DNA of 64,000 nucleotides, from the NCBI GenBank assembly GCA_944376715.1, contig CALWDO010000008.1, forward strand, positions 1 to 64,000, in the 5' to 3' direction. Source of the stretch: an uncultured Lachnoclostridium sp. GTDB taxonomy: Bacteria; Bacillota; Clostridia; Lachnospirales; Lachnospiraceae. A program made the position numbers and the translations under genes. Below, piece by piece: positions 1 through 64,000 of this stretch (the stretch's first letter is position 1; the number at the start of each line of letters is the position of its first letter). The notes beneath the pieces are model-generated. The model was not told the origin of the DNA and did not search any database. It was given only the letters and a program-made list of their open reading frames with translations.

Positions 1-45
1 GAATCCTAAGCTTTTCAGGCGAAGGATTTCTCGATATTTGGTCAT
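1..45 (-). CDS. IS21-family transposase IstA, N-terminus (partial, runs off left edge)
   Basis: Only the first 15 codons are in the window, reading leftward from an ATG at 45. A perfect AAGGAGGTCA Shine-Dalgarno lies at 51-60. The start MTKYREILRLKSLGF has the look of an IS21-family IstA (DDE transposase with an N-terminal helix-turn-helix). The call is supported by the IS21-like repeated terminal motif just upstream at 129-213. The rest of the gene and its istB partner would lie left of the window. The identification rests on 15 residues plus context. Confidence 0.6.
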   Translation of the reverse strand, partial: MTKYREILRLKSLGF

Positions 46-128
46 AATGGTGACCTCCTTTAACTGTATTCACATCTACTGATGTGTTCTTACAGTATAA
101 AGGAAATCTATGTAATAGAGCCTAATGT

Positions 129-213
129 GGCTCTGAATTACCGGAATATGCGGCTCTCATTCTCCGGAACGGTGGCTCTCAAAGTCCGGACAGGTGGCTC
201 AAAGAGCCCCGGA
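129..213. repeat. IS21-type multiple terminal repeats (four copies)
   Basis: Four copies of a GGCTC(T)...CCGGA unit occur at about 129-145, 152-168, 173-190 and 196-213, spaced about 22 bases apart. IS21 elements carry several short repeats at each end that bind the transposase, and this array lies between the istA start and foreign DNA, so it is read as the left end of the IS21 element. The outer boundary is near 215-220. Confidence 0.6.
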
Positions 214-220
214 ATAATCA

Positions 221-484
221 CTGATCATAGACGAATGGCTTCTCCGGCTACTTCCTGAATCGGAAGCCTATGATCTTCTGGAGCTGATCGATGTCTGCAG
301 CCAGAAAAGGGCCCTGATCCTCTGTACCCAGTATGACGTAGATGACTAGTATTGCCGCATTGACTGTGACCGGGCCGAAAATGAAAGAAGCGCTGTCGCT
401 GAAGGCATCCTGGACCGCATCATTAATAATAAATACAGTATTGAGGTCAAAGACCGTATCTCCAGGAGAAAAAATTTCAGATGA
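221..484 (+). pseudogene. IstB-like ATPase remnant (IS21 helper), broken
   Basis: An open frame from 221 to the TGA at 482-484 reads LIIDEWLLRLLP..., then ...ICTQ-type sensor and AEGILDRIINN-type motifs. These match the C-terminal half of IstB/DnaC-like AAA+ helper ATPases of IS21 elements. The N-terminal half with Walker A is missing, and an in-frame TAG at 347-349 interrupts what is left. The fragment begins exactly where the repeats of the oppositely oriented IS21 element end, so that element probably inserted into an older IS21 copy. No function is expected. Confidence 0.6.
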
Positions 485-661
485 AGAAAGTAAGGTGAAT
501 GACAATGGCCGATAATACTATCTATGACCTGTTGGATGAGGGCAACTGTGCTGATTGAGTATTCCGGGCGATCCTGGAACAGGGGTATATTTTGAACATA
601 ATATACACTGATTCCTGCGAAGCCGTCACTGCACTAAATGCATTTCAAACAGCGACTTTCA
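485..661. other. Gene-free stretch downstream of the istB remnant
   Basis: After the istB stop, a short frame starts at an ATG near 505 (MADNTIYDLLDEGNCAD) and stops within 20 codons. It is probably another broken transposon-borne frame. Nothing else was recognised here. Confidence 0.3.
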
Positions 662-860
662 GGTCGCATCTATATAGTATTGGCATTTCCACCGTACGTG
701 TGATAAACTCTTATTGTCCATTTGGGACCGTCTCCTATACTAATTTTTGAGTTTGGCTTACAACACCATTCTCATTTTAGCATAGGAGGCTTTTTATTAA
801 TATCTTACACGCTCCTGCTTACTCCATTCTCCCCAGCATAACTGGGGGATTAGGCTTTCA
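662..860 (-). mobile_element. IS200/IS605-type tnpA stub with left-end hairpin
   Basis: Reading leftward from an ATG at 721, the peptide MDNKSLSHVRWKCQYYI matches the very start of IS200-type Y1 transposases (TnpA), then homology stops near 665. Upstream, at 831-848, is a perfect CCCCAG...CTGGGG hairpin, as expected for the structured left end of IS200/IS605 elements, which is recognised as single-stranded DNA. A GGAG-like ribosome site precedes the ATG. Only the left end plus about 20 codons survive, so this is a relic. Confidence 0.55.
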
Positions 861-924
861 TTCAGTCAATTATAAAACGTTTACAGTTGATTTCAGATAC
901 ATTAAACAGTAAACGAAAGGCCCT

Positions 925-2466
925 TCATTGATCCGGCCTACATGCTATTTGTCTAATTATCCCGGTCAAAAATTTTACACCCGACTTATAATCTCTATTC
1001 TTAATATTTAATAACATGAAAATAATATTGGGGAGGATAATACAAATCACTAACTTAATAATAATTGAAGCCACATGTCCAACAGTAATTAATATACAAA
1101 CATTATATGTTACAACTCCCGCAATAAACATTTTGAACGTAGTAGTTATCATTTCTATATAATAACTTTTTTCACAATGTCTAAAGTAAACTTTAAACAA
1201 AACGTGAGTTTCCCATGGCATCTCGACAAAAGCATAGCTAATAATGGTTGAAAGCATCACTCCGGCAACGCCGATTGTTTTTACCAAAACAATATTCAAA
1301 GTTAGATTTACAATTCCCCCTATCAAAGGCCTCCATTTATCTGCCCACCATATTCCTGCTGCATCTTTATAAGTAAGTACAACTTTACGAATCTGTTCAA
1401 AGTAAAACCGTAAAATTAATGTTAAAACCGTCTCCACTCCAAAAAGAAGATTTTCCCCCATCCAAATAATCATAAAATCTTGGAAAAGGCATATAAAGCA
1501 AACACAACACCATCCGATAAGCCATGTGTTAAGAAAAAAGAACTTTCTTAAATCATTATAGTTTTTTTCAGGAGTTTCAGTAGCAATACTATTTCCAACA
1601 CTTGCAGTAATTGCACTGTAGATAAGATTAACAAAAGTTGCGATAGCAGAAATGACATAATAGTAGTTTCCATAAATTGCAACTGTAGTCAAACCTAAAA
1701 AAGCGGAAATAATTATTGAATCAAGTGATACGGAAACTGTATTTCCAATCTTTTGTAAAGCCAATGCGCCCACATTCTTTATAATGCTTCTTTTAGTATT
1801 TGCATCTAATTCGCCCCGGCATTTATACTGCGGGAAACGCTTGTCACATTCATAAGAGCACCACAAATTATAAATGATAGAATTTACAATTGTCAAAAAT
1901 ACATATAAATAAATATCTTTAAATATGACGACAACTATTATTTGAAAAATACTAATTAATCCTCGGCATAATGCACCTATTTTTTCTGTAATATCATTTC
2001 TTTGAAGTGCATTTATTAGAGATACTTTGTATGCAAAAAACAAATAGCTTATAACAGTATTGATAAGATAAAGCAACCATAAAACATATATATTTACCCC
2101 TTCTGGAGGATTTCCATTAATCAGTTTATCTATAAAAGGTGTTAAAATCAAACCAACTGCCAACAAAATAAAACCAATTATTTTGTAAATTTTTCTATAT
2201 AAATTCATCAATGCAGAAACTTTAAGAATATCATCTTCTGCAATAGGTTTATACATGCTTGCAACAATTGCACTTGCGAATCCAAGATCAGCTAAATTTA
2301 GCACCTGAAGTATAGAACTGTATAGACTATTAAGTCCTAAATATTCTTCTCCAAGAAATCGAATAAATATCGTTCTAACTATGAACGGGAATAAAATGCT
2401 AACTGTCCTATTCACTAAACCATAAGCAATATTCCTAATTGAATTTTGTGTTCTGGTGTTTGTCAT
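925..2466 (-). CDS. wzx: Wzx-type polysaccharide flippase
   Basis: A 513-residue polytopic membrane protein with about 12-14 hydrophobic segments, of the MATE/MVF polysaccharide-transporter superfamily. The N-terminus (IAYGLVNRTVSILFPFIVRT, then FIRFLGEEYLGLNSL) is typical of Wzx flippases of Gram-positive capsule loci. By family it moves undecaprenyl-PP-linked repeat units across the membrane for Wzy. The start is placed at the ATG at 2466, which has GGGAG nine bases upstream; an in-frame GTG at 2487 has no good ribosome site. It is the last intact gene of the capsule locus in transcription order. Specificity cannot be read from sequence. Confidence 0.85.
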   Translation of the reverse strand: MTNTRTQNSIRNIAYGLVNRTVSILFPFIVRTIFIRFLGEEYLGLNSLYSSILQVLNLADLGFASAIVASMYKPIAEDDILKVSALMNLYRKIYKIIGFILLAVGLILTPFIDKLINGNPPEGVNIYVLWLLYLINTVISYLFFAYKVSLINALQRNDITEKIGALCRGLISIFQIIVVVIFKDIYLYVFLTIVNSIIYNLWCSYECDKRFPQYKCRGELDANTKRSIIKNVGALALQKIGNTVSVSLDSIIISAFLGLTTVAIYGNYYYVISAIATFVNLIYSAITASVGNSIATETPEKNYNDLRKFFFLNTWLIGWCCVCFICLFQDFMIIWMGENLLFGVETVLTLILRFYFEQIRKVVLTYKDAAGIWWADKWRPLIGGIVNLTLNIVLVKTIGVAGVMLSTIISYAFVEMPWETHVLFKVYFRHCEKSYYIEMITTTFKMFIAGVVTYNVCILITVGHVASIIIKLVICIILPNIIFMLLNIKNRDYKSGVKFLTGIIRQIACRPDQ

Positions 2467-2751
2467 TCCATTTTCTCCCAAACTCACTTTTTTATTCTAC
2501 CCCTTAATGCATTATTTGAAACTGGTTAGTAAGTGCTCAATAACATATCAGCTATCTTTTTATAAAGCATCTAACTATGGTTGAAGTAAAATGTTCCAAC
2601 TTCAACTTTTCGATTTGATCTGACTATTTAATTGAATATAGGAGGAGTCTACCTTTGAAATATTTTTATAAAACTTTTACTACTAATTTAAAACTTAAAT
2701 ATAAGATTGTCAGCGAGAGTAATACACATTTTTACTGATATAGAAAGCATT

Positions 2752-3726
2752 TTATCTGTTTTTGACTTTATTATAAATTTGGCGTATAAAAGTTTTTAAT
2801 TCAATATAAATCCATTTCCAACCAAGGGCAAATTTAACCTCATAATATCCTCTATATACTAATCTAAAAACATTTTTATTATCTATTTTTTTTGATCGGC
2901 AATATAAACTTCTATAATAACTGTACATACAGTCCATCATTGCTTTTCTCTCGCCTGGATAACCTTTTTCTAACTTTTTTTGCAATTTTTTATAAGTTTT
3001 AAGTGCAGCAACAATTGTCTTATTATTATCGCATTTTGGGGAACGAGTAAGAGACTCTCCAACCTGAACATAATTGTAAATAATCACATCTGAAATATAT
3101 ATATCTTCACATTCTGACAAATAATCAATATTAAACATCACATCTTCCATTAACTCCTCGAAACAAATTTTCAAGTTACAGCACATGTCTTTTCGATAAC
3201 ATTTATTCCATAATGCAGACCAGTATAAATCAGAAATTCCTTTGACATGAAAATGTGCATATTCCTTTTTCTCGTAAATGCCATTAGTCAGAAACTTTCG
3301 TCTAACAGTTTTTCTGCCATTTTTTCTAATAAGATTATAGCCAAATATATATGCTCCAATGTTTAAATTTTTATTAGATGTATTAGCTATAATATCATAT
3401 ACCCTATGCAATGCGTCCTTCTCAAAATAATCGTCTGCATCGCAAAACATTACGTATTTTCCAAATGCATAATCAACCAAGTGTTGTCTTGTCTTTGCAA
3501 CTCCTTGATTACACTGCTTGTATATACGAATATTATCATAATAATCTGCGTATTCTTTAGCTATTTCATAAGAGGAATCGTCAGATCCATCATCAACTAT
3601 GACAATTTCAAACATTTTTGGATATTGAAAACATAATGAATCTAAACAACGTTTAATTGTTAAAGATGCATTATACATCGGAATCAATACCGATATTATA
3701 ATATCTGAATTCATAGTAATCTCCAT
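2752..3726 (-). CDS. Glycosyltransferase family 2 (GT-A fold)
   Basis: About 324 residues. The N-terminal GT-A domain begins SVLIPMYNASLTIKRCLDSL, with the nucleotide-binding VDDGSDD motif near residue 45 and the metal-binding CDADDYF (DxD) motif near residue 95. The C-terminal 100 residues are basic and contain no clear membrane segment. It should transfer one sugar to the lipid-linked repeat on the cytoplasmic face; donor and linkage are unknown. The start at 3726 follows an AAAGGCGGTG ribosome site. An ATG at 3714 with GGAG upstream is an alternative. It is separated from wzx by about 285 bases without genes, and an IS4-family insertion lies upstream. Confidence 0.8.
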   Translation of the reverse strand: MEITMNSDIIISVLIPMYNASLTIKRCLDSLCFQYPKMFEIVIVDDGSDDSSYEIAKEYADYYDNIRIYKQCNQGVAKTRQHLVDYAFGKYVMFCDADDYFEKDALHRVYDIIANTSNKNLNIGAYIFGYNLIRKNGRKTVRRKFLTNGIYEKKEYAHFHVKGISDLYWSALWNKCYRKDMCCNLKICFEELMEDVMFNIDYLSECEDIYISDVIIYNYVQVGESLTRSPKCDNNKTIVAALKTYKKLQKKLEKGYPGERKAMMDCMYSYYRSLYCRSKKIDNKNVFRLVYRGYYEVKFALGWKWIYIELKTFIRQIYNKVKNR

Positions 3727-4043
3727 TCCACCGCCTTTCAGTTGGCGGCACAAATAGTAATGAAAGTGATTCACACCTTCAAGTTTCGTGTTACAATAGA
3801 CATGATTTTATAAGGCATTCCCAACATCAGTATCAGATGCACCCACCCGTTTGCTTATTGATGTGCAGGTGCGCCTCTTTATCTAGGCGGGAATACTCTT
3901 AATTTGGTTCACTACGTGAGCCTGTTTTTCGTGTCTACTCCACGATTTTGGCTCAATTTACTTTCTTTCACAGTAAACTCCTTCATGTTTATAGAATTTA
4001 TAGAATAATGATTATTTACTCAAACTTCGCACTTGAATAAGTT
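3727..4043. other. Gene-free stretch between GT2 gene and IS4-family element
   Basis: No reading frame is convincing. The DNA contains short inverted repeats, for example CGCCT at 3872-3876 paired with AGGCG at 3885-3889. It may be the end of a lost transposable element or a leader of the downstream capsule genes. No family was recognised. Confidence 0.25.
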
Positions 4044-5587
4044 CCTGTGCATCTTGAAAATTCAATAAAATCTGGCAATAAAATAGCATGAAACCATCTG
4101 GTTTGGTATAATTGAATTGACTAAAAAACAATTAAAACCGGAGGCTCATGCTATATATAACAGTATAACATAAGCGAACCAAAATGATAAGCAGATTTCA
4201 AAATCTATCAAAAGATTTTTCACGAGGTTCCACATCTCTTCGGCATTAAAAGCTGCCAATGCCTATAAGAAAAAGGGGATTCTTATTGTCGAGGTTTTCC
4301 AGCACCTTTTCCTGCTGATTTTCTCTAATAGGAGCATGTATATGAGCCTAATCACCGGGCATAATACCCCCGGCTTCGCAAAGGACACGGTTTACCGCTT
4401 CATGAAAATGCTCCAGATCAGCTGGATCCGTTTTATAACCCTATTGGCATCTCGGGTGATCCAGGACGCCATTGTACCTTTGGATTCCGAAGAACGCAAA
4501 AATGTCCTGATCCTTGATGATTCCATGTTTGAGCGGAACCGTTCCAAAAAGGTGGAACTGCTGGCAAAAACTTATGACCACGCGAACCACAGATACCGTT
4601 TTGGCTTTCGTATGCTCACACTAGGATGGTCCGATGGAAGTACCTTCCTCCCTGTCAACAGTGTCCTGCTTTCATCGGAAAACAAAAAGAACCGGCTCAA
4701 TGAGGCTGCAGATGTTGACCGACGGACCGCGAGGTACCGGCGCAAGGCGCTTTCCATGCAGAAAGGAACCCCCATGATGCTTGAACTCTTGAAAGCTGCC
4801 AAAAAAGCGGCGATCCCGGCCAACTATGTTCTTTTTGATAGTTGGTTTCCTTCCCTAAGTACGCTCCATGCTGTAAAATCAACCGGATTGATGTGATCGG
4901 CATGGTAAAAAAGCCCCCTAAAATGTTCTTCCGCTACAACGGAGAGGATATGTCTCTTATTTCCATTTACAACCGGAATAAAAAGAGACGGGGCGTTCCC
5001 GGTATCTGCTTTCCGTATTAGTTGATGTTGTTGAGGGAGGAGAGGTCATCCCGGCAAAAGTTCTCTATGTCCGCAATTGGAATACGCGGAAAGAATATTT
5101 ATGCCTCCTCTCAACGGATACAGCCCTAGATGAAAATGAGATCATCCGCATTTATGGGAAACGCTGGATATCGAAGTTTTCTTTAAGGTATGCAAAAGCT
5201 ATTTGAACCTCAGCAAAGAATGTAATTCCCTATCTTATGACGCGATGACAGCCCATACCGCGGTTGTTTTTACATGGTATGTGATGATGTCCCTGGAGAG
5301 TCGGAAATCAAACGACAACCGCTCACTGAGGAAGCTATTCCTATACTTTTCAGACGAAATGGCCGATATCACATGGATACAGGCATTTCAAATGCTGTTC
5401 CAAATGTTTCGGTCTATCCTTAAGGACAACACTGAACTGACCGAAGAAAAGATTGACGAATTGGTCGATGCATTTATGAACACATTGCCTGTTTTGTTGA
5501 AGACACAGCTTCAGGTAGCATAGGACAAAAAGTGGAACTTTGATAATCGAATACCTGCCAAATATTGAATTTTCAAGGTGCACAAGC
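4044..5587 (+). mobile_element. Degenerate IS4-family insertion sequence
   Basis: The element is delimited by matching ends. TTGAAAATTCAAT near 4054-4066 on the left reappears in inverted orientation at about 5565-5577 on the right, flanked by TGTGCA-like and TGGCA blocks in both, so terminal inverted repeats of roughly 30 bases are present. The interior encodes one frameshifted DDE transposase on the plus strand, opposite to the capsule genes. Total length is about 1.54 kb, normal for IS4-family elements. It splits the capsule operon between the GT4 gene at 5709 and the GT2 gene at 2752. Confidence 0.7.
4184..5523 (+). pseudogene. IS4-family DDE transposase, multiply frameshifted
   Basis: Translation starts at ATG 4184 (MISRFQNLSKDFSRGSTSLR) and shifts frame near 4245. 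It continues as KAANAYKKKGILIVEVFQ... through to 4896, with the first catalytic Asp in LILDDSMFERNRS and the FRMLTLGWSDG motif. It shifts frame again near 4890 (DVIGMVKKPPK) and near 4990-5000, reads on through NEIIRIYGKRWDIEVFFK with the YREK-type region and catalytic Glu, and ends ...QLQVA at 5523. At least three frame changes make it non-functional. The DDE motifs and length (about 440 codons) fit the IS4 family. Confidence 0.75.
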
Positions 5588-5708
5588 AAAATCCATGTGC
5601 GAGATTTGAGTTATTTAAAAATGTAATTCATTATTCTAGTAAAAATAAAGTAAATGATAGAGGTACAATTTATCTGTGTTATTTAGAATAACATATAAGT
5701 TTACATTT

Positions 5709-6836
5709 TCAAATCAGCCTTAGGCATTCCTCAAATCCTCTAACATACTCTATTGCTCGGGATTTCATATTTGAAATGCCTTTTTCAAGATTTGAAATAT
5801 GGGTATTATTTAATTCTTTTTCAATAATGGATTTTAATTCTACAGGATTATGAGGATCAAATAAAACACATTTATCGTTTTTTTGCTCTCTATGAATTGG
5901 AATATCAGAAAGCAACACTGTCTTATCTAAAACTTTGCAATCCTCTAATACAGTTCCCCATCCCTCAAATAAAGATGGCTGAATTATAAATTCTGCGTTT
6001 TTCATAATGATTAGTTGCTCCACACGATCTAGAAAACCTAAATTTACTAATCTCTCCTGATAAGCGGGATCATCAAAATACATTTTTAATTTCTTAATAT
6101 AATTTGGATTACGACGATCGCTTAAATTTCCTGTAAAAACAAAAAGAATATTTGATTGCGGATTATCCGCAAAAAAGAGTTCAATTGCTTTAAGGACAAT
6201 AATATGATTCTTGTGCTTCCAAAACTGATTTGAAATGCACAGGTATTTTTTGTGTTGTAAATTGAATTTGTCTAAAATTTCCCTTTCTTGATCAATATGA
6301 ATTGACAATATTTCTTGTTCAATATACGATACAAATGGCATTATATAAATATTTGATATATCTGTTGTATAAAATTTTTTTATGTCATTTAGGCAATCTT
6401 GGCTACTTAGTATTAACCCATTAGGATTTGCAAGCTTTTTTCGTACAGATTTCTCTCGTCTGATCAATTCACTATTACTAAATAATTCTGGTAGATATTT
6501 ATCTTGAAAGTCTGGAATCCATTCGATTGTTCTAAAGAACAAAGAAGAATGCTTTATTTGATAGGGAAAAACATATTTGATATTTAATTTTATTAGTTTT
6601 AAAAACAAGGATAATTCATCAAATAACTTTCCATTTTTTTTCTTCTCTAATATAGTTATATTTGAGGGCAAATTACGATATATATCTACAAACTCAGTAT
6701 TCGTCAATAGGTAAATGTTAAATTCATTACATATGCGTCGGCTTAAACTTATTTGATATGCTATATTTTTTATATAGTAAACACCACCAATCCAAGAATT
6801 GTCAGCAGGCAAATATATCAAAAGACCTTTTTTCAT
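5709..6836 (-). CDS. Glycosyltransferase family 4 (GT-B fold)
   Basis: 375 residues. The C-terminal Rossmann half carries the family signature: SNQFWKHKNH near residue 205, FTGNLSDRRNP near 245, and the EX7E-type nucleotide-sugar site IIQPSLFEGWGTVLEDCK near 300. The N-terminal acceptor domain begins MKKGLLIYLPADNSWIGGVYY. Retaining transfer of a hexose from an NDP-sugar to the growing repeat unit is expected, but the sugar is unknown. AAGGAG lies about ten bases upstream of the ATG. It sits 48 bases downstream of wzy, in the same direction. Very AT-rich. Confidence 0.82.
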   Translation of the reverse strand: MKKGLLIYLPADNSWIGGVYYIKNIAYQISLSRRICNEFNIYLLTNTEFVDIYRNLPSNITILEKKKNGKLFDELSLFLKLIKLNIKYVFPYQIKHSSLFFRTIEWIPDFQDKYLPELFSNSELIRREKSVRKKLANPNGLILSSQDCLNDIKKFYTTDISNIYIMPFVSYIEQEILSIHIDQEREILDKFNLQHKKYLCISNQFWKHKNHIIVLKAIELFFADNPQSNILFVFTGNLSDRRNPNYIKKLKMYFDDPAYQERLVNLGFLDRVEQLIIMKNAEFIIQPSLFEGWGTVLEDCKVLDKTVLLSDIPIHREQKNDKCVLFDPHNPVELKSIIEKELNNTHISNLEKGISNMKSRAIEYVRGFEECLRLI

Positions 6837-6884
6837 GACTTGAATTTCTCCTTAATTAATTTTTTCTTATATATTGCATATTGC

Positions 6885-8093
6885 TCAAAATTTTAATTTC
6901 TTTTGACTTCTTGAAAAAGATGATGTATGAAAATGTGTCAAATGCTTACTTAATGCATAAGATAGTGCCAAATAATAATAGTACTCGGTATAACCATATG
7001 TTATTTCAGAAATTGAACATATCGCAAAACAGATAAATATTGCTATAATCGCATTTCTTCTTGACGAATTGACAACAGTCTTTAAATATTCATAGATTAA
7101 TTTACATATAGCTAATAATCCAATTAATCCATATAAATAAGTTATTTGCATCAACCCATTCTGCATGTTGCTATATTGTATCATTTGCATTGAATATGTT
7201 GATGATCTTCCATGTCCGAACAAAAGCGAGTGCGATATAACATCAATGAGATTGGTATATATATTCAATCTTCCAGTAAGTGAAGCCGTTCTTCCTAGTA
7301 TATTGACAATAAAACTATTAACAAAATTTATAGAAAGAACAGCTTCCATAAATAGAGGAGCGATTCCACATATTAAGAATATGAAAAAGATTGATAGGTT
7401 TGATACATTTTTTTTAACAGCAAGAAAAATCCTAAAGCAAATTAAGCCTCCAACTATTCCTAAAAATCCTGTCATACAATCAAAACGGAAGCAATAAATG
7501 ATGGCTGTTGACAAAAATAAAATGTAAACAATAGTCTTAAAATTAGATTTTTTATCAAAAAAGCAAAATATATATATGGCAAATAGTGCTAAAATCAGAT
7601 TATAAATCACATCAAATTTTCCACCGGTAAAATATGTTGGAACATTCCAAAAATCTCCTACGCCTATTAAATTTAATAATTGAATATCTTTGACAAAATA
7701 AAAAAGTGTTATTAATACAACACCAATTATTGTGTCTTTACAATTCTTTTTGCATGAAATTTCAAAATATGCAAACATGCCAAGGATATTAATAGTGAAT
7801 ATAATCTGTACTATAATATCAGCTGCCTTTAATGATATTATAGAAGGTATTATTGTGGTAACTCCATATAACAGAAGCCACTTAAATATACCATCTGATT
7901 TTAAAAGCTTAAAATGAACTTTTGAAAAATAATTTATAAGGAAATAGCCAGACAAAGCCAACGATGCCAATTGCCCAATCCAGAAAAAATTATTCCCCAA
8001 ATCATAAGGAAAAAGCCAAATGAATGTAACAAATACAGTTATTATTATTCTTAGCTTTTTGTATGAGACACGGTTTAATATCACAAATCCCAT
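6885..8093 (-). CDS. wzy: Wzy-like polysaccharide polymerase
   Basis: 402 residues with about 10-11 hydrophobic segments and a long loop near residues 270-320 (NILGRTASLTGRLNIYTNLI...LLFGHGRSST). That loop resembles the periplasmic/extracellular loop with Arg and His of the O-antigen ligase/polymerase superfamily. By family it would polymerise lipid-linked repeat units on the outer face of the membrane. The start is set at ATG 8093, with AGAGGAA upstream; an in-frame GTG at 8102 sits too close to that site. Wzy proteins diverge greatly, so the call rests on topology, the GR..G..LF.GHG pattern and position between transferases and flippase. Confidence 0.75.
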   Translation of the reverse strand: MGFVILNRVSYKKLRIIITVFVTFIWLFPYDLGNNFFWIGQLASLALSGYFLINYFSKVHFKLLKSDGIFKWLLLYGVTTIIPSIISLKAADIIVQIIFTINILGMFAYFEISCKKNCKDTIIGVVLITLFYFVKDIQLLNLIGVGDFWNVPTYFTGGKFDVIYNLILALFAIYIFCFFDKKSNFKTIVYILFLSTAIIYCFRFDCMTGFLGIVGGLICFRIFLAVKKNVSNLSIFFIFLICGIAPLFMEAVLSINFVNSFIVNILGRTASLTGRLNIYTNLIDVISHSLLFGHGRSSTYSMQMIQYSNMQNGLMQITYLYGLIGLLAICKLIYEYLKTVVNSSRRNAIIAIFICFAICSISEITYGYTEYYYYLALSYALSKHLTHFHTSSFSRSQKKLKF

Positions 8094-8226
8094 TTTTCGC
8101 ACTTCCTCTGATTTTAATCAATTATAAATGACATTTAATTATTTATATTTGGTCTTGCTAAAACTTTAAAATAACTATTTTTAAATATTTAAACTCATAC
8201 TATAAATAGTATTTAACATCTCTCTT

Positions 8227-8829
8227 TTAATTAATGGTTTTTATTACTTGCGCCGGATTTCCCCCTACGATAGTCCATGGATCAACATTTTTAGTTACAA
8301 CACTACCTGCAGCAACAATTGCCCCCTCACCTATAGTAACACCTTTCAGTATAGTACAATTTACTCCAATCCATGCTTTATCGCATATTTTAATAGGCGC
8401 ATGCTTTACAATATCCCAATTTTTATTTTTTATCATATCTCCTGTTTCCTTTAAATCAGATAGTTCCTGGATTGTGTCTTTTCTTCTTTCTTTCCAAGAT
8501 GTCGAATGTGAATTATGATCATAAAACAAGCAATTCCACGCAATTGTTACATCATTTCCTATAACTATTGAATCTATACTTATAAAAGTGCTGTTTCCAA
8601 TATGTACACGTTCACCAACATTTATTTTACCAGTTTCTTTTTCAAAAACGAAACGTCCATTAATTATAGAATCTTTTTCGATTGTCAGATATATTTTGTT
8701 TACTGGATGTCTAATTTCAACTAAAAAATCATTCCCATATACGCTCTCTTTACTTAAAGATAAATATTGATGCATTTTTTTGAGAGTCTGTTTTGCCATA
8801 TAGCTTTTATAGAATTTTTTTATATCCAC
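8227..8829 (-). CDS. Hexapeptide-repeat acetyltransferase (WcaF/NodL type)
   Basis: 200 residues with left-handed beta-helix repeats: VGERVHIGNSTFISIDSIVIGNDVTIAWNC, then CDKAWIGVNCTILKGVTIGEGAIVAAGSVVTKNVDPW, ending with the family's IVGGNPAQVIK. A His in FYDHNSH is in the place expected for the catalytic base. It is predicted to O-acetylate a sugar of the capsule repeat using acetyl-CoA. The start is a GTG at 8829, preceded by GAGGTGAT at six bases; no better ATG exists. It begins only nine bases after the GT11-like gene stop, so the two are probably co-translated. Confidence 0.82.
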   Translation of the reverse strand: MDIKKFYKSYMAKQTLKKMHQYLSLSKESVYGNDFLVEIRHPVNKIYLTIEKDSIINGRFVFEKETGKINVGERVHIGNSTFISIDSIVIGNDVTIAWNCLFYDHNSHSTSWKERRKDTIQELSDLKETGDMIKNKNWDIVKHAPIKICDKAWIGVNCTILKGVTIGEGAIVAAGSVVTKNVDPWTIVGGNPAQVIKTIN

Positions 8830-8838
8830 ACAATCACC

Positions 8839-9645
8839 TCAATATATATCAGCATTCATTGCTACTCTTTGATCTAATAACAGGAAATCTTCCCATGAAT
8901 AATTTTTTTCTGCAGAATCTAAAATCAAACGAGGACAATTCCCGTACATAGACGCCCACCATGAATACGTACTTGGCGGCCCCATTATATAATCACATAA
9001 ACTAAGAGCACATAAATCCTCAACTGCATTTCCTGTCAGAAAAACAATATCTAAACCTACATTACTATATTGTAACTGATTAATCTTTTCATTTGAAGAA
9101 ATATAAAATCTAATATTTCTACCTTCAGCCAGTTTTTTCATCCATAATATGTATTGTTGATCAGTATAATACCAGATACCATTATTAAAATTTTTGTAGT
9201 CCCCACGCCGTATATGGACACCGACATTTATTATTCCATCATGTTTTAATACTTTTTTTTGTGCTGTCGTTAATATTTTTTCTTTAAACGAAAAATATTT
9301 TCTAACATCATTCTGATGTTTCGAAAAAATCTTGTCATCTTTTATTTTCCAATCAAAAAAGACTTGTCTTTTATCCTTTTTTTGTGGATCATATTTTTTC
9401 GTTTTTATATGAAAGAAAAAATTAAATTTAATCACAATTTTACTAAAAAATGCAAGTAATCGGGAATGGTACATTAGTACATTTATATTGTCATTTGAAT
9501 TATAAAATTCAAAATCATTTTTTAATTTTTCGGACATAATCGGGCAATATACATCATCTGAATATTCCAATCCAATAGTATATGCGGATGCTAATGCCAA
9601 CAACTGATTGCACATTTGTCCTTCATTAAATAATAATATTATCAT
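8839..9645 (-). CDS. GT11-type glycosyltransferase (alpha-1,2-fucosyltransferase-like)
   Basis: 268 residues. The sequence GVHIRRGDY near residue 142 is the conserved HxRRxD(Y/F) GDP-fucose-binding motif of alpha-1,2/alpha-1,6 fucosyltransferases. MGPPSTYSWWASMYG near residue 225 matches the S.FS.W.A..G motif of GT11. The N-terminus (LFNEGQMCNQLLALASA) matches the GRLGNQLF-like start of the family in degraded form. It probably adds L-fucose or a related deoxysugar to the repeat, but no GDP-fucose synthesis genes are in view, so the donor must come from elsewhere. GGAG precedes the ATG by about six bases. Confidence 0.72.
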   Translation of the reverse strand: MIILLFNEGQMCNQLLALASAYTIGLEYSDDVYCPIMSEKLKNDFEFYNSNDNINVLMYHSRLLAFFSKIVIKFNFFFHIKTKKYDPQKKDKRQVFFDWKIKDDKIFSKHQNDVRKYFSFKEKILTTAQKKVLKHDGIINVGVHIRRGDYKNFNNGIWYYTDQQYILWMKKLAEGRNIRFYISSNEKINQLQYSNVGLDIVFLTGNAVEDLCALSLCDYIMGPPSTYSWWASMYGNCPRLILDSAEKNYSWEDFLLLDQRVAMNADIY

Positions 9646-9755
9646 TTTGTCTCCATTGATTTGTTTTTGATTATACCTATTAGAAAATTATCATCATCAG
9701 GAACACCATATAGCTAAATATGAATATATTCCACTTTAAGTTTAAACTCAGATAA

Positions 9756-10664
9756 TCAACTTTCATTTTCTAGCCACTTAATATAGTTCTTTACTCCAGC
9801 CTCAAAAGATATTTGCCTTTCATAGCCTAGTGACAGCAGTTTATCAATATTAGCTTTCCAATTAATAGGATCGCCTTCTCTTCTCACTCCCTTAAATTTG
9901 ATATTGTTATTTGGTATTTTCATGCATCTAGCAAAACACTCAGCAACTTCTCTAATGCTAACCTCTTTTCCATTCGCTATATTGTAAATCAACTCACCGG
10001 AGGGTGCTTTTGAAGCAATTAACTCTATAGCCTGTATTAAATCGTTGATATAAATATAGTCTCTGCTTTCATAACCGCTTCCCCACAACTCTAATTCTCC
10101 TGTAAGTAAAACTTTTTGATACATATCCCAGAATATTTGTTTTTTTAATCTAGGTCCATATGCAGAGAATATTCTCAAGATTTTTATATCAAATCCATAA
10201 TTTTTACTCATATATTTGCAAATTTCTTCCGCAGAAAGCTTATGTAAAGCGTATGGCGACAAGGGATTTACTGCATCCATTTCAGAAATCGGCAGACTAT
10301 TAGGATTTCCATATACAGCTGCGCTAGAAAGCAATATGAATCTGCAGTTTTTCATACAATTATCTTTCATTGCAAACAAAAGATTGTGGGTTGTGATATA
10401 ATTACTTTGCAAATCCATAAATGGTTTTTCAAATGAAAGATTTACATTTGCATTACCCGCACAATGAACAATAATATCCGGTTTAATTAAAGAAATGGCT
10501 TCGCATACCTCTTCATATTTCATCAAATTCAAATTCAGAATACATTTATCTTTTTGCTTAATACCATCTCGACTCCATCCGAATACATTTTCTCTACTGG
10601 ATAAATACGCATTTTCTAGGTACTTGCCAATAAATCCTTCATTGCCTGTGATGAGTATTTTCAT
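9756..10664 (-). CDS. NAD-dependent sugar epimerase/dehydratase (extended SDR)
   Basis: 302 residues. The Rossmann signature GNEGFIG occupies residues 7-13. The SSAAVYG strand and the catalytic Tyr-Lys pair in SPYALHKLSAEE (YxxxK near residue 142) are present, so the enzyme should be active. It is likely a nucleotide-sugar 4-epimerase, 4,6-dehydratase or 4-ketoreductase supplying a capsule sugar. The substrate is not determinable, though the length and ILRIFSAYGPR region are GalE/RmlD-like. The ribosome site is AAGGGTGG. A decayed IS110 element lies immediately upstream, between this gene and the GT2 at 12395, so read-through from the operon promoter may be impaired. Confidence 0.82.
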   Translation of the reverse strand: MKILITGNEGFIGKYLENAYLSSRENVFGWSRDGIKQKDKCILNLNLMKYEEVCEAISLIKPDIIVHCAGNANVNLSFEKPFMDLQSNYITTHNLLFAMKDNCMKNCRFILLSSAAVYGNPNSLPISEMDAVNPLSPYALHKLSAEEICKYMSKNYGFDIKILRIFSAYGPRLKKQIFWDMYQKVLLTGELELWGSGYESRDYIYINDLIQAIELIASKAPSGELIYNIANGKEVSIREVAECFARCMKIPNNNIKFKGVRREGDPINWKANIDKLLSLGYERQISFEAGVKNYIKWLENES

Positions 10665-10689
10665 ATATAAACCACCCTTCTGCGAAAGG

Positions 10690-10968
10690 CACCGATGGGG
10701 TTATGAAACCCTTCCTCGGATAATCTCTCACTACTTTTTTCTTTGTTATACTCCTCTTGTAGAGTACTGGCATACTACAGAACCTGAGGAGGTGAGTGGC
10801 GAGGCTGTATAGCGTCAACCCCGTATGTCTATATAGGTCGGTCATCCGTTACGGCATCAATGATTGGCGCATTCCCGTAGCCCGTAAACTTATCTCTTAC
10901 GAAGTTGACTCGATTTCGCCGGATGACCAGTCCCTGCCAGGCCTACTTATTTCTTTACAGGAGGAATC
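10690..10968 (+). ncRNA. Noncoding leader of IS110 element (bridge-RNA-type region)
   Basis: About 280 bases without a credible gene lie directly before the IS110 transposase start, are distinctly more GC-rich than the surrounding capsule DNA, and contain local inverted repeats. IS110-group elements carry a long 5' noncoding end that is transcribed into a bridge RNA specifying donor and target DNA. The position and length match. The RNA structure was not folded and the transposase is dead, so this is a relic by inference. The exact left end of the element is uncertain, within about 10680-10700. Confidence 0.45.
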
Positions 10969-10970
10969 CT

Positions 10971-11898
10971 ATGTTTAAAATCTTTCGTAACAACTGTTGT
11001 GGCCTTGACGTCCACAGAACCAGAATCTATGCCTGCATCGGTATTACCGATCCCAATGGACATACTGAATATAAGCAGTTCCACTTTTCTTCCTTTTCCA
11101 AAGGGGCGCAGAGAATTAACTGCCTGACTTGCCAGATATTCCTGTACCAAAGTCTGGATAGAATCGACTGATAGTACTGGATCCCTGTTTTTAATATCCT
11201 TGAAAAGTCTTGTTTTGTCACTCGGCTCATCCCAAATATAAGAAGTCGCAAAAGGGGCAAGAAGACCGACCGCAAGAATGCCAAATGAATCTACGACCTT
11301 TTTATGTGTGACATGATCAAACCAAGTTTTATCCCTTCGCCTGAAATACGCCAGCTTCGAGATCTGATACACTATCGTGTTAAACTTACCAACATGCTTA
11401 CTGGTGAAATGAACCGGACTCAGAACTGCCTGACTATTTCCAACCTGAAACTTGCCAATGTTTTCAGTGATGTTTTTGGAAAGTCTGCTCGTTCCAACAT
11501 CAATTTTATCTTGGCCCATCCCGGACAAGCTTTTGATATCTCTCCTTTTGCGGACCCTGTTGTAAGCCCCCTGTTTCTAAAATCCAGGCTACTGTTGACG
11601 GGTCAATCTCTCCCGAACAGGCTGTCAAGCTTCGCCAATGCCTTGATCGAATCCAAAAAACCCCTGGAATTTAAAGAGATGTATCACAGGATCAAATCCC
11701 GCCGGGATCATAAAAAGGCTAATCAGCGCTGTCTACAAGATGCTCCTGACCGCTATCCGGAACATGCTGAGTAAGCTCGAGCCTTATAACCCAGAAGGAT
11801 TTCTGGAGCACAGGCCTGTTAAACAGGAGAAAACTTTGACAGTATCACCGGCTCTTGAACTTCTCAGGCTTAGGGGATATAAGATTAATAACCAATAG
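10971..11898 (+). pseudogene. IS110-family transposase, decayed by stops and deletions
   Basis: The start MFKIFRNNCCGLDVHRTRIY at ATG 10971 has AGGAGGA eight bases upstream and carries the first catalytic Asp (GLDVH) of the RuvC-like DEDD domain. After GAQRINCL the frame is disrupted: stops occur at about 11170, and a shifted segment (YWIPVFNILEK) follows with further stops. The frame then recovers as DMIKPSFIPSPEIRQLRDLI...ILAHPGQAFDI. The Tnp_20 serine domain is mostly deleted, with ANALIESKKPLEFKEMYHRI joined after an internal loss, and the tail LSKLEPYNPEGFLE reads in another frame up to 11898. Non-functional. Confidence 0.72.
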
Positions 11899-12394
11899 TT
11901 ATTGTTATCTCTCTATTCTTTATATTTGCAGTTATTTCCGCCCGCTAATCGCTGATTTTCGGATGGCTTGTTTGCCATACACTTTTTGGGTGTTTTACCT
12001 CTACTTCCCTGTTTCAAACTTACACCTCCGAATTATAACTGTAATATGCATCTTTATCATTTGATTAATTAATATTCCATATATTTTACATCAATCTAAT
12101 ATCATATTTTCCAATATTATTTTTGCATATAGTCTACTGCATTGATATCCACAGAAGTCCAGTCTAATCAAATAACAAATTCTATCAAACTTCTTTTAAT
12201 GTAAAATATATGTTTAAAATATCTAAAAAATATTACACGCAGAGATTTATCTCAATATTATAACCTGAATCTCATTTTTACCTCACTATTAATTTGCATA
12301 GAATTTTACCGAAGAAATGTTAGTTGTTTATTTCATATTCTCAATCTCAAGCAAACTTTACTCGTACACAATTATTCAGTCTTTTATGAAAAAT
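11899..12394. other. Right end of IS110 relic and AT-rich gene-free DNA
   Basis: The first roughly 120 bases are probably the 3' noncoding end of the IS110 element. The remainder, to the GT2 stop at 12395, is very AT-rich with no frame over 40 codons that looks coding. No terminator with a U-tract was recognised. Confidence 0.3.
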
Positions 12395-13216
12395 TTATTT
12401 GCCTATTAAAATTCTCATATATGGCGTAATACAACCTTTTATTGCCAGAAACAGTCCAAAGTTTTTTTTCAAAAAGTAGAACCACTGTTTTGTTGGAGCA
12501 CCTTTAATGCTCTCCTTTTTACGAATTCTTTTGATCCGGCCCAGATGGGCATCTGTCCAAGTATTTTCAGTAGTATTATTATTACAAATTCCTACAAATT
12601 CTTTTGCCTGAAAAATCTTATATCCGGATTTTTTTAAAGTCAAACCATAATCAAAATCTCCTAATGAATGGCGGTAGTATGCATCCATGGTACCAACCTG
12701 TTCAAATGCTTTATACGGTATCAGCACGCAATTCGCATTAAATGTATCTGCTGGCGTTTTCCACTCTGAAATATCAAGTTTCCGATATTTATATCCTGAA
12801 GTGTATTTAATGGCGCCATAACTAACATGACCCAAATCATCCTGAGTTGCCCCCACAATTATAGCATTATCCTGAGCAACGCTCTGGTTAATCATGTGTT
12901 GGATACCTTCTGCCAAAAATTCAACATCATCGTTTATCATTAGTAAATAGTCATAGTCATGCGGAAGATTCTTTAACGCATATTTCATTCCTGCATTCAT
13001 GCCACCTGAATAGAACCAATTCCCATTACCCCTGATCGTACAAATTTGATAAACAAAACGCATTTTATTGAGCATTTCAGAAGTACCATCATCACTTCCA
13101 TCATCAGCCACAACAAATGTGTATTCGCAGCTCGGATTTCCAGCAGTAATTGTTTCAATACATTTTTTCGTTTTATCTTTTCTGTTATGACATGTCAATA
13201 TTGTCAAAATTCTCAT
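12395..13216 (-). CDS. Glycosyltransferase family 2 (rhamnosyltransferase-like)
   Basis: 273 residues. The GT-A fold is visible from ILTILTCHNRKDKTKKCIETI at the start, VADDGSDDGTSEML near residue 37 and the metal-binding LLMINDDVEF (DxD equivalent) near residue 92. An acceptor-side SLGDFDYGLTLKKSGYKI motif, typical of WbbL/GT2 rhamnosyltransferases, lies near residue 185. With rfbB and rfbD present downstream in the window, dTDP-rhamnose is a reasonable donor, but this is inference. The ATG overlaps the stop of the GT4 gene at 13213 in an ATGA, so translation is coupled. Confidence 0.8.
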   Translation of the reverse strand: MRILTILTCHNRKDKTKKCIETITAGNPSCEYTFVVADDGSDDGTSEMLNKMRFVYQICTIRGNGNWFYSGGMNAGMKYALKNLPHDYDYLLMINDDVEFLAEGIQHMINQSVAQDNAIIVGATQDDLGHVSYGAIKYTSGYKYRKLDISEWKTPADTFNANCVLIPYKAFEQVGTMDAYYRHSLGDFDYGLTLKKSGYKIFQAKEFVGICNNNTTENTWTDAHLGRIKRIRKKESIKGAPTKQWFYFLKKNFGLFLAIKGCITPYMRILIGK

Positions 13217-14328
13217 TTACCTTTTCCTTCTATGACAGAAAAAATCGTTTTCGCACAGCTTTTCCATGTAAAATTAGCTATTATTCTATTATGTTCTAGT
13301 TCTGACATATCTGTTGTATTTAGCACATACTTTATTACGTCATTATTACCTTTCGCCAACCATCCGGATCTTCCAGTTTCTATAATCAGATTTGGTCCCG
13401 GTGCTTCCCAAGCAACCACCTTGCACCCATAATACATAGCTTCAAGAATTGCCATACCGAAAATTTCTTGCTGATTCAAATTAATATATGCATCGGCCAT
13501 TCGATACAGTTCCCAGATTTTGTTGTTGGGTATACGCTCAATCAGCTGAACATATTTCGACAAATTCAGTTCTTTGATTTTTTCCTCAACATCAAACTTT
13601 AATTTTCCTGTTCCCACCATAAGGAGCTTGTACCTCGAATCAATCTTCCTTATATCTGATAATATATCGATCATTCTAATTGGTTGCTTTTCCTCAGTCA
13701 TTCTTCCTATGAAGAGAAGCACTTTGTCAATGTCCGAGTAACCATATTTTTCTTTAATACTCTCAATAGGAACGCTCTCATAATTTGTATGAAGCAGAGA
13801 AGTATCTAATCCTACTGGTATTAAGATAGTCTTCACAATTCCAAGCGCTCCCAACCGATCTGCTACTGTTGGCGTTTTTACAAAACAGGTACATTTTTTA
13901 TATACTGCAATATTTCTTTGAAACAACGCATTGATGAATAATTTCTTTATGATGTTAGTGCTGTGACTCTCAATAACGCCTATGTATGGATACATTTGTA
14001 CAAGATTCTTGCAACACCATTTATATACTTTAGGGACAGCAAGCTGTGTGTCAGAAAAGTAAATTAGAGCGTCAAGTGTAGTATCCATAATACTACAATC
14101 CCAGACACCATTAATTCCATTACTTTTCACAGGAATCTGGTATAACATTGAATGAGTACAGTCATCTATTAGATGTTTGCTTTCCTTTTCAAATAGAGGA
14201 ACTGCCTTATAAACAATAACTTCGTCGAACAAATTATCGAGTTCCTTCGCTAATCCTATTTCCTGTGCATTGTAAAAACCTTTTTCCCCAAAATTTCCAA
14301 TACTTGTTATTAGTAATCCAATACGCAT
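13213..14328 (-). CDS. Glycosyltransferase family 4 (GT-B fold)
   Basis: 371 residues. The C-terminal half shows VLLFIGRMTEEKQPIRMIDIL (near residue 200), MVGTGKLKFDVEEKIKEL and the EX7E motif in INLNQQEIFGMAILEAMYYG (near residue 290). All are standard for retaining GT4 enzymes that use NDP-sugars. The N-terminal acceptor domain starts MRIGLLITSIGNFGEKGFYN. Soluble and cytoplasmic, it extends the lipid-linked repeat; donor unknown. It overlaps the downstream GT2 gene by four bases (ATGA). Confidence 0.82.
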   Translation of the reverse strand: MRIGLLITSIGNFGEKGFYNAQEIGLAKELDNLFDEVIVYKAVPLFEKESKHLIDDCTHSMLYQIPVKSNGINGVWDCSIMDTTLDALIYFSDTQLAVPKVYKWCCKNLVQMYPYIGVIESHSTNIIKKLFINALFQRNIAVYKKCTCFVKTPTVADRLGALGIVKTILIPVGLDTSLLHTNYESVPIESIKEKYGYSDIDKVLLFIGRMTEEKQPIRMIDILSDIRKIDSRYKLLMVGTGKLKFDVEEKIKELNLSKYVQLIERIPNNKIWELYRMADAYINLNQQEIFGMAILEAMYYGCKVVAWEAPGPNLIIETGRSGWLAKGNNDVIKYVLNTTDMSELEHNRIIANFTWKSCAKTIFSVIEGKGK

Positions 14329-14844
14329 TTTATCTTTCCCGCCATATCTTTTCCTTTAAAGCGTTTACAGGATAAATACTTATAATTATGTTCTCTTTAC
14401 TAAACTATTTGATATGTACGCATTCTGAGATTTGTACATTCATCAGGTGTAAATTCCCTTTTAAGGTAAACTCAATTAATTGCAAATCGTACACGATACC
14501 CAATCTTTATAAGGCGATTTGTATTCTTCTGAATTCTCTCAAAATTTAACTGATAAAATTTATGGATATCTTCACTCAGAAAAGTATAGTCCCGGCAAAA
14601 CTATTGCCGCAGCATTATTTCAAACAGCTCATATTCTTTTAAACAGAATCTACACAAAATCCAATTTGTATCATGTTAAATCTTATTAGACGGTTAATCT
14701 TTATAGACCCATTTAAATGTTGAAATAATTCTATGAAAAAACTTGGCAGTCTCCTTAATGATGAATACGATCTTATAATATTAGTGTATCTCCACAATAA
14801 TTAATAATGTTTTTTAAGTGACTTTTCCTTTTCAATGTCTTCTG
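14329..14844 (-). other. AT-rich gap with possible decayed coding traces
   Basis: Reading leftward, disconnected open stretches appear, such as LSEDIHKFYQLNFERIQKN and KREFTPDECTNLRMRT, each ended by stops. They look like remains of a capsule gene, but no family was recognised. No promoter or terminator is convincing. Confidence 0.25.
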
Positions 14845-15378
14845 TCAAATTCTTTTATATTCAGATTCATGAACTCTAATTTGCTCATTTGTAAATCTCA
14901 TCGATAAAAATTTTGCTGGGTTGCCCCCAACTATCGAATATGGAGGGATATCATGAAGTACCATACTTCCCGCCGCGACAATTGCGCCCCGCCCGATGTG
15001 TACACCACTTACGATGATTGCACCGTACCCAATCCACACATCATCTTCAATCACTATTTTTAAATCTTTCCCTTTGAATTGGTAATCAGGGTCGCCAATC
15101 CAAGGACTATCTTTAATGCTTTTCCCGATGCAGCTAAAATCGTGATCATACTTCCCGATTAACCCCACATTGTTGCCTAGCAAAACATCATTACCAATTT
15201 CAATATCTGCCTCCAATGAACAATATTTTCCTATATAAACGTTTTCACCAATTACCATTCGATTTGGTGCGTAAAGAACTGTTCCTCGACCAAATGTACT
15301 GCTCTTTCCAAGCTTGATATTATGTTTATGCATAAGCAAAATTTGACATCGAAGTTGTTTGAGTTTTTTTAGTATCAT
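14845..15378 (-). CDS. Hexapeptide-repeat acyltransferase (CatB/WcaB type)
   Basis: 177 residues, a short left-handed beta-helix acetyltransferase. Repeats run from LGKSSTFGRGTVLYAPNRM through IGENVYIGKYCSLEADIEIG to VIEDDVWIGYGAIIVSGVHIG, RGAIVAAGSMVLHDIPPYS and IVGGNPAKFLSMRF. A His in GKYDHDF is suitably placed as the catalytic base. It likely O- or N-acetylates a capsule sugar with acetyl-CoA, and is distinct from the 8227-8829 enzyme. The ATG overlaps a short upstream frame by four bases (ATGA), suggesting that the sequence before it was once a full upstream gene. Confidence 0.8.
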   Translation of the reverse strand: MILKKLKQLRCQILLMHKHNIKLGKSSTFGRGTVLYAPNRMVIGENVYIGKYCSLEADIEIGNDVLLGNNVGLIGKYDHDFSCIGKSIKDSPWIGDPDYQFKGKDLKIVIEDDVWIGYGAIIVSGVHIGRGAIVAAGSMVLHDIPPYSIVGGNPAKFLSMRFTNEQIRVHESEYKRI

Positions 15379-15710
15379 GCCGTCACCTGCTTCTCTATAT
15401 AGGAATCTGTGGATAGTAAAACCTGATATTTATTGTTTCTACGAATAGGATATAGACTTGAGCTATTTTCCCACAAAACTAATGAGTATACTTTATCTGT
15501 CATTTTATAATTCCCGTCTTGAACAAAACAGATCATATGCTTCATGTATGTGTTTTCTATTTGTTTTTCTAAATTGTTCTGCTGTTTGAACTGATGAATT
15601 TAAAGAATTATATTAACTTGATATTTACAACATCATAAAAACATCACCGTCTGCATTTTTGTACCGATCTTCTAGTAGGCCAAATTCGCATACTGTCAAT
15701 TCTGACGAAT
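15375..15710 (-). pseudogene. Debris of an upstream capsule gene, with a 53-codon open frame
   Basis: A 53-codon frame starts at ATG 15536 (MICFVQDGNYKMTDKVYS) and stops in ATGA overlap with the acyltransferase start. This is the junction expected of a real upstream partner's 3' end. Further leftward frames just above it, NSSVQTAEQFRKTNRKHI (ending ...EAYDLFCSRREL) and MRENNSSELTVCEFG (ending ...GDVFMML), lie in other frames. The pattern suggests a degraded coding gene rather than random DNA. No family was recognised, and a genuine small protein cannot be excluded. Confidence 0.3.
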
Positions 15711-16274
15711 TATTCTCCCTCATCTTCCATACCTTTAACAGAATTCATATTTTGTTTAATTCATCTAACCTGCTAAATTATCTCCTCCCATCTTATATTA
15801 TGTAGCAATGTTTATAGACATTCCCCAAGGTCTATATACTATGCTATTAGAGATACTGTGAATTGCTTTTTCACCTACTGCTCAGATAGTTTACGTGAGG
15901 ATATAACTACAGTCTCTTTGTTCATTTGTCAATCAGCTAATTTCATGGTTCTTGTGGCATAATAAACAGAACAATTTGTAAGATTTAAAGTATTGTATAC
16001 CCGGACAATATTAGCAAACACAATTTTAATTATTCGTTTCACATTCATATAGAGCCTGATTAAATACAGCAGTGAAGGAGAGTCTCAGCTTTTGTAATTC
16101 TAACATTGGCTTAAGTTTGGTGTAGTATTCCTACTACACAGAACGACTTTACGTCAATCTTGCTCAGGTATTTTTTATTGAAAACAACAACATCTTTATC
16201 ATTGGAAATCTAGTAGTAGTCATACACAATTAAAGTATTCAATCTTTCATGTTGCACACATCTTTTGCCATATT
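15711..16274. other. AT-rich gap, nothing recognised
   Basis: Between the debris above and the WecG/TagA-type gene there is AT-rich DNA with no open frame over about 40 codons, no obvious hairpin with a U-tract and no repeat. It is probably more decayed capsule-locus DNA. Confidence 0.25.
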
Positions 16275-17045
16275 TTATTTTCCCCTTATCACAGCATTCC
16301 AAATAAACTTCATATTTGTATGCAAGTATCGACTAAAGAGTCTCCTAGGATCTTGAATCAGCCTATATACCCATTCAAGATTGCACTTCTGCATCCACTC
16401 TGGTGCGCGTTTTATATTCCCAGCAAAATAATCAAATCCTGCCCCCACGCCGACCATAAATCCCTTTATTTTTCCTTGGTGTTCTGCCATCCAGAGTTCT
16501 TGTTTTGGAGCTCCTAGACCAATCCACACAAAATCTGGGCTTACAGTGTTAATCTGTTCAACAATATTCTTATTTTCTTCATCTGTAAGTGCTCGAAATG
16601 GAGGACTATACATACCAACAATTTGAATTCCAGGATAATCGCACTGCAGTACCATATTGAGTTTCTCAAGGGTAGCCTCGGTACTACCATAAAAATAATG
16701 ACGGTACCCCCTCTGAGATGAAATTTTCAAAATTTCTCCCATATAAGAAGGCCCTGTTGTACGTCTCATGTTTTTAAAACCGCGCTTTTGACCAACCGTA
16801 CTTAAAGGTCCGCCATCTGGTATAGCAAGTATGCCACCATTCTGTACATCACAGTAAGACTTGTCCTCATAAGATATTACTGTAGTATGCACGTTAGAGA
16901 CACACATATAATCTCCAGAAAGTTCTTTGATATATTTTTCAGTAAACTTCAAAAGCCAATCCATATCGATAGCCGCAACATCTACCCCTAAGATATTGCA
17001 AACCGGTATCCGACTTTTATCCACTTTATGTTGAAATATTTTCAT
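16275..17045 (-). CDS. WecG/TagA/CpsF-family glycosyltransferase (GT26)
   Basis: 256 residues, the normal size of this family, which attaches ManNAc or a related sugar to undecaprenyl-PP-linked GlcNAc. Characteristic segments are GVDVAAIDMDWLLKFTEKYI near the start, LAIPDGGPLS with the catalytic-region Asp, RRTTGPSYM, HYFYGSTEATLEKL, and the diagnostic FVWIGLGAPKQELWM with VGVGAGFDYFAG and RAPEWMQKCNLEWVYRL. A peripheral membrane role on the second sugar is expected. The start is ATG 17045 with AAGGAGG eight bases upstream; the in-frame GTG at 17054 overlaps that site. Confidence 0.88.
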   Translation of the reverse strand: MKIFQHKVDKSRIPVCNILGVDVAAIDMDWLLKFTEKYIKELSGDYMCVSNVHTTVISYEDKSYCDVQNGGILAIPDGGPLSTVGQKRGFKNMRRTTGPSYMGEILKISSQRGYRHYFYGSTEATLEKLNMVLQCDYPGIQIVGMYSPPFRALTDEENKNIVEQINTVSPDFVWIGLGAPKQELWMAEHQGKIKGFMVGVGAGFDYFAGNIKRAPEWMQKCNLEWVYRLIQDPRRLFSRYLHTNMKFIWNAVIRGK

Positions 17046-17099
17046 ATCGGACACCTCCTTCTACAACAATCATTATCACTTTTTTCATATTCTATGTTT

Positions 17100-17529
17100 T
17101 TGTATTAGTCACGTGTAAATACTTTTTCTTCCGCTTTCTCCAGATGGTTATTGGACCTACTAGCGATAATCATTTGACTAATTCCTTGAATTTCCCAAAA
17201 CCACTGATTATTGATTTCTCGAAAAATGTATTCACGTCCTCCAACATCAACTCATAGATGGGCACAGTTGTACTATTGAATTTACTTCCTCATAATGCCT
17301 TGAATAAAACTCTAACTAAAAAGAAGCTATCGGAATTACTTCTCATGGTCAATTTATATACCCCAATCACATAATTCTGCTTTTTGAAGCCTATGAATAG
17401 TGCATCGATATTTTCTTTTAATTCGTCTCTTTGCACCTTAGTAAAAGGCTTGGCCGCTATTACCAACTACTTATCATTCATATCAGTGCCAACGATAATT
17501 CCGAAAAGAAACAAACTGTTATAAGACAT
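17100..17529 (-). pseudogene. Decayed second UDP-glucose 6-dehydrogenase, C-terminal remnant
   Basis: Reading leftward, conceptual translation gives KKQNYVIGVYKLTMRSNSDS, aligned with [20 protein letters not shown] of the intact ugd at 21136-22383. Further down come VPIYELMLEDVNTFFE, then MIIASRSNNHLEKAEEKVFT, aligned with the final [20 protein letters not shown] segment. Frameshifts and stops break the frame repeatedly. Just upstream is AGGAG plus an ATG at 17529 (MSYNSLFLFGIIVGTD) whose first part does not resemble Ugd, so a deletion or fusion is likely. It shows replacement or duplication of ugd within the locus. Confidence 0.6.
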
Positions 17530-18126
17530 ACGGTTCTCCTTTAAAAGTTTCGGATTAAAGATGATATTTTATTTCTAGTCTTTTTCCTAATATTTTTCAT
17601 ATATCCAGCTAGAATAGTAGGCGTTTCCAGCATAATAGCATTAAACCTGTTCTACATCACGGAATTCATCACAGTATTAAAAACAAATGTATCATATTAT
17701 TGCCGAAAAGCTTCATTTTGCTTGTATCGGCCTTATTCGGACAGTAATGACATAAAACATTAACTAAAATTCCCCAATAATTAGAAGCAGACTAGCTTTT
17801 ACAGTAAATTTTATTTTAGAAAGAACATTATTTTATACGGTATCTCCTACTCTTCATACGTTGCCCTAGATACTGAAAATGTTTACATCACTTATATATA
17901 CCTTTATTCCAAAGCCACATTTTCAAGCCGTTTATATAATGGTATGAAGTTGTTTAGGAATGTTTTCAATATATCTTTCCTCCTCAGCATACAGGCTTTA
18001 TAAATCAACTAAAATTTTAGGAGAGTCGTTCCCCTATAATAAAAAACAAGTGTCAAAACATTTTATAGTATAACCATTTCTGTTAATTGTTATAACACTA
18101 AGGTATTATATCACTTATTCCAGTAT
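17530..18126 (-). other. Gap with further coding remnants
   Basis: A leftward frame ending about 17545 reads NAIMLETPTILAGYMKNIRK and continues to a stop just before the AGGAG of the ugd relic, as in a compact operon. No family was recognised, and upstream of about 17680 the frame breaks. The rest, up to the Wzz-like gene stop at 18127, is AT-rich without a gene. Confidence 0.3.
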
Positions 18127-19614
18127 TTATGCTACCACTATAACACCTTTCACAGCCACTTTCTGTATTTTGCTGATCTCCAGTTCTCTTTCAATCTCTG
18201 CATAAGTGGTTTTGCCGATCTCTACCGCCAGTATGATGCCGTCGCCCTCCTTGGCTTTGGCTACCAGATCGCCGTTTCTGGAAAGTGAATCTGCCATCTC
18301 CAGTCCTTTCGTGCACTCGCAGACTGCATCTGCCGTTTCTGCCAGTTTTTTTCCATCACCTTCCATACAGAGAAGCAGATGTGGCAGCCCCAGCGCCTTT
18401 ATCATGTCTCCCACATTTTCCGTTGTATCCCCGACACCCCAGCTCTTGCTGCGCATCTGGTTCAGCCAGCCATCCAGGCCTTTCTTCACATCCGTGTCTG
18501 TTTTTATAAATCCGATTAAAGGCAATCCATAGCGGCTCCGCATCTCATCCGGAGTCTTAATATTTTTATCCAACAAATATTTTACCAGATAATATCCACC
18601 CCATACTACACACATGAGAAAGATACCGATCACCAGCCATTTCACTAGGCTGACAGATTCAGGCTCTACTGCAACGGTAGTATCTGTTGCTGCTTCTGTC
18701 TCTTCTTCCACTTCATAGTCTCTGGAAAGGTATACCCGATTATAATAAGCCTTCTCATCTTCTGTAAAGCCATTTTCCAGGTTCGTCATCGTGTTTCGAT
18801 AAGTATTCAACTGATCCGTATTGGATTTTTGTCTGCTCAGATAATCGCTGCTGGCCACCAGATTGATACTGTCGTTTACCGGAGTCATCGAATAATCCTC
18901 ATAAGTATCCAAACACTGCTGATCAATCTCTGACACCTTATCCCTGATCACCTGCAGCATCTGTTCACATTCCACCTCCGAAGGCGCGTTCACTGTAAAT
19001 GTAATGACAGCAGTCCGATAAACATTCTGGACATCACTGTTAATGTTCACAGAGGAATCATTTTCTCTGCTTACGGAACAGCTGACCAATTCCCGAATAT
19101 ATTGTTCCTTATACGGCAGATCCGCTGCATCTTTCAGTTCTTCCAAAATCCCGCTCTCGCTCAGGATATTCTGATACAAAAGTGCAACCATACCTGTGTC
19201 GTATTCTGCGGATACATAATACTCCAGTCCCCCAGAATAGACTGCGCTAGGATTCATCATCATAATAGGAGAATTCTGATTATATTCCAGCTGTTTCCGG
19301 TAAAGCTGACGATACTGGTAAGCCAGCTCCATGTTAGATTCTACATCTTCGGTGATCTGATACTGTTCTTTCAGCTCCTCCACCGTCTCGTCATCCTCCA
19401 CGCCGGTCTTTGCATCCTCCATCTCGGCCTCCAGAGCCGCAGCCGCTTTGTCTGCGGAAGATTTCTTCACCACATAAATCGCCCCGCCAATCACCGCGCC
19501 GATCAGGACAGCCACGATCAGCATCTTCCACTGATTCAGCAGATAGAAAATCAGATCGATCAGGTTAATCTCCGCTTCGTCTTCATAGGAATAATTGTAG
19601 TTTTCGTTCATCAT
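18127..19614 (-). CDS. Wzz-like chain-length protein with degenerate BY-kinase-like C-terminus
   Basis: 495 residues. An N-terminal acidic stretch leads to INLIDLIFYLLNQWKMLIVA and a membrane segment (about residues 30-50). A long extracellular region with coiled-coil character (60-320) and a second membrane segment, LVKWLVIGIFLMCVVWGGYY, follow: the Wzz/polysaccharide co-polymerase layout. After PDEMRSRYGLPLIGFI comes about 130 cytoplasmic residues that track a BY-kinase fold (VKAKEGDGIILAVEIGKTT near 465, ending VKGVIVVA). The P-loop position reads GDGKKL rather than a GKS/T motif, and there is no Tyr cluster. It should control chain length but not act as a kinase. The second Met (19611) is better spaced from AAGGAG. 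Confidence 0.75.
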   Translation of the reverse strand: MMNENYNYSYEDEAEINLIDLIFYLLNQWKMLIVAVLIGAVIGGAIYVVKKSSADKAAAALEAEMEDAKTGVEDDETVEELKEQYQITEDVESNMELAYQYRQLYRKQLEYNQNSPIMMMNPSAVYSGGLEYYVSAEYDTGMVALLYQNILSESGILEELKDAADLPYKEQYIRELVSCSVSRENDSSVNINSDVQNVYRTAVITFTVNAPSEVECEQMLQVIRDKVSEIDQQCLDTYEDYSMTPVNDSINLVASSDYLSRQKSNTDQLNTYRNTMTNLENGFTEDEKAYYNRVYLSRDYEVEEETEAATDTTVAVEPESVSLVKWLVIGIFLMCVVWGGYYLVKYLLDKNIKTPDEMRSRYGLPLIGFIKTDTDVKKGLDGWLNQMRSKSWGVGDTTENVGDMIKALGLPHLLLCMEGDGKKLAETADAVCECTKGLEMADSLSRNGDLVAKAKEGDGIILAVEIGKTTYAEIERELEISKIQKVAVKGVIVVA

Positions 19615-19622
19615 TCTCTCCT

Positions 19623-21047
19623 TTATCTCGCGCCGCTGCCGCGCAGCACCACCAGAATCGTCTTAAATATAATCTTGAAATCCAGGAGCAAAGACCAGTT
19701 GTCAATATACTCCAGATCCAGCTTTACCACTTCGTCAAAATCCTTGATGTCGCTTCGTCCGCTGATTTGCCACAGCCCTGTAATCCCCGGCCGGAAGCTG
19801 ATCCTTCTTTTCTGATAATAATTGTACTGCTGATATTCGTCAAGAGTCGGAGGGCGGGTCCCCACCAGGCTCATATCTCCTTTCAGCACGTTCCAGAACT
19901 GCGGCAGCTCGTCGATGCTGGTCTTACGGATAAATGCCCCCACTTTCGTGATCCGGGGATCATTCTCCATCTTGAACATCAGCCCCTGCATCTCATTCTG
20001 CCGCATCAGTTCCTTCTTGCGTTCTTCCGCATCCGCATACATGGAACGGAACTTATAGAATTCAAAAACCCTTCCGTTTACACCTACCCGCTTCTGCTTA
20101 AAGATCAGCGGTCCCGGCGATTCCAGCAGCAGGAAAGGTGCCAAAAATATCCCTACAACGAAAGTAATAACCAGTCCCACACAGGCCCCGCCAATATCGA
20201 TCAACCGTTTGATCAGCACCATCCTGTAGTCAAACAACCGGCTGGAAAAAGCGATCACATGATACTGTTCCAGATTGTAGATCCTCTTTTCCCCAGTCAG
20301 ACCCAGATCGAAGAGATCCAGGTTCAGATTCACCACTACACCCATCTTCTCAAATTCCAGGATCATATTCTTCAAGAAAGTTTCTTTTTCGTGGATCTCG
20401 TCTACCTGGATAAACACCTCATCCACCACATGCTGAGTGGCATATTCCAGATAAGCGTCTTCTCTGTCAGAGATAATCGGAATTCCCTCGAAATTGTCCG
20501 GAGCACTCTCCCCGTCCAACAATACGATACCGGCCACATTCCAAGCTGTCTCTTTTGATCTTCTAAAGCATTTAACGATCCCTTCCATACGTTTTTCGGA
20601 AGTGACCACCAAGATATTAACCTCTTTTTTATGGCGCCAACGGAAGACTCTCTCTCTGTTCCGAATAAAGAGATGGACCAGCCAGACCATAAATACATTC
20701 AATACAAAAAAATAACCCATCACAAGTCTGGATGTAAATGCATCGTTCTTCAGTCCAAATCCCAGCAGCGTCGATCCCGCCGTCAGTATGAAGTTATATT
20801 TCACAGAAAGCAGCAGTTCCGAGTACCGTCCCCTTCGGAAAAATCCATCGTAGACTTTCATAAAATAAAAAGCAGCGACATGGGTGACAATAACAATACT
20901 GCAAAGCACTCTCAGATTTTCCGCGTTAGCAAACCCTTCCAGGCTCCTATAGCGCAGCACTCCCGCCACACACAAGCTGAACAGTGCCGCCGCCGCGTCT
21001 GCCAGACACACGGCAATCTCCATCAACTGGTTTCTCTTCCGATACAT
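19623..21047 (-). CDS. Undecaprenyl-phosphate sugar-phosphate transferase (WbaP/CpsE type)
   Basis: About 474 residues with the full WbaP/CpsE architecture. Four N-terminal membrane segments are followed by a CoA-binding-like soluble domain ([19 protein letters not shown], about 145-250), a fifth hydrophobic segment near 290, and the C-terminal catalytic domain. That domain carries [71 protein letters not shown] and [20 protein letters not shown], all intact. It starts the repeat unit by placing hexose-1-phosphate on undecaprenyl phosphate. The start is ATG 21047, with GGAG 12 bases upstream; TTG 21071 is possible. It ends just before the Wzz-like gene. Confidence 0.9.
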
Positions 21048-21135
21048 AGCGTCAGATTTCTCCAATAGCAATATAAATAATCATAGACATTATAACACAA
21101 AAGTAAGTGGATGCAACCGGAAAATCATGACTTCG

Positions 21136-22383
21136 CTAATCTCTGCGGAACAGGTCCCTCGTATATACCTTCTCTTTCACATCATCCAGCTCTGTATCAT
21201 ACCGGTTGGCTATGATCACATCGCTCCTTTCTTTGAACGCAGCCAAGTCATTCATCACCAGACTTCCAAAAAACCGGCTGCCGTCATCCAGCGTAGGTTC
21301 ATAAATGATGACTTCTGCTCCCTTTGCCTTAATCCGTTTCATAATCCCCTGGATAGAACTCTGACGGAAATTATCACTATTAGATTTCATAGTCAGTCGA
21401 TATATTCCCACTGTCACAGCCTTTCCAGGAATACCGTTACGCCCGTTGGCTCCATCATAATACCCCGCCTTTTCCAAAACCCGCTCCGCGATATAATCTT
21501 TCCGGGTTCGGTTGGAATCCACAATCGCCTGGATCAGGTTCTCCGGCACGTCGTGATAATTAGCCAGCAGCTGCTTGGTATCCTTCGGCAGACAGTATCC
21601 TCCATACCCGAAGGAAGGATTGTTATAATGATTGCCGATCCGTGGATCCAGACATACGCCATCGATGATGCTTTTCGTATCCAGGCCATGCACTTCCGCG
21701 TAAGTATCCAGTTCATTAAAGTAAGCCACCCTCAGCGCCAGATAAGTATTGGCAAAAAGCTTGACCGCCTCTGCCTCCGTGGTCTCCATAAAAAGAGTAG
21801 GGATCTCTTTTTTCAATGCGCCTTCCGTCAGCAGTTCCGCGAAGATATGGGCAGCTTCTTTCAGTTCTTCATCTTCTTTCGGCACCCCAACAATGATCCG
21901 GGAAGGATACAGATTATCATACAAGGCTTTGCCTTCCCGCAAAAATTCCGGTGAAAAAAGGAGCTTCGCCTGAGGCTTCTGTTCCTGGACTCTTCTGGTG
22001 TATCCCACGGGAACCGTGGATTTGACCACCATAACTGCTTCCGGATTGCAGGACAGCACCAGATCGATCACCTGTTCCACGGAACTGGTATCGAAATAAT
22101 TTTTCACCGGATCATAATTGGTTGGGGTAGAGATGACCACAAAATCAGCCTGCTTATAGGCTGACTCTCCGTCCGTCGTTGCCGTCAGATCCAGTTCTTT
22201 CTGCGCCAGATACTCCTGGATCTCCTTATCGATAATCGGAGATTTCTTCTGATTGATCAGATCCACTTTCTCCTGCAGGATATCCACTGCCCACACCTGC
22301 TGATGCTGCGCCAGCAGAATCGCGTTGGACAGGCCCACGTATCCGGTGCCCGCGATGGCGATTTTATAATTATTTTTTTTCAT
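21136..22383 (-). CDS. ugd: UDP-glucose 6-dehydrogenase
   Basis: 415 residues. The NAD-binding motif [17 protein letters not shown] is at residues 9-25. The central part has [15 protein letters not shown] and [20 protein letters not shown], then the catalytic-Cys segment [20 protein letters not shown], and the C-terminal UDP-binding domain includes [18 protein letters not shown]. It oxidises UDP-glucose twice to UDP-glucuronate for the capsule. The chosen ATG at 22383 has AGGAG nine bases upstream; the longer frame to 22410 lacks a site. It is the first gene after the strong promoter at 22419-22447, so it probably heads the capsule operon. A decayed second copy lies at 17100-17529. Confidence 0.92.
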
Positions 22384-22418
22384 ATATTTTCTCCTCATAT
22401 TTCTGTTCACATGGGGTT

Positions 22419-22447
22419 ATTATAGCAAACCGGCCATGGTGTGACAA
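22419..22447 (-). promoter_or_regulatory. Promoter of the capsule operon (before ugd)
   Basis: On the minus strand, TTGTCA (22447-22442) and TATAAT (22424-22419) are 17 bases apart, with an extended TGC before the -10 box. Predicted transcription starts near 22412, giving a leader of about 30 bases before the ugd ATG. It is the only strong leftward promoter noticed for the whole polysaccharide locus. Confidence 0.7.
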
Positions 22448-22473
22448 GAAAGTTTCAAAATATTAAAATCCGT

Positions 22474-23703
22474 TTACATTTCAATCGTAATATCGCCATG
22501 TTCCTCGTCGGTGCGGAAAAGTTTAAAATGTGCGTCTTTATATGCGTCCATCGTACATTTACAAGGGTGTCCGTACATATTATCCTCACCCACAGAGATT
22601 ACGGCTTTCCTGCTGTTAATGCTCCGTCTGACCGGCGTTTTGCCGCAATCGCCTCCATGATGCGGAACAATCGCATGCAGCGTCTCTTCTCCCAATACCG
22701 ATTCTTTATACATCGCGTTCCACACCTGATGATTTGTATGGTCTGCAGTCAATAATGCAGCGGTATTTTCTCCATATAGAGTCATCAGCAAGCCGGATTT
22801 ATTTGTATCACTGCTGTTTTCTCCCGTGAACAGCCTGAACCTTTTATTATGGGAAAGCTCTTTAATCCCACAACAGTTCTTTACTGCCATTTTCGGAGCC
22901 GTGACAGACTCACCGCCGCTGCAGTACAATGCAATTCGATCCGCTGTCAATTTCGCACTCAAAGTTCTTATGCGATCGGTACAGATCACATAATCCAGCC
23001 GTCCAAAAAATGAAGGCTCCACAGCCGTCAGAAGATTATAGTGATCGCTGTCCCAGTGACTGATAATCAAAACTATGCTTTCTTTATCCTGCCACAAAAA
23101 TTCATGGTCTTCGATAATCCTTTCCAATCGGGATCTGGAAAAATGCATAGAAGCTCCAAAGTCAAACAAAATCAGGTTATCCTCATCCGAAGCGCTAACG
23201 GTACTTCCTTGTCCCACATCCCAGATTCGCAGTTCAAAATTCTTCTGCATATCGTATAATGCATTCATCGGCCCTTTCTGGCAAAACTTAAACTTATATA
23301 TGTATTCAGATCGAATCCTGGATGGAGGCGTTATGGTTCCTTTTTTAACCATATCAGCAAACCGGCTTCCGCCATTAAGTTCTAAAAAAACCATAGCCGG
23401 GAGTTCAGGCATCTGGCCAATACTCCGTCGAACGGCTTTCTCCGCATCCATTTTTATCTGTATCAGTTCGTTCATATCTACTGTCAGAAGCGAGCCCTCT
23501 TTTACACTTTTAGGAAGAATACAATCATTAATCCGAATCATTGTAGGTTCATACTGCTCTGGTGACAGATGCATAGAAGGGAGATAATCCCTGTTGTTCC
23601 TGCAGTACAGGAACTCATTCTCATGTACAAAATCCAACCAGACCTCTTTCTTGAGTCTGCTGTACTTCTCCACATACAAATGTGCTTTCTCCAACCTAAC
23701 CAT
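22474..23703 (-). CDS. ComEC-like metallo-beta-lactamase-fold hydrolase
   Basis: 409 residues. The first 155 residues match no family I recognise. The second part is an MBL fold of the ComEC/Rec2 type: LRIWDVGQGSTVSA near residue 157, LILFDFGAS, the metal motif ISHWDSDHYN (HxDxDH form) near residue 210, AALLTADHTNHQVWNAM, and AIVPHHGGDCGKTP near 345. There is no membrane segment or signal peptide, so it is a cytoplasmic hydrolase of unknown substrate, possibly nucleic acid or a nucleotide. GAGGGAGA precedes the ATG. It lies 90 bases upstream of ugd in the same direction, but ugd has its own promoter. Its mid-GC base use differs from the capsule genes. Confidence 0.7.
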   Translation of the reverse strand: MVRLEKAHLYVEKYSRLKKEVWLDFVHENEFLYCRNNRDYLPSMHLSPEQYEPTMIRINDCILPKSVKEGSLLTVDMNELIQIKMDAEKAVRRSIGQMPELPAMVFLELNGGSRFADMVKKGTITPPSRIRSEYIYKFKFCQKGPMNALYDMQKNFELRIWDVGQGSTVSASDEDNLILFDFGASMHFSRSRLERIIEDHEFLWQDKESIVLIISHWDSDHYNLLTAVEPSFFGRLDYVICTDRIRTLSAKLTADRIALYCSGGESVTAPKMAVKNCCGIKELSHNKRFRLFTGENSSDTNKSGLLMTLYGENTAALLTADHTNHQVWNAMYKESVLGEETLHAIVPHHGGDCGKTPVRRSINSRKAVISVGEDNMYGHPCKCTMDAYKDAHFKLFRTDEEHGDITIEM

Positions 23704-23843
23704 GTCTCTCCCTCTTCATTTGCTGATCAATTTCCATTTTTATTTCCTTTTTTTCATATATTGCCATAATAACACTCCGCCTGAATAATAACAAGAAAAT
23801 TTCCTGATTTTCAATTTTTTCTTCTCTTTCCAGCCATCTGTCA

Positions 23844-23871
23844 TTGACATTCTTTTTTCAGCTGTTATGAT
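23844..23871 (+). promoter_or_regulatory. Strong promoter of the large surface-protein gene
   Basis: TTGACA at 23844-23849 and TATGAT at 23866-23871 are separated by 16 bases, with an extended TGT just before the -10 box. The predicted start near 23878 leaves a leader of about 110 bases containing the hairpin at 23924-23953. Confidence 0.7.
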
Positions 23872-23923
23872 AATAAATGGCATAAAATACATTATATAAT
23901 TGCAACTGTTTAGGACGGCGTAT

Positions 23924-23953
23924 CTTCTTGTCCGGTCAAGGCCGGACAAGAAG
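23924..23953 (+). promoter_or_regulatory. Perfect 12-bp hairpin in the surface-protein leader
   Basis: CTTCTTGTCCGG (23924-23935) is perfectly repeated in inverse at 23942-23953 (CCGGACAAGAAG) around a six-base loop. It is followed by no U-tract, so it is not a simple terminator. It lies about 45 bases after the predicted transcript start and 36 before the TTG. It could be an operator, an mRNA-stabilising stem or part of a leader switch. Confidence 0.5.
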
Positions 23954-23989
23954 CATCGGATGTCCACATCAGAAAAGGAGCGATAATAA

Positions 23990-26900
23990 TTGACAGCAAA
24001 GCGACGCCTTATCACACGTCTGCTGGCTTTCGGGCTGGCCGCGGCCATGCTTATCAGCGATCAGACCATCCTGTACGCAGCGGAAGCCGGAACATTGGCT
24101 GAGGAACTGGAACAGATAGGAGATACCAGTGCATCATCTTCCGCTGAATCCGGGGCACCGCAGAGCGATACCGACGCAGGGACGCCGACACCCGAGGATG
24201 CTAAGCCTTCCGCAGATGACAGTATCAACTCTGATGATGGATCAGAAACAGCCTCAGATACAACATCTATTGACCCATCGGCTTCATCATCTATAACATC
24301 TGAAAATTCATCTACGTTATCAGCAGGTGAGACACCAGCTTCTGAGGGAAATTCAAGTACACCGGATTCCTCTCCTACTGCAGACAATCCCTCTAGCAGC
24401 CCTGCAGATGCAGAGACATCTTCTTCCGCGCCTTTGGAGGATAATAATAGCTCAGAAAATACGGATGATGTCACAAATAGCCTTCTCCCAGAGACGCCCC
24501 TCTTAGACACTACATTGCCGGAAGGGACGGAAAATGAAGATCCGGAGATCACCGAAGCTCCGGATACGCTTACTTTTTCTGAGACCTGGTCTCCTAAGAG
24601 AATGGACAATACATATGAAGAAGAAGCCTTCAACTTCGACCAGCTTCTGATCGGCCAGGAAGAAGGCAGCGAATATACATATCAGGACTCTTTTGGTTCC
24701 CAGCTGACCGATGAGCTTGCTCTGGAATTGTATCAGGAGTTAATCGATCAGTTGAAAATACTCCTTCCGGAAGAGAATTCCGAAGATACAGAAGACACGC
24801 CAGAAGAGGAATCCACCATTTCTCTGGGAACATTTACGACAGAGACAGAAGAACTGAGCGGGGATGACTATCTGACTTTCTATACTTCTTATGAAACTGC
24901 TGCTCAGAATGCTTTCGATGCATTCTGGTTTGATGAAGCAGACGCAGTCCTGCTGGATACTCCCGCATGTACGCTTACTGTCTCTTATACCGGAAACAGG
25001 CAGGAAGACCAGACCTGGTCCTGGACTGCAGAAGCTGTCTGGAACCTGCAGCTTCTGGCGAATGATGCGGAAGAAGTCAGTGACGAAGCTGAAACAATCA
25101 TCGAGAATACTGCTGAGGAGACCACTGACCTCCAGGAGTCAGAAGTCATCCAGGACGAAGCCTACCAGACCATCGCTGATCTCTATGAGCAAACTGTCTC
25201 TTATATGAAAGAACCTCTTTCTGCAGAAACTGATGAAGCGATTGACGACAGCAATGACTCGTCTGCCGCCCCAGACGAGACCGTCCAGGACGAAGCAGAT
25301 CAAGATACAGCAAGTCAGGACTCGGATGACCAGAATACAGCAGAATCCACAGAAGTCGAAACAACAGAATTCTCAGAAACTGAGGAGGCAGAACCCTCAG
25401 CAGCCGAGACGGCAGAGGAATCGCCCGTCCTGCCGGAAGGAGAAGTCTATGCCAGATATTTCAAAAAGCTCTGCGAAGAAGCCGGAATCGAAAACGTGCT
25501 GATAACCGGTATCGTCGATGGGCAGATCTCCACATGGAACCTGGTACATATGCCTGACAGCCAGTGGTATGCCGTCGATGCCGCCCGCGGGATCTTTCTG
25601 GCAAACGCAGGCGATCCTGCCGATGAAACCAGTTTTTCCGCAACACATATCTCCTACGGTGATATCTCCAACAGCCATCTGGGGCAGTTCGTATACCCGG
25701 AGTTGAGCGCCCAGCCATATGCTGCTCCGGCAATCATGACTCTGGAAGCTCCTGTACTGGAAACATCTGTCGAAGAAACACCCTCAGATCCGGAACCGGA
25801 GACGCCTGTTGAAGCAGAGGAAGAAACGCCCGCCGCTGTACCGGCTCCCGCTTCGCTGCCCCCGGAACCGGTCACGATAGACCTGAATCAGTGCCAGTAT
25901 ACTTACCAGGATCTGTGGACAACCCAGGACAACTTAAACCAGGTACGTCCCACTTCCCTGACCTATCAGGGCAAAGAACTCACTCTTGGAACCGATTATA
26001 CAATTTCCTACCAGGGAACCGCCCGCAGCGCCGTGACCAGTCTGAATACAGCAGGAAATTATACTATGCTTCTGACCGGAACAGGAAATTACTCGGGTAC
26101 ATTGGCTCTTGCTTTCCGTGTCGCCAACGGGACTTCTGTCAACAGCCTCACCGCCTCGGCCATAAAAGCCCAGAAATACACCGGCAAGGCGCTGACACCA
26201 AAGCTCACCCTGAAAGATCCCGCAACACGCAAGACTTTGAAGGCTGGTACTCATTACACGATTTCTTATGAAAATAATGTGAATGCAGGAACCGCGTCCA
26301 TCGTAATCCAGGGCATTGAAGCTAACGGTTACGTGGGTACCAGACGTGTCACTTTCACGATCCAGCCATGTGAGATCAGAAAAGTAAGTTCCAAGATTCT
26401 GGATAAAAAGATCTATTACACCGGGACAGCACAGACACCCAGGGTCTCTCTCACTTACAAAAAGATGGGCCTGGTACTAGGGCGAGATTACCAGATCAGC
26501 TACAGTTCCAATACCAGCAAAGGAAAAGGAATCATCACGCTGACCGGGATTGGCAACTACACCAGTACCAGGACTTTGAAGTTTACCATTTCCGCCAGGA
26601 AAATGAAGGAAGCAAATATTGTCATGTCGGCTACTCAGGATACGTACGATGGACCAACACTGTATCCTACAATCACAGTTTCTTACAACGGCATTACCCT
26701 CAGGCAGGGAACCGATTATACGGTCACTTATCCAAAGAAACTGAAAGCCGGGAAAAACACAATTAAAGTAAAAGGTAAGACAAACTTTACCGGAACCGTC
26801 AGCCTTAAATTTACAGTCAATAAGGCATCCATCTCTAATGCTGTAGTGACGCTTCCGTATGCCTGGCAATATACAGGAAAAAGCGTAAAAGTTATCCCCA

Positions 26901-28714
26901 CCAAAGTGGTGGTCGAAAATACGACATTAACTTATAAAAAAGATTACACTGTCAAATATATTGACAGTAATGGGAAACGCAGCAGCAGTGTCAAGAAGCC
27001 CGGAGAATACCAGATACTTCTGACAGGAAAAGGCAATTATATCGGTACTCTGACACTTAAGTTCTGCATCACCAGTGACCAGACTCTCCTGAATAATAAT
27101 TACAACAGCGGAGCCGGCACTGTTACAGGAGGCAACTCCTTTGCATTAAGCTCCTGCCGCGCATCCGGCTACAACGGACGTCAGATGACGGTAACCTTAA
27201 GCGCCGGCAGAAATACAGCCCTGGAAGGACTGGGAAGCCAGTTCTACATAGCCCGGCTGAACAGCGCCGGAACGACTGTGCTGGAAGCCATGCCTGCTAG
27301 TGTGTCTGCTTCCGGTTCTTTTACCGCCAGCGCAGCTTTCCCGTCCAGCGACGGATTTCAGTCGGTCATGATGAGCAAATACGCTCTTGCCATCTGGAAC
27401 GGTTCCGGATACCAGATCGTCAGTACCGCCCGTTATCTGGAAAACCCGGAGATCACGGCGACAATGACCAAAGAATACCTTGGCTATTATACCAGTGATA
27501 AGATATCATCCAAGAAGGGTATGCAAGGTACCACCGCCTATACCGAAGATATGGCAGTCCAGCACGTGCTTCTGAATGTGGACCTGGCAGATATGGTAAG
27601 TACAACTCCCAGATCAGGGTATGTCCCCTATACTTATAAGGGCACGACTTACTATTTCCAGGATATGATCGCATTGGTACAGACTATGAGGTATCTGAAC
27701 GGCTGGGATAATGACAACCCCTACGGGAACCACAGGCGCAGCATCACACTGGTGCTGCTGATGAGCTGGAGCGACGAACTCTCCTATCTGATTCATCCGT
27801 CAGCCAGGAGAAAAGGCGCGGCATCTTATTATGCTCTGAATATGCAGGAGGAAAACGCGCGAAATACATTTGAAGCCCTGTTCTGCTACATGGGCGAGAA
27901 ACTGGGTACGGAGAAATCCCGGGTCAGCAACTGGACCCTCGGGAATGAGGTGAACAGCTGTAAAGAATGGAACTACTCCGGAAACATGTCCCTCTCAGAA
28001 TGTGTCGCCAACTACGCGCAGGCCTTCCAGCTGCTCTATCAGGGCGTGCGGAGGACATCCAGCACTTCGAGGGTATTTATCTCTCTGGATCATTGTTGGA
28101 CAGCTTCTGTGGCCGGACACAGCGGAAAGGAATTCCTGGATCAGTTCGCGTCTTATATGAACCAGACAGCGCCGTCCATGGAGTGGAATGTAAACTATCA
28201 TCCTTACTCCCAGCCCCTGACCAGAACCGCGTTCTGGTCTGACAATTCCAACACCACCGGTTCTGTCAGCACAAAATATATCTCCATGAAGAATATCCAT
28301 GTGCTGACAGATTATCTGGGAAGCCTGGAGAGCCAATACGGGAAAGCCAGCGGATCTATCCGGGTGATCATCGGAGAACTTGGGTACACCGCCGTCCAGG
28401 GAAATACTTTTGCTGAGACAGCACAGGCCGCGGCACTTGGATACGGTTATTATATTGCCATGTTCAACAGCCGGATCGATGCCTACATCGTCCGTGCCTA
28501 TCTGGACGATCCCGCCGAAACCGGCAGCGGGCTGTACTTAGGCGTCATGTCCAAAAACGACGTCAAAAAACAGTCTTACGATGTCTATAAATATCTGGAC
28601 ACGGAACGTTCCCTGGAGTACATGAATAAGTACCTGTCTACCATCGGCATATCCAGCTGGGAAAGTGTGATCGGCGGGTTTAACGCAGGGGCGCTGCCAT
28701 CAGTGGATTTTTAA
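23990..28714 (+). CDS. Large secreted surface protein: dead transglutaminase-like module, five Ig-like repeats, GH-A-like hydrolase
   Basis: 1574 residues from a TTG start (AAGGAG nine bases upstream). A signal peptide (LLAFGLAAAMLISDQTILYA) precedes about 150 Ser/Thr/Asp/Glu-rich residues. Residues 215-540 resemble the transglutaminase modules of Lachnospiraceae surface proteins, but the catalytic Cys (PEGEVYARYFK) and His (Thr515 in STWNLVHM) are lost. Residues 628-1028 hold five repeats of about 80 residues with YTGK...GTDYTISY...GNYTGT patterns (MBG/Ig-like). Residues 1157-1560 look like a DUF5722-type clan GH-A barrel: LGNEVNS (Glu1320) and IIGELGY (Glu1463) suit the acid/base and nucleophile. 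No LPXTG or SLH anchor is seen. Probably an extracellular glycan-binding or -cleaving protein. Confidence 0.8.
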   Translation: MTAKRRLITRLLAFGLAAAMLISDQTILYAAEAGTLAEELEQIGDTSASSSAESGAPQSDTDAGTPTPEDAKPSADDSINSDDGSETASDTTSIDPSASSSITSENSSTLSAGETPASEGNSSTPDSSPTADNPSSSPADAETSSSAPLEDNNSSENTDDVTNSLLPETPLLDTTLPEGTENEDPEITEAPDTLTFSETWSPKRMDNTYEEEAFNFDQLLIGQEEGSEYTYQDSFGSQLTDELALELYQELIDQLKILLPEENSEDTEDTPEEESTISLGTFTTETEELSGDDYLTFYTSYETAAQNAFDAFWFDEADAVLLDTPACTLTVSYTGNRQEDQTWSWTAEAVWNLQLLANDAEEVSDEAETIIENTAEETTDLQESEVIQDEAYQTIADLYEQTVSYMKEPLSAETDEAIDDSNDSSAAPDETVQDEADQDTASQDSDDQNTAESTEVETTEFSETEEAEPSAAETAEESPVLPEGEVYARYFKKLCEEAGIENVLITGIVDGQISTWNLVHMPDSQWYAVDAARGIFLANAGDPADETSFSATHISYGDISNSHLGQFVYPELSAQPYAAPAIMTLEAPVLETSVEETPSDPEPETPVEAEEETPAAVPAPASLPPEPVTIDLNQCQYTYQDLWTTQDNLNQVRPTSLTYQGKELTLGTDYTISYQGTARSAVTSLNTAGNYTMLLTGTGNYSGTLALAFRVANGTSVNSLTASAIKAQKYTGKALTPKLTLKDPATRKTLKAGTHYTISYENNVNAGTASIVIQGIEANGYVGTRRVTFTIQPCEIRKVSSKILDKKIYYTGTAQTPRVSLTYKKMGLVLGRDYQISYSSNTSKGKGIITLTGIGNYTSTRTLKFTISARKMKEANIVMSATQDTYDGPTLYPTITVSYNGITLRQGTDYTVTYPKKLKAGKNTIKVKGKTNFTGTVSLKFTVNKASISNAVVTLPYAWQYTGKSVKVIPTKVVVENTTLTYKKDYTVKYIDSNGKRSSSVKKPGEYQILLTGKGNYIGTLTLKFCITSDQTLLNNNYNSGAGTVTGGNSFALSSCRASGYNGRQMTVTLSAGRNTALEGLGSQFYIARLNSAGTTVLEAMPASVSASGSFTASAAFPSSDGFQSVMMSKYALAIWNGSGYQIVSTARYLENPEITATMTKEYLGYYTSDKISSKKGMQGTTAYTEDMAVQHVLLNVDLADMVSTTPRSGYVPYTYKGTTYYFQDMIALVQTMRYLNGWDNDNPYGNHRRSITLVLLMSWSDELSYLIHPSARRKGAASYYALNMQEENARNTFEALFCYMGEKLGTEKSRVSNWTLGNEVNSCKEWNYSGNMSLSECVANYAQAFQLLYQGVRRTSSTSRVFISLDHCWTASVAGHSGKEFLDQFASYMNQTAPSMEWNVNYHPYSQPLTRTAFWSDNSNTTGSVSTKYISMKNIHVLTDYLGSLESQYGKASGSIRVIIGELGYTAVQGNTFAETAQAAALGYGYYIAMFNSRIDAYIVRAYLDDPAETGSGLYLGVMSKNDVKKQSYDVYKYLDTERSLEYMNKYLSTIGISSWESVIGGFNAGALPSVDF

Positions 28715-28737
28715 ATGAAATATAGATAATTGCCAGA

Positions 28738-28779
28738 GGCGGCTGCAATCTGCGAAACCGGATTGCAGCCGCCTTTTTT
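28738..28779 (+). terminator. Rho-independent terminator of the surface-protein gene
   Basis: A perfect 13-bp stem, GGCGGCTGCAATC (28738-28750) with GATTGCAGCCGCC (28761-28773), a ten-base loop, then TTTTTT. It ends 65 bases after the stop at 28714. Confidence 0.92.
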
Positions 28780-28832
28780 CAGAATTACATATTCACTATA
28801 TCCTTTTTGATTTCACTCAGATAATATTATAA

Positions 28833-30416
28833 TCAGATTCTTGGCACATATTCATAATAATGACAAATGATTATTTCCAGCCCGGCGAATGAGTATTCGT
28901 CAAATGTAAATCGTTCCTCTTTATACTGGTCCAGAATAAACCCGGCTTTCCTGCAAAAATCCGGATAATTATCTTCCACAGTCACTTCCACCCCTTCACC
29001 TGCCAGGTTCATCGCTCCAGGTTCATAAAACAGCTTTTCTTCCGCACTTCGCAGGAACCACACACATTTACAGACGTCTTTCAAGTCTTCAGCCAGGAAA
29101 TTCCGCAGCATATCATACAATTCTTTATCATCGAAACGGTATATCAGCAGCAGGCAATATCCCCAGAAACCGGATACTTCGTATTTCTCAGATGTATTGT
29201 TCATTTCAATGGCAACGGCTTCGTCAAAACTGTCGGTCTGTGCCGGATATCTTTGATACAGTCTGTAATAATTCATCAGAGTATGGCATTGTTCCTTCAT
29301 AACCAGTTTCAGCTCATCGATACGTCCATTTTTGTTTAACAATCTGTATATCATGATCATTACACCTATACTGGAATCATATGGAGGATATACGTAATAA
29401 CTATATTGATTCATGATATGCACAATCGTATTTAAAATCCGCATGGACTTTTGAAAATTGAAGTCCAGCAGATAATTGGCATAGGAAGCCAGGTTTCCCA
29501 GCAGTTCATACAGCAAGACTCTGTTTTCTGCGACGTTATAATTGGGCAGTATCACCTCCCCGCAGGCGACCTGTTCTGCTTTCTCCCAGTACAAATCATT
29601 CCATTTTTCATATGAATGACAAAACTTTACCAGCCATTCAATATTTTTCCCCTTTTCCATCGACCGGCTGTCGGCGAGATATTTCCAGTACCGGATTAAC
29701 ACGTACTCGGAAACCATGATTCCAATCCTGGTAATCCCCTCCTGGTACGCGTATTGCGCTATCATCTGGCTGGATAGATATAATGTGGCACACAATTTAT
29801 GAAACCTTTTTCTGTCGTCTCCGGCCTTTTCGATGTTTTCCATAATACTGTTTACGATTTTTTCATAATACCAGCGTCTGTATGTACTTTCATCTATGAA
29901 GTACAGTGCTTTTCTCAGCAGACTGTGAAGTTTTTTATCAAACAGATATTCATTAAAAAAACATCCCAGGACTTCCTGAACAATGTCGTCTATCCCCATA
30001 AATCCGATTTCTATATTCAGATCTCCCCAGATTCTGTTATTATTTACATAGTTATTCCAGTTTAATTTGACAGACTCGTCCAGATGTCCGTTGGACGCCA
30101 CCACAATTCTTATCCGCTTGCTTCTGTCCCTTAATGTTAGATTGTTTATCGTCACATCTTTTATCTCATCCAGGCTCTGCCTCACCGCATTTGTGTCGCC
30201 GTCCCATACTTTCCGGTCTATATCTCCCTGTTTTATAACGAGAAATATAAGTTCTTCTTTATTGTGAAGCTGTATATCCACCCCATACTGCCTGTTTCCG
30301 GTCCTGGGCTGGCTGACGGCCGCATACCCTTTTTCTTCAAATATCTGGCTCAGCAGCGTATCCAGCTCATCTTTCTCTTTTAACTGCAAAATGTATTCCT
30401 TAACGATTAACCTCAT
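28833..30416 (-). CDS. Unknown protein with N-terminal PD-(D/E)xK (Mrr-like) nuclease-type domain and helical C-terminus
   Basis: 527 residues; no complete family was recognised. Residues 15-135 resemble the Mrr/restriction-endonuclease-like fold: FEEKGYAAVSQPRTGNRQYG, then GVDIQ with Asp47, a beta strand ELIFLVIKQGD with Lys62, then a helix with RQSLDEI. The E/Q two positions before the Lys is Val and a Gln follows it, so catalysis may be shifted or lost. Residues 150-527 are predicted to be almost all alpha-helical with no NTPase motif. The ATG overlaps the end of the upstream gene by 17 bases, with AAAGGAG in that gene, so the two are coupled. Possible defence effector; function not assigned. 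Confidence 0.7.
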   Translation of the reverse strand: MRLIVKEYILQLKEKDELDTLLSQIFEEKGYAAVSQPRTGNRQYGVDIQLHNKEELIFLVIKQGDIDRKVWDGDTNAVRQSLDEIKDVTINNLTLRDRSKRIRIVVASNGHLDESVKLNWNNYVNNNRIWGDLNIEIGFMGIDDIVQEVLGCFFNEYLFDKKLHSLLRKALYFIDESTYRRWYYEKIVNSIMENIEKAGDDRKRFHKLCATLYLSSQMIAQYAYQEGITRIGIMVSEYVLIRYWKYLADSRSMEKGKNIEWLVKFCHSYEKWNDLYWEKAEQVACGEVILPNYNVAENRVLLYELLGNLASYANYLLDFNFQKSMRILNTIVHIMNQYSYYVYPPYDSSIGVMIMIYRLLNKNGRIDELKLVMKEQCHTLMNYYRLYQRYPAQTDSFDEAVAIEMNNTSEKYEVSGFWGYCLLLIYRFDDKELYDMLRNFLAEDLKDVCKCVWFLRSAEEKLFYEPGAMNLAGEGVEVTVEDNYPDFCRKAGFILDQYKEERFTFDEYSFAGLEIIICHYYEYVPRI

Positions 30417-32265
30417 TTTCTCTCCTTTGCAGATAATCCAGTTTCATATAGACAAATTCTACCGGATAATTGAGGAATTTTCTGGGTAATTCCATAGAAT
30501 AACGAAACTCCGCATATGCGTTCACCTGATATTTTAACTCACCTTTCTGAACAGTCTGGACAAAGGCAATTTTTTTCCCATATTTCATTTTCCTGTCTGG
30601 AAAATATCTTCCAAAAAAAGATCCCTCTCTGGCTTCTTCCTGTATCTTTCTGTTTTGCTCCGCCATCGCGGTCTGGTATTTCCTGTACCTGTCCTCATTG
30701 ATCCGATAATCCTTGTCCTCATAACCTTTCTGCATTTTTCTCTTATATTCCTGATCATATGCAAGGATTTTCTCTGCCAGTTCCGATCTGTACAAATTGC
30801 CGGACGCAGCATAGCTCTTGGCTTTTTCCGTCAATACGGAAGAATAATTCGAATAAATCTTTTCTTTGCAGAACTCAAAATAAAACTCATTATCTTTTAT
30901 CTTATCAGCCAGGAAAAATGCCAGATCTGCGATTTTATTCTCATCGGGCGTAAAAAGCAGGATTCCTTCCATGCCCAGCAGCATCTCACTTCTGACAAGT
31001 TCCTGCGATTCCAAAAAGGATTCAAGTTGATCTAACGGCAGTATTTTCTGAAAAATCTCAATCGAAAGATAGAATTCATATTTGTCTCCATGAATCAGCC
31101 GATCATACCAGTATCCTGTGATTCTTTCAGATTCATTCCGGAATATCATACATGTCTGAGGCAGCGCTTCCAGGAACTGATGGCCAAGCGCATATTTATT
31201 TTCCTTATACAGACAATATAGCTGTTCCAGTACACCTGTACAGTCCTGCTGCGCTTTCCATTTAAAATAATAATCCAGGTCGTTCAGCATCTTATTATCG
31301 ATCCCAAATGGTGTGCTGATCAGCTGTTCGATCACGTCACTACCGTCCCGAAATCCAGAATCACAATCACAATATTTCAGTTCCTGAATGCAGATCCTCT
31401 TTTGCGCCTGGCTTCCGTCTTTGCACTGCATCAGTCGGCCTTTTACCTGGTCTCTGTATATACCATCAGGATGATCGGACAAATACCGAATATAAACAGG
31501 AATCAGTCCCTCCCAAAATTGTTCATTTTGACAAAGACTGGACTCTATATAAGAAAAATATTTTTCAAACAGGGCGTAACCATAAAAAGTACTTCTGTAC
31601 AGGAAACAGATTCCCATCCGTTTACAGTGGTCGGACGATTCATGCAGCAAAATGTCCGTCCATTGTTCGGCGTCTTCCGGCCTTTTGCGAAACAGCACAA
31701 CGCCGATCTGAACTGTCAGCTGCTCTAGCGCCTCAGAATAATCTGCAATAAATCTCCGGAGTACTTCTGATTCTTTTGCGTCTCTGACAACTAGCTTCGC
31801 ATAATTCTGGACGAACTGATACGCCTCTGATCCGTCTTTAACTGCCCGGACAATCTCCAGAATAATATCCAGATTTTCAATCCGGCAGCTTTTTTCATAT
31901 TCGATAAAACGCACTACAAACGGTAGGATTTTCTTATCCGCCGTCTCTTTATGTGCTTCCATCTGCAGTTCCAACAGGCTAATACCGAGTTCATTCTGAA
32001 GAATGTATCCAATATATTCACATAACAAACTTCTTTCCTTTATTGTATACAGGAAAGCAAGGATCTCTTTCATCTCAGTTCCGTTTAACCGGGTCATCGC
32101 TGCACGTGCCATGACACCCCAGCGGTTGCGTCTCATCTCTTGAGTTCCGTCATCCAGATCATCAAAAATCTCATCTGTCGTTTTCCGCAGCAAATCCGGA
32201 TTTCCCTTTATTATCTGATCCGCAACTCCTAAAACACATTCTATTTTTTTCAGATCATAACTCAT
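30400..32265 (-). CDS. Large helical-repeat protein of unknown function, partner of the nuclease-like gene
   Basis: 621 residues, predicted to be helical over nearly its whole length with irregular HEAT/TPR-like helical pairs. No Walker, zinc or membrane motif was found. The last 130 residues are basic and charged (EYKRKMQKGYEDKDYRINED, EGSFFGRYFPDRKMKYGKKI), suggesting contact with nucleic acid or with the partner. The start is ATG 32265, with AAAGGGG eight bases upstream; the frame extends to 32304 without a better site. It is first in a two-gene operon with the PD-(D/E)xK-like gene (17-base overlap). A scaffold or sensor role is inference only. Confidence 0.7.
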   Translation of the reverse strand: MSYDLKKIECVLGVADQIIKGNPDLLRKTTDEIFDDLDDGTQEMRRNRWGVMARAAMTRLNGTEMKEILAFLYTIKERSLLCEYIGYILQNELGISLLELQMEAHKETADKKILPFVVRFIEYEKSCRIENLDIILEIVRAVKDGSEAYQFVQNYAKLVVRDAKESEVLRRFIADYSEALEQLTVQIGVVLFRKRPEDAEQWTDILLHESSDHCKRMGICFLYRSTFYGYALFEKYFSYIESSLCQNEQFWEGLIPVYIRYLSDHPDGIYRDQVKGRLMQCKDGSQAQKRICIQELKYCDCDSGFRDGSDVIEQLISTPFGIDNKMLNDLDYYFKWKAQQDCTGVLEQLYCLYKENKYALGHQFLEALPQTCMIFRNESERITGYWYDRLIHGDKYEFYLSIEIFQKILPLDQLESFLESQELVRSEMLLGMEGILLFTPDENKIADLAFFLADKIKDNEFYFEFCKEKIYSNYSSVLTEKAKSYAASGNLYRSELAEKILAYDQEYKRKMQKGYEDKDYRINEDRYRKYQTAMAEQNRKIQEEAREGSFFGRYFPDRKMKYGKKIAFVQTVQKGELKYQVNAYAEFRYSMELPRKFLNYPVEFVYMKLDYLQRRENEVNR

Positions 32266-32331
32266 ATCTGGTCCCCTTTTATCCCTGACTTCTCCCATAT
32301 TCAAGCCACAATTGATACGTTCCTGTTTGTC

Positions 32332-32360
32332 ATTATAGCATAACTTACCAGGCGCGCAAA
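32332..32360 (-). promoter_or_regulatory. Extended -10 promoter of the two-gene unknown operon
   Basis: On the minus strand a consensus TATAAT (32337-32332) is preceded by TGC (extended -10). A weak -35 (TTTGCG, 32360-32355) lies 17 bases upstream. Predicted start is near 32325, about 60 bases before the ATG at 32265. The divergent MerR-methyltransferase gene begins at 32485. Confidence 0.6.
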
Positions 32361-32484
32361 TAAACCTTTAAACTCAGCAAAATTTCATTTTTGGAGAATA
32401 TTTTTGTCTTTTTCCGCATCTGTACATACATTTTTTTTAGGTGTAAAATAACTTCAGACACAGCTTTCACAGAAAGGATTTACC

Positions 32485-33666
32485 ATGCATCTTCCCGGCT
32501 ACTACTCTTCCGGCCAGTTCGCCCGCATGGCGGGCGTATCCGTCCGGACGATCCGTTTTTACGACAAACAGAACATACTGAAACCGTCCTATGTATCGCC
32601 TTCCGGCGCGCGTTTTTACACGGGTTCGGATCTTGCGAGGCTCCAGCAGATTCTGCTGTTTAAATACCTGGGATTTTCCCTGGACGATATCCGCGAGATG
32701 ACCATCGGCGATACCGATTATCATTTCCTGAAAAATTCGCTGAATCTCCAGAAAAGACTGGTGCAGGACCGGATCGAGCAGATGCAGCTGGTGGAGAGCG
32801 CCATTGAAGACACGGTAAACGCCCTGGAGCAGGAGCGCCAGGTGGACTGGAGCCAGATGCTGGAACTGATCCACCTGACCGGCATGGAGAAAAGTCTGAA
32901 GACCCAGTACCAGAGCGCCACCAACATCTCGGCGCGGATCCGCCTGCACCGGGACTACTCTTCGAATGCCTGCGGCTGGTTTCCGTGGATCTTCGACCAG
33001 TGCCGGATCAGGGACGGCTTACAGGTCCTGGAGCTGGGCTGCGGGGACGGAACCTTGTGGAAGGAAAACATTTCCCGGCTCCCTGCGCAGATACACATTC
33101 TGCTCTCGGATATCTCGGAAGGCATGCTCAGAGACGCCAGACGCAGCCTGGGCCAGGAGGATCCGCGGTTTTCTTTCCAGGTATTCGGCTGTGAAAAGAT
33201 TCCCTGCGCGGACCGGTCTTTTGACCGGGTGATCGCCAATCATGTGCTTTTCTATTGTGAGGATCTGCCGGCCGTCTTTTCCGAGGTCCGCCGTGTCCTG
33301 GGAGAAGACGGGCTCTTTCTCTGCAGCACCTACGGTTCCCGCCATATGCAGGAGATCAGCGATCTGGTACGGCGTTTTGACAGCCGCATCGTGCTGTCTG
33401 CCGAGAAATTATACGACCGCTTCGGCCTGGAAAACGGCCGGGCGCTGCTGAGTCCGTACTTTTCCGACGTGCAGCTGCTCCGTTATGAAGATTCCATCGA
33501 ACTGGACCGGGCAGAACCGCTGATCGAATACATCCTGTCCTGTCACGGCAATCAGAACCAGTATCTTCTGGACCGCTATAAGGATTTCCGCGGGTTTGTG
33601 GAAAAGCAGACGGCCAGAGGATTCCATATTACCAAAGACGCCGGCGTCTTTTTATGCCGGGTCTGA
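32485..33666 (+). CDS. MerR-family regulator fused to a SAM-dependent methyltransferase
   Basis: 393 residues. Residues 1-75 are a MerR winged helix (YYSSGQFARMAGVSVRTIRF, YDKQNILKPSYVSPSGARFY) followed by a dimerisation coiled coil (about 85-125). Residues 165-300 are a class I methyltransferase: VLELGCGDGTLWKENI (SAM motif I), ILLSDISEGMLRDA, FDRVIANHVLFYCEDLP and VRRVLGEDGLFLCSTYG. The fusion suggests a ligand-modifying or self-sensing regulator, such as one responding to a small molecule it methylates. It is monocistronic, divergent from the two-gene operon, ends at a strong terminator and is more GC-rich than both neighbouring operons. Start: ATG with AAAGGA upstream. Confidence 0.85.
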   Translation: MHLPGYYSSGQFARMAGVSVRTIRFYDKQNILKPSYVSPSGARFYTGSDLARLQQILLFKYLGFSLDDIREMTIGDTDYHFLKNSLNLQKRLVQDRIEQMQLVESAIEDTVNALEQERQVDWSQMLELIHLTGMEKSLKTQYQSATNISARIRLHRDYSSNACGWFPWIFDQCRIRDGLQVLELGCGDGTLWKENISRLPAQIHILLSDISEGMLRDARRSLGQEDPRFSFQVFGCEKIPCADRSFDRVIANHVLFYCEDLPAVFSEVRRVLGEDGLFLCSTYGSRHMQEISDLVRRFDSRIVLSAEKLYDRFGLENGRALLSPYFSDVQLLRYEDSIELDRAEPLIEYILSCHGNQNQYLLDRYKDFRGFVEKQTARGFHITKDAGVFLCRV

Positions 33667-33703
33667 GCAAAAAACGCCCGCCACTTTGGCGAGCATTTTT
33701 TGC
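33667..33703. terminator. Bidirectional terminator between convergent genes
   Basis: A stem flanked by A6 and T6 (core CGCC...GGCG around CACTTTGG, with small mismatches) begins directly after the methyltransferase stop. It lies 15 bases from the stop of the leftward gene at 33718, so it can serve both transcripts. Confidence 0.8.
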
Positions 33704-33717
33704 TTAATATAACAATC

Positions 33718-34347
33718 TCAAGAATAATTGTCCTGCAATTTTTCCAGTTCCACGGTGATATAATTCAGTTTTAAAAGCAAATAATTTCTATCTATCAAAT
33801 CTGCCCAGTATTCACAAGTTTCTTCCCCTAAGCCGGTCTCATCCATAAGGTCCTCCAAAATTCCTTTCCTTGTATAACTTCTGGATATATAATAATCCGT
33901 CAAATAGTCCATTCTATTTGCAATTTCATTCCATTCTTCTGCACTGCACAGTTCTGGCCGTATTTGTTGTAAATGTCCTCTTTCAAAACGTACAATATAT
34001 TTTTCATAGATGGAGGTCAACAATCCCAGTAATTTTGCCCTGTCAATCTTTTCCATCTCCCTGAATACAGAAAGACTAAAATAGAACTGCAAAGTGTCTC
34101 TAATTTTTTCTGTTAAATTTCTGGCTGTTTCCTCTGATACACCTTCTCCTAAGAGATACTCCAATACATTTTCTTCTTTCTCTGTTTTCAGTTCCGCCCT
34201 CAGAAGATTCATAAGACGATTTTTCAGCGAATATACTTCCCGCGTAGGCGGTTCTTCCCGGCTAACAATATATTTTTCCCATTCGTTTTCAGTCTGACCA
34301 AGCTGACGAATTACTTCTGTAATCTGTCTTCCATTTTGCATAGCCAT
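33718..34347 (-). CDS. Small helical protein of unknown function, third gene of the nitrilase operon
   Basis: 209 residues, predicted to be all-helical with two similar helix-turn-helix-like segments, EEENVLEYLLGEGVSEETAR (about 55-75) and GILEDLMDETGLGEETCEYW (about 160-180). This suggests an internal duplication, each half ending in a long helix with aromatic residues. No catalytic motif. The ATG at 34347 lies inside the winged-helix gene (59-base overlap), with AGGA seven bases upstream, so it is translationally coupled. It is probably a structural or adaptor subunit working with the two upstream proteins. No family was recognised. Confidence 0.65.
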   Translation of the reverse strand: MAMQNGRQITEVIRQLGQTENEWEKYIVSREEPPTREVYSLKNRLMNLLRAELKTEKEENVLEYLLGEGVSEETARNLTEKIRDTLQFYFSLSVFREMEKIDRAKLLGLLTSIYEKYIVRFERGHLQQIRPELCSAEEWNEIANRMDYLTDYYISRSYTRKGILEDLMDETGLGEETCEYWADLIDRNYLLLKLNYITVELEKLQDNYS

Positions 34348-35014
34348 CTTCCTTTCCTAATTTTTCTTTTATTGTTCTTTCTGACCAACCCTTTAGAAAT
34401 TTTTCTTTATCCTGTATTTCTTTATATTCCGCTTCAATAACGACATTTTCTACTTTATTTGGGGAAAAAGTCATGCGGCATACCTGACGCCCTGATTTAG
34501 TCAGACAATACTGTGTTCCTTTACTTCTTCCGTAACGTTCCACGTATCCTGCCTGCATCAGCTTATTCAATATCTCGCTCAAATAATTTGGACGGATATC
34601 GATCCCCTCCGCTATATTTTTCTGCCGTGAATACGGCGCCCGATATAAATACATCATAAGTTCTTTTACATGTTTATGATCTAACAGCTTTTTCCTCTCC
34701 CTGTTATATTCCTGATCCGCTGCGGCATCATACAATTCAAGAAATACTCGATACGTTCCAATAAAAGCTCCTGCTTCATAAAAAAACTTTTCATTTCCAT
34801 TTTTAGATAATGCAGAAAGTGTTTTTCTGAGTTTTTTATAACTTTTTAGCAAATTATTTAATTCTTCTTGATTTTCCTCGCGAATTGCCAGAACGGCTGA
34901 TTGGATATAAGATTGATTTAATGTCCGCAGCCTTTCTGCAAAAACATCCGCGCACTCTGAAAGTCTTCCTTTCATTGACTGGATCTGTTCTACGAACGCA
35001 TCGCTTTGCATCAT
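34289..35014 (-). CDS. Winged-helix (MarR-like) protein, second gene of the nitrilase operon
   Basis: 241 residues. Residues 1-100 are helical and partly coiled-coil (SYKKLRKTLSALSKNG). Residues 112-180 form a MarR-like winged helix: VKELMMYLYRAPYSRQKNIA, IRPNYLSEILNKLMQAGYVE, RYGRSKGTQYCLTKSGRQV. The C-terminal 55 residues are charged. It may regulate the operon or act as the DNA- or nucleic-acid-sensing subunit. Its start overlaps the nitrilase stop (ATGA), the tight coupling expected for subunits of one complex. No close family was recognised; the wHTH assignment comes from the helix-turn-helix and wing pattern. Confidence 0.68.
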   Translation of the reverse strand: MMQSDAFVEQIQSMKGRLSECADVFAERLRTLNQSYIQSAVLAIREENQEELNNLLKSYKKLRKTLSALSKNGNEKFFYEAGAFIGTYRVFLELYDAAADQEYNRERKKLLDHKHVKELMMYLYRAPYSRQKNIAEGIDIRPNYLSEILNKLMQAGYVERYGRSKGTQYCLTKSGRQVCRMTFSPNKVENVVIEAEYKEIQDKEKFLKGWSERTIKEKLGKEDGYAKWKTDYRSNSSAWSD

Positions 35015-36402
35015 ATTCTCACCTCCTCATCAAATTTAATCCGATAAACATGCGTACAGCCTTGGCAGCAACGTTCCTCGCCTCCACATAAATCGTCCAT
35101 TGATATCTTTTCCGTAATAATTCCCTGTCTTCCTGCCATATATGCCATAAATACATGTGCGGACTGAGTACCTCTCTCGTTCAGCCAGCGAGAAGAGCAG
35201 GCATTTACCCAGATAACACACCAGTCCAGTTCCGGATATTTGAAAGAAAGGCTTTCGAATTGGTAGTCTCCAGAGGTAAATGACGGCACCAACAACAAAT
35301 TAACTTTTAGGACTTCTGCTAATATCCTTAGATATTTTGTTATCAAAAAATCTTTACATATGGCGACCGCAATTCTTCCAATCCCATAACAATGCAAAAT
35401 ATATATACATCTGTCAGTTTCAATATCTTCTTTAGCACGCGGCCGCTTCATATCTACACCGTGATGCTTACATTGCTCAAAAATGGTCTCCCCCATCTCA
35501 TCCAAAACCGCACACGAATTTCTATGATTTTTCCACACGGTCGGACATACCGTTAATTTAGGAAAACCGTTATCCGGAAGTTCATTTCGGCCATACAATT
35601 CCTCACTCAAACAACTGATAATTTTATCCGATCCCAACATCTCAGGAAAAAGCAAAATATCCGCTTCTTTCTCTGCCGCCTTCTTTAATGTGATTGGCAT
35701 AATCTCCTGAAGTTCTTTCTCAACAAAATCAGTCATCGGTTTTACGGAAATATAGCAACTATTATCTCTCTCGTATATTTCTGTTACTTCTACTACCTTT
35801 TTGTCTATGCCCGGAGAGACTGCAATTCGAAATTCCCCTCGCTTCAATGCCATATTGAAAAAACTTTTTGGCATAAGAATATGTCTCGCTGCATATCCCT
35901 CCATATCTTTCACGCGTATATAATAAAAGTTTCTCAGATAATAATAAATGCTGTAGGAAGTATATGCATCCCTGTTTTTGTGTTCCCATCTGCACATGGT
36001 CCGTGGCAACAAATACAGCCTGCATTCGTCCACGTTGTTATTCAGCCCATGAAAAACATACCAGTCTTCATCTGTTGGAATGCAATCGTAAAAAGAGTCT
36101 TCCAGAAAGCCGTCTAAACATCTCACGAGAAATACCATTTCCCACATATCCTCACAATGAGAACTTTCATATTCCAGATCCTGAATTAAAGTGCTGTTTG
36201 CAAGACGAAATTCTGATAATTCTGCAACATTTAATGTTTCTTTATCAAATAGATCAGGAAATTTATCTTTTAATTTCAATAAAATTGTATTTTCATAATC
36301 CATTTTTATATTCCGCATTTTTTCAAAATCACGTTCATTTAAACGGTTTATTAGAATATTCAGAATACGCGCAAATATATTGTACAAATATTGAACATAC
36401 AT
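35011..36402 (-). CDS. Nitrilase-superfamily protein with unknown N-terminal domain
   Basis: 463 residues. Residues 1-185 match no family I know. Residues 190-440 are a carbon-nitrogen hydrolase domain with an apparently complete catalytic triad: Glu254 in ILLFPEM, Lys312 in FEQCKHHGVD and Cys349 in GRIAVAICKDFL. LLLVPSFTSG and a WCVIWVNACSS strand follow, as the family requires. An amidase, nitrilase or acyltransferase activity on an unknown small molecule or protein is expected. Nitrilase domains also occur in some anti-phage reverse transcriptases, so a defence role is conceivable (inference). ATG 36402 follows AGGGGGG; an in-frame upstream start at 36426 has no site. First gene of the operon. 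Confidence 0.75.
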   Translation of the reverse strand: MYVQYLYNIFARILNILINRLNERDFEKMRNIKMDYENTILLKLKDKFPDLFDKETLNVAELSEFRLANSTLIQDLEYESSHCEDMWEMVFLVRCLDGFLEDSFYDCIPTDEDWYVFHGLNNNVDECRLYLLPRTMCRWEHKNRDAYTSYSIYYYLRNFYYIRVKDMEGYAARHILMPKSFFNMALKRGEFRIAVSPGIDKKVVEVTEIYERDNSCYISVKPMTDFVEKELQEIMPITLKKAAEKEADILLFPEMLGSDKIISCLSEELYGRNELPDNGFPKLTVCPTVWKNHRNSCAVLDEMGETIFEQCKHHGVDMKRPRAKEDIETDRCIYILHCYGIGRIAVAICKDFLITKYLRILAEVLKVNLLLVPSFTSGDYQFESLSFKYPELDWCVIWVNACSSRWLNERGTQSAHVFMAYMAGRQGIITEKISMDDLCGGEERCCQGCTHVYRIKFDEEVRI

Positions 36403-36424
36403 TTTGATCCCCCCTCTATAATAC

Positions 36425-36453
36425 AAAATAACATACTTTTTTCAGTTTTTCAA
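36425..36453 (-). promoter_or_regulatory. Probable promoter of the nitrilase operon
   Basis: On the minus strand TTGAAA (36453-36448) and TATTTT (36430-36425) are 17 bases apart, just upstream of the AGGGGGG ribosome site. An alternative -10, TATTAT, lies six bases downstream. ACTGAA-type direct repeats surround the -35 box. Confidence 0.4.
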
Positions 36454-36508
36454 TTATTATTCAGTTTTTATTCAGGAATCGAAAAATAGAAAAAAAACAA
36501 AATACCCC

Positions 36509-36539
36509 TTGAAGGTGACCTAACGTCACCTTCTATAAT
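36509..36539 (+). promoter_or_regulatory. MerR-type promoter and operator before rfbB (19-bp spacer with dyad)
   Basis: TTGAAG (36509-36514) and a consensus TATAAT (36534-36539) are 19 bases apart. The perfect dyad GAAGGTGAC-N5-GTCACCTTC (36511-36533) fills the spacer. An overlong spacer containing a palindrome is the signature of promoters activated by MerR-family proteins, which twist the DNA to realign the boxes. It is oriented towards rfbB, whose ATG is about 70 bases after the predicted start. The regulator is unknown; the MerR-methyltransferase at 32485 is the only MerR protein in the window. Confidence 0.65.
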
Positions 36540-36614
36540 AGGGTCAACGACGAGATTTGACGATACCGGTACATCCGGGCGACTTAAGAGAATCACAGGG
36601 AAAAGGAGAAAATC

Positions 36615-37643
36615 ATGAGCAAGAAAACCATTATCGTGACCGGCGGAGCCGGTTTCATCGGAAGCAATTTTATTTTCCACATGCTGGACAAATATCCGGA
36701 CTACCGGATCATATGTCTGGACTGCCTGACCTATGCGGGCAATCTGTCCACGCTGGCTCCGGTCATGGACAACCCCAACTTCCGTTTCGTAAAAGAAAGC
36801 ATCACGGACCGTGACGCCGTATACCGTCTGTTTGAGGAAGAACATCCGGATATGGTGGTCAATTTCGCAGCGGAGAGCCATGTAGACCGTTCCATCGAGA
36901 ATCCGGAGATCTTCCTGACCACCAATATCATCGGCACTTCCGTCCTCATGGACGCCTGCCGCAAATACGGCATTGAACGCTACCATCAGGTGTCCACCGA
37001 CGAGGTCTACGGCGATCTGCCTCTGGACCGCCCGGATCTGTTTTTCACCGAAGAGACGCCGATCCATACGTCCAGCCCGTACTCTTCCAGCAAGGCAGGC
37101 GCGGACCTTCTGGTGTTGGCATACCACCGCACCTACGGTCTGCCCGTAACCATCAGCCGCTGTTCCAACAACTACGGCCCCTACCACTTCCCGGAGAAAC
37201 TGATCCCGCTGATGATCGCCAACGCGCTGAACGACAAGCCTCTTCCGGTATACGGAAAAGGTGAGAACGTCCGCGACTGGCTCTATGTGGAAGATCATTG
37301 CAAAGCCATCGACCTGATCATTCACAAAGGACGCGTGGGTGAAGTATACAACGTAGGCGGCCACAACGAGATGAGAAATATCGATATCGTGAAGCTGATT
37401 TGCAAGGAGCTTGGCAAACCGGAGAGCCTGATCACCTTTGTCGCGGACCGCAAAGGCCACGACATGCGCTATGCCATCGATCCCACCAAGATTCACAATG
37501 AGCTGGGATGGCTGCCGGAGACCAGATTTGAAGACGGCATCAAGAAAACGATCAAATGGTATCTGGAGCACAAGGACTGGTGGGAGACCATCATCTCCGG
37601 AGAATACCAGAATTATTATGAGAAAATGTATGGCAACCGTTAA
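36615..37643 (+). CDS. rfbB: dTDP-glucose 4,6-dehydratase
   Basis: 342 residues, the normal family size. NAD-binding GGAGFIGSNF lies at residues 10-19. LDCLTYAGNLSTL is diagnostic of RfbB/RmlB, the catalytic VSTDEVYGDLP (Asp-Glu pair) is near 125, and SPYSSSKAGADLLVLAYHRT holds the active-site Tyr and Lys. The nucleotide-binding NNYGPYHFPEKLIPLMI and VRDWLYVEDHCKAI follow. It converts dTDP-glucose to dTDP-4-keto-6-deoxyglucose for dTDP-L-rhamnose. The start has AAAAGGAG eight bases upstream. rfbD follows 20 bases downstream; rfbA and rfbC are not in the window. Confidence 0.95.
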   Translation: MSKKTIIVTGGAGFIGSNFIFHMLDKYPDYRIICLDCLTYAGNLSTLAPVMDNPNFRFVKESITDRDAVYRLFEEEHPDMVVNFAAESHVDRSIENPEIFLTTNIIGTSVLMDACRKYGIERYHQVSTDEVYGDLPLDRPDLFFTEETPIHTSSPYSSSKAGADLLVLAYHRTYGLPVTISRCSNNYGPYHFPEKLIPLMIANALNDKPLPVYGKGENVRDWLYVEDHCKAIDLIIHKGRVGEVYNVGGHNEMRNIDIVKLICKELGKPESLITFVADRKGHDMRYAIDPTKIHNELGWLPETRFEDGIKKTIKWYLEHKDWWETIISGEYQNYYEKMYGNR

Positions 37644-37663
37644 GCAGAAGGAGGAATCACAAA

Positions 37664-38596
37664 ATGAAAATATTTGTAACCGGTGTGGGCGGACAGCTGG
37701 GACATGATGTGATGAACGAGCTGGCCGGAAGAGGATATGAAGGAATCGGTTCCGATATCGCACCTGTATACAGCGGTATTCAGGACGGCACCGCTGTGAC
37801 GCAGATGCCTTATGTGCCCCTGGATATTACGGACCGGGCTTCCGTGGATCAGATTCTTTCAGATCTGCGTCCCGACGTGGTTGTGCACTGCGCCGCATGG
37901 ACGGCTGTGGATATGGCGGAAGACGACGACAAGGTAGAGAAAGTACGTCAGGTCAACGCCGCAGGGACGGAAAATATCGCTCTAGCCTGCAAAAAGCTGG
38001 ACTGCAAGATGGTTTACCTGTCCACCGACTATGTATTTGACGGCCAGGGAACAGAGGCCTGGCAGCCGGACTGCAAAGATTATAAGCCGCTGAACGTATA
38101 CGGTCAGACCAAGCTGGAAGGAGAACTGGCTGTTTCCTCCAATCTGGAGAAATATTTCATCGTACGTATCGCCTGGGTCTTCGGCGTCAACGGAAAGAAT
38201 TTTATCAAGACTATGCTGAATCTGGGCAAAACCCACGATCATCTGCGGGTTGTCAACGACCAGATCGGCACTCCTACCTACACGTACGACCTGGCGCGGC
38301 TTCTGGTGGACATGATCGAGACGGACAAATACGGATATTATCACGCCACCAACGAAGGCGGCTATATCAGCTGGTATGATTTCACCGTGGAGATCTTCCG
38401 CCAGGCTGCGGAGTTGGGACACCCGGAATACAGCGCCGTTACCGTGACTCCGGTCACCACGGAAGAATATGGCGAGTCCAAGGCCAGACGACCTTTTAAT
38501 TCCCGTCTGGATAAAAGCAAGCTGACCGCCAACGGATTCACGCCTCTGCCCACCTGGCAGGACGCGCTGCACCGTTATCTGAAAATAGTCCTGTAA
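37664..38596 (+). CDS. rfbD: dTDP-4-dehydrorhamnose reductase
   Basis: 310 residues. VTGVGGQLGHDVMNEL is the NAD(P)H-binding motif at residues 5-20. VHCAAWTAVDMAEDD, YLSTDYVFDGQGTEAW, then the catalytic YGQTKLEGE (YxxxK) and RIAWVFGVNGKNFI are all RmlD hallmarks, and the C-terminal DKSKLTANGFTPLPTWQDAL matches the family end. It makes the final reduction to dTDP-L-rhamnose. It follows rfbB after 20 bases with AGAAGGAGG before the ATG, in one transcript ending at the hairpin at 38617-38650. The rhamnose may serve the GT2 enzyme at 12395, which is inference. Confidence 0.93.
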   Translation: MKIFVTGVGGQLGHDVMNELAGRGYEGIGSDIAPVYSGIQDGTAVTQMPYVPLDITDRASVDQILSDLRPDVVVHCAAWTAVDMAEDDDKVEKVRQVNAAGTENIALACKKLDCKMVYLSTDYVFDGQGTEAWQPDCKDYKPLNVYGQTKLEGELAVSSNLEKYFIVRIAWVFGVNGKNFIKTMLNLGKTHDHLRVVNDQIGTPTYTYDLARLLVDMIETDKYGYYHATNEGGYISWYDFTVEIFRQAAELGHPEYSAVTVTPVTTEEYGESKARRPFNSRLDKSKLTANGFTPLPTWQDALHRYLKIVL

Positions 38597-38616
38597 AGCC
38601 GAAATATAGGGTGCGC

Positions 38617-38650
38617 AAAAAGCAGTCTGTTTAAAACGGGCTGCTTTTTT
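38617..38650 (+). terminator. Terminator of rfbBD
   Basis: AAAAGCAG (38618-38625) pairs with CTGCTTTT (38641-38648), with a G-U-containing inner stem between them and a following T-run. It lies about 20 bases after the rfbD stop. Confidence 0.8.
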
Positions 38651-38683
38651 GTTTTCTGATTATTTGACCATTTCTCTGTCATT

Positions 38684-38711
38684 TTCGACATTTTCCCACG
38701 TTATATATAAG
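38684..38711 (+). promoter_or_regulatory. Spo0A-box-like site overlapping a promoter
   Basis: TTCGACA at 38684-38690 is the exact reverse complement of the core Spo0A box TGTCGAA and is followed by TTTT, as in many 0A boxes. It coincides with a possible -35 (TTCGAC) 16 bases from TATAAG at 38706-38711. The site precedes an XRE regulator and a Spo0A_C-like gene, which makes the match suggestive, but a seven-base core occurs often by chance. Confidence 0.4.
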
Positions 38712-38794
38712 ATACCCTGAGGTGCGCCTCATGGTAAATTCATCCATTTCCAGTAAAATTTTCATAGAATCTGTCGGAATAAGGGGTTTTCATC

Positions 38795-39061
38795 ATGCAT
38801 CAGTATCAGTCACTGTTGAAAGATTTTCTCATGGTCCGTGTACACAGCTATCGGCTTACTTTGCAGTGCTCCCAGGAACGCATGGCTGAAAAACTTCGCA
38901 TTTCACCGCGGTCTTACATCGATCTGGAACGCGGGAAATATGGCTTCTCTGCGGCCACCTTCGCATTCTTCCTTCTCATTTTGCCTGAAGACGACGTGCT
39001 GGATCTTCTCCGGAGTCTTCGGAAGCTGATTGACAAGGAGGACAACCACGATGCAGCCTGA
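38795..39061 (+). CDS. XRE-family helix-turn-helix regulator
   Basis: 88 residues, a single cro/CI-type helix-turn-helix: RLTLQCSQERMAEKLRISPR and SYIDLERGKYGFSAATFAFF cover helices 1-5 (about residues 20-60), and the short C-terminal helix LLRSLRKLIDKED may dimerise. DNA-binding regulator of unknown target. The ATG has AAGGGG upstream. Its last 11 bases overlap the start of the Spo0A_C-like gene, so the two are translationally coupled and likely act together. Its role in capsule or rhamnose control is suggested only by location. Confidence 0.8.
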   Translation: MHQYQSLLKDFLMVRVHSYRLTLQCSQERMAEKLRISPRSYIDLERGKYGFSAATFAFFLLILPEDDVLDLLRSLRKLIDKEDNHDAA

Positions 39062-39398
39062 CGCACATACGCTTTGGAAAATCTATGCGCTTCTGCAGCA
39101 GATGGGCGCGTCCTCCAGTTATACCGGATTTTTTCATACCGCTTACGCCGTATTTCTCACTATTGGAGAACCGCGCCGGCTTCTGCTGGTGACCAAATGG
39201 CTCTATCCGGATGTGGCGGAATATTTCCACACATCCTGGTCCGCCGTGGAACGCAATATCCGCACAGTTGTCGACCTGGTCTGGAAATCACATCCGGAGC
39301 AGCTGTCCCGGATCGCAGGATATCCGCTGGAGAAACGGCCGTCCTCGTCTCAATTCATCTTTATTCTGGCGGAGTATCTGTCTGCCGACTCTACCTGA
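39051..39398 (+). CDS. Stand-alone Spo0A C-terminal-domain-like DNA-binding protein
   Basis: 115 residues that align along their length with the sporulation regulator's DNA-binding domain. TLWKIYALLQQMGASSSYTG corresponds to the initial helices. The middle LLLVTKWLYPDVAEYF, TSWSAVERNIRTVVDLVWKS and IAGYPLEKRPSSSQFIFILA match the I-T-LYP.(I/V)A, T...VER.IR.(A/V)(I/V)..AW and P(T/S)..(E/Q)FI motifs of Spo0A_C. No receiver domain is present, so phosphorelay control is absent. Start ATG 39051 has AAGGAGG nine bases upstream. It overlaps the XRE gene by 11 bases and the dgt 3' end by 8 on the other strand. Confidence 0.75.
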   Translation: MQPDAHTLWKIYALLQQMGASSSYTGFFHTAYAVFLTIGEPRRLLLVTKWLYPDVAEYFHTSWSAVERNIRTVVDLVWKSHPEQLSRIAGYPLEKRPSSSQFIFILAEYLSADST

Positions 39399-40800
39399 TC
39401 CCGCCAAGCTCCTGATACATCTCTTTCGCATAACTGTCCGTCATGCCGCAGATCTCATCCGTGACCAGCAAAAGCCGCAGATACAGCCGCTCTGTCTCGT
39501 CTTTTCCTTTTGCGTAGACATGGTAGATGGCTCTGTAATTTTCCGAGATGAGGCTCATCAGCTTCTCCTGCACCGCCGTCATGGGCTCGTCCGAATCATA
39601 GCGGATGGCCGCGTCCACAAAACGCTCCAGAAGGAAACTGAAGATGGCGTCCGCTCCGACTTCCAGCTTCAGGATCGGAGCAGATATGAAAGCATAGCGG
39701 TAGGCAATATCTCCCAGCTCTTTCATCATCAGCGTGCCCGGCATGCCGTCCAGCAGTTCCTTTTTATAGGTTCCTTCCATCAGTTCCTCATAATGACGGA
39801 CAAAACCGGCCGTAGCGCTGCGGATCATCTTTCCCTGGACCTGGACCGTCCAGTTCTGTACGGCGTTGGCGTCGGGCCGGGTGATCCCTTTCTCGATCGC
39901 CCTGGTCCTGCGCCGCTCCAGAAGGGCCACCATATCCTTATAATCCCCGTCCTGCTCCTCCGGGCGGTAGTCTTTCAGCTCCTGCACCAACCGCTCGAAG
40001 GTAATACACCCTTTCTTGAACGCGTCTTCAATATCCGCTGTCCGGTAGGCGATATCGTCCGCCGCTTCCAGCACGAACGCCAGCGGGTGGCGTTTTCCGA
40101 AGGTTCCGGTGCTCTCCTGAATCTCCTGAAACACTTCCCTGTCCGCGTAAAAATATCCCATCTTTTTTGTACGGATATCGCCGCTCTTTTTATCGATCTC
40201 CAGCGAAGATACCGGATACTTTATGATCGTGCCTAAAAGTCCCTTGGTCAGATTCATGCCGTGCTCGTCTACCAGGTAATGCAGCTTCGTCACCAGCCGG
40301 AGAGCCTGGGTGTTGCCCTCACACTCATAGAAATCCGCCTGCATCTGCGGATTCAGCACTTCGGTCAGCGGCCTGCCTTTCCATCTGAGCTCCGGCATCT
40401 TCCTGCGGAACCAGTCCCGGATAGCAGTCTCGCCAAAATGCCCGAAAGGAGGGTTCCCGATATCATGCAGAAGTCCCGCGCACTGCAGGATATCGCAGAC
40501 GTCCGCCTTATAGGAAGTAAGGAACTGCGGATCCTTGATATTTCTCAGGATCTCCTCCGAAATATTCTGCCCCAGAGATTTCGCGAAGGAGGATACCTCC
40601 AGCGAATGGGTCAGTCTGGTCCGGATGAAATCGCTGCGGTCCAGGGGAAAGACCTGTGTCTTATCCTGAAGCCTGCGGAAGGACGCGCTCCCGATGATCC
40701 TGTGATAATCTTTTTCAAATTCCGTCCGCAGATCCCCGGATCCGGGGCGGCCGCGGTATGCCCGGATCCGGTCCGGGCAGAGCAGTTTCTGCCATTCCAT
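39391..40800 (-). CDS. dgt: Deoxyguanosinetriphosphate triphosphohydrolase (HD family)
   Basis: 469 residues. The HD-domain metal ligands are visible: RLTHSLEVSSFAKSLG near residue 63, GLLHDIGNPPFGHFGE near 110 (HD), and AADDIAYRTADIEDAFKKG near 230 (final Asp). The start region YHRIIGSASFRRLQDKTQVF is typical of dGTPase/dNTPase proteins. It removes triphosphate from dNTPs, keeping the dNTP pool balanced; related enzymes also restrict phage. AAGGCGGG lies before the ATG. It stands alone and converges with the Spo0A_C-like gene, overlapping it by eight bases. Confidence 0.9.
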   Translation of the reverse strand: MEWQKLLCPDRIRAYRGRPGSGDLRTEFEKDYHRIIGSASFRRLQDKTQVFPLDRSDFIRTRLTHSLEVSSFAKSLGQNISEEILRNIKDPQFLTSYKADVCDILQCAGLLHDIGNPPFGHFGETAIRDWFRRKMPELRWKGRPLTEVLNPQMQADFYECEGNTQALRLVTKLHYLVDEHGMNLTKGLLGTIIKYPVSSLEIDKKSGDIRTKKMGYFYADREVFQEIQESTGTFGKRHPLAFVLEAADDIAYRTADIEDAFKKGCITFERLVQELKDYRPEEQDGDYKDMVALLERRRTRAIEKGITRPDANAVQNWTVQVQGKMIRSATAGFVRHYEELMEGTYKKELLDGMPGTLMMKELGDIAYRYAFISAPILKLEVGADAIFSFLLERFVDAAIRYDSDEPMTAVQEKLMSLISENYRAIYHVYAKGKDETERLYLRLLLVTDEICGMTDSYAKEMYQELGGIR

Positions 40801-40947
40801 AGATTTTCCCGCCTTCTCTAAATACTATATATAAAGTATCATACCTTTCTTAAAAGTCCAATGATTTTTTGTGTATAACTTCTTCCAAACCGGTCATAAT
40901 ATAACTAAACGAAAGATAAATTGAATACTTATCCTCCCCTTTGAAGG

Positions 40948-40985
40948 TCCGTCTGCTGCGCATCGCCGCGGCAGGCGGATTTTTT
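40948..40985 (+). terminator. Orphan rho-independent terminator or attenuator
   Basis: TCCGTCTGC (40948-40956) pairs with GCAGGCGGA (40971-40979), followed by a run of six T. No plus-strand gene ends upstream, since dgt reads the other way. It could end a short untranslated transcript starting near 40850-40920, or be a leftover. It sits only 20 bases before the promoter of the DUF1836 gene. Confidence 0.6.
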
Positions 40986-41004
40986 GTCACATAGAAAAAA
41001 ATAC

Positions 41005-41033
41005 TTGTTATGTAGTTTTGAATACTATATAAT
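41005..41033 (+). promoter_or_regulatory. Promoter of the DUF1836 gene
   Basis: TTGTTA (41005-41010) and TATAAT (41028-41033) have a 17-base spacer. The predicted start near 41040 is only about 13 bases upstream of the ATG at 41053, so the leader is very short but still includes GAGGTGAT. Confidence 0.65.
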
Positions 41034-41052
41034 GAGTGGTGAGGTGATAAAT

Positions 41053-41670
41053 ATGACGATAGACCCGCAGGACATCCTGAGCAGCATACTCACCAGTCTG
41101 GACCGGATCGATTATATCAAACCGCAGGAGATTCCGAACATAGATCTGTATATGGATCAGGTGACCACGTTCATGGAAGAACATCTGCAGTCTTCCAAGC
41201 GCTATCCGGAGGACAAGATCCTGACCAAGACCATGATCAACAATTATGCCAAGAATCATCTGCTCCCGCCGCCTGACCGCAAAAAGTATTCCAAGGAGCA
41301 TATCCTTTTGTTAATCTATATTTATTATTATAAAGGGATTCTGTCCATTGGAGATATTGAGCGCCTTCTGGCGCCGCTGACGGAGCGCTTCTTCCACACG
41401 GACAATTCTCTGAACATGCAGGATATTTATGAAGAAGTATTCAGTCTTGAGAAGAGTGAAGTAGAGTATCTGAAAGAAGAAGTGATCCGGAAATACAAAC
41501 TGGCGTCTGATCTGTTCCCGGAAGCCAGCGAGGAGGACCGGCAGTTTCTGCAGATTTTTTCTTTCATCTGTCTGCTCAGCTTTGACGTATATGTGAAGAA
41601 ACAGGTGATCGAAAAGCTGATCGACCAGCTTCCCCAGAAAAATGATGGGAAAAAGCACCATAAGGAGTAA
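41053..41670 (+). CDS. DUF1836 protein (MerR-like HTH family)
   Basis: 205 residues. The central part LTKTMINNYAKNHLLPPPDR, then KYSKEHILLLIYIYYYKGIL and SIGDIERLLAPLTERFF, is the DUF1836 signature, a family of Firmicutes proteins resembling a MerR-type winged helix without a known ligand domain. The C-terminal half is helical. Cytoplasmic; role unknown, probably transcriptional. ATG 41053 has GAGGTGAT eight bases upstream; the longer frame to 40984 has no site. It is monocistronic between its promoter and the terminator at 41673-41719. Confidence 0.82.
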   Translation: MTIDPQDILSSILTSLDRIDYIKPQEIPNIDLYMDQVTTFMEEHLQSSKRYPEDKILTKTMINNYAKNHLLPPPDRKKYSKEHILLLIYIYYYKGILSIGDIERLLAPLTERFFHTDNSLNMQDIYEEVFSLEKSEVEYLKEEVIRKYKLASDLFPEASEEDRQFLQIFSFICLLSFDVYVKKQVIEKLIDQLPQKNDGKKHHKE

Positions 41671-41672
41671 AA

Positions 41673-41719
41673 GAGCCGTACAGTTCCCGAACCCGGGATC
41701 CTGTACGGCTCCGTTTTTT
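41673..41719. terminator. Bidirectional terminator between DUF1836 and yerC genes
   Basis: GAGCCGTACAG (41673-41683) pairs perfectly with CTGTACGGCTC (41701-41711), with an inner CCCG/CGGG pair and T6 after. The stem touches the 3' ends of both converging genes. Confidence 0.9.
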
Positions 41720-42008
41720 ACTCTTCCTCCGTTCTTCGGAAAACCATGTCGTAACCGTCGTTTCCATAATTAAGCGAACGGTTCACACGGCTGATGGTGG
41801 CTGTAGAAGCGCCGGTCCTCTCGGCGATCTCCTGATACGTCTGTTTTTCCCTCAACAGCCTGGCCACCTCAAAGCGCTGGGACATGGACTGTATCTCATT
41901 GATCGTACATACGTCTTCAAAGAACTGATAGCACTCTTCCATGGACTGCAGACTCAGTATGGCACGGAAAAGCCCATCGGTCGCTTCATTGTGAATCTTT
42001 TTATTCAT
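41718..42008 (-). CDS. YerC/YecD-family TrpR-like regulator
   Basis: 96 residues. ILSLQSMEECYQFFEDVCTI, NEIQSMSQRFEVARLLREKQ, TYQEIAERTGASTATISRVN and RSLNYGNDGYDMVF match YerC/YecD, a TrpR-superfamily helix-turn-helix widely kept in Firmicutes. It is predicted to bind DNA as a dimer; the ligand is unknown. AAGGGGA precedes the ATG by about ten bases. It may be read with the PHP-HAD-purA genes upstream (75 bases from the PHP stop) or alone. Confidence 0.85.
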   Translation of the reverse strand: MNKKIHNEATDGLFRAILSLQSMEECYQFFEDVCTINEIQSMSQRFEVARLLREKQTYQEIAERTGASTATISRVNRSLNYGNDGYDMVFRRTEEE

Positions 42009-42083
42009 GTGTTCTGTATCCCCTTATATTTACGTCTTTTAGTATTTTAACACACTAAAATTGTAAAGTCCAGTCCCGCGCTC

Positions 42084-42800
42084 TTATCTGTATTTATTAA
42101 TATATTCCCGGATCTTTTTCTTATCGGTATTGATCACCAGCTCCTCCGGGAAATCTGTCTCTTCCAGAAGCGGATAGATCCTCTCGTGATTGCGCACATC
42201 CGTGAAGAAATGCGCGTCGCTGCCCATAATCACCGGCGTGCGGTATTTTTTGCAAAGATTCAGGATCTCAATGTCATTCCCCCGGGCATTCTGGCGGTAG
42301 CCATTGGGGTTCAGAGAATTGTTGTTGATCTCCAGCAGCGTATGATGCTCTTTCGCCGCCTGGACGATCGCCTCGTTGTCCAGCGGATACCGGCTGTCAT
42401 CCGGATGACCGATAATATTGATCAAGGGATTCCGGAGGGCGTTTACCACGCACTCCGTATTCCACTCCCGGCTTCCCGGCTTGATGCAGGGAATATGCAG
42501 ACTGGCAATGGTCAGATCCATCTGGGCCAGATCCTCCTGGCTCATGTCCACGGTTCCCTTCTCATCCAGGATATTCAGCTCGATCCCCAGCAGCAGTTCC
42601 AGATTCCCGTGCTGTCTGGGTACCACTCTCAGATTATGAAAATAGATCAGCTGGCAGCTTCCGGGCATCTGCGGAGCATGCTCTGTGATTCCGAATACTT
42701 CCAGTCCCTTATCCTGTGCCGCGCGGATCATCTCCATCATGGTATTGTAAGCATGTCCGCTCGCAATCGTATGTGTATGCACATCCACAAGATCTCTCAT
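42084..42800 (-). CDS. PHP-domain phosphatase (YcdX type)
   Basis: 238 residues. The PHP metal motifs are clear: VDVHTHTIASGHAYNTMMEM (HxH), FGITEHAPQMP (EH), LTIASLHIPC, INIIGHPDDSRYP, HHTLLEINNNSLNPNG and VIMGSDAHFFTDV (DxH). The length and pattern match YcdX-like PHP hydrolases, phosphoesterases with a trinuclear metal site and unknown substrate. The start overlaps the HAD stop in ATGA, so it is coupled to that gene. Cytoplasmic. Confidence 0.88.
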   Translation of the reverse strand: MRDLVDVHTHTIASGHAYNTMMEMIRAAQDKGLEVFGITEHAPQMPGSCQLIYFHNLRVVPRQHGNLELLLGIELNILDEKGTVDMSQEDLAQMDLTIASLHIPCIKPGSREWNTECVVNALRNPLINIIGHPDDSRYPLDNEAIVQAAKEHHTLLEINNNSLNPNGYRQNARGNDIEILNLCKKYRTPVIMGSDAHFFTDVRNHERIYPLLEETDFPEELVINTDKKKIREYINKYR

Positions 42801-43408
42801 TCTGCCTGTTCCTCCAAAAGCCTCTTCAGTTCCTCTGCCGCCTGCGCCTGATCTTTTACCAGGATTCCCTGCATCCCCAGCTCCCGGGCAGTCTCCACAT
42901 TAGCCGGAGAATCGTCCAGGAACACCGACTCCTCCGCCTTCAGTCCGTATTGCTCCAACAGCAGAAGGTATATGCCGGGATCCGGTTTGATCTTTTTTAC
43001 CCGGTATGACAGGATTCCTCCGTCCATCTCCGATAAAAAAGACAGCTTATCTCCCGCGTCCCGTTCTACTTTCGCCGGAAAATTAGAGAGATAGAAGGTC
43101 CGGTATCCTTGCCCCCGGAGTTCCCGAAGCCAGTTCCCCGTACCGGGATATTCCCGGATCAGCGTGCCCAGATTCTCATATACACGGCGGATCTCTTTCT
43201 CCAGTGCCGGGTCGCTGCGGACAAAAGCGGCCAATACCGCTTCTTCCGTCCACACGCCCCGGTCCAGCTCATGCCACGCCGGGCTCTGCATCATGGCCGC
43301 GCCCAGACGCCTGGCAGTCTCTCCGGTGTAGCCGCAGGAACGGATATGGTCCTGCCAGCAGAAATCCACCAGCACATTCCCGATATCAAAGATGATATTA
43401 CGGATCAT
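42797..43408 (-). CDS. HAD-superfamily hydrolase
   Basis: 203 residues. Motif I is altered: IIFDIGNVLVDFCW keeps the nucleophile Asp but has Gly where the +2 Asp usually is, a common HAD variant (epoxide hydrolase-like and YihX-like). Motif II is YLSNFPA and motif III/IV is IKPDPGIYLLLLEQYGLKAE followed by VFLDDSPANVETARELG. A phosphatase acting on a small phosphometabolite is likely. It sits between purA and the PHP gene with ATGA overlaps on both sides, so the three are one translation-coupled unit. Confidence 0.88.
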   Translation of the reverse strand: MIRNIIFDIGNVLVDFCWQDHIRSCGYTGETARRLGAAMMQSPAWHELDRGVWTEEAVLAAFVRSDPALEKEIRRVYENLGTLIREYPGTGNWLRELRGQGYRTFYLSNFPAKVERDAGDKLSFLSEMDGGILSYRVKKIKPDPGIYLLLLEQYGLKAEESVFLDDSPANVETARELGMQGILVKDQAQAAEELKRLLEEQAE

Positions 43409-44691
43409 TTTCTGTTGCGGAAGATGATATCGTCTCTTCCCGGGCCGTTGGATACCATCGTGATCGGATATCCGATCTGTTCCTCGATGAATTCCACGTA
43501 ATTACGGCAGTTCTCCGGCAGATCCTCGTACTTGCGGATCCCGCGGATATCGCACTTCCATCCGGGAAGCTTCTTATAAACAGGCTTTGCCTTCTCCAGC
43601 AGACGGGTGGTCGGGAAATCGGTGGTCACTTCTCCGTCGATCTCATAACCTACACAGACCGGGATCTCGTCCAGATAACCCAGTACATCCAGTACCGTAA
43701 ACGCCACGTCGGTAGCTCCCTGCAGGCGGCATCCGTACTTGGAAGCCACACAGTCGAACCAGCCCATACGTCTCGGACGTCCGGTGGTAGCGCCGTACTC
43801 TCCTCCGTCTCCGCCGCGGTTTCTCAACTCGTCCGCCTCGTCTCCGAAGATCTCGCTGACAAAAGCGCCTGCTCCCACCGCGCTGGAATATGCTTTGCAC
43901 ACAGCGATGATCTGCTTAATCTCATAGGGCGGGATGCCTGCTCCGATGGCTCCGTAAGCAGCCAGCGTGGAAGAAGAAGTCACCATGGGGTAGATTCCGT
44001 GATCCGGGTCTTTCAGCGTCCCCAACTGGCCTTCCAGCAGGATATTCTTGCCTTCTTTCAGCGCCTTGTCCAGATAGCTGGACACATCGCATACATACGG
44101 CTCGATCATCCGGCGGTACTCCATCAGTTCTTCATAGATATCTTCCACCTTCAAGGCCGGAGCATGGTACAGGTGCTCGATCAGCACGTTTTTCTGGGTA
44201 ATAACCCTGCCGATCTTCTCTTTCAGCTCCGCTTCATCCATGAACAGTTCGCTGACCTGGAATCCGATCTTCGCGTATTTGTCCGAATAAAACGGCGCGA
44301 TGCCGGACTTGGTGGAACCGAAAGACTTGCCTGCCAGACGCTCCTCCTCCAGTTTATCCAGTAAAATATGATAAGACATCACGATCTGGGCACGGTCAGA
44401 CACAAGGATCTTCGGCGTGGGAACGCCCCGCTCCACGATACCCTGAAGTTCTTTCACCATCACCGGAATATTTAAGGCTACGCCGTTTCCAATGATATTG
44501 ACCGTATGGCTGTAGAACACGCCGGACGGCAGTGTGTGCAGCGCAAATTTTCCGTAGTTGTTCACGATCGTGTGTCCTGCGTTGGCGCCTCCCTGGAACC
44601 GGATGATGATATCGGAATCCTGGCCAAGCATATCTGTGATCTTGCCCTTTCCTTCGTCTCCCCAGTTGGCTCCTACAATAGCTCTTACCAT
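43405..44691 (-). CDS. purA: Adenylosuccinate synthetase
   Basis: 428 residues, full length. The GTP-binding GANWGDEGKGKITDMLGQ begins at residue 7, FQGGANAGHTIV carries the catalytic His, and GSTKSGIAPFYSDKYA, GQLGTLKDPDHGIYPMVTSS, GATTGRPRRMGWFDC and the C-terminal nucleotide-binding VSNGPGRDDII are all present. It catalyses GTP-dependent joining of IMP and aspartate, the first committed AMP step. Promoter at 44770-44798. Its stop overlaps the HAD start. Confidence 0.95.
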   Translation of the reverse strand: MVRAIVGANWGDEGKGKITDMLGQDSDIIIRFQGGANAGHTIVNNYGKFALHTLPSGVFYSHTVNIIGNGVALNIPVMVKELQGIVERGVPTPKILVSDRAQIVMSYHILLDKLEEERLAGKSFGSTKSGIAPFYSDKYAKIGFQVSELFMDEAELKEKIGRVITQKNVLIEHLYHAPALKVEDIYEELMEYRRMIEPYVCDVSSYLDKALKEGKNILLEGQLGTLKDPDHGIYPMVTSSSTLAAYGAIGAGIPPYEIKQIIAVCKAYSSAVGAGAFVSEIFGDEADELRNRGGDGGEYGATTGRPRRMGWFDCVASKYGCRLQGATDVAFTVLDVLGYLDEIPVCVGYEIDGEVTTDFPTTRLLEKAKPVYKKLPGWKCDIRGIRKYEDLPENCRNYVEFIEEQIGYPITMVSNGPGRDDIIFRNRK

Positions 44692-44769
44692 ATTGATATT
44701 CCTCCGTTTTACAGGCGGATCTGCCTGTCTTCTGTTCTGTTTATGCGTCTTTTTAGGCGCACACTATTC

Positions 44770-44798
44770 AGTATAGCTTAAAAGTGTTTATAAGTAAA
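44770..44798 (-). promoter_or_regulatory. Promoter of purA
   Basis: On the minus strand TTTACT (44798-44793) and TATACT (44775-44770) are 17 bases apart. The predicted transcript starts near 44763, giving a leader of about 70 bases before the purA ATG with AGGAAT near it. Confidence 0.55.
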
Positions 44799-44803
44799 GT
44801 ATA

Positions 44804-47800
44804 TTATCCAAAATCAAACAAGGACAGCTGATTGGATTCCGGCAGACCGTCCAAAAGCCCCAGATCCGCCATCAGATCTATGACCGTCTTGCTTAGTTTT
44901 GTCCTCTGACGCAGGTCGTCTTTGGACAGGAACGGCCCCTGGGCCGCCGCCTCCACCAGAGCGTCCGCCGCTTTGTCGCCCAGCCCGTCGATGGTGGACA
45001 GGGCCGGCATAAGCTTCCCGTCGATAATCCGGAACATGTGGGCTTCCGCCTGGTAGATATCCACCTTCATGAATTCAAATCCCCGGGCATACATCTCCTG
45101 CACGCTCTTCATATCCTTCAGCGTGTCCTGCTCCTTTTTCGACAAAGTATCGCTTCTGCGCTTATAATCAGCCATATAATACTCCAGACGCTCGCGGCCC
45201 TGGCACATGATCTCGTAGTCAAAGGCGTCGGCGCGGATACTGAAATAGGCCGCATAGTAGGCCAGCGGATAGTTGATCTTGCAATAGGCGATTCTCCAGG
45301 CCATCATCACGTAGGCGGCCGCGTGGGCCTTGGGAAACATGTATTTGATCTTCTTGCAGGACCAGATATACCAGTCCGGCACGCCGTGTTCCGTCATAGT
45401 CTGTTCCCACTCCGGCTTCAGGCCTTTTCCCTTACGCACGCTCTCCATGATGGTAAACGCCAGCTCGCTGTCCAGACCCATATCGATCAGATAGATCATG
45501 ATGTCGTCACGGGTACAGATAGCGGTGGAGATCGTCGCCTTGCCTTCCTGGATCAGAGTCTGGGCGTTTCCCAGCCACACGTCCGTGCCGTGGGCCAGAC
45601 CCGCGATCCGCACCAGGTCGGAAAACTGCGTAGGTTTCGTGTCTATCAGCATCTGCATGGCGAATTCCGTACCAAACTCCGGGATTCCCAGCGATCCCAG
45701 CTTTGTCCCGCCGATATCCTCCGGTTTGATACCCAGCGCGTCCGTATTCTGGAACAGCGACATGACCTGCGGATCGTCCAGCGGGATCTTCTTGGCGTCA
45801 ATGCCGGTCAGGTCCTCCAGCGTACGGATCATGGTGGGATCATCGTGCCCCAGAATATCCAGCTTCAGAAGGTTGTGGTCGATGGAATGGTAGTCAAAGT
45901 GCGTGGTCACCGTATCGGTGGTCATATCGTTGGCCGGATGCTGAACCGGGGTAAAGGAATAGATACTTTCTCCCAGCGGCAGCACAATGATGCCGCCGGG
46001 ATGCTGTCCCGTCGTCCGGCGGATGCCGGTGCATCCCTGCACGATCCGGTCGATCTCGCAGTTTCTCTTGCGGGTTCCCCGCTCTTCATAATAGTTTTTC
46101 ACATAGCCGAATGCCGTCTTATCCGCCAGGGTGCCGATAGTCCCGGCCCGGTAGGTCTGGCCCGCGCCGAAGATTACCTCGGTGTATTTATGGGCTTTGG
46201 ACTGGTAATCGCCCGAGAAATTCAGGTCGATATCCGGCTCCTTGTTTCCCTTGAATCCCAGGAATGTCTCAAAGGGAATATCAAATCCGTCTTTCTTCAG
46301 CTTCGTACCGCACACCGGACAGTCTTTGTCAGGCATATCGCAGCCGGCCCGTCCGGAATACGCCTTTACCTCCGGAGAATCAAAATCGCTGTAATGACAG
46401 TTCGGACAGTAATAATGGGGGCTCAGCGGATTTACTTCCGTGATCCCGGCCATGGTGGCTACAAACGAGGAACCTACCGACCCGCGGGAGCCTACCAGGT
46501 ATCCGTCGTCGTTGGACTTCCACACCAGTTTCTGGGCGATGATATACATCACGGCGAATCCATTGCCGATGATGGATTTCAGCTCCCGTTCCAGCCGCTC
46601 CGTCACCACTTCGGGCAGATTTTCCCCGTAGATCTCATGGGCTTTCCGGTAGCAGATCTCCCTGAGCGTTTTGTCCGAATCCGGGATCACCGGCGGGCAC
46701 TTGTCCGGGCGCACCGGCGACAGATGCTCGCACATGTCGGAGATCAGGTTGGTATTGGTGATCACCACTTCTTCCGCTTTCTCCGGCCCCAGGAACGCAA
46801 ATTCTTCCAGCATCTCTTCTGTGGTCCTCAGATACAGCGGCGCCTGTTCGTCCGCGTCACCAAATCCCTTGCCTGCCATGATAATGCGCCGGTAGACTTC
46901 GTCCTCCGGATCCATAAAGTGCACGTCGCAGGTAGCTACTACCGGCTTGTGGAATTCTTCGCCCAGCCGGATAATCTTCCGCACATTTTCCCGCAGGTCC
47001 TCTTCCGACTGCACCGGGTTCTTGGAATCTTTGATCATAAACCGGTTGTTCCCGATGGGCTGGATCTCCAGATAATCGTAAAAATCCACGATTCTGGCAA
47101 TCTCCTGAGCCGGGGCTCCTCGCAGGATCGCCTGATACAGTTCTCCCGCCTCGCATGCCGATCCCACGATCAGACCTTCCCGGTAACGGTTCAGTTCGCT
47201 TTTGGGAATCCTTGGCCTTCTGAAAAAATAATCCAGATGGGACATGGATACCAGACGGTATAAATTTACCCGCCCGATATCGTTTTTCGCCAGGATGATC
47301 ACATGGTACGTGGCCAGCTTTTTGATCATCTCCTTATCCGGACGCCCCATCTCGTTCACATCGTCCAGGGTAAAAATATCCCGTTCTTTGAACATCCGGA
47401 TAAATTTTACGAAGATCTCCGCCGTACACGCCGCGTCGTCCACAGCCCGGTGATGATTCTCCAGAGATACCCCCAGCGCTTTCGCCACCGTGTCCAGTTT
47501 ATATTTCCCCAGAGACGGCAGGAGCATCCGCGCCATGGCCACTGTATCTCCCACGGTAAACTCCGCGTCGATTCCCAGCGTGATGCAGTTCTGATGGATA
47601 AAGCCCGCGTCGAAGGACGCATTGTGGGCGATCAGCACACAGTCGCCGCAGAATTTCAGAAAGGCGGGCAGAACTTCTTCGATGGGCGGCGCGTCGATTA
47701 CCATCTCGTCGCTGATGCCGGTCAACTGCTCGATCTCAAAGGGAATGGGCTCTTTGGGATTTACAAAGGTGCTGAACCGCTCTGTGATCTTCCCTTCCTC

Positions 47801-49261
47801 CACTTTCACCGCTCCGATCTCGATGATCCGGTTGTTGACCGCAGACAGTCCGGTAGTCTCCAGGTCAAAGACCACAAAGGAACCGTCCAGGCTCTGGCCT
47901 TTGGAATTTTCCACCACTTCTTTTAAGTCATCCACCAGGTAGCCTTCCACCCCGTAGATCACCTTGAAGTCTTCGTCCTTTGAAATCGTGTGATTCGCTT
48001 CGGTAAAAGCCTGCACGCATCCATGATCCGTCAGGGCCAGCGCCGGCATCCCCCAGGATTTTGCTCTCTTCAGAAGGGCCGAGGCGTCGGTCACGCCGTC
48101 CATATCGCTCATCTTGGTATGGCAGTGCAGTTCCACCCTCTTTTTATAGGCATAATCCATACGCGCCACTGTGAAATCCGCGATCTTTTTGATCCCTGTC
48201 ACAGAGCCGATGGTCAGCTCATGATCGAAACGGTCCAGAACCGTCATGCCTTTTACTTTCACAAACCCGCCTGCCTGAATCTTCTCTTTCAGTTCCGAAA
48301 GCTGCTCGTTCTTCGTAAACATTTTCACGTGGATCGTATCGGTAAAATCAGTGACCGTCAGCGTCAGGATCGTCCGCTCCCCGCGGATCTCCCTCTCGTC
48401 GATCTGCAGGATCTTTCCGCGGATGGTCACTTCTCCCATCTCCTCGATCACCTGCTCCAGCGGCATAGGTTCATCGTCAAAATCCCGTCCGTACAACACA
48501 TCGGGGTTATCGCTTTTCCGGTAGCTGTAGCTCTTCCGTTCCGAAGAACCATTTCCTCCGTTCCCCGCCTTGCCGGGGAACTGCCGCGCCCCGCTGCCGC
48601 GGGACGCGTTCTCTTCCCTGGCGGCAGCCCTGGCCTGGGAGCCTTTAGCCCGTTCTTCCGCATGGGCTTTCTTCTCCTGACGAAGACTCTCGGTAAGAAA
48701 ACTGATCTTCTGTTTCAGCTCCGCCTGGCTCTTCTCAATACTCACGCTTTCTTTCAGTTCCAGATACTGAAGATCCACTTTCACCTGAAAACCGCAGCGC
48801 TCATTAAATACCCGGTCCAGGATCCGCAGCAGGTCGTCCACCGCTTCCCGGTCATAGACCCGGTCCGAGATACCAAAAAGCACCGTGTGTTCATCCGGAA
48901 ACTCCATCTTCGCATGTTTCATCAGACTTCTTTTGTAGGGACTGTACGCTTCCAGTTCCATCAGCACGCTCTCTTCATAGACGTCCCAGAGCTTTTCGGG
49001 GGTATACTGCTCCGACAGCTGAAACTTCTCAAAGATAAGTACCTGCACCTTCCGGTACCCGAAGATCTGTTTCTGGATCTGTTTCGCCAAATGAAAAAGC
49101 TGATCTTTGGCAATCAGCTTTTTACTCGTCATATACACCCGCAGCACATCCCGGGCAGGCGTCATGGACACTCTGGTCACTACCGTCTGCTCGAACAGAG
49201 CGTGCTCCTGTTCACCGAGCTGCAGCGTCTTAAATACTTCAAAAAAAGGTTTTTCATTCAT
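44804..49261 (-). CDS. polC: DNA polymerase III, PolC-type alpha subunit
   Basis: 1485 residues, typical for Gram-positive PolC. Domain order: N-terminal domain; OB-fold (VTIRGKILQIDEREIRGERT); PHP domain with VELHCHTKMSDMDGVTDASA; an inserted DEDDh 3'-5' exonuclease (FVVFDLETTGLSAVNNRIIE, AHNASFDAGF, HHRAVDDAACTAEIF); palm with RGSVGSSFVATMAGITEVNP and KEPDIDLNFSGDYQ; a Cys-rich zinc site (CPNCHYSD, CPVCGTKL); and a C-terminal duplex-binding region. It is the essential replicative polymerase with proofreading. ATG 49261 overlaps the ispG stop by eight bases. Last gene of the thyA-dfr-ftsW-ispG-polC run. Confidence 0.96.
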   Translation of the reverse strand: MNEKPFFEVFKTLQLGEQEHALFEQTVVTRVSMTPARDVLRVYMTSKKLIAKDQLFHLAKQIQKQIFGYRKVQVLIFEKFQLSEQYTPEKLWDVYEESVLMELEAYSPYKRSLMKHAKMEFPDEHTVLFGISDRVYDREAVDDLLRILDRVFNERCGFQVKVDLQYLELKESVSIEKSQAELKQKISFLTESLRQEKKAHAEERAKGSQARAAAREENASRGSGARQFPGKAGNGGNGSSERKSYSYRKSDNPDVLYGRDFDDEPMPLEQVIEEMGEVTIRGKILQIDEREIRGERTILTLTVTDFTDTIHVKMFTKNEQLSELKEKIQAGGFVKVKGMTVLDRFDHELTIGSVTGIKKIADFTVARMDYAYKKRVELHCHTKMSDMDGVTDASALLKRAKSWGMPALALTDHGCVQAFTEANHTISKDEDFKVIYGVEGYLVDDLKEVVENSKGQSLDGSFVVFDLETTGLSAVNNRIIEIGAVKVEEGKITERFSTFVNPKEPIPFEIEQLTGISDEMVIDAPPIEEVLPAFLKFCGDCVLIAHNASFDAGFIHQNCITLGIDAEFTVGDTVAMARMLLPSLGKYKLDTVAKALGVSLENHHRAVDDAACTAEIFVKFIRMFKERDIFTLDDVNEMGRPDKEMIKKLATYHVIILAKNDIGRVNLYRLVSMSHLDYFFRRPRIPKSELNRYREGLIVGSACEAGELYQAILRGAPAQEIARIVDFYDYLEIQPIGNNRFMIKDSKNPVQSEEDLRENVRKIIRLGEEFHKPVVATCDVHFMDPEDEVYRRIIMAGKGFGDADEQAPLYLRTTEEMLEEFAFLGPEKAEEVVITNTNLISDMCEHLSPVRPDKCPPVIPDSDKTLREICYRKAHEIYGENLPEVVTERLERELKSIIGNGFAVMYIIAQKLVWKSNDDGYLVGSRGSVGSSFVATMAGITEVNPLSPHYYCPNCHYSDFDSPEVKAYSGRAGCDMPDKDCPVCGTKLKKDGFDIPFETFLGFKGNKEPDIDLNFSGDYQSKAHKYTEVIFGAGQTYRAGTIGTLADKTAFGYVKNYYEERGTRKRNCEIDRIVQGCTGIRRTTGQHPGGIIVLPLGESIYSFTPVQHPANDMTTDTVTTHFDYHSIDHNLLKLDILGHDDPTMIRTLEDLTGIDAKKIPLDDPQVMSLFQNTDALGIKPEDIGGTKLGSLGIPEFGTEFAMQMLIDTKPTQFSDLVRIAGLAHGTDVWLGNAQTLIQEGKATISTAICTRDDIMIYLIDMGLDSELAFTIMESVRKGKGLKPEWEQTMTEHGVPDWYIWSCKKIKYMFPKAHAAAYVMMAWRIAYCKINYPLAYYAAYFSIRADAFDYEIMCQGRERLEYYMADYKRRSDTLSKKEQDTLKDMKSVQEMYARGFEFMKVDIYQAEAHMFRIIDGKLMPALSTIDGLGDKAADALVEAAAQGPFLSKDDLRQRTKLSKTVIDLMADLGLLDGLPESNQLSLFDFG

Positions 49262-50309
49262 TCCAGTTCTCCAGTTCATGGCGAAGCGCGCTAAGAAGTT
49301 CTCCCTCCGGCACTTTCCGGATCACTTCTCCGTGCTTCATCAAAAGGCCTTCTCCCTGGCCTCCCGCGATACCCAGATCCGCCTCACGGGCCTCTCCCGG
49401 CCCGTTGACCACACAGCCCATCACGGCCACTTTGATATTCAGCGGGAATTCCGTCACCATGGTCTCCACCTCATTTGCAAGGCTGATCAGATCGATCTTG
49501 GTTCTTCCGCAGGTAGGACAGGATACCACTTCAATCCCTCCGGTCCGCAGGCCTAAAGTCCGCAGAATCAGTTTCGCCGATTTGATCTCCTCCACCGGAT
49601 CCCCGGTCAGCGATACGCGGATGGTATCCCCGATGCCCTGACTCAGGATAATGCCAAGTCCTACCGCAGACTTGATATTTCCGGAGTACAAAGTCCCGGC
49701 CTCCGTGATCCCCACATGGAGCGGGTAAGACGTCTTATCCGCGATCAGTTCGTGTGCTTTCGCGCACATCATAACATTGGAAGATTTGATGCTGATCACC
49801 AGGTTGTCATATCCCAGATCCTCGATGATCTTCACCTTGTCCAGCGCGCTCTCCACCAGGCCTTCCGCCGTGACCCCATGGTATTTTTCCACCAGATCCT
49901 TCTCCAGGGATCCACTGTTCACACCCACGCGGATAGGGATTCCCCTTTCTTTCGCCGCGTCCACCACGGCCCGGATACGGTCCAGACTCCCGATATTTCC
50001 CGGATTAATACGGATCTTGTCCGCTCCGTTCTCGATGGCGGCGATCGCCATCCGGTAGTCAAAATGGATGTCGGCCACCAGCGGAATACGGATCTGTTTC
50101 TTGATCTTTCGAAGGGCCAGAGCCGCCTCCTGTGTGGGCACCGTGCAGCGCACGATCTCGCATCCTGCCGCTTCCAGCCGATGAATCTGCGCCACCGTTG
50201 CCTCCACGTCTTCCGTTCTGGTATTTGTCATGGACTGGATCAGGATCGGATTGCCGCCTCCGATGACCCGGTCGCCGATCTTTACTGTCTTTGTATGATC
50301 TCGATACAT
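49254..50309 (-). CDS. ispG: 4-hydroxy-3-methylbut-2-en-1-yl diphosphate synthase (flavodoxin-type)
   Basis: 351 residues. The TIM-barrel start VKIGDRVIGGGNPILIQSMT is followed by NTRTEDVEATVAQIHRLEAA, VADIHFDYRMAIAAIENGAD and KIRINPGNIG. The iron-sulfur Cys residues lie in VVSCPTCGRTKIDLI and AVMGCVVNGPGEAREAD. It makes HMBPP in the MEP isoprenoid pathway, which also feeds undecaprenyl-phosphate for the polysaccharide machinery. It lies 12 bases after ftsW and overlaps the start of polC by eight bases. Confidence 0.95.
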   Translation of the reverse strand: MYRDHTKTVKIGDRVIGGGNPILIQSMTNTRTEDVEATVAQIHRLEAAGCEIVRCTVPTQEAALALRKIKKQIRIPLVADIHFDYRMAIAAIENGADKIRINPGNIGSLDRIRAVVDAAKERGIPIRVGVNSGSLEKDLVEKYHGVTAEGLVESALDKVKIIEDLGYDNLVISIKSSNVMMCAKAHELIADKTSYPLHVGITEAGTLYSGNIKSAVGLGIILSQGIGDTIRVSLTGDPVEEIKSAKLILRTLGLRTGGIEVVSCPTCGRTKIDLISLANEVETMVTEFPLNIKVAVMGCVVNGPGEAREADLGIAGGQGEGLLMKHGEVIRKVPEGELLSALRHELENWNE

Positions 50310-50321
50310 CTCTTCACCCCT

Positions 50322-51524
50322 TTACTCCAGACGCTCCCTCTTAAGATCGTCCAGACGTTTTTTAACACTGTATTTATTAACGCTCAAGACCAGCCCGATC
50401 TCGATCAGCAGGAAAAACGAAGCAGTGCCGCCATAACTGAAGAACGGGAGCGTCACTCCCGTGGTGGGGAACAGGTTCGTCACTACCATCAGGTTTAAGA
50501 TCACCTGCAGCGCAATGTGGGACATAACGCCGATGGCCATCATGCGTCCCAGCGTATCTTCCGCCGTCTGCGAGATCGTATAGATCCGGTACAGCAGATA
50601 GATAAACAGCAGAATAATCAGGCCTGCGCCGAATATCCCCAGCTCTTCACAGATAATCGCAAATATGTAGTCGTTGAACGGCTCCGGAATCTTGCCCAGC
50701 TTCTGGATACTGTTTCCCAGTCCTTTTCCCCACAGGCCGCCCGATCCGATGGCGTACAAGCCCTGGAGAGACTGGAACGCCGTATCCTGTTCGTACTCAT
50801 AGGGCACCAGCCACGCACGGATACGCTGGATACGGAAATTCGCGTCCGCCACTTCTGCCGGATCCATATGGTAGACATAATAGAGTACGGCCGTCACGCC
50901 CACCGCGACCACCGCCACGCACAGGAAAAATTTCCAGTACTGGGGATGCATCACAAAGATCATGATCACCGCCGTCCCCAGCAGGATCGCCGCCGTACTC
51001 ATGTTGTCGCTGATCGTCAGGATCAACATGGCGATCACTGCGGAAGGGAGCGCCATCACTATAATAGACAGCCAGCTCTTCAGCTTCCTGGCATTCGCCG
51101 TGATCAGCGTAGCCATAAAGATGATCATGATCAGTTTGATCGGCTCCGCCACCTGGAACTGCACCGGCCCGATCCGCAGCCACCTGGTAGCTCCCTTAAC
51201 CGTAACCCCAAGCGGCGTCTTCAGCAGAAGCACCAGCGCCAGACAGGCTGCATAACCCAGCAGTGCCAGCTTGCTCCACACATGATAGTTGATGTTGGAA
51301 ACCACAAGCATGGCTATAACTCCCAGAATACTGTAGATCACCTGGTTCTTTAAAAGATACATGGGATCATTGTTGTAGGTGCTGCTCATGCTCGCCGTAT
51401 AATAGCTGGCGCTGTATATCATGACAAATCCGAACACCATCAGAAAGAGCAGCGCCACCAGAAGATTGGTGTCCAGCCCCAGAAGCCCAAATTGAAACAG
51501 CCTCCCTCTCTTTCTTTTCTTCAT
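50322..51524 (-). CDS. FtsW/RodA/SpoVE-family peptidoglycan glycosyltransferase
   Basis: 400 residues with about ten membrane segments. Family marks are MVFGFVMIYSASYYTA in the first segment, GATRWLRIGPVQFQVAEPIK with the catalytic Asp position replaced by the usual neighbouring Glu, LGNSIQKLGKIPEPFNDYIF, AIICEELGIFGAGLIILLF and PTTGVTLPFFSYGGTASFF. It polymerises lipid II in septal or elongation wall synthesis with a partner PBP. FtsW, RodA and SpoVE are hard to tell apart here. Its start overlaps the dfr stop (ATGA). Confidence 0.9.
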   Translation of the reverse strand: MKKRKRGRLFQFGLLGLDTNLLVALLFLMVFGFVMIYSASYYTASMSSTYNNDPMYLLKNQVIYSILGVIAMLVVSNINYHVWSKLALLGYAACLALVLLLKTPLGVTVKGATRWLRIGPVQFQVAEPIKLIMIIFMATLITANARKLKSWLSIIVMALPSAVIAMLILTISDNMSTAAILLGTAVIMIFVMHPQYWKFFLCVAVVAVGVTAVLYYVYHMDPAEVADANFRIQRIRAWLVPYEYEQDTAFQSLQGLYAIGSGGLWGKGLGNSIQKLGKIPEPFNDYIFAIICEELGIFGAGLIILLFIYLLYRIYTISQTAEDTLGRMMAIGVMSHIALQVILNLMVVTNLFPTTGVTLPFFSYGGTASFFLLIEIGLVLSVNKYSVKKRLDDLKRERLE

Positions 51525-52021
51525 GCCGGACTCCCCTGCCTCTCATACCGGCAAAAAGTAAACTCCAGATCAAAATAAGTCTTCTCCTCACTCTGTCCTG
51601 TCAGCCTCCATTCCGGCATGTCGTCCATATCAGGGAAGTAAGTATCTGCCTCGTAGGCATGATCGATCCTGGTCACATGCGCCACGCTGCAGTAAGGCAG
51701 GAACTCCTTATAGATACTGCTCCCTCCGATAATATAGACGTCTTCTGACGGATACTTTTTCAGCTCCTCCAGCACATCCTCCATATTATGGAACACCAGA
51801 GCGTCCTTCACCTGATAATGGGGATTCCTGGTCAGCACAATGTTGGTGCGGTTCTTTAGCGGACGTCCTCCGGGAAAACTCTCCAGAGTCTTTCTTCCCA
51901 TCACGACCACTTTCCCTGTGGTCTCCCTGCGGAAGAACTTCATGTCCTCCGGGATGCTGACCAACAGTTTATTCTGGTGCCCGATGCCCCAGTTTTTATC
52001 TACAGCTACTATTAAATTCAT
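51521..52021 (-). CDS. Dihydrofolate reductase
   Basis: 166 residues. MNLIVAVDKNWGIGHQNKLL carries the substrate loop, with MKFFRRETTGKVVVMGRKTL and ESFPGGRPLKNRTNIVLTRN following, and EDVYIIGGSSIYKEFLPYCS is the NADPH-binding strand. The catalytic acid is expected in the PEDMKFFRR helix region, where the family Asp/Glu sits. It regenerates tetrahydrofolate after the thyA reaction, explaining their adjacency. It starts 13 bases downstream of the thyA stop and overlaps ftsW by four bases. Confidence 0.93.
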   Translation of the reverse strand: MNLIVAVDKNWGIGHQNKLLVSIPEDMKFFRRETTGKVVVMGRKTLESFPGGRPLKNRTNIVLTRNPHYQVKDALVFHNMEDVLEELKKYPSEDVYIIGGSSIYKEFLPYCSVAHVTRIDHAYEADTYFPDMDDMPEWRLTGQSEEKTYFDLEFTFCRYERQGSPA

Positions 52022-52034
52022 ATCTGTCCTCCCT

Positions 52035-52883
52035 TTATACCGCGATCGGGATATTTTTCACCTGCGGCCCTGCCTGGTAGTCTTCCACGATCAGGTCTGC
52101 CGTGGTAAATGAATAAAAGTCTTTCACATCCGGGTTCAGCCTTACTTTTGGCGCCGGATAGGTCTCCCGGGAAATCAGCTCCCGGATAATGTCCACATGA
52201 CGGTCATAGATATGCGCGTCCGCGATCACATGCAGCAGCTCTCCGGGAATCATACCGCACGCCTGAGCCACCATCATCAGCAGGATCGCGTACTGGCACA
52301 CATTCCAGTTATTGGCCGCCAGCACATCCTGGGAACGCTGGTTCAGCACCATGTTCAGAGTCAGCCTGTCCTCCCCCGGATCCTGGGTCACGTTATATGT
52401 CACTCCATAAGCGCAGGGATACAGGTGCATCTCGCTCAGATCCGCATGTACATAAGTGTTGGTCATGATCCGGCGGCTGAAGGGATTGTTCTTCAAATCA
52501 AAAAGCACCCGGTCCATCTGATCCATCATGCCTTCTTTGTACTTGCTCTTTACGCCGATCTGATAGCCGTATGCCTTGCCGATGGAACCGGTCTCATCCG
52601 CCCATTCGTCCCACACATGGCTGTTCAGGTCATGGATGTTGGAAGACTTCTTCTGATAAATCCACAGGATCTCATCCATGCAGCTCTTGAGCGCCGTCTT
52701 GCGCAGGGTGATCGCCGGGAACTCCTTTCTCAGGTCATACCGGTTCACCACGCCGAACTTTTTGATCGTATAGGCGCTGGAGCCGTCCTCCCACCGGGGC
52801 CGGACCTTCTCGCCCTCGGTGCTGGTCCCGTTCTCCAGGATATCCCGGCACATATTTATAAAAAGCTGATCTGCATAGCTCAT
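52035..52883 (-). CDS. thyA: Thymidylate synthase
   Basis: 282 residues. The catalytic Cys lies in HLYPCAYGVTYNV, followed by LTLNMVLNQRSQDVLAANNW (the RS.D.......N dUMP phosphate/base-binding segment), ACGMIPGELLHVIADAHIYD and DFYSFTTADLIVEDY. It methylates dUMP to dTMP with methylene-THF. ATG 52883 has GGAGAG nine bases upstream; the frame continues to 53015 with no site, and that part overlaps the promoter and the divergent methyltransferase gene. First gene of the thyA-dfr-ftsW-ispG-polC run. Confidence 0.93.
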   Translation of the reverse strand: MSYADQLFINMCRDILENGTSTEGEKVRPRWEDGSSAYTIKKFGVVNRYDLRKEFPAITLRKTALKSCMDEILWIYQKKSSNIHDLNSHVWDEWADETGSIGKAYGYQIGVKSKYKEGMMDQMDRVLFDLKNNPFSRRIMTNTYVHADLSEMHLYPCAYGVTYNVTQDPGEDRLTLNMVLNQRSQDVLAANNWNVCQYAILLMMVAQACGMIPGELLHVIADAHIYDRHVDIIRELISRETYPAPKVRLNPDVKDFYSFTTADLIVEDYQAGPQVKNIPIAV

Positions 52884-52931
52884 CTTTTTCTCTCCATTCT
52901 GGTCATTGCAAAATGCTGATATCAATATTAT

Positions 52932-52960
52932 ATTATATAGCAAGTCAACCTCTGCCGCAA
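52932..52960 (-). promoter_or_regulatory. Promoter of thyA operon
   Basis: On the minus strand TTGCGG (52960-52955) and TATAAT (52937-52932) are 17 bases apart, with a predicted start near 52925. The same AT-rich stretch probably holds a divergent promoter for the methyltransferase at 53002. Confidence 0.6.
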
Positions 52961-53001
52961 GGAAAACGGATGACAAAAACAGACAAAAGGAGATCTTCCC
53001 A

Positions 53002-53562
53002 ATGTACCAGATCACAGAATGGTGCCATCATTTTATCCGTGAGCAAGTATGTCCCGGCAGTTCCTGTATCGACGCCACCATGGGAAACGGCGGCGATACT
53101 GAGCTGTTGTGCCGTCTTGCCGGACCGGATGGGCACGTACTGGCCTTCGACATCCAGAAGAGCGCGCTCTCCCGCACAGAAAAAAGGCTGCGGAACGCAG
53201 GCGTACCGGACAATTTCCGGCTGATTCTGGATTCCCACAGCCATATGACGCAGTATGCAGATACAGGGACCATAGACTGCGTCGTTTTTAACCTGGGGTA
53301 CCTTCCCGGCGGTGACCACCGTCTCGCCACCAGATCACACAGCACTCTGGCCGCCCTGGAACAGAGTCTCACCCTGCTGAAAAAAGGCGGCATGATCAGC
53401 CTGTGCATCTACAGCGGAGGAGACACCGGCTTCGAAGAACGGGACGCGGTCCTTGGCTGGCTTAAGGAGCTGGATCCGAAACGATATCTCGCGGTACTTT
53501 CTTCCTATTATAATCGGCCTAACAATCCGCCGATTCCTGTGATCATCAGGAAAATTTATTGA
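53002..53562 (+). CDS. YtqB/MnmM-like SAM-dependent methyltransferase
   Basis: 186 residues. CIDATMGNGGDTELLCRLAG is SAM motif I in the form typical of YtqB, followed by VLAFDIQKSALSRTEKRLRN, VVFNLGYLPGGDH (catalytic-region NLGYLPGGD, diagnostic of YtqB/MnmM) and TLLKKGGMISLCIYSGGDTG. MnmM enzymes methylate the wobble uridine side chain of some tRNAs. The start is ATG 53002 with AAAGGAG ten bases upstream. Divergent from thyA. Confidence 0.87.
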   Translation: MYQITEWCHHFIREQVCPGSSCIDATMGNGGDTELLCRLAGPDGHVLAFDIQKSALSRTEKRLRNAGVPDNFRLILDSHSHMTQYADTGTIDCVVFNLGYLPGGDHRLATRSHSTLAALEQSLTLLKKGGMISLCIYSGGDTGFEERDAVLGWLKELDPKRYLAVLSSYYNRPNNPPIPVIIRKIY

Positions 53563-53656
53563 CGGGGACATCTTTTCGTGCTACGCTGTCAGAAAAATGG
53601 ATTTGCGCTGATTTATGCAGTGTATTTTCCATGTGTTTTACAAAGGAGAAAGTGTT

Positions 53657-54451
53657 ATGAAGAAGAAAAAAAGACTCGGCATCATAGCCGGCGTCATTGT
53701 GCTGCTCGCGGTGATCGGCGGGCTTGCCACACCTCCATCTGACAGCGTCAGAGCAGATTCTATTGCAATTTCCATAGCGGATCAGCAGGAAGAATACGAT
53801 GTAGGGACCACCATACCCGTTACCCTTACTGTGGAACCGGAAAATGCCAGTACGGAAGAACTGGAGTATGAAACCAGTTCCCCCTCGGTTCACTTTTCCG
53901 AAGACGGGATTTTCACCGGAACGCAGGAGGGTGATTTCGAAGTTTTCGTTCAGTGCGGCAGCGTCAAAAGCAACACATTAAATATTTCTGTAGCAGATAT
54001 CACATCCCGTGAAAAAGCCCAACAGTTTGCGGAACAGCAGGCGGCGCTGGAAGCGGAAGCACAGCAGCTGGAAGAAGAACGCGCCGCCCTGGAAACTGAA
54101 GCGCAGCAGCTGGAAGAAGAGCGCGCTGCTCTGGAAGCCGAGGCACAACAGTTGGCAGAAGAACGCGCCGCTCTGGAAGAAGCGCAGACTGCACAGGCAG
54201 CCGCAGCCCAGGAAGACCAGGGAACAGCTCCTCAGAGCAGCTCGGATTCCTCCGGCTCTGTCGCCTCCAGTTCTTCCGCTTCCTCGGCGGATACTTCATC
54301 CGGTGCAGGCAGCTCTGATATGGTATGGATACCCAGGACCGGATCCAAGTATCACAGCAACAGTTCCTGCAGCAATATGAAAAATCCCAGACAGGTTACT
54401 GTAGATTATGCCATATCTCTTGGGTATGAACCTTGTAAAAAATGCTATTAG
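53657..54451 (+). CDS. Membrane-anchored surface protein with Ig-like, coiled-coil-repeat and C-terminal Cys domain
   Basis: 264 residues. An N-terminal signal anchor (MKKKKRLGIIAGVIVLLAVI) is followed by a BIG2-like domain (about 30-112). Next come three perfect-register 14-residue repeats of AALEAEAQQLEEER (about residues 129-170), a predicted rigid coiled coil. A Ser/Ala linker leads to WIPRTGSKYHSNSSCSNMKN with ...GYEPCKKCY at the end, a small Cys-containing domain shared by many Firmicute surface and nuclease proteins. Probably an extracellular spacer-plus-binding protein; ligand unknown. AAAGGAG precedes the ATG; a terminator follows. Confidence 0.75.
   Translation: MKKKKRLGIIAGVIVLLAVIGGLATPPSDSVRADSIAISIADQQEEYDVGTTIPVTLTVEPENASTEELEYETSSPSVHFSEDGIFTGTQEGDFEVFVQCGSVKSNTLNISVADITSREKAQQFAEQQAALEAEAQQLEEERAALETEAQQLEEERAALEAEAQQLAEERAALEEAQTAQAAAAQEDQGTAPQSSSDSSGSVASSSSASSADTSSGAGSSDMVWIPRTGSKYHSNSSCSNMKNPRQVTVDYAISLGYEPCKKCY
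54041..54166 (+). repeat. Three tandem 42-bp repeats within the coiled-coil gene
   Basis: Units of 42 bases at 54041-54082, 54083-54124 and 54125-54166, plus a partial fourth, encode the 14-residue AALEAEAQQLEEER-type repeat. They differ by a few silent and conservative changes. Unit number could vary by slippage or recombination without breaking frame. Confidence 0.85.
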
Positions 54452-54469
54452 CTTTCCTAGATATCAAGA

Positions 54470-54519
54470 GGGGAGCCGCAAAATCATCCGCTGCGGACGA
54501 TTTTGCGGCTCCCCCTTTT
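54470..54519. terminator. Bidirectional terminator
   Basis: GGGAGCCGCAAAATC pairs with GATTTTGCGGCTCCC around a short GC-rich apical stem, then TTTT. It ends the surface-protein gene and can also stop the leftward glyA transcript. Confidence 0.85.
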
Positions 54520-54552
54520 CATAATACGAAACCGCATTCTTAATGATTATTC

Positions 54553-54747
54553 TCAATTTTTTTCGATCGCTCTCGCCTGTTCAAGGATCAGGCAGGCCAC
54601 GCTGTTTACGCATTTTTCATAATCACAGCCAAATTCCGTCATCACCACAGAACCATCCGGACGGTATTCGTATTCGCAGGCCACTGTCCGTGTTTCATTG
54701 GAAGTACGGCAAAAACCGCTGATAAATTCTTCTCTGATTTCGTCCAT
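54553..54747 (-). CDS. Small protein of unknown function, coupled to glyA
   Basis: 64 residues from ATG 54747 (MDEIREEFISGFC...), two bases after the glyA stop, so it is probably translated by re-initiation. It has an acidic N-terminus, three Cys (FC, GCDYEKC with VAC) and a C-terminal helix. No family was recognised. The frame extends upstream to a GTG at 54759 without a ribosome site. Coding look is good: balanced codon use, in frame to the stop. Confidence 0.6.
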   Translation of the reverse strand: MDEIREEFISGFCRTSNETRTVACEYEYRPDGSVVMTEFGCDYEKCVNSVACLILEQARAIEKN

Positions 54748-54749
54748 CT

Positions 54750-55991
54750 CTACATGCACAGAGGATAACGCTCTGTCAGCTCCTTAATCATCGCGCCTGC
54801 TTTCGGAGCTGCCGCTTCCCCTTCTTTCAGCATCATGGCCACTGCCTCGGCGATCACGTCCATATCCGCCTCATTTAAGCCGCGGCTGGTTACCGCCGCG
54901 GTTCCCAGACGTACGCCGCTGGTCACGAAAGCGGACCGAGGATCATTGGGAATCGTATTCTTATTCGCGGTGATGTTGGCCAGATCCAGCAGGTTTTCCG
55001 CATCTTTTCCGGAAATCTCCAGATTAGTCAGATCCACCAGCATCAGATGATTATCCGTGCCTCCGGACACGATCTTGATTCCTCGGTCCATCAATCCTTT
55101 ACACAGGGCTTTTGCATTCTTGACAATGTTTCTCTGATATTCTTTATATTCTTCCGTCTGGCACTCTTTCAGGCAGACTGCCTTGGCCGCGATCACATGC
55201 ATCAGCGGGCCTCCCTGGATTCCCGGGAATACTGCCTTGTTAAAATTAAATTTCTTCGCCGTCTCCTCATCGGACAGAATCATACCGCCTCTGGGGCCTC
55301 TCAGAGTCTTGTGAGTCGTCGTAGTCGTCACATGTGCGTACGGGATCGGGCTCGGATGCACTCCTGCCGCTACCAGTCCCGCGATATGCGCCATATCTAC
55401 CATCAGGTACGCACCAACCTCATCGGCGATCTCCCGGAATTTTTTAAAATCAATGACTCGGGCATAAGCGCTGGCTCCTGCCACGATCAGCTTCGGACGG
55501 CACTCTTTGGCGATCCTGCGGACCTCTTCATAGTCGATGAAACCGTCGTCGTTGACCCCATACGGATGGATCTCAAAATATTTTCCGGACAGATTGGCAG
55601 GACTTCCATGGGTCAGATGCCCGCCGTGAGCCAGATTCATGCCCATCACCTTATCTCCCGGCTCCAGCATAGCAAAAAATACGGCCATGTTCGCCTGCGC
55701 GCCGGAGTGAGGCTGTACATTGGCATATGTGCAGCCAAAGACTTCTTTGGCACGCTCTATAGCCAGACGCTCCACTTCGTCCACACATTCGCATCCGCCG
55801 TAATATCGTTTTCCCGGATATCCTTCCGCATATTTATTGGTCAAAGGGCTTCCCATAGCCGCCATCACGGCCTTGCTTACCCAGTTTTCTGATGCAATCA
55901 GTTCAATATGGCTGTTCTGCCTGGCCATCTCGTCCTCAATGGCCTGTGCGATCTCCGGATCGACACTCTTTACCTCGTCTAAAGAATACAT
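54750..55991 (-). CDS. glyA: Serine hydroxymethyltransferase
   Basis: 413 residues. [40 protein letters not shown], then [20 protein letters not shown] and [20 protein letters not shown] (PLP lysine in THKTLRG) are canonical. PLP-dependent interconversion of serine and glycine with transfer of C1 to THF links it to thyA and dfr metabolism. ATG 55991 has AGGAGG seven bases upstream; the frame to 56039 lacks a site. Promoter at 56049-56077. Confidence 0.96.
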
Positions 55992-56048
55992 AGGTTCCTC
56001 CTGTGGTGTGTTTTTCTCTGAAAGACATTTGTCTGTCATATAGGCAAC

Positions 56049-56077
56049 ACTTTACCACGTTTCCAAAAATTTTTCAA
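56049..56077 (-). promoter_or_regulatory. Promoter of glyA
   Basis: On the minus strand TTGAAA (56077-56072) and TAAAGT (56054-56049) are 17 bases apart, with transcript start near 56042 and a 50-base leader. Confidence 0.6.
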
Positions 56078-56107
56078 CCACAACTTGCCGCCCGGTCCCG
56101 CGCCAAC

Positions 56108-56136
56108 TTGAAAAGCGGAATGACTTCCTATATAAT
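56108..56136 (+). promoter_or_regulatory. Promoter of the DUF1294 gene
   Basis: TTGAAA (56108-56113) and TATAAT (56131-56136) with a 17-base spacer; transcript start near 56143, just before AGGAGG at 56161-56166. Divergent from the glyA promoter 30 bases away. Confidence 0.7.
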
Positions 56137-56174
56137 CCATTATAATAATAAGGAAGAAAAAGGAGGAACCGGCC

Positions 56175-56450
56175 TTGCAGTTTTCCCGTATCATTATTAT
56201 ATACTTATTTCTCATCAACCTGGCTGCTTTCGGCCTGATGGGCCTGGATAAAAGAAAAGCCAGAAAGAATCTCTGGCGGATCCCGGAAAAAACTCTGTTT
56301 CTCTCCGCCATACTGGGCGGCTCTGCCGGCGCTATCGCAGGTATGTATGCCTTTCATCACAAGACCCGGCACTGGTATTTTGTCATCGGAATGCCGCTGA
56401 TCCTGGTTATACAGATTGGTCTGGGTATCTGGCTCATGTCTCTTTGTTAA
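56175..56450 (+). CDS. DUF1294 small membrane protein
   Basis: 91 residues with about three hydrophobic segments. LAAFGLMGLDKRKARKNLWR, IPEKTLFLSAILGGSAGAIA and MYAFHHKTRHWYFVIGMPLI match the DUF1294 family (LDK.+A....RIPE motif, then G...HKT.H..F). Function unknown; in some proteins this domain follows a cold-shock domain. The TTG start at 56175 lies eight bases after AGGAGG; no ATG is available. Monocistronic, with its own promoter and a terminator. Confidence 0.85.
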   Translation: MQFSRIIIIYLFLINLAAFGLMGLDKRKARKNLWRIPEKTLFLSAILGGSAGAIAGMYAFHHKTRHWYFVIGMPLILVIQIGLGIWLMSLC

Positions 56451-56460
56451 ATTCGTCTCA

Positions 56461-56493
56461 AAAAAAGACCGCAGCCGTGGCTGCAGTCTTTTC
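56461..56493. terminator. Bidirectional terminator
   Basis: AAGACCGCAGCC with GGCTGCAGTCTT (one mismatch) and flanking A and T runs, between the converging DUF1294 and ABC ATPase genes. Confidence 0.8.
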
Positions 56494-56498
56494 TTGTC

Positions 56499-57239
56499 TC
56501 AGCTTTTTCTGAATCTTGACAGAAAATCTTTCGTTTCCTGATGTTTCGGATTTTCGAAAATCTCTTCCGGCGTGCCTTCTTCCAGGATCACGCCGCCGTT
56601 CATGTACACCACATGGTTGGAGACATCGCGGGCAAACGCCATCTCGTGCGTCACAACCAGCATCGTCATACCTTCTCTGGCAAGATCCCGCATAACATTC
56701 AGTACTTCTCCCACCATCTCGGGATCCAATGCGGAAGTAGGCTCATCAAACAGCAGCACCTCCGGATTCATGGCCAGGGCGCGGGCGATCGCCACACGCT
56801 GCTTCTGTCCTCCGGAGATCTGGCGCGGCTTTGCATTGATATACGGAGCCATGCCTACTTTCTCCAGATAGAGCATGGCCTGTTTTTTAGCGTCTTCCTT
56901 GTTCTTCTTAAGCACTTTGATCTGCCCTACCATACAGTTCTCCAATACCGTCATATTGTTGAACAGGTTGAAGGACTGGAACACCATGCCCACATGGGAA
57001 CGGTACTCCGCCGCATTTACCTTCGGTCCGGTCACTTTCTGTCCGTGGTAGAGCACCTCGCCGCTGGTGGGCGTCTCCAGAAGATTGATGCAGCGCAGCA
57101 GCGTGGATTTTCCGGATCCGGAAGCGCCGATAATACTGGTCACGTCTCCTGTGCTGACAGTAAAATCGATATCCCGTAGCACCTCGTTGGTGCCGAAACT
57201 CTTGGACAGGTGCTGAACCTGCAGAATCAATTCTCCCAT
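56499..57239 (-). CDS. Amino-acid ABC transporter ATP-binding protein (predicted lysine uptake)
   Basis: 246 residues. Walker [22 protein letters not shown]-loop [17 protein letters not shown], signature [20 protein letters not shown], Walker [21 protein letters not shown] and H-loop [19 protein letters not shown] are intact; the GlnQ/HisP-type set indicates a polar amino-acid importer. It is the third gene after the riboswitch at 59291-59458. ATG 57239 has AAGGAGG upstream and lies one base after the permease stop. Confidence 0.93.
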
Positions 57240-57240
57240 A

Positions 57241-58122
57241 TTACCGGCCTCCTTTCGAAGAAAATCTGCGTTCCTTTTCAGACGCTTTTTCCAGCGTCCC
57301 TTTCTGTTTGCTGTACTCGTCAAACGGCGTCCCGCGGTTCGGATGCTCATACATACCTTCGCCCATCACCAGAGAATCCGACTGTACCAGCTCGTAGCTG
57401 TCGTTTCCATCCATGCGGCGTTCGATCCAGCGCAGGATAAAGGACGCGATCAGCGTCATGCACAGATAGCCGATCATCTCGATGGCCGCCGACGGGAAAT
57501 ACATGTTGTTGACGCCGGTGATATACCTGTGGAAGGCGAAAAACTCTGTAAATCCGATGATAAACATGACTGATGTGTCTTTTACGTTGATGATAAAGTT
57601 GTTGCCGATCTGGGGCATGATATTCCTCAGGGCCTGGGGAAGGATCACGGAAGTCATAGTCTGTACGTGGGTCATACCGATAGCTTTTGCGCCTTCTGTC
57701 TGACCGGGATCAATAGAGATGATGCCTCCTCTTACAGACTCCGCCATATACGCTCCCGTATTGATGGATACGATCAGGATCGCCGCTACCCAGAGGCTGT
57801 TGAATCTCATGGTGTTGCCGCTGAAATACGGAAGACCATAATAGATAAATACCGCCTGCAATACCATGGGCGTTCCTCGGAACACTTCCACATAGACCCG
57901 GATAATCAGCCGGATCAGTTTCAGCAGAAATTTCTTGGGCTTCGGCGTATACGCGTTATAGGGGATCGTGTTCAAGATACCGCAGATCAGTCCGATGATA
58001 CATCCGATCACCGTGGCCACCAGCGCCAGGATCAGCGTACTCCGGATGCCGCCCAGATACGCGGAACTATAGTTGCTCCAGAGCAGGGACATGTCGCTGC
58101 CCAGCTGAATCAGCTTTTCCAT
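57241..58122 (-). CDS. Amino-acid ABC transporter permease (predicted lysine uptake)
   Basis: 293 residues, five to six membrane segments. The HEQ/His-Met-type segment [20 protein letters not shown] and the coupling EAA-like loop [35 protein letters not shown] mark a polar amino-acid importer permease. An unusual hydrophilic tail (about residues 235-293, [20 protein letters not shown] onward) follows. ATG 58122 has AAGGAG upstream. Single permease gene, so probably a homodimer. Confidence 0.92.
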
Positions 58123-58212
58123 GCTGCACTCCTTTCTTTTTCTGAGCGCCAAAGTACAGGGAGCGTCACGCCCCCTGTACTTTCACGCATACTGTCTCTT
58201 ATTTCCAGATTT

Positions 58213-59166
58213 TTATACTTCCGGCTGTACGGAAATCGCCTCATTCATAATCTCGTTGAAGTCATCTTCCGTCATGTCTCCCAGAACTGCATTCATAGCA
58301 TCCAGAAGTTCCGTATTGCCTTTTCTTACAGAGATACCGATATTGACGTTCTCAGCGCGCTCTTCCTCGGAAGCGAACTGGAAGTCTCCATCTGTACCGG
58401 AGAAGTCCAGAATCACCAGATCGTCGTTCTTCGCCTGTGCAGCCATAGCCGTCGGCATGTCAGTACAGATGAAATCTACCGTTCCGGTCTCCAGGGACAT
58501 AATCATGGAAGGAGCTGTCTCAGCCGGGGAAAGCACTTCCGCGCCTTCGATCTGCGGCAGACAGGAATCATACCAGATCGTTCCGGACTGTGCGGTGCAT
58601 TTGCCGCCTGCCAGATCCGCGATGGATGTGGCGGATGCGTACGGGCTTTCCTTCGTCGTCACACACACGATCGTCGCATAGTAGTAAGGACCTGCCATAT
58701 CTACTTCGGCCATACGGTCTGCCGTCATAGACTGACCCGCGATAGCCGCGTCGATGGTTCCGGACTGTACTGCCGGCACCAGAGAATCCCACGCGCTGGA
58801 TACCACTTCCAGTTCCCATCCGTTGGCTTCACAGATCTGCTTTGCGATCATTACATCATATCCGTTGGCATAGGAACCCGGTACGTTGGAGATCGGAACC
58901 GCGCCGTTGGAATCATCCATCTGCGTCCAGTTATACGGAGCATATGCGCACTCCATACCTACGGTCAGGACGCCGTCCTCCACACCGCTTCCGGTGCCTT
59001 CAGCCGCCTCCGTGGTCTCCGCAGCCGTACTCTCATCTGCGCTTTCTGTCTCTTCCGTTCCGGAAGCCTCCGTCGTGGTCGTGCTCCCTGTGCTGCTGCC
59101 GGATCCGCATGCGGTCATGGACGCGGTCATGGCAAGCGCCAGAAACATAGTGATAAACTTTTTCAT
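58213..59166 (-). CDS. Amino-acid-binding lipoprotein of ABC transporter (predicted lysine)
   Basis: 317 residues. Signal peptide with lipobox ending MTAC (Cys near residue 20), a Ser/Thr/Glu-rich linker (to about 65), then a type-II periplasmic-binding-protein fold: LTVGMECAYAPYNWTQMDDS, SNVPGSYANGYDVMIAKQIC, WDSLVPAVQSGTIDAAIAGQ and MTADRMAEVDMAGPYYYATI. The family captures polar amino acids. The lysine riboswitch directly upstream indicates lysine. ATG 59166 has AAGGAGG upstream. Confidence 0.92.
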   Translation of the reverse strand: MKKFITMFLALAMTASMTACGSGSSTGSTTTTEASGTEETESADESTAAETTEAAEGTGSGVEDGVLTVGMECAYAPYNWTQMDDSNGAVPISNVPGSYANGYDVMIAKQICEANGWELEVVSSAWDSLVPAVQSGTIDAAIAGQSMTADRMAEVDMAGPYYYATIVCVTTKESPYASATSIADLAGGKCTAQSGTIWYDSCLPQIEGAEVLSPAETAPSMIMSLETGTVDFICTDMPTAMAAQAKNDDLVILDFSGTDGDFQFASEEERAENVNIGISVRKGNTELLDAMNAVLGDMTEDDFNEIMNEAISVQPEV

Positions 59167-59224
59167 TTGTCTTTTCCTCCTTCGATTATCTGAACTGAAC
59201 GGGATTTTCCGTCCCATTCGCAAA

Positions 59225-59252
59225 AAAAGAACCGCTCTGTCAAGCGATCCAT
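59225..59252 (-). terminator. Riboswitch-controlled terminator before the lysine ABC operon
   Basis: On the minus strand GATCGCT pairs with AGCGGTT (with G-U pairs) around TGACAG, followed by seven T. It lies 40 bases downstream of the aptamer and 60 upstream of the binding-protein ATG, the right place for the expression platform of a lysine riboswitch. Confidence 0.6.
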
Positions 59253-59290
59253 CAAATGCATTACAATCCCGGAAAGGACTCCATCAGCTC

Positions 59291-59458
59291 CAATAGCGCT
59301 TCACAAAACTTTTGTGACAGTCCGTCGGGTATTTCCCGACGCCCCAGCAGAACAAAACTCAGGCACCTTTGCCCCACTTCGGCGGTCTCCCCTTTCCCCT
59401 TCCGGCGGATGCCTGTCCTTGCCGGCGGGTACTTTTGAATCCCGCGCCTCTATCTTGG
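59291..59458 (-). ncRNA. Lysine riboswitch (L-box)
   Basis: Reading leftward, the conserved L-box elements occur in order: AGATAGAGGCGCG, AAAAGTA, a long GCCGG-type arm, GGGGAAAGGGG then CGCCGAAG, a stem closing near CTGGGG, CGTCGGGAAATACCCGACGG (hairpin) and ACTGTCAC...GTGAAGCGCTATT closing P1. Lysine binding normally favours termination. Directly upstream of the ABC binding-protein gene, it indicates that the operon imports lysine and is shut off when lysine is plentiful. Confidence 0.92.
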
Positions 59459-59475
59459 CGATTCTATTTTTCAGT

Positions 59476-59504
59476 ATCGTACCACCCATATCCTCGCTTG
59501 TCAA
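59476..59504 (-). promoter_or_regulatory. Promoter of the lysine riboswitch/ABC operon
   Basis: On the minus strand TTGACA (59504-59499, consensus) and TACGAT (59481-59476) are 17 bases apart, with transcript start near 59468, ten bases before the aptamer. Confidence 0.75.
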
Positions 59505-59587
59505 CTTTTTTCTGCAGAAAGCTTGAAAAAAACCCTTTTTTCTATTATTATGTTGACAATCACGATTTATAAGAGGTACTGATAAAT

Positions 59588-60469
59588 ATGGACATTAATT
59601 ACGAACTTTATAAAGTATTTTATTACGTGGCCGTCTCTTTAAGCTTCTCGGAGGCGTCGAAAAAGCTCTATATCTCTCAGTCCGCCGTCAGCCAGTCCAT
59701 CAAGGTGCTGGAAAAAAAGCTGGATCAGACGCTCTTCATCCGCAGCACCAAAAAAGTCCAGCTGACGCCAGAAGGGGAGATTCTTCTCCGCCATATCGAA
59801 CCGGCCGTCAACCTGATCCGCCGGGGAGAAGCGCAGATCATGGAGACCAATACATTAGGAGGCGGGCAGCTCCGCATCGGAGCCAGCGATACCATCTGCC
59901 GCTATTTCCTGGTCCCTTACCTGGGACGTTTTCACAGAGAATATCCAAAAGTCCATATTAAAGTCACCAACCAGACCTCCATCAAATGCGCGGACCTTCT
60001 GGAGAGCGGCGCCGTGGACCTGATCTTTACCAACTATCCAAATTCCCGCCTGGGGCATGGCAGCCATGTCCAGTATCTCAGGGATTTTCACGACTGCTTC
60101 ATTGCCAGCCGGAAATATTACGGGGAACTGGAACACCGTCCTCTTTCCTTTCAGGAGCTCCTGGAATATCCCATCCTGATGCTGGACCGCAACAGTACCA
60201 CCAGCGAATTTCTCCACGCCACTTTCCAGCAGCATCAGCTGGACCTGGTTCCTGAGATCGAGCTGAGTTCCAATGATCTGCTGATGGATCTGGCCGACAT
60301 CGGCCTGGGGATCGCATTTGTACCGGACTACTGCCTTTCTGCCAGTTCCAACAGCGACTTGTTCCGCCTGGAGCTGAAGAGCGAACTTCCTCCGCGTCAG
60401 CTGGCGCTGGTCTATAATGAACATATGCCGATCAGCAGCGCCGCCCGTCAATTCATTCAGTATTTTTAG
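59588..60469 (+). CDS. LysR-family transcriptional regulator
   Basis: 293 residues. The winged HTH is at residues 1-65 (YYVAVSLSFSEASKKLYISQ, SAVSQSIKVLEKKLDQTLFI). The ligand-binding domain follows, with GGQLRIGASDTICRYFLVPY and LLMDLADIGLGIAFVPDYCL. Divergent from the lysine riboswitch operon, it is a candidate second regulator of that transporter or of itself, an inference from the shared 420-base intergenic region. It ends 17 bases inside the 3' end of the converging helicase gene. Confidence 0.92.
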   Translation: MDINYELYKVFYYVAVSLSFSEASKKLYISQSAVSQSIKVLEKKLDQTLFIRSTKKVQLTPEGEILLRHIEPAVNLIRRGEAQIMETNTLGGGQLRIGASDTICRYFLVPYLGRFHREYPKVHIKVTNQTSIKCADLLESGAVDLIFTNYPNSRLGHGSHVQYLRDFHDCFIASRKYYGELEHRPLSFQELLEYPILMLDRNSTTSEFLHATFQQHQLDLVPEIELSSNDLLMDLADIGLGIAFVPDYCLSASSNSDLFRLELKSELPPRQLALVYNEHMPISSAARQFIQYF

Positions 60470-62804
60470 ACCAGAAATCCCGGAGTATCTCCTCCAGCGT
60501 ATCCAGCCTGCAGTATCCATGCTGTTCCCATTCTCTCGGGAACAGCTTTTTATATGCCGTATTCTGAAACCGCTCGTCCAGAAGCAGGATCACCCCGCGG
60601 TCTTCATCCGTGCGGATCACCCGTCCGGCCGCCTGCTGCACCTTATTCATTCCCGGGTACTGATAGGCATAGGCAAAACCGTCCAGCCCTTTCTTTGAAA
60701 AATACTCTTTCAGGATCTCTCTTTCCAGGCAGACCTGGGGCAGCCCGGTTCCCACCACCATGGCGCCGATCAGGCGGTCGTCGGGCAGGTCTATCCCCTC
60801 TGAGAAGATTCCCCCCATCACGCAGAAAGCCGCCATACTCTTCTCATGCTCTTCCTCAAAAAGCAGCAGGAAATCTTCCCTCTCCTGCTCGTCCATAGAA
60901 GAATCCTGACGCACGCACAGAAAATCCTCGTCCCGGCACCTGTCATAGACCTCGTCCAGCATCCGGTAAGACGGGAAAAAGATCAAATAGTTGCCTTTCC
61001 TGCCGGACACCAGCCTTTTTACATATTCCGCCATCCTCTGATATTCCTGATCGCCTCTCCTGGCATAACGGCTGCTCACGTCGGTGCCGATCAGAAGCAG
61101 GCGGCGGTCCGCGTCAAAGGGCGACCGCGCATAGACCGCATAGTCCTCCGGATCTCCGGTCAGAAGCGTTTTGTAGTAATTGACCGGAAGCAAGGTAGCA
61201 GAAAAGAATACAGTGCTGATTCCACGGTCCAGACAAAGCCTTAAATTGGCCGCCGGGCAGACGCAGTACAGATGCAGCCAGAACCTGCCGTCCCCGTCCA
61301 GTCTGGTGTAAATCTCATAATTCTCATCCAGCCGGTCGCAGATATTCAGGAAACGGCGGATGGAAAAGTAAAAATCTGTCAGCGTTTTTTGCAGCTCTTC
61401 ATTCTCCGGATATTCCAGGAACCGCTCCAGTTCAGACGCCAGGTGCGTAAGCTGCAGAGAAAATGCTCCCACCTGGGGCAGACACTGCCAGCCGTCCGCG
61501 CACTCCCGCTTTAGTTCCAGAAGATGGCGGTTGCACCGTTCCAGAGCTTTTGTCAGCGCTCCGTCCTTTCCTCTCACCAGACGCTTCATCTCCAGAAAGT
61601 CTTCCTTGCAGAGCGCCTCGCTGTACATGGTCCTTCCCCGTTCCACCAGATTGTGCGCTTCGTCCACCAGGAACAGATACTCCCCCTTCGCTCCTTCGCC
61701 GAAGAACCGTTTCAAATACACATTGGGATCGAACACATAATTATAATCGCAGATCACCACGTCCACCCAGTCCGACAGATCCAGGCTCAGTTCAAACGGG
61801 CAGACCCGCCACTTGTCCGCGTGTTTCAGGATTACCTCCCTTGTATAAGCGTCTATGTCGCTGGTCCAGAGCTCATAGACCGCGTCGTTGATCCTGTCAA
61901 AGTGTCCTCCTGCATAAGGACAGTGATCCGGATTACATTCAGCTTCGCCGCAGATACACAGTTTTTCTTTTGCCGTCAGGATCAGGGATTTTACCCGGAT
62001 ATTCTGTCCCCGCAGAATATCCAGCGCATCCGCCGCCACCGTTCTTGTGATGGTCCTGGCAGTCAGGTAAAAGATCTTATCCGCAAGCCTCTCCCCCATG
62101 GCTTTCAGTGCCGGGAACAGTACGGACAGGGTCTTGCCGACTCCGGTGGGCGCCTGGATAAAGAGACGCTTCCTGCGCAGGATTGTTTTATAGACACTGA
62201 CAGCCAGTTTCTTCTGCCCTTCCCTGTACGCGAACGGGAATTCCAGTTTCTTCAGAGACGCCGTTCTTTTTTCCTTCCAGTGTACGGAAAAAACAACCCA
62301 TTTTTCATAAGCCGCCATCAGTTCCCCGAACCAGGACTCCAGCTCCTGCGCCGTATATTCTTCTTCAAAATACCGCAGCTCTTCCGTGTCCAGATTGGCA
62401 TAGATCATCCGGACCCGTATCTGTTCCAGATTCTTTTGCTCCGCATAGATATGGGCATAGCATTTTGCCTGTGCCAGATGTACCGGCGCCGCCGTCTCCA
62501 TGCGCCCCACATCCCCGTAGGTCCCCTTGATCTCATCCACGGTCACGGTCCCGTCATCCTGCCAGATCCCGTCGGCACGTCCTTCCACGCTGACCGGAAT
62601 CCCCCCAAGCTCCACGGTCTTCTTCAGCGTCACCTCCGGCTGGTACCCGTACGCCATGCGTCCCTGAATCTTCCGGTGAAGACGGCTCCCCGCCTGCATG
62701 GCTTCCGCATCCTTGCGCCCGCCCCGGCGGTTATCCAGATCTCCGCTCCGGAGTAAAAATTCCACCAGATTCCGCACCGAAATTCTCAGTATTTTATCTG
62801 CCAT
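60453..62804 (-). CDS. XPD/DinG-family helicase with N-terminal RecB/Cas4-like domain
   Basis: 783 residues. The N-terminal 180 residues are a PD-(D/E)xK domain: an early His in GSRLHRKIQ, Asp in VEGRADGIWQDDGTVTVDEIK (D..E.K active site) and a following Q..CYA helix, as in Cas4/RecB nucleases. The superfamily-2 helicase follows: Walker A APTGVGKTLSVLFPAL near 218, the iron-sulfur Cys cluster KEKLCICGEAECNPDHCPYA, DEAH box FLVDEAHNLVERGR, and late motifs MGGIFSEGIDLPDDRLIGAM and QQAAGRVIRTDEDRG. Structure-specific DNA unwinding and probably processing. Monocistronic; overlaps the LysR 3' end by 17 bases. Confidence 0.88.
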   Translation of the reverse strand: MADKILRISVRNLVEFLLRSGDLDNRRGGRKDAEAMQAGSRLHRKIQGRMAYGYQPEVTLKKTVELGGIPVSVEGRADGIWQDDGTVTVDEIKGTYGDVGRMETAAPVHLAQAKCYAHIYAEQKNLEQIRVRMIYANLDTEELRYFEEEYTAQELESWFGELMAAYEKWVVFSVHWKEKRTASLKKLEFPFAYREGQKKLAVSVYKTILRRKRLFIQAPTGVGKTLSVLFPALKAMGERLADKIFYLTARTITRTVAADALDILRGQNIRVKSLILTAKEKLCICGEAECNPDHCPYAGGHFDRINDAVYELWTSDIDAYTREVILKHADKWRVCPFELSLDLSDWVDVVICDYNYVFDPNVYLKRFFGEGAKGEYLFLVDEAHNLVERGRTMYSEALCKEDFLEMKRLVRGKDGALTKALERCNRHLLELKRECADGWQCLPQVGAFSLQLTHLASELERFLEYPENEELQKTLTDFYFSIRRFLNICDRLDENYEIYTRLDGDGRFWLHLYCVCPAANLRLCLDRGISTVFFSATLLPVNYYKTLLTGDPEDYAVYARSPFDADRRLLLIGTDVSSRYARRGDQEYQRMAEYVKRLVSGRKGNYLIFFPSYRMLDEVYDRCRDEDFLCVRQDSSMDEQEREDFLLLFEEEHEKSMAAFCVMGGIFSEGIDLPDDRLIGAMVVGTGLPQVCLEREILKEYFSKKGLDGFAYAYQYPGMNKVQQAAGRVIRTDEDRGVILLLDERFQNTAYKKLFPREWEQHGYCRLDTLEEILRDFWSKNTE

Positions 62805-62850
62805 CTGTGCCTGCGCCGTCCTTTCTCAAAAGTTTCCGTATACTCCAAAT

Positions 62851-62877
62851 GGGGACGCGGCTTATGCCGCGCCCCCA
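62851..62877. terminator. GC-rich hairpin between PTS and helicase genes
   Basis: GGGG(A)CGCGGC pairs with GCCGCG(C)CCCC around TTAT. It is not followed by a long T-run on either strand, so it may be a weak terminator or RNA-stabilising stem at the 3' end of the PTS transcript. Confidence 0.5.
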
Positions 62878-62905
62878 GTCGTTCAAAAGGGATTATAAAT
62901 ATCTG

Positions 62906-64000
62906 TTATTTGCAGAGCTTTTTGAATTCATCCGCCACAAACTGTACTTTTGTTCCCACAATAACCTGTACAGATTTCTGTCCCGGACGGATGACGCCCG
63001 CCACACCCGCAGATTTGATCTTCTTCTCATCTACCTTGGTGTAATCTTTGATCTCCAGACGAAGTCTGGTAATGCAGTTGTCAATAGAAGTCACGTTCTC
63101 TTTTCCTCCAACGCCTTCCAGGATGACTTTTGCCACTTCTGTAAAGTCGTCGTTAGCCAGAACCGCCTGTTTCTCAGCCTCTGTATCCTCATCCTCGCGT
63201 CCCGGAGTCTTCAGGTCAAACGCCTGGATCGCCACACGGAATACCAGGTAGAATACGATAAATGCCGCGATACCCAATGGGATGATCATCCAGGTATTCT
63301 GTGCTGCCGGAAGGAAGGAAGAAAATACCAGGTCCGTAGCGCCGGCGGAGAAACTGAAGCCTGCGCGGAATCCTACCAGCACGGTAACAAAAGTAAAGAT
63401 ACCGTACAGTACTGCGTAGATCAGGTACAGTACCGGAGCCAGGAACATGAAAGAGAACTCGAACGGCTCGGTTACACCGCAGACAAATGCACAGAGCGCA
63501 GCGGAAGCCAGAAGACCGATGGCCGCTTTCTTATTCTTAGCCGTATGTACCATAGCCAGAGCCGCGCCCGGGACACCGAACATCATGCACGGGAAGAATC
63601 CGGACATATACATGCCAAGGCTCCAGGATACATCTGCGGAGGTCTTTCCCGCCCAGTAGTTGGTCAGGTCGCCGATACCGATCGTATCGAACCAAAACAC
63701 GTTATTCAGTGCATGGTGCAGACCAAACGGGATCAGCAGACGGTTGAAGAATGCGTAGAGACCTGCACCTACAGCCTTCATGCCAAGGATCGCCTCGCCC
63801 AGAGCTACCAGCGCGCCGAAAACGATCGGCCATACAAACAACAGGACTACGGACACGATGATAGAGGTAACGCCTGCTACGATCGCCACACAACGTTTGC
63901 CGCTGAAGAAGGACAGCCAGTTGGGAAGCTGGGTTCCCTTAAATTTGTTGTAGCACATGGAACCGATGATACCTGCGATGATACCGATGAACGGGTTGGC
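62906..64000 (-). CDS. PTS sugar permease EIICB, glucose/N-acetylglucosamine family (partial at right edge)
   Basis: At least 364 residues; the frame is open to the window edge, so the N-terminus is missing. The EIIC part has eight or so membrane segments (GLHHALNNVFWFDTIGIGD, then GFFPCMMFGVPGAALAMV, ALCAFVCGVTEPFEFSFMFL with the substrate-binding Glu). An EIIB domain follows a linker, with phospho-Cys in IDNCITRLRLEIKD and VIVGTKVQFVADEFKKL at the end. It imports and phosphorylates a hexose, in the NagE/PtsG group. No EIIA domain follows the EIIB; any at the N-terminus is outside view. Confidence 0.88.
   Translation of the reverse strand, partial: ANPFIGIIAGIIGSMCYNKFKGTQLPNWLSFFSGKRCVAIVAGVTSIIVSVVLLFVWPIVFGALVALGEAILGMKAVGAGLYAFFNRLLIPFGLHHALNNVFWFDTIGIGDLTNYWAGKTSADVSWSLGMYMSGFFPCMMFGVPGAALAMVHTAKNKKAAIGLLASAALCAFVCGVTEPFEFSFMFLAPVLYLIYAVLYGIFTFVTVLVGFRAGFSFSAGATDLVFSSFLPAAQNTWMIIPLGIAAFIVFYLVFRVAIQAFDLKTPGREDEDTEAEKQAVLANDDFTEVAKVILEGVGGKENVTSIDNCITRLRLEIKDYTKVDEKKIKSAGVAGVIRPGQKSVQVIVGTKVQFVADEFKKLCK

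Follow-up and report, generated by a model that had tools for sequence, protein, structure and literature searches.

An accessory three-gene cassette joins a predicted nitrilase-fold enzyme to a winged-helix protein and a helical partner in gut bacteria

Introduction

Does a nitrilase-like enzyme encoded together with a putative regulator and a small helical protein serve metabolism, or is it the output of a conflict or stress system? The question is raised by a locus in an uncultured Lachnoclostridium sp., within a 64,000-nucleotide stretch of contig CALWDO010000008.1 (assembly GCA_944376715.1) that we refer to as the window. An initial annotation of the letters alone had suggested a complex or sensing system rather than plain amidase metabolism. 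We call the three genes g1 (the enzyme), g2 (the winged-helix protein), and g3 (the helical protein).

Nitrilase domains have a precedent that bears on the question. In DRT1, a class 3 defence-associated reverse transcriptase, mutation of the nitrilase cysteine abolishes immunity, and immunity carries signs of abortive infection (PMC13275509). The authors describe the substrate of the DRT1 nitrilase as unknown and suggest an essential molecule, for instance ATP, GTP, or NAD+ (PMC13275509). As for the combination found here, searches of the open-access literature in PubMed Central yielded no description of a nitrilase with a winged helix-turn-helix (wHTH) protein, or of a nitrilase with a Nudix protein, as a system; within that literature, the initial view that no system of this composition had been described holds.

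Gene organization and distribution

All three genes lie on the minus strand and overlap one another within 33718-36402 (Table 1). Reading frames, strand, and coordinates agree with the operon, joined by an ATGA and a 59-base overlap, that had been drawn from the list of open reading frames (ORFs). At the ATGA junction, the ATG of g2 at 35014 overlaps the stop codon of g1, which also has an alternative open TTG start at 36426. The overlap between g2 and g3 (34289-34347) is 59 nt long, or 53 nt if g3 starts at the in-frame ATG two codons farther on. Six close relatives (L056-L061) likewise show overlaps of 59-89 nt, measured between the longest ORFs, so the overlap in the window is not a chance feature. 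The GC content of g1-g3 is 37-38%, against 51-56% in the flanking ORFs on both sides.

Table 1. Coordinates of the cassette and associated features in the window
Feature	Position	Strand	Description or evidence
g1, nitrilase-superfamily enzyme	35011..36402	-	463 aa from ATG; ORF, conservation, predicted fold
g1 N-terminal region, ~residues 1-189	35836..36402	-	AlphaFold2; nothing above cut-off in Pfam, PADLOC, or NCBIfam
g1 nitrilase-fold region, ~residues 190-456	35035..35835	-	AlphaFold2, Foldseek
g2, 241 aa, helical-looking N-terminus and winged helix-turn-helix	34289..35014	-	ORF, domain matches
g2 wHTH, ~residues 114-178	34481..34675	-	Domain matches below cut-off, PDB
g3, 209 aa, all-helical partner	33718..34347	-	ORF, predicted structure
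Conserved operator, 11-bp-spaced direct repeats CTGAATAAAAA-CTGAATAATAA-TTGAA	36446..36475	-	
Promoter-like site overlapping the last operator repeat	36425..36453	-	-35 TTGAAA, 17 bp, -10 TATTTT, TG before the -10
Terminator-like inverted repeat at the cassette's downstream end	33666..33704	.	18-nt arms, 89% complementary, A/T tracts
2.83-kb block missing from related genome G713	33667..36498	.	Genome alignment

A motif scan of a species collection found 86 relatives, of which 80 loci were kept; together with 15 earlier loci, minus six on the same contigs, and the window, these give 90 family members. Downstream wHTH and helical genes accompany the enzyme in 20 of them and are missing from the other 70. 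In all 20 loci of the three-gene form, which include two pairs of near copies (L062 and L076; L057 and L059), the nitrilase, wHTH, and helical genes stand in identical order on one strand. Judged by comparative genomics, the three genes are a real, conserved, accessory unit. The earlier proposal of a coupled set is borne out for order and strand, and is not supported for the enzyme in general, which occurs without these partners in the 70 loci of a sister clade.

A search of 299 genomes of the family with the single g1 sequence as query matched 10, the source genome included. A ten-row g1 profile run against 397 family genomes placed 16 hits, in 15 genomes, below E = 1e-50. Its other matches (E 1e-5 to 2e-11) fall mostly in frames of ~260-310 aa, as long as ordinary nitrilases. 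Among 398 genomes of the phylum, two matched at E <= 1e-12: the source genome itself and a second genome of its family. Absence counts in these searches of 397 and 398 genomes are soft, because at most three candidates per genome were scored at first look. A g2 profile gave eight matches in seven of 378 family genomes, and seven of the eight adjoin a nitrilase gene; the remaining one, in G110, is weak and confined to the wHTH. The g2 test is one-sided, because the profile misses divergent g2 genes.

The initial annotation had proposed to look for variation between strains; a close relative lacks the cassette. Genome G713 encodes a MerR-methyltransferase protein 99% identical to that of the window, and its DNA flanks are 95.6% and 96.7% identical; the block between 33666 and 36499 is absent, with 41 bp in place of 2.83 kb. 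No obvious target duplication was seen at the block junction in this comparison. In four further genomes of the genus (L152-L155), the MerR-methyltransferase gene runs straight into the same rfbB promoter region, and two others (L156 and L157) carry ~1 kb at the corresponding junction. Within the genus, 2 of 17 genomes carry a family member, and these lie on different contigs. Searches of phage, plasmid, and viral collections returned no relatives at the sensitivities tried, with one protein or pattern each, and the operator pattern described below was not found in viral contigs.

The enzyme and its relatives

The Glu-Lys-Cys triad recognized by the initial annotation is complete: all 90 aligned family members have E254, K312, and C349. 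F382, N400, and C402 are likewise invariant (90/90), and E325, presumably the fourth catalytic residue, is kept in 89 of 90. A cluster of conserved cysteines, C402, C439, C445, and C449, lies toward the C-terminus, with C445 kept in 87 and C449 in 88 of the 90 members. The AlphaFold2 model of g1 (pLDDT 84.9, pTM 0.88) has carbamoylase, formamidase, and Nit2 as its best Foldseek matches (E ~1e-10; target-normalised TM mostly 0.46-0.60) and supports an alpha-beta-beta-alpha nitrilase fold and a place in the nitrilase (carbon-nitrogen hydrolase) superfamily. The N-terminal portion, previously set apart as 185 residues of unknown character, has no family match above cut-off; it is modelled as mostly helical over residues 1-106 and then mixed, and nitrilase-like beta layers begin near residue 190. 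A common origin of this region with g2 or g3 was rejected, the hhalign probabilities being below 1%.

The enzyme shares its fold and its triad with canonical carbon-nitrogen hydrolases such as formamidase, carbamoylase, and Nit2 (PF00795), and differs from them in its additional N-terminal helical region, in the conserved C-terminal cysteine cluster, and in that the window protein has no PF00795 match at E <= 1. We compared 45 aligned members, 8 of the three-gene form and 37 of the sister clade, with profile models. The Pfam CN_hydrolase model was matched by 6 of the 45 at E <= 0.01 (best 5.9e-5), the PADLOC CARF_nitrilase model by 38 (best 5e-13), and the PADLOC RTasNitrilase model by 43 (best 5.5e-8). 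Weak matches to Cas10b (4/45) and Cmr2_N (1/45) were set aside; none appeared in the ten members scanned next. Sequence searches of the PDB with g1 and g3 gave nothing useful.

These scores are unevenly spread across the family. The window g1 reaches E = 0.027 at best for RTasNitrilase and matches no PADLOC model at 0.01. Among other three-gene loci, L057 matches the CARF-nitrilase model at 4.8e-7; L062 (CARF-nitrilase, 0.0011) and L082 (0.005 for both RTasNitrilase and CARF-nitrilase) do no better than ordinary nitrilases; and g1 of L015 and of L018 has no match to a defence-type nitrilase model at 0.01 and at 1e-5, respectively. Sister-clade members scanned singly match the CARF-nitrilase model in 9 of 10 cases, at 1.2e-6 to 1.8e-12. 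As controls, six ordinary nitrilases gave two RTasNitrilase matches (0.0004 and 0.0017), one of these proteins also matching CARF-nitrilase (8e-5), and one RT_UG5-nitrilase match (0.0002); three had no match at all. Measured against these controls, the model scores point to a clear kinship with defence-type nitrilases for the sister clade and a weak one for the three-gene form.

Placement of g1 within either known class was rejected, for lack of a reverse transcriptase and of a CARF domain. The likeness to DRT1 and the RTasNitrilase model consists of the nitrilase-fold domain, the catalytic cysteine, and the model matches just given, 37 of the 45 compared proteins being sister-clade members; the difference is a three-gene operon that encodes no reverse transcriptase, in g1 or elsewhere, and has wHTH and helical partners instead. 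No reverse transcriptase was found by PADLOC among six window proteins scanned. The CARF-nitrilase family (CARF_m7, PADLOC PDLC01989) resembles g1 in length (457 against 463 residues) and in its nitrilase half. However, the best-scoring stretches, including the relatives' CARF-nitrilase matches, fall in that half, and the window g1 has no CARF match in PADLOC, its residues 1-106 being the mostly helical ones.

The 70 loci without g2 and g3 form one side of a branch with SH-aLRT 100, in a tree built by a quick method, with long branches and a rooting that we do not trust. Their records are labelled Lachnospiraceae, Ruminococcus, Treponema, Fibrobacter, and others, and many record titles point to the rumen or gut. 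The enzyme gene is immediately adjoined by a Nudix gene in 51 of the 70 (48 on the same strand, 3 on the opposite strand), and no Nudix gene was found within four ORFs in the 19 fetched three-gene loci. The Nudix protein matches PF00293 (1.5e-18), has NCBIfam matches below cut-off only, and is closest to NUDT5 and ADP-ribose pyrophosphatases. This neighbor hints at a nucleotide-linked substrate for the enzyme. In 23 of the 70 sister-clade loci, a SpoIIE, STAS, RsbW-like, or 198-aa companion gene also lies within four ORFs.

Putative regulation: operator, g2, and g3

Upstream of g1, an operator-promoter region (36425-36475) is conserved, a feature absent from the initial annotation. Upstream regions of the three-gene loci are not alignable as a whole, and several share CTGAATAAAAACTGAATAATAATTG-like repeats. 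Two TGAAY motifs exactly one 11-bp period apart are found in 13 of the 20 three-gene upstream regions and in none of the 70 other family loci (for L076, whose g1 is broken, a longer upstream stretch was read). The chance level is a mean of 0.12 of 20, with 3 as the largest count in 300 resamplings, and nine other periods tested gave 0 or 1 of 20. The repeats abut the -35 box, and a permissive -35/-10 pattern lies 22-24 bp past the repeat start in 13 of 13. An alternative pattern (CTGAA, six bases, YTGAA) is present in the window and 10 of the 19 other three-gene loci (including L058 and L054), and in 1 of the 70 others. The source genome (2.9 Mb) holds a single operator site within two mismatches, a reversed control none; at three mismatches, the window holds 3 matches, two of them inside the operator, against 0.25 expected. 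By this sequence evidence, the cassette appears to be self-regulated.

The initial description of the second gene as a winged-helix protein is supported by matches of its wHTH to MarR/Rrf2 and CARF-wHTH models, below curated cut-offs, and to MarR/AspA proteins in the PDB (E 0.0003-0.009). It resembles MarR/AspA-type regulators in this domain and in an operon with an upstream operator, and differs from them in an N-terminus of ~110 residues without a match, an operator of 11-bp direct repeats, and the pairing with g3. The third gene product is predicted to be all-helical (pLDDT 89.4), as had been expected. Domain, structure, and PDB sequence searches found no resemblance of g3 to any enzyme or binding protein, and domain-model searches recognized no ligand-binding domain in g2 or g3. 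A relationship of g3 to COMM-domain proteins was rejected: Foldseek gave a probability of 0.97 for one chain, yet E = 1.9.

The g3 proteins of the 20 loci fall into two groups, 14 (g3a) and 6 (g3b), between which no sequence relation could be detected. L019 has a longer third gene (366 aa). The operator tracks the g3a subfamily: it is present in 14 of 14 g3a loci, with L058 counted in, and the TGAAY pattern is found in none of the six g3b loci, of which L054 has a looser pair. From the unique site and the agreement with the g2/g3 subtype, we infer that g2 is the operator binder. In 13 of 14 operator loci, the putative recognition helix of g2 has Tyr, Phe, or His ahead of L-S/T/N, which none of the 6 others shows; this pattern was examined post hoc, and the agreement may simply follow kinship.

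Genomic context

Clustering with defence islands, raised by the initial annotation, is modest. Among the matches listed, defence genes were located near 4 of the 20 three-gene loci: Olokun in the window (28833-32304; OloB 2.9e-65, OloA 1.4e-13 over the C-terminal part), retron II-A and an FRG protein at L016, CARF-HEPN at L015, and TIR-WD40 at L057. At the remaining 16 of 20, none was located among the matches listed. Single matches to mad2, mad3, and subtilase occur among the three-gene neighbors, with no locus assigned. The scan covered 128 of the 135 listed neighbors of 19 loci, and 25 of the 29 matching families are listed. Sister-clade neighbors have at least as many defence matches, in 91 families (the 25 listed include DpdF, PDC-S02, PsyrT, and AriA), and we claim no enrichment of defence genes near the cassette. 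A single system of Olokun and the cassette was rejected, as the Olokun region is present in cassette-free G713.

Read by eye, most flanks of the three-gene loci look like housekeeping genes. An inspection by eye of the first residues of neighboring proteins revealed no catabolic pathway, transporter, or pathway gene common to the 20 loci. A shared pathway based on panBCD, hemA, or murI-type neighbors (named by eye) was rejected, each occurring at one site; the murI-type site is common to four related loci, and L057 and L059 share another.

Competing explanations

The reading we favor, tentatively and with less than even confidence, is that the cassette is accessory, controls its own expression, and serves conflict or stress, its output being an amidase. 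We counted for it the synteny, the presence/absence block, low GC, triad, fold, model matches, operator, the four loci with defence genes, and the DRT1 precedent. Counted against it were the fit to defence models, to which the sister clade contributes most; the 16 of 20 loci without a located defence gene and the mostly housekeeping-looking flanks; the sister-clade neighbors, with defence matches at least as numerous; the Olokun region without cassette in a relative; the lack of phage, plasmid, or viral relatives in the collections searched; the junction without an obvious target duplication; the two unlike g3 groups; and the fact that a local wHTH regulator is equally usual in metabolic operons. 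Almost as likely is a metabolic enzyme with its local regulator: an accessory metabolic or detoxifying amidase, where g2, alone or with g3, senses a substrate and induces degradation of some uncommon amide or carbamoyl compound found in the gut. Ordinary enzymes are the best fold matches of g1, a lone local operator is typical of substrate-induced operons, housekeeping-looking genes fill most flanks, and the sister-clade enzyme and Nudix could form a pair that catabolizes or repairs nucleotides in two steps. However, the neighbors seen by eye offer no common transporter or pathway gene, g3 is unlike any enzyme or binding protein, and Pfam CN_hydrolase describes the sister clade less well than the defence-type nitrilase models do.

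Two further explanations are less probable. If g1 were harmful and restrained by g2, g3, or both, with g2 repressing its own operon, the cassette would be similar to a toxin-antitoxin module, which we consider unlikely. The tight gene overlaps and autoregulatory-looking repeats suit it, as do 2 of the 20 loci (L061 and L076) where the g1 frame appears broken and g2 and g3 are open, but both come from draft or metagenome assemblies. Typical toxin-antitoxin modules consist of two genes, as opposed to the three of the cassette, and the 70 sister-clade loci keep g1 without g2 or g3, so the enzyme is evidently tolerated without them. Still less probable is general stress control outside immunity, in which the nitrilase would make or remove a nucleotide-like messenger read by g2 or g3. 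The CARF-nitrilase models tie this enzyme class to nucleotide signals, and the SpoIIE-type phosphatase, STAS, RsbW-like kinase, or 198-aa companions of the sister clade would suit such signaling; yet profiles built from the sister-clade proteins found these partner-switching genes in 0 of the 19 fetched three-gene loci, and neither partner has a recognized domain for reading a ligand.

If the conflict or stress cassette is the right explanation, g1 would be an amidase with a nitrilase fold and full catalytic competence, related to the effector nitrilases of class 3 DRTs and to the nitrilases predicted as effectors in CARF-nitrilase proteins. The g2 protein would act as a dedicated winged-helix regulator on 11-bp-spaced repeats against the -35 box of its own promoter, and g3, a helical protein in close coupling with g2, would tune either g2 or g1. 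Release of the operon or the enzyme would follow a trigger, probably infection or stress, and released g1 would hydrolyze an amide in a small molecule. Going by the Nudix partner in the sister clade, its target may be nucleotide-linked, such as NAD. A role in phage defence, which would protect the cell, is plausible, although defence genes were located near only 4 of the 20 three-gene loci. A more specific version seems doubtful: an immune module with neither reverse transcriptase nor CARF, where the nitrilase effector would deamidate a pyridine-nucleotide-type metabolite (for example NAD) once the wHTH/helical sensor pair releases it.

Significance

Should that NAD-type module prove correct, the ADP-ribose-pyrophosphatase-like Nudix of the sister clade would reveal the substrate class of defence nitrilases, that of DRT1 included. 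Because this related family stands free and has two alternative sets of partners, one with a Nudix, the DRT1 substrate question becomes testable biochemically. The conserved operator provides a handle on the trigger, that is, on the inducer of the promoter. If the cassette serves defence, it would add a nitrilase effector that is independent of reverse transcriptase.

Genes and repeats flanking the cassette

The cassette (genes g1, nitrilase-fold enzyme; g2, wHTH protein; g3, helical partner) is bordered by the elements tabulated here. The inverted repeat at its g3 end is likely a two-way terminator; it also sits at the edge of the block absent in the related genome G713. Near versions of the palindrome on the other side occur in related stretches L151-L155. 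The MerR-methyltransferase gene is present in 14 of 41 relatives searched, with rfbB-type sequence adjoining it in all seven fetched stretches; in one relative, L017, a divergent cassette copy lies about 6.5 kb from it.

Features flanking the cassette
Feature	Window position	Description
MerR-type HTH and SAM-methyltransferase fusion gene	32485-33666	HTH at 7-72; methyltransferase domain at about 181-276
Inverted repeat	33666-33704	18-nt; includes tracts of A and of T; g3 and the MerR-methyltransferase gene converge on it from either side
Palindromic GAAGGTGACCTAACGTCACCTTC element	36511-36533	ahead of rfbB

Wider neighborhood

An Olokun-type defense system occupies 28833-32304, 1.4 kb away from the cassette. 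It includes an OloB match (2.9e-65) and an OloA-like gene of which the C-terminal part alone matches OloA (1.4e-13), and G713 DNA also aligns with this region. The contig start (1-17000) is a low-GC block, 28-40% against 50-55% GC in the right half, and some of its ORFs, judged by eye, resemble polysaccharide genes.

Variation in the g1 family

In two draft assemblies, g1 appears to have a broken frame (L061:8155-9210 and L076:7619-8963), with g2 and g3 still open. Among the 45 g1-family members of alignment A4, four matched a Cas10b model (best 1.7e-5) and one matched Cmr2_N (0.0021). In the sister clade, 70 loci without g2 or g3 (L064-L135 and L013), the nitrilase is paired with a Nudix gene in members from Treponema, Fibrobacter, Ruminococcus, and Lachnospiraceae; some of these pairs adjoin SpoIIE/STAS/RsbW-like partner-switching genes and a gene for a BMP-like lipoprotein, judged by eye.
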